A stretch of DNA of 15,048 bases, from positions 1 to 15,048 of the forward strand of contig CAMLRH010000030.1 in assembly GCA_946482375.1 (NCBI GenBank), written 5' to 3'. The translations under genes and the position numbers were made by a program. The stretch comes from an uncultured Caulobacteraceae bacterium (lineage in GTDB: Bacteria; Pseudomonadota; Alphaproteobacteria; Caulobacterales; Caulobacteraceae). The notes under the pieces are model-generated. The model had not been told where the DNA came from and ran no database searches. It saw nothing but the letters and a program-made list of their open reading frames with translations. Position 1 is the first letter of the stretch. The number at the start of each line of letters is the position of its first letter. This document shows, one piece after another, positions 1 through 15,048 of this stretch.

Positions 1-55
1 GAACGCGTGTATAGGGGAAACCCTATCGAGGGTTCGAATCCCTCTCTCACCGCCA
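1..55 (+). tRNA. tRNA-Ser, 3' part only (anticodon NGA)
   Basis: The window starts inside this tRNA. A long variable arm is visible (TATAGGG, loop GAAA, CCCTATC), then a T arm (GAGGG, loop TTCGAAT, CCCTC), the 3' acceptor strand TCTCACC, discriminator G52 and an encoded CCA at 53-55. The long class II variable arm together with discriminator G is typical of tRNA-Ser. Aligned to E. coli tRNA-Ser by memory, the first bases (G1, A2) would be anticodon positions 35 and 36, giving a UCN-reading (NGA) species. Base 34 and the 5' half lie outside the window, so the exact isoacceptor cannot be read. Confidence 0.88.
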
Positions 56-226
56 CCTAGTCCATACAGCTAGTCTCTGCCCGGCGGGTACTGGCAGGTT
101 AACTTCGTCTAGGCGCAAGAGCCCTCCCCTGCCCCACCGGTCAGGCGGCGGCGGTGGCGGCCGTCCACGCCTGGTGAGCCTCACCTCTGCGGGAAAGCGG
201 TGGCGCTTGTACGAGATCGGCTTCAT
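56..226 (-). pseudogene. Probable remnant of an IS6-family transposase gene
   Basis: Reading leftwards from an ATG at 226, the first 15 residues (MKPISYKRHRFPAEV) match the start I know for many alphaproteobacterial IS6-family transposases. The resemblance stops abruptly near 180, where the intact protein would continue with the HAVWLY..F.LS.RDVE region. A weaker second match follows: a proline-rich stretch with DRW, then LDEV, then GQR..VW at about 60-115. This recalls the segment around the first catalytic Asp (RP.P...WHLDEV...G.R..LW) of the same family. The frame runs into the tRNA-Ser 3' end. I read it as a gene with an internal deletion and a missing C-terminal half, not a working transposase. 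A GC-rich run at about 145-161 makes the proline stretch and is low complexity. No terminal inverted repeats were identified. Confidence 0.45.
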
Positions 227-344
227 GTCCCCTCCCCGGCGGAGGCGCCTTAGCCCCTTACCCAGAGACCGTTTAGCGTTTGCCTGCCAGCACCGACTGC
301 AGACCGCGCAGGTCATAGCGGGTGGCGCTGGACGGCATTTATTA

Positions 345-354
345 TGTATAGATA
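345..354 (+). promoter_or_regulatory. Putative HutC-type operator, one mismatch (site 1)
   Basis: TGTATAGATA differs by one base from TGTATAGACA found at 4776, 10150 and (reverse) 10292. The flanks resemble site 2 closely: GCA-N-TTATT-N before it and ATAT(AT)GGTGAG after it, with only a few substitutions and one 2-nt difference over about 30 nt. It is an AT-rich island in GC-rich surroundings, 107-146 nt upstream of the two candidate starts of the PepSY gene. The likely role is control of the PepSY-DUF2271-ApbE operon. The mismatch falls in the conserved AC half, so binding may be weaker. The rest of 227-500 shows no convincing gene. Confidence 0.5.
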
Positions 355-500
355 TATATGGTGAGCGCCGGCGCGGAAGTGCGGGCACAATCGAAGGTGC
401 GGTCATAAACAAGCTTCTGCTGGGGCGTACGCGAAAGATTCCGGCTGGCGCGGGATCATTGATGGTCCCGCTGAACGACGCCGCGGTTCGAGCCCACGAG

Positions 501-1118
501 ATGAAGCGAGCCCGTAGGCGCGCCTCGCTCATGCGCCAGACGGTTCGATGGCATTGGATCAGCGCGGCGATCTGCCTGGCAGGCATGCTCCTGTTCGCAA
601 TCACAGGCGTGACCCTCAATCACGCTGACGCCATTGAAGGCTCGCCAATTACGACCGAGCGCGCGGCAATGCTTCCCGCGGCGACCCTTGAAAGCCTGAG
701 GCGCGCGCAGCCCGTAGACGGGCGGCTCCCTTTGCCTGTGCGCGCCTGGCTGTCTCGAGAAATGGGGCTGAAGGTTGCTGCGGAGGCGCAGGTCGAATGG
801 ACAGGCGAGGAGGCATACGTCGCGCTGCCGCGCCCGGGCGGCGACGGATGGTTGAGCATCGACGCCAGGTCGGGCAAGGTCCTGCACGAAAGCACCGCCA
901 GGGGCGCGATCGCCTATCTGAACGATCTGCACAAAGGCCGAAACACCGGGACCGTCTGGAACTGGTTCATCGATATATTCGCCCTTGCAACGGTCGTGTT
1001 CTGCATCACCGGACTAATTCTCCTTCAATTGCACTCCCACAGCCGTGGACTGACATGGCCTTTGATAATTGGAGGATTTGCCGGCCCGCTATTACTCGCG
1101 TTGTTCTTTATTCACTGA
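501..1118 (+). CDS. PepSY-associated transmembrane protein
   Basis: A 205-residue inner-membrane protein of the PepSY_TM-like type. It has a basic N-terminus (KRARRRASLMR), a first membrane segment at about residues 18-38 ending in the typical TGVTLNHA, and a periplasmic domain of about 100 residues with a PepSY-like GWLSIDARSGKVL stretch (117-128). The family motif YLNDLHKGR (139-147) follows, then two more membrane segments at about 155-177 and 184-203. Histidines at the membrane edges (H18, H41, H144, H178, H180) could bind heme or metal, but this is not shown. Members of this family usually sit beside DUF2271 and ApbE proteins and are thought to pass electrons across the inner membrane. 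An in-frame ATG at 462 would add 13 residues; I prefer 501 because it gives the usual family length and N-terminus. Neither start has a strong ribosome-binding site. First gene of a three-gene operon, 10 nt before the next start. Confidence 0.8.
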   Translation: MKRARRRASLMRQTVRWHWISAAICLAGMLLFAITGVTLNHADAIEGSPITTERAAMLPAATLESLRRAQPVDGRLPLPVRAWLSREMGLKVAAEAQVEWTGEEAYVALPRPGGDGWLSIDARSGKVLHESTARGAIAYLNDLHKGRNTGTVWNWFIDIFALATVVFCITGLILLQLHSHSRGLTWPLIIGGFAGPLLLALFFIH

Positions 1119-1128
1119 CGGGTTGACC

Positions 1129-1644
1129 ATGCGCCTTATCATCCCCGCGGCGTTCCTTTCAGGACTCCTGGTTAGTCCAGCCATGGCGGCAGAGGTTCGC
1201 GTGACTGTCGAACTCCCTCGCCTACGGGTGATGGAATACTATCGTCCCTACACGGCCGTGTGGATCGAGAAACCGGACAGGACCGCGGTGCGAACTGTGG
1301 CTGTCTGGTACAACACCAGACTTCGTAATCAGAAGGGGACTGCCTGGTTAAACAACGTTCGTGAGTGGTGGCGAGCGACGGGTCGCCACCTCGAACTGCC
1401 CGCTGATGGCATCAGCGGCGCCACGCGTGCGCCAGGGGTCCACCAGATCGTCTTCAAACCGGGATCTGCAAAATTTGCCCGGCTACCGGCCGGGCGCTAC
1501 CACTTGGTGGTGGAGGCCGCTCGGGAGGGAGGCGGGCGTGAAACCCTCCGGGTCCCCTTCCAATGGCCCGCCAGGTCAGCGCAGACCGCCTCAGCACGAG
1601 GCTCGCGAGAACTACGTTCAGTCGCGATCAGCATTCGGCCGTGA
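1129..1644 (+). CDS. Secreted DUF2271 protein with a flavinylation motif
   Basis: 171 residues. A Sec signal peptide is clear (residues 1-20, hydrophobic core IIPAAFLSGLLV, cleavage after AMA). The mature part has DUF2271 features: a beta-rich start, YTAVWIEKPD (41-50), the tryptophan-rich NNVREWWR (75-82), DGISGATRAPG (93-103) and a C-terminal GRYHLVVEAAREGGG stretch (122-136). The D-x-x-S-G-A-T core (D93, S96, G97, A98, T99) fits the consensus ApbE uses to attach FMN to Thr or Ser, so T99 is the predicted FMN-bearing residue. With ApbE encoded next and a PepSY membrane protein before it, the likely role is a periplasmic FMN electron carrier. Its physiological acceptor is unknown; metal or ferric-chelate reduction is a guess from neighbours. 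An upstream in-frame start would precede the signal peptide and overlap the PepSY gene, so ATG 1129 is chosen. The DUF4198 gene often found in such clusters is absent here. Confidence 0.82.
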   Translation: MRLIIPAAFLSGLLVSPAMAAEVRVTVELPRLRVMEYYRPYTAVWIEKPDRTAVRTVAVWYNTRLRNQKGTAWLNNVREWWRATGRHLELPADGISGATRAPGVHQIVFKPGSAKFARLPAGRYHLVVEAAREGGGRETLRVPFQWPARSAQTASARGSRELRSVAISIRP

Positions 1645-1654
1645 GGCAGGAAGG

Positions 1655-2650
1655 ATGAGGCGGGTCGCCGTTCCTCTTGCGCTGTCCTTCTCGGAGCCAC
1701 CCTCGGAGCAGGAGGTCATCCTGCGCGGACCCACGATGGGCGTCACGTGGGTGCTTACGGCGCTCTTGCCCCCAGCCCTTCCCGCCGCTCATGTTTCCAG
1801 AGAGGTCCAGGGCTGTCTCGACCGGATCGTGGCGCAGATGAGCACCTGGGAACCATCGTCCGAAGTCAGCCGATTCAATGCAGCTGACGCCGGAACCTGG
1901 CTGCCGCTCGCGCCGGAAACGCACCAGGTTCTGCACTGCGCCCTCAATTTCGCTCGGGGCAGCGACGGGGCCTTCGACCCAACGGTCGGACAACTGGTTG
2001 AGCTTTGGGGATTTGGCTCCGCCGGTCCTGTTGCGAGCCCTCCGTCGGCGGAAATCATCGCCGATTCGCTGGGCGCGGTGGGTTGGTACAAGTTGCGGGT
2101 CGATAGCGCCGGCGCATGCCTCCTCCAGCCTGGTGGCGTCAGATTGGACTTCTCGGGCATCGCTAAGGGTTTTGGCGTGGATGAGGCCGCGCGAGTATTG
2201 AAGCAATTGGGCGTCGACAATTTCCTGCTCGACATCGGGGGTGAGCTACACGGCGCAGGCGTAAAGGCGAACGGGGAACCATGGTGGGTTATGGTCGAGA
2301 CGCCGCCGGGAATAGACTTGGCGGATGGTCCAATCGTTATCGCCTTGCACGACCTGTCGGTCGCCACGTCGGGCAGCTATCGCCGGAGCGCGACGTTCGA
2401 CGGGCGCTCTTACAGCCACACCATCGACCCCCGTACGGGGCGGCCGGTGCCGTCCGGGACGACGTCAGTCACAGTCCTCCATCAACAATGCATGCATGCT
2501 GACGCGCTCTGCACGCTTCTGATGGTTCTAGGCGTCGAAGCCGGCTTCCAGTTCGCGGCTGCGTCGGGCGTAGCAGCCTACTTTTTGGCGATGACCGCGG
2601 GCGGTGTCGACGAACGCATCTCGCCGGCGTTTGCGGAGATGCTGATCTAG
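1655..2650 (+). CDS. apbE: FAD:protein FMN transferase (ApbE family)
   Basis: 331 residues, normal family length. It transfers FMN from FAD to a Thr or Ser of a partner protein. Family motifs appear in order: GPTMGVTW (25-32), STWEPSSEVSRFN (63-75), FDPTVGQLVELWGFG (107-121), DFSGIAKGFGVD (165-176), LLDIGGELHGAG (191-202), ATSGSYRR (237-244), SHTIDPRTGRPV (254-265) and the C-terminal DALC.LLMVLG (283-293), which carries the Mg-binding acidic residue. The ATG at 1655 is preceded by GGCAGGAAGG, a good ribosome-binding site, 10 nt after the DUF2271 stop. The presumed target is T99 of that DUF2271 protein. Oddity: the N-terminus (MRRVAVPLALSFSEPP) has no clear signal peptide or lipobox, although the target is exported. 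Only 27 residues precede the first motif, and the longer reading frame upstream overlaps DUF2271 and looks non-coding. Confidence 0.93.
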   Translation: MRRVAVPLALSFSEPPSEQEVILRGPTMGVTWVLTALLPPALPAAHVSREVQGCLDRIVAQMSTWEPSSEVSRFNAADAGTWLPLAPETHQVLHCALNFARGSDGAFDPTVGQLVELWGFGSAGPVASPPSAEIIADSLGAVGWYKLRVDSAGACLLQPGGVRLDFSGIAKGFGVDEAARVLKQLGVDNFLLDIGGELHGAGVKANGEPWWVMVETPPGIDLADGPIVIALHDLSVATSGSYRRSATFDGRSYSHTIDPRTGRPVPSGTTSVTVLHQQCMHADALCTLLMVLGVEAGFQFAAASGVAAYFLAMTAGGVDERISPAFAEMLI

Positions 2651-2669
2651 TCTCGACGGCGCTTGCCGA

Positions 2670-4712
2670 TCAACTTGATCCGCCAAATGTTTTTCGGAGC
2701 CGAATTTCCAGCGTGCGACCCCAGGTGAGCTGGCGGCGGTCGATGTAGGTGAGAGGACTTGAAGCGCGGGGGCCGTCGTAGACCTCTCGTATTCTTTTCG
2801 AACCTCCCTCAGTCGCACTCTCCAGTTCGACCGTCAGCGTCAGGTCGGGGCGCGGCTTGTACTCGATGAAGGGCGTAACCCAGGTCGAAAGCTTGCGGGT
2901 GTCCTTCTCGCTCAGCCGATAGTCGGTTTCACGAAAGCCGCCGAACGCGTCGACGCCCCAGGTCAATTTCCAGCGCGGCAGGTCCTGCTTGAAGCGGACC
3001 TCCCAGTCGAGCGGGACCTGACCTGAGATTTCGCGCGGCTCGCCGGTGGCGGGATCGGTCACCCGCGACCAGCGCCAGGTGGCGGCGGTCTTCAGCTGGC
3101 CGCCGCTGACGCCGAGTTGTTCAAGCGGCAACGTCAGGCTGGCGGAAAGCTCGTCGCGACTCCCCGCGCCGATATTGGCCGGCGCGTCAGCCACCACCTC
3201 ACCGTCGGCGTCCAGTACTGGCGCGCGATCAATGACATCGGACAGCTCGTAGCGGCGGATCGCGAGGATGGCCGCACCGCTCTTCCAGAACCGCCGTTCG
3301 TAGGCCGCTTCAGCCACCCAGGCCTGCTGCGGCCGCAGGTCCGGATTGCCGGCCAGCACGACGCCGGTGTTGATCAGCGATGAGGAGGCGACGAAGTCGT
3401 CGAAGTTTAGTTGGTCGACCTCGCGCTCGACCCGCAGGCGGACCTGGCTGGCAGGCGTGGGGTCCCAGGTCAGCGCCAGGCGAGGCTTTGTAAAGTGCAG
3501 GGTCTTGCCGGTGCTGACGTCGCCTTCGGATGCGATGTCAGAGGCTTCCTGGCGAAGACCGCCCTTGATGGTCCAGGCCGGGCGCGGGCGCCAGGTCGCG
3601 GTGGCAAAGGCTTCGCCGCGCTTTTCCTCGACCCGCACATTGGCGGCGGGCACCGGCACGACCACGCCGTTCTCGGTGAAGGCGGTGCGGCTGTCGAGGG
3701 TGTTGAGGGCGGCCTCGACGCCGACCTCCACCTCGAGGGTGCTAGACCGCCGCCACTGCAGCCGCCCCCTGGCGACCGACTCCGCCGTCTTGCGATCTAG
3801 ATGGAAGTCGCGAACGACGCCTGGACCTTCGAAGAGGGCGATGGTGTCGGTGTCCTTCCATTGCTGGAAGCCGGTGACCTCCAGCCCGAGGTCGGCGGCC
3901 AAGTCCATCGTGTGCCGCGCGCCCAGTTCGGCTTGGAGCCTATCCTCGTCGGTGGTCTCCACCTCGCTCAGGCCAGTAAGGCGCGAACGCTCGACGAGCA
4001 CACCCTTGTACGGGTTCAGCATGTAGGCCCCGTTCAGCCGAAGGCCGCCCCCCGCGAACGGCGTCTCCAAGGCCGCAGTAGCCCAGGTCCGCAGGGTGTC
4101 GGCCTCTCCGTCGATGTCTGAGAGCCGCAGCAGCGCGCCGGCCGCATCGCGCCGCTCGCGCATCCCGTCACCCATCATGTCGTCGGGGCGGCGACCCACC
4201 AGCAGCGACCCTTCCAACAGACGCTCGCCGCGCCGCCACTGGCCCTCCGCCTGGACAGTCGGCAGCACGCGGCCGTCGTAGACCAGGTAGGAACTCACCC
4301 CGGCCGCACCGGTAAAGCCGCCGCGGGTGCTGCGCACGACGTTGGCGACCACCGCGCGACCGCCCATGTCGATCCCGGGCGCGCCGCCACGGATCAGCTC
4401 GATGCGCACCACGGAGGACGCCGGGATACGCTTGAGGATCTCCTCGAGGGTGTCGTTCTTGGAAACCGGCGGCTTGCCGTCGATAAGCACGTTGCCGCCC
4501 GATCCAGCCAAGCCGCGCACGCTGTCACCGCGCTCGAACGCGAAGCCCGGAAGGCGGGTGACCATGTCGAAGGCGGTCGTCGGCGCGGCGGCGGCGAAGA
4601 AGGCTGGCGGATAGGTGATGACATCGGCGGGCGCCTGCGCCCAGGCCACGCTGGCCAGGAGTGAAACGAAGGCCGCAGCGGACGTTGCAGCCCCGGTAGC
4701 GCCTTTCGCCAT
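2670..4712 (-). CDS. TonB-dependent outer-membrane receptor (first)
   Basis: 680 residues. A signal peptide (1-24, cleavage after AWA) is followed by a possible TonB box (DVITY, near 30), a plug domain at about 45-130 and a 22-strand-type barrel to the C-terminus. The plug shows DMVTRLPGFAFERGDSVRG, GGNVLIDGKPP, LEEILKRIPASSVVRIELIRG and VANVVRS, standard TonB-receptor plug motifs. The barrel contains LAGNPDLRPQQAW, the widespread NPDL.PE-type loop. ATG 4712 is preceded in its own direction by GGGGAG at suitable spacing. The substrate class (siderophore, metal chelate, sugar, other) cannot be told from sequence. It is divergent from the NTF2/OprB pair and shares with it an intergenic HutC-type operator. 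It ends 19 nt from the end of apbE, the two genes being convergent; no strong terminator was seen between them. Confidence 0.93.
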   Translation of the reverse strand: MAKGATGAATSAAAFVSLLASVAWAQAPADVITYPPAFFAAAAPTTAFDMVTRLPGFAFERGDSVRGLAGSGGNVLIDGKPPVSKNDTLEEILKRIPASSVVRIELIRGGAPGIDMGGRAVVANVVRSTRGGFTGAAGVSSYLVYDGRVLPTVQAEGQWRRGERLLEGSLLVGRRPDDMMGDGMRERRDAAGALLRLSDIDGEADTLRTWATAALETPFAGGGLRLNGAYMLNPYKGVLVERSRLTGLSEVETTDEDRLQAELGARHTMDLAADLGLEVTGFQQWKDTDTIALFEGPGVVRDFHLDRKTAESVARGRLQWRRSSTLEVEVGVEAALNTLDSRTAFTENGVVVPVPAANVRVEEKRGEAFATATWRPRPAWTIKGGLRQEASDIASEGDVSTGKTLHFTKPRLALTWDPTPASQVRLRVEREVDQLNFDDFVASSSLINTGVVLAGNPDLRPQQAWVAEAAYERRFWKSGAAILAIRRYELSDVIDRAPVLDADGEVVADAPANIGAGSRDELSASLTLPLEQLGVSGGQLKTAATWRWSRVTDPATGEPREISGQVPLDWEVRFKQDLPRWKLTWGVDAFGGFRETDYRLSEKDTRKLSTWVTPFIEYKPRPDLTLTVELESATEGGSKRIREVYDGPRASSPLTYIDRRQLTWGRTLEIRLRKTFGGSS

Positions 4713-4775
4713 TTCGCACTCCCCAAAGCGCCGGCCGGCGGCCGGATGCAGAGTCGTAATCAGGTGCAGTTATTT

Positions 4776-4785
4776 TGTATAGACA
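4776..4785 (-). promoter_or_regulatory. Putative HutC-type operator (site 2)
   Basis: An exact TGTATAGACA (plus strand), a quasi-palindrome matching GT-N-TA-N-AC, the known operator pattern of the HutC subfamily of GntR regulators. It lies in the 137-bp gap between the first TonB receptor (start 4712, minus) and the NTF2-like gene (start 4850, plus), so one site could serve both. Read towards the receptor it is TGTCTATACA ending 63 nt before the ATG, the same orientation and nearly the same spacing as sites 3 and 4 before their genes. Confidence 0.65.
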
Positions 4786-4849
4786 TATGGTGAGGGTTTT
4801 GGCACTCCTTACAAGCGCCGCCGCTGGCCGGCTTGAGGGGAGACCGATC

Positions 4850-5335
4850 TTGAACCGCATCCCACTGCTCATCGCCCTCTGCGTCCTGGCCATAGCGCCG
4901 CCGGCGCTCGCCGACGGCCCCGCCGCGCCACCCACGGCCGCGCCGTTGACCGGCGCCGTCGCCGAGGCCGCCCAGGTGGTCGATGGTTTCAAGGCCGCCA
5001 TGGCCGCCGGCGACGCCGACGCCGCCCTGGCCTTCCTGGCCGACGATGCGCTGGTGTACGAAGTCGGCCACGTCGAGCACTCGAAGGGCCAGTTCGCCTC
5101 GGATCACCTGCTGGCCGACATCGAATTCTCCAAGGCGGTGAACGGCGTTGTCACCCGCCGCGCCGGCCATGCGTCGGGCGACCTTGCCTGGGTCGCGTCC
5201 GAGGGCCGCACGACCGGCCGCTTCAAGGATCGCGACATCGACCGCATAACCACCGAGACCATGGTCCTGCGCCGGGATCCGCAAGGCTGGCGGATCGTGC
5301 ACGTGCACTGGTCCTCGCGCGCTCCGACTCCCTGA
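4850..5335 (+). CDS. Secreted NTF2/SnoaL-like (DUF4440-type) protein
   Basis: 161 residues from a TTG start. The TTG is chosen because GAGGGGAG lies at ideal spacing before it and the product then begins with a normal signal peptide (NRIPLLIALCVLAIAPPALA, cleavage before DG). The alternative ATG at 4787 lies next to the operator and has no ribosome-binding site. The mature domain has the NTF2-like pattern: an N-terminal helix VVDGFKAAMAAGDADAALAFLADDALVYE, then GHVEHSKGQFA, and strands ending in RRDPQGWRIVHVHWSSR. Such domains bind small ligands or act as isomerase-like folds; function here is not known. A periplasmic location and linkage to a porin gene (87 nt downstream) suggest a role in handling an imported compound. 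Confidence 0.75.
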   Translation: MNRIPLLIALCVLAIAPPALADGPAAPPTAAPLTGAVAEAAQVVDGFKAAMAAGDADAALAFLADDALVYEVGHVEHSKGQFASDHLLADIEFSKAVNGVVTRRAGHASGDLAWVASEGRTTGRFKDRDIDRITTETMVLRRDPQGWRIVHVHWSSRAPTP

Positions 5336-5422
5336 TCGTCCCGCCCACGCCACGGTCCTCGACGCGAGACCTGCCGGGCCTCGCGATCGAGGCCGCGCGT
5401 CCTCTCCTCCTGTCCGGAAACC

Positions 5423-6571
5423 ATGTTCATGAGCCGCCTTGGCCTTTGCACCCTGCTGTCGCTGTTCGCATCGGAGGCGCTGGCGTCCGCCCGCGAGGAC
5501 CCGCCGGTCAGTCTCTCCGCCGGCTACATCGGCGAGGTCTGGAGCGTTCGCGAGGGCGGCCTGGCGACCGGTGAGCGCTACCTCGACCACCTCGAGGCCG
5601 CAGTCGAGGCGGACCTGGACGCGCTAGTCGGCTGGCGCGGCGCGAGCGCCTTCGCCCAGGCCGTCTACAACAACGGCGAGAGCCTGACCGAGGACCTCAT
5701 CGGCGACTTCCACGTGGTCAGCAATATCGACGGCGGCGGCCCTGCCCGCCTCTACCAGCTGTGGCTGGAGCAGCGCCTGCTGGACGACCGCGCGTCGATC
5801 CGGGCCGGCCTCTATGATCTCAACAGCGAGTTCGACACCACCGAGACCGGCGGGCTGTTCATCAACGGCGCCCACGGCATGGGCGCGGACTTCGGGCAGA
5901 CCGGCGTAAACGGACCCTCCATCTATCCGGTCACCGGGCTGGCGGTGCGGGGCGAGTTCAAGGCGACCGACGCCTGGGCTGTGCGGGCCGTGGTCGCCGA
6001 GGGGATGCCGGGTTATCCAGAGCGGCCGGGCCGCACGGGCTTTGACCTCGACGAGGAGGAGGGCGCGCTGCTCGTCCTGGAGACAAGCTTCCAGGACGAA
6101 CGCCGCAAATTCGCGCTGGGCGGCTGGCGCTACACCGCCGAATTTGAGTCCTTCGCGGGGCGCCTGCAATCGGGCAACGACGGCATCTACGCCCTGGCCG
6201 AGGGTCGGCTGTCCGGCGAGCCCGGCGGACGGGGCGCGGCCGCCTTCGTGCGCATCGGCCGGGCCGACAGCGCCTTCAACGCCATCGAGTCCTATCTGGG
6301 GGCCGGCATAAGCTACACTGGTCTGTTCGCCGCGCGATCCGAAGACCAGCTGGGCTTGGCCGTGGCCTGGTCCGAACTGGGTGAACCCTTCCTGGCGGCC
6401 GAGGCCGGCGCCGATCTGGTCGATAGGGAGGCAACCGTTGAGCTGACCTATCGCGCCGTGCTGAGCGAGCACGTCAGCCTGCAGCCGGACGTGCAGTATG
6501 TCTTCAATCCGGGCGGTCGCGACGGCGACGACGCGCTGGTCGTCGGCCTGCGGTTCGAACTCGCCTACTGA
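5423..6571 (+). CDS. OprB-type carbohydrate-selective porin
   Basis: 382 residues (380 if the second ATG at 5429 is used; the start region has GGAAA just ahead). A signal peptide ends near ALASA. The OprB pattern is clear in the first half: YLDHLEAAVEADLDALVGW, a LYQLWLEQRLLDDRASIRAGLYDLNSEFDTTE stretch (split by short gaps), GLFINGAHG and YPVTGLAVRGEFK. Alternating strands follow to a C-terminal VVGLRFELAY, an outer-membrane barrel terminus. OprB porins let sugars and related small solutes diffuse in, but many members have no known substrate. It follows the NTF2-like gene in the same direction and ends just before a strong terminator, so the two likely form an operon under site 2. Confidence 0.85.
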   Translation: MFMSRLGLCTLLSLFASEALASAREDPPVSLSAGYIGEVWSVREGGLATGERYLDHLEAAVEADLDALVGWRGASAFAQAVYNNGESLTEDLIGDFHVVSNIDGGGPARLYQLWLEQRLLDDRASIRAGLYDLNSEFDTTETGGLFINGAHGMGADFGQTGVNGPSIYPVTGLAVRGEFKATDAWAVRAVVAEGMPGYPERPGRTGFDLDEEEGALLVLETSFQDERRKFALGGWRYTAEFESFAGRLQSGNDGIYALAEGRLSGEPGGRGAAAFVRIGRADSAFNAIESYLGAGISYTGLFAARSEDQLGLAVAWSELGEPFLAAEAGADLVDREATVELTYRAVLSEHVSLQPDVQYVFNPGGRDGDDALVVGLRFELAY

Positions 6572-6590
6572 TATTTTCGGGCAAACGAAG

Positions 6591-6625
6591 AAAGGGTTGG
6601 AGCGCCACGGCGCTCCAACCCTTTT
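6591..6625. terminator. Bidirectional rho-independent terminator
   Basis: Arms AAAGGGTTGGAGCGC (6591-6605) and GCGCTCCAACCCTTT (6610-6624) pair perfectly over 15 bp around a CACG loop. A T run follows on the plus strand and, because the stem begins with AAA, on the minus strand as well. It lies between the convergent porin gene and the small secreted protein gene and should stop both transcripts. Confidence 0.9.
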
Positions 6626-6646
6626 CGCTTTCCCGGGTCGAGCGGG

Positions 6647-7132
6647 TCAGTCGAACTTAATCAGGCCGGGCGCGATCGTGTAGTAGCCGGCCAGCTGCAG
6701 CCGTACAGTGACAGGCGTGTCGTTGGTGTTGGCCAGGTACCAGCCGTGGGCGCCGGTCATCGGCGAGATGAACTGGCCGTGGGTGGCGGCGGTGGCCTTG
6801 TCCTCGCGGTAGAACATCACCGCCTTGTTGGCGTGCGATTCGCCGTGGAATTCCGACACCACCGGCTTGGTGGCGGTGAGCGAATAGACAACCGCGTCGC
6901 CGGCCTTCACGTGCACCTTGTACTCAAGGCGCGCGCCCTTCTGACCGACGGCGCCCAGCGGAATCTCGATCACGTCCGTACGGTAGGCCTGCGCGTGGCC
7001 GCGCTCGATGCCCAGGTGCGCGAGGTCGGTGGAACGGAACTCCGCCGGCGGCGGCGCCGCGAGGGCGGGGCCGGCCAGAGCGACGACAGCCAGAGCCAAC
7101 AGGGCCCGTTTGTCGAAAGCGATCGATTTCAT
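6647..7132 (-). CDS. Small secreted protein of unknown function
   Basis: 161 residues from ATG 7132, preceded by GGAGA at good spacing; an in-frame start at 7159 would add 9 residues without a ribosome-binding site. A signal peptide covers 1-25 (LLALAVVALAGPALA). The mature domain is beta-rich, with LEYKVHVKAGDAVVYSLTATKPVV (69-92), EFHGESH (94-100), ATHGQFISPMTGAHGWYLANTNDTPVTV (116-143) and LAGYY (147-151). This resembles a conserved family I know only as uncharacterised or 'transmembrane anchor' proteins, in which GxHGW and the N-terminal-to-Thr NT.D.PVTV run recur. Seven histidines in the mature part (39, 46, 74, 96, 100, 118, 129), several in HG pairs, would suit metal or heme binding, but this is inference. 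It lies 57 nt downstream of the reductase fusion and is probably co-transcribed. Confidence 0.72.
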   Translation of the reverse strand: MKSIAFDKRALLALAVVALAGPALAAPPPAEFRSTDLAHLGIERGHAQAYRTDVIEIPLGAVGQKGARLEYKVHVKAGDAVVYSLTATKPVVSEFHGESHANKAVMFYREDKATAATHGQFISPMTGAHGWYLANTNDTPVTVRLQLAGYYTIAPGLIKFD

Positions 7133-7189
7133 GAACGTCTCCAAATGCGCGGCGAACACCGCCGCAAGGTCATCGCGTAAGAGCGAGGT

Positions 7190-10081
7190 CTAGTAGACGT
7201 CGCGGCGGTAATTCCCGCCGCGCGTCAGGTTATCGAAACCGTCCTCACCGAGGATCTCGATGAGGGCCTCCGTGACGGCCGGCGCCATCCCCTGCAGGCT
7301 ACCGCAGACATAGATGGCGGCGCCGTCCCGCACCCATGCGCGAATCTCGCCCCCGACCTCGACCAGCTGGTGCTGTACGTACCGGCGCTCCGCCTGGTCG
7401 CGGGAGAACACGAGATCCGCCCGCTCCAGGCGCCCGGACATCAGCCAGGCGTCGATCTCGTCCTTATAGAAGGCGTCCGTGGCGGCGTTTCGTTCGCCGA
7501 AGATCAGCCAGTTGCGGCGGTGATCCTTGGCCGCGCGGCGCCGTATATGGGCGCGCAGCCCCGCCAGTCCGGTGCCGTTGCCGATCAGGATCATCGGGCG
7601 GTCGTCGGCGGGCGGATGGAAGCCGGGGTTCCGGCGAATCCTCAGGGGGAGTTGTTCGCCCAGCGCGACCGTCGAAAGGAGGCCGGAGGCGACGCCCGGC
7701 TCGCCCTTCTCGGTCCGCATCAGCCGCACGAGCAGGTCGATGCGGCCGTCTACGGACGTCGAGGCGATCGAATACTCCCGTTCACTGAGCTCCGCCGCCC
7801 CGCTGGAGAATTCGCGCCAGGTCAGCCCGGCGGCGATCTGCGCGATGTCGCCGGCTTCCCAATCGGCCGCGCCCGAGACCGGCTCCAGCTCAAGATGGAT
7901 CGCCGGCCAGCCGGCGCTGCCGGGGTTTAGCAGCCGGCGATCGACCAGGCGCCATGGGCTGAACGGCGCGCGCGTGATGCTCATCGCATCCGTCCGCCCG
8001 GTGATGGCCCCCAATTCGCGCGACCAGCGGTTCAGTGCTTCCGGATCGGCATCGTGCGCCTGGATCGTGGGAAAAATCCGCTCGGCGCCCGCAGCCTGCA
8101 GCCAGCGGTCCAGCGCCATACCGAAGCCGCAGAACACTCGATACTGCCGATCGCCCAGCGCCAGCATCGCGTACTTGAGCCCATGCAGCGCCGGAACTTG
8201 GCGCATGATGCGCCGCTCGAAAGCCATGGCGTGGTCCGGGGCGTCGCCGTCTCCGGTCGTGGCGACCAGGAAGATGGCCTGCTGCACCTCGGCCAGGCTG
8301 GCCGCGTCGACCTGACCGAGGTCGCGCACGGCGACCTTCAAACCGGCGCTTCTCAGCGATTCAGCGGTCTGGGCGGCGAGCTGCTCGGCCGTGCCGGTCT
8401 GGCTGGCATAGATGACCAGCACCGTGTCGGAGCGCGCGTCGGGGGGGGTGTAGGAAATCGGCTTAGCAGCAGCCCCGAAGCTTCCGCCTAGCAGGGCCGT
8501 GACCCCGCCAGCGGGCAAAAGCCTTGTGCGTTGCAGCCGCCGCCAGCCTATGACCATCGCCGTGATGGAGAGGAGCAGGCCAGGCAGCGTCACCGCGAAC
8601 AGGATGATGTCCCACAGCGGCCGGCGTTCGAGCAGCCACTTCACGTCGAGGTCGTGGAAGGCCACGATCGTCCAGCGATCGATCCGAGAGGTGTCGTTGA
8701 CCAGCCCTTCGATCTTCCCGGTTTGCGGATCGATGTGGAACCAGGAGTTCTCGGGATCGTCGAAGACGACGCGAACGATGGGCGTCTTCTTCGGATAGAA
8801 GCCGCTGTGCCAGTACTCGTCGCCGGTCTCCAGGCGCGCGGCCGAAACAAGATTGGCCTGCGGCATGATCTTGCGGGCCGCGTCGGCGATCTGATCGACC
8901 GACAGCTCACGCGGCTGGCCGGTCTCTGCATTGACGAGGCGAGGGTCGGAAACGCCGTCTTCGAGCACCGCCAGCGCTTCGCCACCGACGCGAAGGAAGG
9001 TGGCGCGCCTGATCTTCGCGTCCTCTCCGGCCAGCGTTCCCAAGGCGGCAGCGTTGAATTGCGAGCTGGCGCTGCCGGCGAAGCCGGTGAACTCGGCCTG
9101 CTCGATCTCACGGGTTTCGAGGACCCCGCCGGGGTACATGGTCCAGAACCCGCTGATGATCCACGACGTCAGGAATATGCCGCCAAGAATGCCGACGATA
9201 TGGTGCCATTTCATCCAGCCGCGGAAAGGCGAGGCCTCGCCGTTGGCGTAGCGCGAACGCAGGCGCAGTCTCGAAAAGCCGATCCACATGCCGCTGACGG
9301 CGATGAAGATACCGGCGCCCGCCAGAATGTAGATGGTCCACTGCCAGACGAAGGTGTCCCAGCGAACGATCTCGAAGTAGAGCCAGTGCGGGATGGCGCC
9401 GACCCAGTTCCACATCCGTTCATAGCGCTGGGTGTCGAGCACGATCTCGCCGGTGGCCACCGACACGTAATACTCCGTACCGGCCGGGTCGTTCATGCGG
9501 ATCAGATGGAACGGCCGCTCCTTGTTCCAGTAGCCGGTCACCGTCCACTGGTCCCGGAACAGGTCGCCCTTGTGCAGGGTAGCCTCAGGCGCTGAAAGCT
9601 GATCGCGCACGATCTTGAGCGCCTGCTCGCCGGTGACGCCCTTGATCGGAGCGCCGGTGACGGCCGAGACGGTATGGTGTTTTCCCTCCCAGTCCGAGAT
9701 CCGGTAGACTGGCTGATCGCCCGCCATTTCCAGACGGAGATCCTGCGGGAACTCGGACATCCCGGCCCGGGTCAGCGCGGCGTCCGGCGCCACTTCGACC
9801 TTGTTCCAGTCGAGCGGCCTCAAGACCTTCAGCTTGTCGTCGGCGTCCATGGCCGGCCAAGCGACATAGGCCAGCACCAGTCCGCTGACGAACCAGACAA
9901 CGAAGTAGAGGCAGGCAACGATGCCGAGCCAGCGGTGGATGGTGATGATCGTCTGCTGGAACTGATCCTTCAGCGGCACGCGCTGGCGAGCCTCGACCCG
10001 GCGATCCGCCGGCGACTGCTGGAAGAAAGCGGCCGGACGAATCCCTGTGCGGGTGTGCTGCATTGCGTCGTCGCTGCCCAT
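7190..10081 (-). CDS. PepSY / flavodoxin / NADPH-reductase fusion protein
   Basis: 963 residues. The N-terminal half (about 40-520) is a PepSY_TM-type membrane module with segments near 52-74, 248-268, 294-316 and 490-511, and with IHRW (48-51), MKWHH (290-294) and VAFHDLDVKWLL (473-484) as likely heme- or metal-related histidine motifs. A flavodoxin domain follows (about 553-695; YASQTGTAEQLA, ATTGDGDAP, LGDRQY). The C-terminal part is a ferredoxin-NADP reductase-like domain (REYSIAS for FAD at 769-775, GNGTGLAGLRAHI for NADPH, YVCGSLQGM, and C-terminal GGNYRRDVY). Such fusions move electrons from cytoplasmic NADPH to a periplasmic acceptor. Relatives near siderophore receptors (for example Pseudomonas PiuB next to PiuA) are considered ferric-siderophore reductases. 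ATG 10081 is chosen because GAGGAA precedes it; the longer frame back to 10273 would run through the operator at 10150. An 8-C coding run at 8441-8448 lies in the linker before the flavodoxin domain. Confidence 0.9.
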   Translation of the reverse strand: MGSDDAMQHTRTGIRPAAFFQQSPADRRVEARQRVPLKDQFQQTIITIHRWLGIVACLYFVVWFVSGLVLAYVAWPAMDADDKLKVLRPLDWNKVEVAPDAALTRAGMSEFPQDLRLEMAGDQPVYRISDWEGKHHTVSAVTGAPIKGVTGEQALKIVRDQLSAPEATLHKGDLFRDQWTVTGYWNKERPFHLIRMNDPAGTEYYVSVATGEIVLDTQRYERMWNWVGAIPHWLYFEIVRWDTFVWQWTIYILAGAGIFIAVSGMWIGFSRLRLRSRYANGEASPFRGWMKWHHIVGILGGIFLTSWIISGFWTMYPGGVLETREIEQAEFTGFAGSASSQFNAAALGTLAGEDAKIRRATFLRVGGEALAVLEDGVSDPRLVNAETGQPRELSVDQIADAARKIMPQANLVSAARLETGDEYWHSGFYPKKTPIVRVVFDDPENSWFHIDPQTGKIEGLVNDTSRIDRWTIVAFHDLDVKWLLERRPLWDIILFAVTLPGLLLSITAMVIGWRRLQRTRLLPAGGVTALLGGSFGAAAKPISYTPPDARSDTVLVIYASQTGTAEQLAAQTAESLRSAGLKVAVRDLGQVDAASLAEVQQAIFLVATTGDGDAPDHAMAFERRIMRQVPALHGLKYAMLALGDRQYRVFCGFGMALDRWLQAAGAERIFPTIQAHDADPEALNRWSRELGAITGRTDAMSITRAPFSPWRLVDRRLLNPGSAGWPAIHLELEPVSGAADWEAGDIAQIAAGLTWREFSSGAAELSEREYSIASTSVDGRIDLLVRLMRTEKGEPGVASGLLSTVALGEQLPLRIRRNPGFHPPADDRPMILIGNGTGLAGLRAHIRRRAAKDHRRNWLIFGERNAATDAFYKDEIDAWLMSGRLERADLVFSRDQAERRYVQHQLVEVGGEIRAWVRDGAAIYVCGSLQGMAPAVTEALIEILGEDGFDNLTRGGNYRRDVY

Positions 10082-10149
10082 AGCGTTCCTCGCCTGATGG
10101 AGCCCACAGCACCTTCCGGGCTGGCTCCCGCATTTGGGCACGACATTTA

Positions 10150-10159
10150 TGTATAGACA
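10150..10159 (-). promoter_or_regulatory. Putative HutC-type operator (site 3)
   Basis: An exact TGTATAGACA on the plus strand. It lies 68 nt upstream of the reductase start at 10081 and reads TGTCTATACA towards that gene. The surrounding 15 nt (10148-10162) are a perfect inverted copy of 10289-10303 at site 4, so both divergent genes carry the same element ACTTGTCTATACATA in their own direction. I found no convincing -35/-10 pair at the usual spacing, so the promoter itself is not called. Confidence 0.68.
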
Positions 10160-10291
10160 AGTGGCGATTGCGTGAGCGGCGCCGGAGCGCCCGGCTCGCG
10201 GCCTGCGAAGGCGCCTCTGCCGCCCGAAGAGCGCAGGTGAGTGCGAATTAGGCGCCCTGCGCCGCCTTGTCACCGCATGACGATTCAGACT

Positions 10292-10301
10292 TGTCTATAC
10301 A
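10292..10301 (+). promoter_or_regulatory. Putative HutC-type operator (site 4)
   Basis: TGTCTATACA, the reverse complement of TGTATAGACA, 69 nt before the start of the second TonB receptor at 10371. Its 15-nt context (10289-10303) matches site 3 exactly in inverted orientation, the two centres being 142 bp apart. The 289-bp divergent gap holds these two elements and no other gene; I saw no cobalamin riboswitch signature despite the BtuB-like receptor that follows. Confidence 0.68.
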
Positions 10302-10370
10302 TATTTGAAATGCGCTCATAACGTACGAACGGGCTGTCAATCCCTAAGGGGCATCGGAAGGGGAGTTATT

Positions 10371-12398
10371 ATGGACGGACAATCTAAAGTAGCGAAGAAG
10401 CGCCAAAGCATCGGGCGCGGCGTGGTATTGGCGTCGGCCTCCTGGCTGGCGATGGCCGCGGGCTCCGCCCACGCGCAGGAAGTCGGAGAAGTCGAAGAGG
10501 TCGTGGTCACCGCCAAGCGGCTGGAGGAAAGCCTGCCTCTGGAACTGGCGGAGTACGGCAACCGTGTCCAGGTCATCGAAACCGAAGCGATTGAAAAGCG
10601 GGCCATCAACGACGTGGCGCAGGCGCTGCAACTTCTGGCCCCGTCGTTGCATATCCAGCCGAAAGCCGGCGCCTTCGACTATGTCGACATCTCGCTGCAG
10701 GGCTCCCGGACGAACGAGGTGCTGTGGCTGGTCGACGGCGTTCGCATCACCAACCGGCTCTACAACGGCACGACGCCGCTCGACACCATCCCGGCGGCGA
10801 TGATCGAGCGGATCGAGATACTGGAAGGCGGCCAGGGGCTCTTCTACGGCACCCAGTCGGTGGCCGGGGTGGTCAACGTCATCACCAAGTCACTCATCAA
10901 GGACGGAACCGACGGCCAGTTCTCGGTCGGCGGCGATACCAACGACGGCCGTCACATCGCCGCGCACGTCCGCAGCGCCGCCGGCCCGCACGAGTTCGCG
11001 ATCTACGCCTCCAGCGATGAAGCCGAAGGGTTCCAGCCGATCCCGACGGAAGATTATCAGCCGAGCGCGACCGACCGTAAGCGCGGCTACGACGTGCAGA
11101 CCTACGGCGCGAAGTACGGCATCGACATCACCGAACAGCTGCGACTGAGCGTCGGTTACCAGAAGACCCACGCCAAGCTGGATTTCGCGCAGCCCAACCT
11201 CATCGCGCTCTATTACAACGAGCGCGACGAAGACATCGTTAGCGCCAAGGTGGATTGGAATCCGAGCGAGGTCTTCGGGCTTTTCCTCAAGGGTTACTAC
11301 CACAAGTGGGATTCCACGATCACGCGGTACAACAATGTGATCGGCGGAGCCCCGGGCGAAACCGTGCAGACCGCCGACGGCACCTTCTGGGGCTACAAGG
11401 ATTACGGCCTGAACGCGCTCGCCAAGTTCGCGCCCACTGGCCTCGGGATGGAGTTCTACGCCGGTTACGACTTCCAGAATTACAACGGCCGCGACGACGT
11501 CCTGCTGATCGCCGAGCAGACTGAGCAAGTCCATGCGGTGTTCGGCCAGGTGCGGACGACCGAGGATCTATTCGGGAATCTCAAGCTGTCGGCCGGCGTG
11601 CGGCACAACATGCCGAAGTCAGGCGACGAACTGACGATCTGGAACGTCAGCGGTCAGTACGATTTCTCCGAGAACCTGTTCGTCCGCGCGACGGCGGGGA
11701 CCGCCTACCGGCTGCCGGACGCCAGCGAGCTGTATTCCAACGATCCGTGCTGCGAGCAGGGCAACCCGGGCCTGCAGGGCGAAAAGAGCAATAACTTCAA
11801 CGCCTCTGTGGGCGGCTTCTTCACGGTGGCCGGCGAGAATGGCTCCTGGGAAATCGTCGGCTTCGTTCGCAAGGTGGAGAACCTGATCGCCGCGGTCGAC
11901 AACGGCGCCGGATTGCTCGTCTACGAGAACACGGAGAGCGAGACCGACGTGAAAGGGTGGATGGCGACGGCGAGCGTCCCGCTCGGCCCGGTATTTTCGA
12001 CCAACCTGTCCTACAGCGCGACCGAAGCGACCAACGCGTCAGGCCTGCAGATCGACCGGATTCCCGAGACCACCGCCAAGGGCGTTCTCGACTACCATCC
12101 GGGGAATCTGCCGATCGGCGGCGCGCTCAGCTTCAACTACACGGGCAAGACCTATCAGACGCTGGCGAGCCTTGGCCGTCTGTCGTTCGGTGACGTCGTT
12201 ACGGCGGACCTGTCCGGCTACGTCGAGTTCGGGCCGGACCGGCGCCATCGCCTGACCGCGCGCATCGAGAACGTGACGGACGAAGTCTACACCACCCGCC
12301 TGCAACGGATCGTGCCGGATCTGGGCGGCGACCCGTATGCGGCCCGCTTCCGGGGCGTGCCGCGCACCTTCCACCTGCGCTACAGCTTCGACTTCTAG
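10371..12398 (+). CDS. TonB-dependent outer-membrane receptor (second, BtuB-like)
   Basis: 675 residues. ATG 10371 follows GGAAGGGGAG at good spacing, so the longer frame from 10305 is not used. The signal peptide ends after AHA (35), then comes a classical TonB box EEVVVTAKR (42-50). The plug follows (about 55-170) with QALQLLAPSLHIQ, LQGSRTNEVLWLVDGVRI, IPAAMIERIEILEGGQGLFYGTQSVAGVVNVITK. The barrel has the standard TAYRLPDASELY and GNPGLQGEKSNNF region and ends in HLRYSFDF with the terminal aromatic needed for assembly. A Cys-Cys pair (DPCCEQG) precedes the GNPGL loop and may lie outside the cell. Substrate is not evident; location between the reductase fusion and the hut operon, under site 4, suggests a histidine-linked or chelate substrate. 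Confidence 0.94.
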   Translation: MDGQSKVAKKRQSIGRGVVLASASWLAMAAGSAHAQEVGEVEEVVVTAKRLEESLPLELAEYGNRVQVIETEAIEKRAINDVAQALQLLAPSLHIQPKAGAFDYVDISLQGSRTNEVLWLVDGVRITNRLYNGTTPLDTIPAAMIERIEILEGGQGLFYGTQSVAGVVNVITKSLIKDGTDGQFSVGGDTNDGRHIAAHVRSAAGPHEFAIYASSDEAEGFQPIPTEDYQPSATDRKRGYDVQTYGAKYGIDITEQLRLSVGYQKTHAKLDFAQPNLIALYYNERDEDIVSAKVDWNPSEVFGLFLKGYYHKWDSTITRYNNVIGGAPGETVQTADGTFWGYKDYGLNALAKFAPTGLGMEFYAGYDFQNYNGRDDVLLIAEQTEQVHAVFGQVRTTEDLFGNLKLSAGVRHNMPKSGDELTIWNVSGQYDFSENLFVRATAGTAYRLPDASELYSNDPCCEQGNPGLQGEKSNNFNASVGGFFTVAGENGSWEIVGFVRKVENLIAAVDNGAGLLVYENTESETDVKGWMATASVPLGPVFSTNLSYSATEATNASGLQIDRIPETTAKGVLDYHPGNLPIGGALSFNYTGKTYQTLASLGRLSFGDVVTADLSGYVEFGPDRRHRLTARIENVTDEVYTTRLQRIVPDLGGDPYAARFRGVPRTFHLRYSFDF

Positions 12399-12419
12399 TC
12401 CAGCGCCGAGCGCCTTCTG

Positions 12420-12449
12420 AAACGGCGGCGTCACCCGACGCCGCCGTTT
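12420..12449. terminator. Bidirectional rho-independent terminator
   Basis: Perfect 13-bp arms AAACGGCGGCGTC (12420-12432) and GACGCCGCCGTTT (12437-12449) with an ACCC loop, followed by TCTCTTT. It lies in the 68-bp gap between the convergent second receptor gene and hutU and probably ends both transcripts. Confidence 0.85.
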
Positions 12450-12466
12450 CTCTTTGCGCCCGATGA

Positions 12467-14131
12467 TCAGCGCAGGCTCGGCAAGTCCAGGCCATGCTGG
12501 CGGGCGCAGTCGATCGCCAGGTCGTAGCCGGCGTCGGCATGACGCATGACTCCGGTGGCGGGATCGTTCCACAGCACCCGTTCGATCCGGCGCGCCGCCG
12601 CCTCCGTACCGTCGCAGACGATCACCATGCCGGCGTGCTGGGAAAAGCCCATCCCGACTCCGCCACCGTGGTGCAGCGAGACCCAGGTGGCCCCCGAAGC
12701 GCAGTTGAGCAACGCGTTCAACAACGGCCAGTCGGAAACGGCGTCGGAGCCGTCGAGCATGGCCTCCGTCTCGCGGTTGGGCGAGGCCACCGATCCCGAG
12801 TCCAGATGATCGCGGCCGATGGCAACCGGCGCCTTGAGCTCGCCCCGCGCCACCATCTCATTGAAGGCCAGCCCCAGCCGATGGCGGTCGCCCAGGCCCA
12901 CCCAGCAGATACGGGCGGGAAGGCCCTGGAAATGGATCCGCTTCCTGGCCATGTCGAGCCAGTTATGAAGATGTGGGTTGTCGGGGATCAGCTCCTTCAC
13001 CTTCTCGTCGGTGCGGTAGATGTCCTCCGGATCGCCCGACAGCGCCGCCCAGCGGAAGGGGCCGATGCCCCGGCAGAACAGCGGCCGGATGTAGGCCGGC
13101 ACGAAGCCGGGGAAATCGAAGGCGTCCGCGACGCCCTCCTCCCTGGCCATCTGGCGGATATTGTTGCCGTAATCGACGGTCGGCACGCCCGCCTTCTGGA
13201 AGGCCAGCATGGTGCGCACGTGTTCCGCCATAGAGGCGCGGGCGGCGCGTTCGAGGCCCTTGGGATCGCGGGTCCGGGCGTCCTCCCATTCGCCGACGGT
13301 CCAGCCCTTGGGCAGGTAGCCGTTGACCGGGTCGTGGGCGGAGGTCTGGTCGGTGAGCAGGTCCGGCCGCACCCCGCGCTGCAGCAGCTGGGGCAGGATT
13401 TCGGCGGCGTTGCCGAGGAGGCCGACGGAGATGGGCTTCTTCTCGGCGCAGCTGCGCTCGATCAACGCCAGCGCCTCGTCGAGGTCGCCGGCGACCTGGT
13501 CGAGGTAGCCGGTGCGCACGCGCATGTCGATGCGGGAGGCCTGGCACTCGATCGCCAGGCACGAAGCGCCGGCCATCACGGCCGCTAGCGGCTGGGCGCC
13601 GCCCATGCCGCCAAGGCCCGCCGTCAGCAGCCAGCGGCCCGACAGGTCGCCGCCATAGTGGCGCCGGCCCATCTCGACGAAGGTTTCATAGGTGCCTTGG
13701 ACGATGCCCTGGGCGCCGATGTAGATCCAGCTGCCGGCCGTCATCTGGCCGTACATCATCAGCCCCTTGCGATCGAGCTCGTTGAAGTGGTCCCAGTTCG
13801 CCCAGCGGGGCACCAGGTTGGAGTTGGCGATCAGCACCCGGGGCGCGTCGGCGTGGGTGCGGAACACGCCGGCCGGCTTGCCGGACTGCACCAGCAGGGT
13901 CTCGTCCTCGCCCAGGCGCCTCAGCGCCGAGACCATGCGATCGAGGCTCTCCCAGTCGCGGGCCGCGCGCCCAATGCCGCCATAGACCACCAGTTCCTCC
14001 GGACGCTCTGCGACGTCGGGATCGAGGTTGTTCATCAGCATCCGCAGCGGCGCCTCGGTCAGCCAGCTCTTCGCGGACAACTCGGTCCCGTGGGCGGCGC
14101 GGATGAGGCGGGTATTGTCGATACGGTTCAT
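12467..14131 (-). CDS. hutU: Urocanate hydratase (urocanase)
   Basis: 554 residues, full length. It converts urocanate plus water to 4-imidazolone-5-propionate with tightly bound NAD+, step 2 of histidine breakdown, in the cytoplasm. Visible hallmarks: [23 protein letters not shown] (15-37), [13 protein letters not shown] (48-60), the NAD-binding [12 protein letters not shown] (170-181), YGNNIRQMA (321-329), [10 protein letters not shown] (352-361), and [11 protein letters not shown] (406-416) whose C409 corresponds to the conserved cysteine of Pseudomonas putida urocanase. [15 protein letters not shown] (487-501) is also intact. Two ATGs are adjacent (14134 and 14131); the second is better placed relative to CAGGA. 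It lies 14 nt after the hutG stop and is the last gene of the operon here. Confidence 0.97.
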
Positions 14132-14145
14132 CATGGGTCCTGAGC

Positions 14146-14967
14146 TTAGGCCCGCTCGGCGAACTGCCGGCAGGTCTTGAGAATCTGTCTGAGGGCGGCG
14201 CGCATGGGGGCGGCGCGGACTTCGTCGTAGCCGGGAGGCCAGGTGGATGGCGCGGGGGCGTGGGCCGGGTCGTCCATGTAGCCGCGGCAGGCGAGCTCCA
14301 TCTGCACGGCATGGACGTTCTCGTCCGGGCGGCCGTAGCGCCGCACCGTCCAGCCGCCCTTGTAGCGGCCGTTGGTCACCCATGAGAACGTCGTCTCCCG
14401 GCAGACGGCCTCGATCGCGGCGGTCAGCGCCGGGGCGCAGGTCGCGCCGTCGTTGCTGCCAATGTTGAAGTGGGGCAGCAGCCCTTCAAACTGCCGGGGG
14501 ATCAGCGAGCGGATCGAATGGGCGTCGTAGAGAACGACGGCGCCGTGGGTCTGCTTGAGCCGCTCGATCTCCTCCTGCAGCGTCTGATGGTAGGGATCGA
14601 AGAAATGCGTGCGGCGGTCGGCGATCTCCGCCTCGCCCGGCTCGGCGCCTTCACGGTAGAGCGGTTCGCCGTCGAAGGTCGTCGTGGGACAAAGTTCGGT
14701 CGTGGTCACCAGGCCGGGATAGAGGGAGGCGCCCGAGGGGTCGCGGTTGACGTCGATGACCGTCCGCGAGATTGCGGTGCGGACCAGGGTCGCGCCAAGC
14801 TCGCCGGCGAAGTCATAGAGCCGGTCCACCCACCAGTCGGCGTCCTTGCGCGCCAGCCAAGGCGAGATGAGCCTTGCCTCGACGTCGGCCGGGATGTCGG
14901 TTCCAGTGTGCGGGAAACTGACGATCAGGGGCGCCTGTCCCCGCTCGACGGTGAGCCAGCCGGTCAT
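14146..14967 (-). CDS. hutG: N-formylglutamate deformylase
   Basis: 273 residues. It hydrolyses N-formylglutamate to glutamate and formate, the last step of the five-step histidine pathway that also uses formiminoglutamate deiminase (HutF). Conserved stretches include [11 protein letters not shown] (16-26), [13 protein letters not shown] (41-53), [19 protein letters not shown] (67-85, written here as one 19-residue run), THFFDPYH (120-127) and VVLYDAHSI (144-152), the last containing metal-site candidates. The ATG at 14967 overlaps the hutH stop as ATGA, so translation is probably coupled. Presence of this enzyme rather than HutG-type formiminoglutamase predicts hutF elsewhere in the operon. 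Confidence 0.96.
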
Positions 14968-15048
14968 GCGCCCTCCGCCACTCCCGGCAGTTGCGCACCG
15001 GAGGCCTCGACCAAGCCGCCGCCCCGCACCAGGCTGATGGCCGCCTGC
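14964..15048 (-). CDS. hutH: Histidine ammonia-lyase, C-terminal 27 residues only
   Basis: Only the 3' end is in the window, cut by the right edge. The last codons give QAAISLVRGGG followed by [16 protein letters not shown] and TGA, which fits the C-terminus of histidine ammonia-lyase (step 1, histidine to urocanate). The stop overlaps the hutG ATG by the ATGA arrangement. The family assignment rests on this short tail plus its place upstream of hutG and hutU; the MIO-forming Ala-Ser-Gly is outside. Confidence 0.72.
   Translation of the reverse strand, partial: QAAISLVRGGGLVEASGAQLPGVAEGA

Follow-up and report, generated by a model that had tools for sequence, protein, structure and literature searches.

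The window, by which is meant the whole 15,048-nucleotide stretch of DNA analysed here, comes from an uncultured Caulobacteraceae bacterium, has a G+C content of 0.66, and carries the genes and candidate operators listed in Table 1. These genes, including those for histidine utilization (hut), had been called in an earlier sequence-only reading, and the calls, that of the small exported protein aside, were confirmed by Pfam and NCBIfam matches. At the right edge of the window 24 residues weakly match the HutH C-terminus (E 0.007), and the promoter of the window's hut genes lies past that edge.

Table 1. Predicted genes and candidate HutC-type operators of the window
Feature	Position	Strand	Evidence or remark
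HutC-type operator, one mismatch	345..354	+	~147 bp upstream of PepSY-DUF2271-ApbE operon; matrix score 26.8
PepSY_TM_like_2 membrane protein	501..1118	+	PF16357, E 5.2e-69
DUF2271 exported protein with SGAT flavinylation motif	1129..1644	+	PF10029, E 1e-44
ApbE flavin transferase, start codon uncertain	1736..2650	+	PF02424, E 2.3e-79
TonB-dependent receptor 1 (TonB 1)	2670..4712	-	PF00593; 70% orthologue in Root700
HutC-type operator	4776..4785	+	Between divergent TonB 1 and SnoaL-OprB; matrix score 22.9
SnoaL/NTF2-like exported protein	4850..5335	+	PF13474
OprB-type porin	5423..6571	+	PF04966, E 4.4e-55
Small exported protein, orphan family	6647..7129	-	Without Pfam match; adjoins PepSY-flavodoxin gene here and in Root700 (L131)
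PepSY_TM fused to flavodoxin and NAD(P)H reductase domains (PepSY-flavodoxin)	7190..10063	-	PF03929, PF00258, PF00175; Root700 orthologues 60%, 65%
HutC-type operator	10150..10159	+	PepSY-flavodoxin side of divergent region; matrix score 15.8
HutC-type operator	10292..10301	-	TonB 2 side of divergent region; matrix score 21.4
TonB-dependent receptor 2, BtuB-like (TonB 2)	10371..12398	+	PF00593, PF07715; structure model nearest BtuB
hutU, urocanate hydratase	12467..14149	-	TIGR01228, 953.6 bits
hutG, N-formylglutamate deformylase	14146..14967	-	TIGR02017, 411.3 bits

Parts of this arrangement have published counterparts. PepSY-like gene clusters have been associated with the reduction of iron outside the cytosol, and ApbE has been demonstrated to flavinylate DUF2271 (PMC8238504). 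The same three gene types, PepSY, DUF2271 and ApbE, stand together at 501-2650, and the [S/T]GA[S/T] motif is present at residue 97 of frame 1126-1644; the cases named in the accessible text of that paper are repressed by Fur, whereas the operon in the window has a HutC-type site upstream. Farther along, the divergent TonB 2 and PepSY-flavodoxin genes give the adjoining receptor and PepSY_TM genes typical of FoxB, HiuB and CrtA systems. The hiuABC genes of Caulobacter crescentus also encode a TonB receptor and a PepSY inner-membrane protein, for which periplasmic reduction of a ferric chelate has been proposed, but they serve Fur-regulated uptake of a hydroxamate siderophore, and the available text mentions no HutC link (PMC12424826). 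In the CrtA TonB copper transporters the receptor gene is followed by a PepSY_TM gene and small-molecule metal chelates are imported; these, however, are regulated by copper, again with no HutC link mentioned in the portion of the paper at hand (PMC12914433).

The candidate operators share the word TGTATAGACA, which is exact at three places, and have a one-mismatch copy, TGTATAGATA, at position 345. A word search recovered all four copies that the sequence-only reading had reported. In 200 dinucleotide shuffles the mean number of matches was 0.10 and the maximum 2, so that four were reached in none. Mechanically defined open reading frames with GTG or TTG starts overrun some of the four sites. 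When starts were placed from the flanking sequence, the beginnings of domains and signal-peptide-like starts, the genes probably begin 3' of the sites, at about 501 for PepSY, 4850 for SnoaL, about 10063 for PepSY-flavodoxin (minus strand) and 10371 for TonB 2. All four sites would therefore be intergenic, and the earlier claim that they stand upstream of genes and outside coding DNA holds with these probable starts. A plain sigma-70 promoter word was rejected, as no sigma-70-like match was seen at the sites.

Operators of the HutC subfamily have the core GT-N-TA-N-AC. The exact words contain it; at site 345 its last position is not matched. In Pseudomonas, HutC is a repressor of the hut genes with the published core TGTA-N2-TACA (PMC12977541), which is fitted exactly by the word found in relatives, TGTATATACA, with one change by TGTATAGACA and with two changes by site 345.

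The pattern WTGTATAKACAW was searched, with no use of hut genes, in 149 genomes from the family to which Phenylobacterium sp. J367 belongs (assumed to be Caulobacteraceae); it matched in 54 of them, and the reversed control pattern in 20. Among the 30 family loci returned, the site separates divergent hutI and hutF genes in 21, and in the other nine it does not. The operator word is common to the window and to the hut promoters of relatives, and the earlier assignment of the core to the HutC type is borne out both by this position and by the exact or near match to the published core. In Phenylobacterium sp. J367, G032 and G067 the word has a UTRA-type regulator as well as hutU in its vicinity, and it adjoins a UTRA-type regulator on a small contig in the Henriciella MAG DT_49. 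In the order of Sphingomonas sp. QA11 the pattern was present in 70 of 147 genomes, with the reversed control also frequent in many; of 30 loci, ten abut hut, HutC or TonB genes and the remaining 20 have no such neighbour. In Sphingomonas sp. QA11 the hutI-hutF intergenic region holds a TGTCTAGACA variant.

A 20-column matrix was trained on only the 27 site entries of the 21 hutI/hutF loci, a training set from one GC-rich family. With this matrix the window sites score 15.8-26.8, whereas the next match in the window reaches 4.5 and the highest score in 60 simulated windows is 7.0. The training sites score 30.1-36.0, so the window sites fall short of hut sites in strength, and the high score of site 345 is partly due to its AT-rich flanks. 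Control loci from other genomes that match half of PepSY-flavodoxin only gave no match of at least 9 (29 of 29). Among remote TonB relatives (L014-L080), 21 of 67 loci score at least 14 somewhere, 19 of the 21 being Bacteroidota by record title, and scores under 9 occur for sites in the Sphingomonas order (L125, L237). Nineteen further site-centred loci picked by hand, five of which (L235-L239) were already among the pattern-search loci, comprised seven hut loci, four with TonB and either PepSY or HutC, and eight with neither; two other sites fall within long open frames (L244, L245). Taken as a comparison of sequences, these results give good support to the window sites as HutC-type operators. 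A separate observation concerns G071, which has three perfect HutC-like sites (L241:7021, L242:7444, L243:8198), beside which no match to the reference hut, TonB or PepSY genes was detected.

Sites of this type also precede transport and redox genes in relatives. The TonB receptor of one TonB-PepSY-PepSY operon, used as a query, matched in 16 of 199 genomes of the same family, which was also the source of the pattern and PepSY-flavodoxin searches, so that genomes were shared among them; 13 of the 16 loci have a matrix match of at least 14 near the receptor start. As to the remainder, L259 has no site, and two loci match only the second half of the receptor, leaving the region before the start uncovered. 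A SnoaL relative (50%) lies upstream of the operon in L259, at 4432-5004. G363 and G378 each have two pattern places, one at hutI/hutF and one at the TonB-PepSY-PepSY operon, and no regulator was detected beside the latter in the 16 kb read.

In Sphingomonas sp. QA11, HutC proteins scoring above the equivalog cut-off are encoded both beside a TonB-PepSY-PepSY operon and beside a cluster of TonB, S9, M14 and HutD genes. About 3 kb from its hutU stands a PepSY-DUF2271-DUF4198-ApbE operon with no recognisable site. More distant relatives of TonB 2 were covered by 21 loci, one gene being present twice, and none had a site before the receptor; one of these relatives, L008, has two weak matrix matches elsewhere in the locus. 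Neither the SnoaL-OprB unit nor the PepSY-DUF2271-ApbE unit was found behind such a site in the relatives examined, and for both the case is therefore that of the window sites themselves.

The closest parallel is in a relative (G274) that appears to be Phenylobacterium sp. Root700. Seven distinct pattern places were found in its 4.6 Mb, where about 0.14 is expected from base composition. One lies between hutI and hutF (L171, site 1401), with the HutC gene adjoining hutF; the remaining six share a contig, on which they span no more than 28 kb. The 28 kb hold orthologues of TonB 2 (65%), TonB 1 (70%) and two PepSY-flavodoxin fusions (60%, 65%), two copies of the small exported protein, a TonB-PepSY-PepSY operon (L257), an S9 peptidase, a HutF paralogue and two GntR/UTRA regulators. 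Both regulators exceed the HutC equivalog cut-off of 220 bits (289.4 and 284.0), and two other UTRA regulators of Root700 fall below it (119.3 and 102.4). Root700 was the only one among 318 genomes with a whole-length PepSY-flavodoxin match at E <= 1e-100. In the Sphingomonas order no match at 1e-150 was found in 346 genomes, in a search run without a positive control, and in the Rhodanobacter order one of 299 genomes matched, the Rhodanobacter genome already known. Among plasmids, PepSY-flavodoxin matched 228 records and TonB 2 matched 259, none with at least 60% identity. The gene for hutU was not found in the Root700 assembly; contig C32 starts within a hutI-like gene (L171), so this may be an assembly gap.

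The sequence-only reading had suggested looking for a HutC gene and the same site at the hut genes. Both are found in Root700; the window itself yielded no GntR gene. It had also held that random scatter of the motif across the genome would count against the proposal: in Root700 every place is at hutI/hutF or in the 28-kb cluster, and elsewhere the eight hand-picked loci already noted have unrelated neighbours.

It is probable, in our judgement, that a HutC-type regulon here extends to reductive uptake. The earlier proposal of HutC-type control is supported for the TonB and PepSY-flavodoxin genes by sites in relatives, and comes from the window sites for SnoaL-OprB and PepSY-DUF2271-ApbE. Comparison of sequences points to the identity of the operator and to predicted HutC-type sites in relatives, upstream of both TonB-PepSY and PepSY-flavodoxin genes; binding, the inducer, the acting HutC protein, the role of the reductases and the ligand are what we infer beyond this. 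HutC proteins in general are released by urocanate. The four sites would be operators of a HutC-family (GntR/UTRA) repressor, which in the absence of histidine would hold down five transcription units: PepSY-DUF2271-ApbE, TonB 1, SnoaL-OprB, PepSY-flavodoxin with the small exported protein, and TonB 2. Urocanate formed in the breakdown of histidine would then release the repressor. The TonB receptors would bring in a chelate in which the metal is plausibly bound by histidine or by a histidine-containing peptide or metallophore; histidine is conjectured as its component because of the regulation. Electrons would pass from NAD(P)H through the fused flavodoxin reductase to the PepSY proteins, which could also receive them from the ApbE-flavinylated DUF2271, and the PepSY proteins would reduce the metal in the periplasm, freeing both metal and ligand. 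The window would thus encode a histidine-inducible reductive uptake route. Against this reading count the lack of a HutC gene in the window, the siteless loci of the more distant TonB 2 relatives, the siteless PepSY-DUF2271-DUF4198-ApbE operon of QA11 and the single genome with a whole-length PepSY-flavodoxin match. HutC of P. aeruginosa, moreover, is reported to sense PCA and to bind a site that differs from the HutC consensus (PMC12772324), so neither inducer nor site can be assumed. A stronger form, in which histidine catabolism and reductive metal acquisition are one HutC-family regulon, imported metal-histidine chelates are stripped and the histidine is passed to the hut enzymes, is rather doubtful; histidine would then be scavenged metal carrier and food simultaneously.

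A competing explanation, which is possible though we lean against it, is that a dedicated HutC paralogue responding to another ligand, such as a histidine-containing peptide or another imidazole, reads the sites, which would then belong to a sister regulon outside the histidine response proper. The two HutC paralogues inside the Root700 redox cluster mean that the controller may be such a protein rather than the HutC of the hut locus. In a tree they are sisters (98/97), apart from the hut-locus HutC, which groups with the hut-locus HutCs of G363 and G378 (99/97), the support values in both cases being rough; the paralogues beside the two TonB clusters of QA11 are in keeping with this. On the other hand, the operator word of the cluster is identical to that at hutI/hutF, and in G363 and G378 the same word precedes an operon that is separate from hut and has no detected regulator. 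The HutF paralogue in the Root700 cluster, and hutU and hutG adjoining the cluster in the window, likewise speak against it.

It is unlikely, but deserves mention, that the genes take up histidine-containing peptides or free histidine and that PepSY does something other than reduce metal. Genes for S9 and M14 peptidases and for HutD adjoin such sites in relatives, OprB is a porin family, and histidine uptake has been proposed for a TonB transporter (PMC5343134). Against this, the flavodoxin and NAD-reductase domains, ApbE, and DUF2271 with its flavinylation motif point to electron transfer, and the published TonB-PepSY pairs serve metal chelates (PMC12424826, PMC12914433). That the four words are chance occurrences or a general AT-rich promoter element with no HutC link is very improbable: the AT-richer Sphingomonas-order genomes, in which the reversed control is often as frequent and 20 of 30 loci lack a related neighbour, and the matches elsewhere in coding DNA or beside unrelated genes would favour it, but the shuffles and the gap between the lowest window site and the best simulated window (15.8 vs 7.0) led to the rejection of a chance origin, and the G+C-rich window, the conserved hutI/hutF position and the siteless control loci also stand against it.

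The extension of the HutC regulon to reductive uptake can be set against earlier work. A TonB-dependent transporter in the HutC regulons of Caulobacterales and Sphingomonadales has already been published from in silico analysis (Leyn et al., 2016; PMC5343134); the accessible part of that report mentions no PepSY, flavodoxin reductase, DUF2271/ApbE, OprB, SnoaL, peptidases or in-cluster HutC paralogues. Pseudomonas HutC, which shares the TGTA-N2-TACA core with the window, has predicted sites beyond hut, including those of the siderophore receptors fpvA and fpvB; these extra sites are described as low-affinity and genome-wide (PMC12977541), whereas the window has strong predicted sites clustered beside hut genes. 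Literature searches on histidine utilization with TonB-dependent receptors and PepSY, and on the hut operon, Caulobacter, TonB-dependent and histidine, returned nothing, and no paper linking HutC to PepSY was found, judging by titles and the openings of abstracts. The redox operons and the in-cluster HutC paralogues therefore look new for the HutC regulon, and together seem to extend it. If this is true, a textbook repressor of amino-acid breakdown also governs outer-membrane uptake and transmembrane electron transfer, TonB, PepSY and ApbE modules without a known substrate gain a testable inducer in histidine or urocanate, and histidine use is tied to metal supply in alphaproteobacteria. On this comparison, some bacteria may couple the induction of a reductive uptake system to histidine use.

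Some further features were noted at this locus and in relatives. Four HutC-type sites lie around the TonB, S9 peptidase, HutC paralogue, M14 carboxypeptidase and HutD genes of Sphingomonas sp. QA11 (L124:6200-16250), which suggests a cluster for the utilisation of histidine peptides. Positions 1-53, at the left edge of the window, resemble by eye the 3' part of a tRNA (T-arm, CCA), and the cluster may start beside a tRNA gene; ARAGORN returned no tRNA for the whole window, probably because the edge tRNA is truncated. A perfect long hairpin, terminator-like, occupies 6591-6624 between the convergent genes for OprB and the small exported protein. The latter has 23 relatives in the search made and belongs to a family with conserved FHG and HGWYLAN motifs, and its model (mean pLDDT 85.5) is a predicted beta sandwich with weak matches only, to GOLD-type and other beta sandwiches. 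No solved-structure relative of TonB 1 was found by sequence, and among the 60 solved-structure matches listed for PepSY-flavodoxin none shown spans the PepSY half. The predicted fold of TonB 2 is nearest to BtuB, which does not fix its ligand; a Cys-Cys pair in this receptor (residues 460-461, DPCC), invariant in 25 aligned relatives, is possibly a metal or disulfide site.
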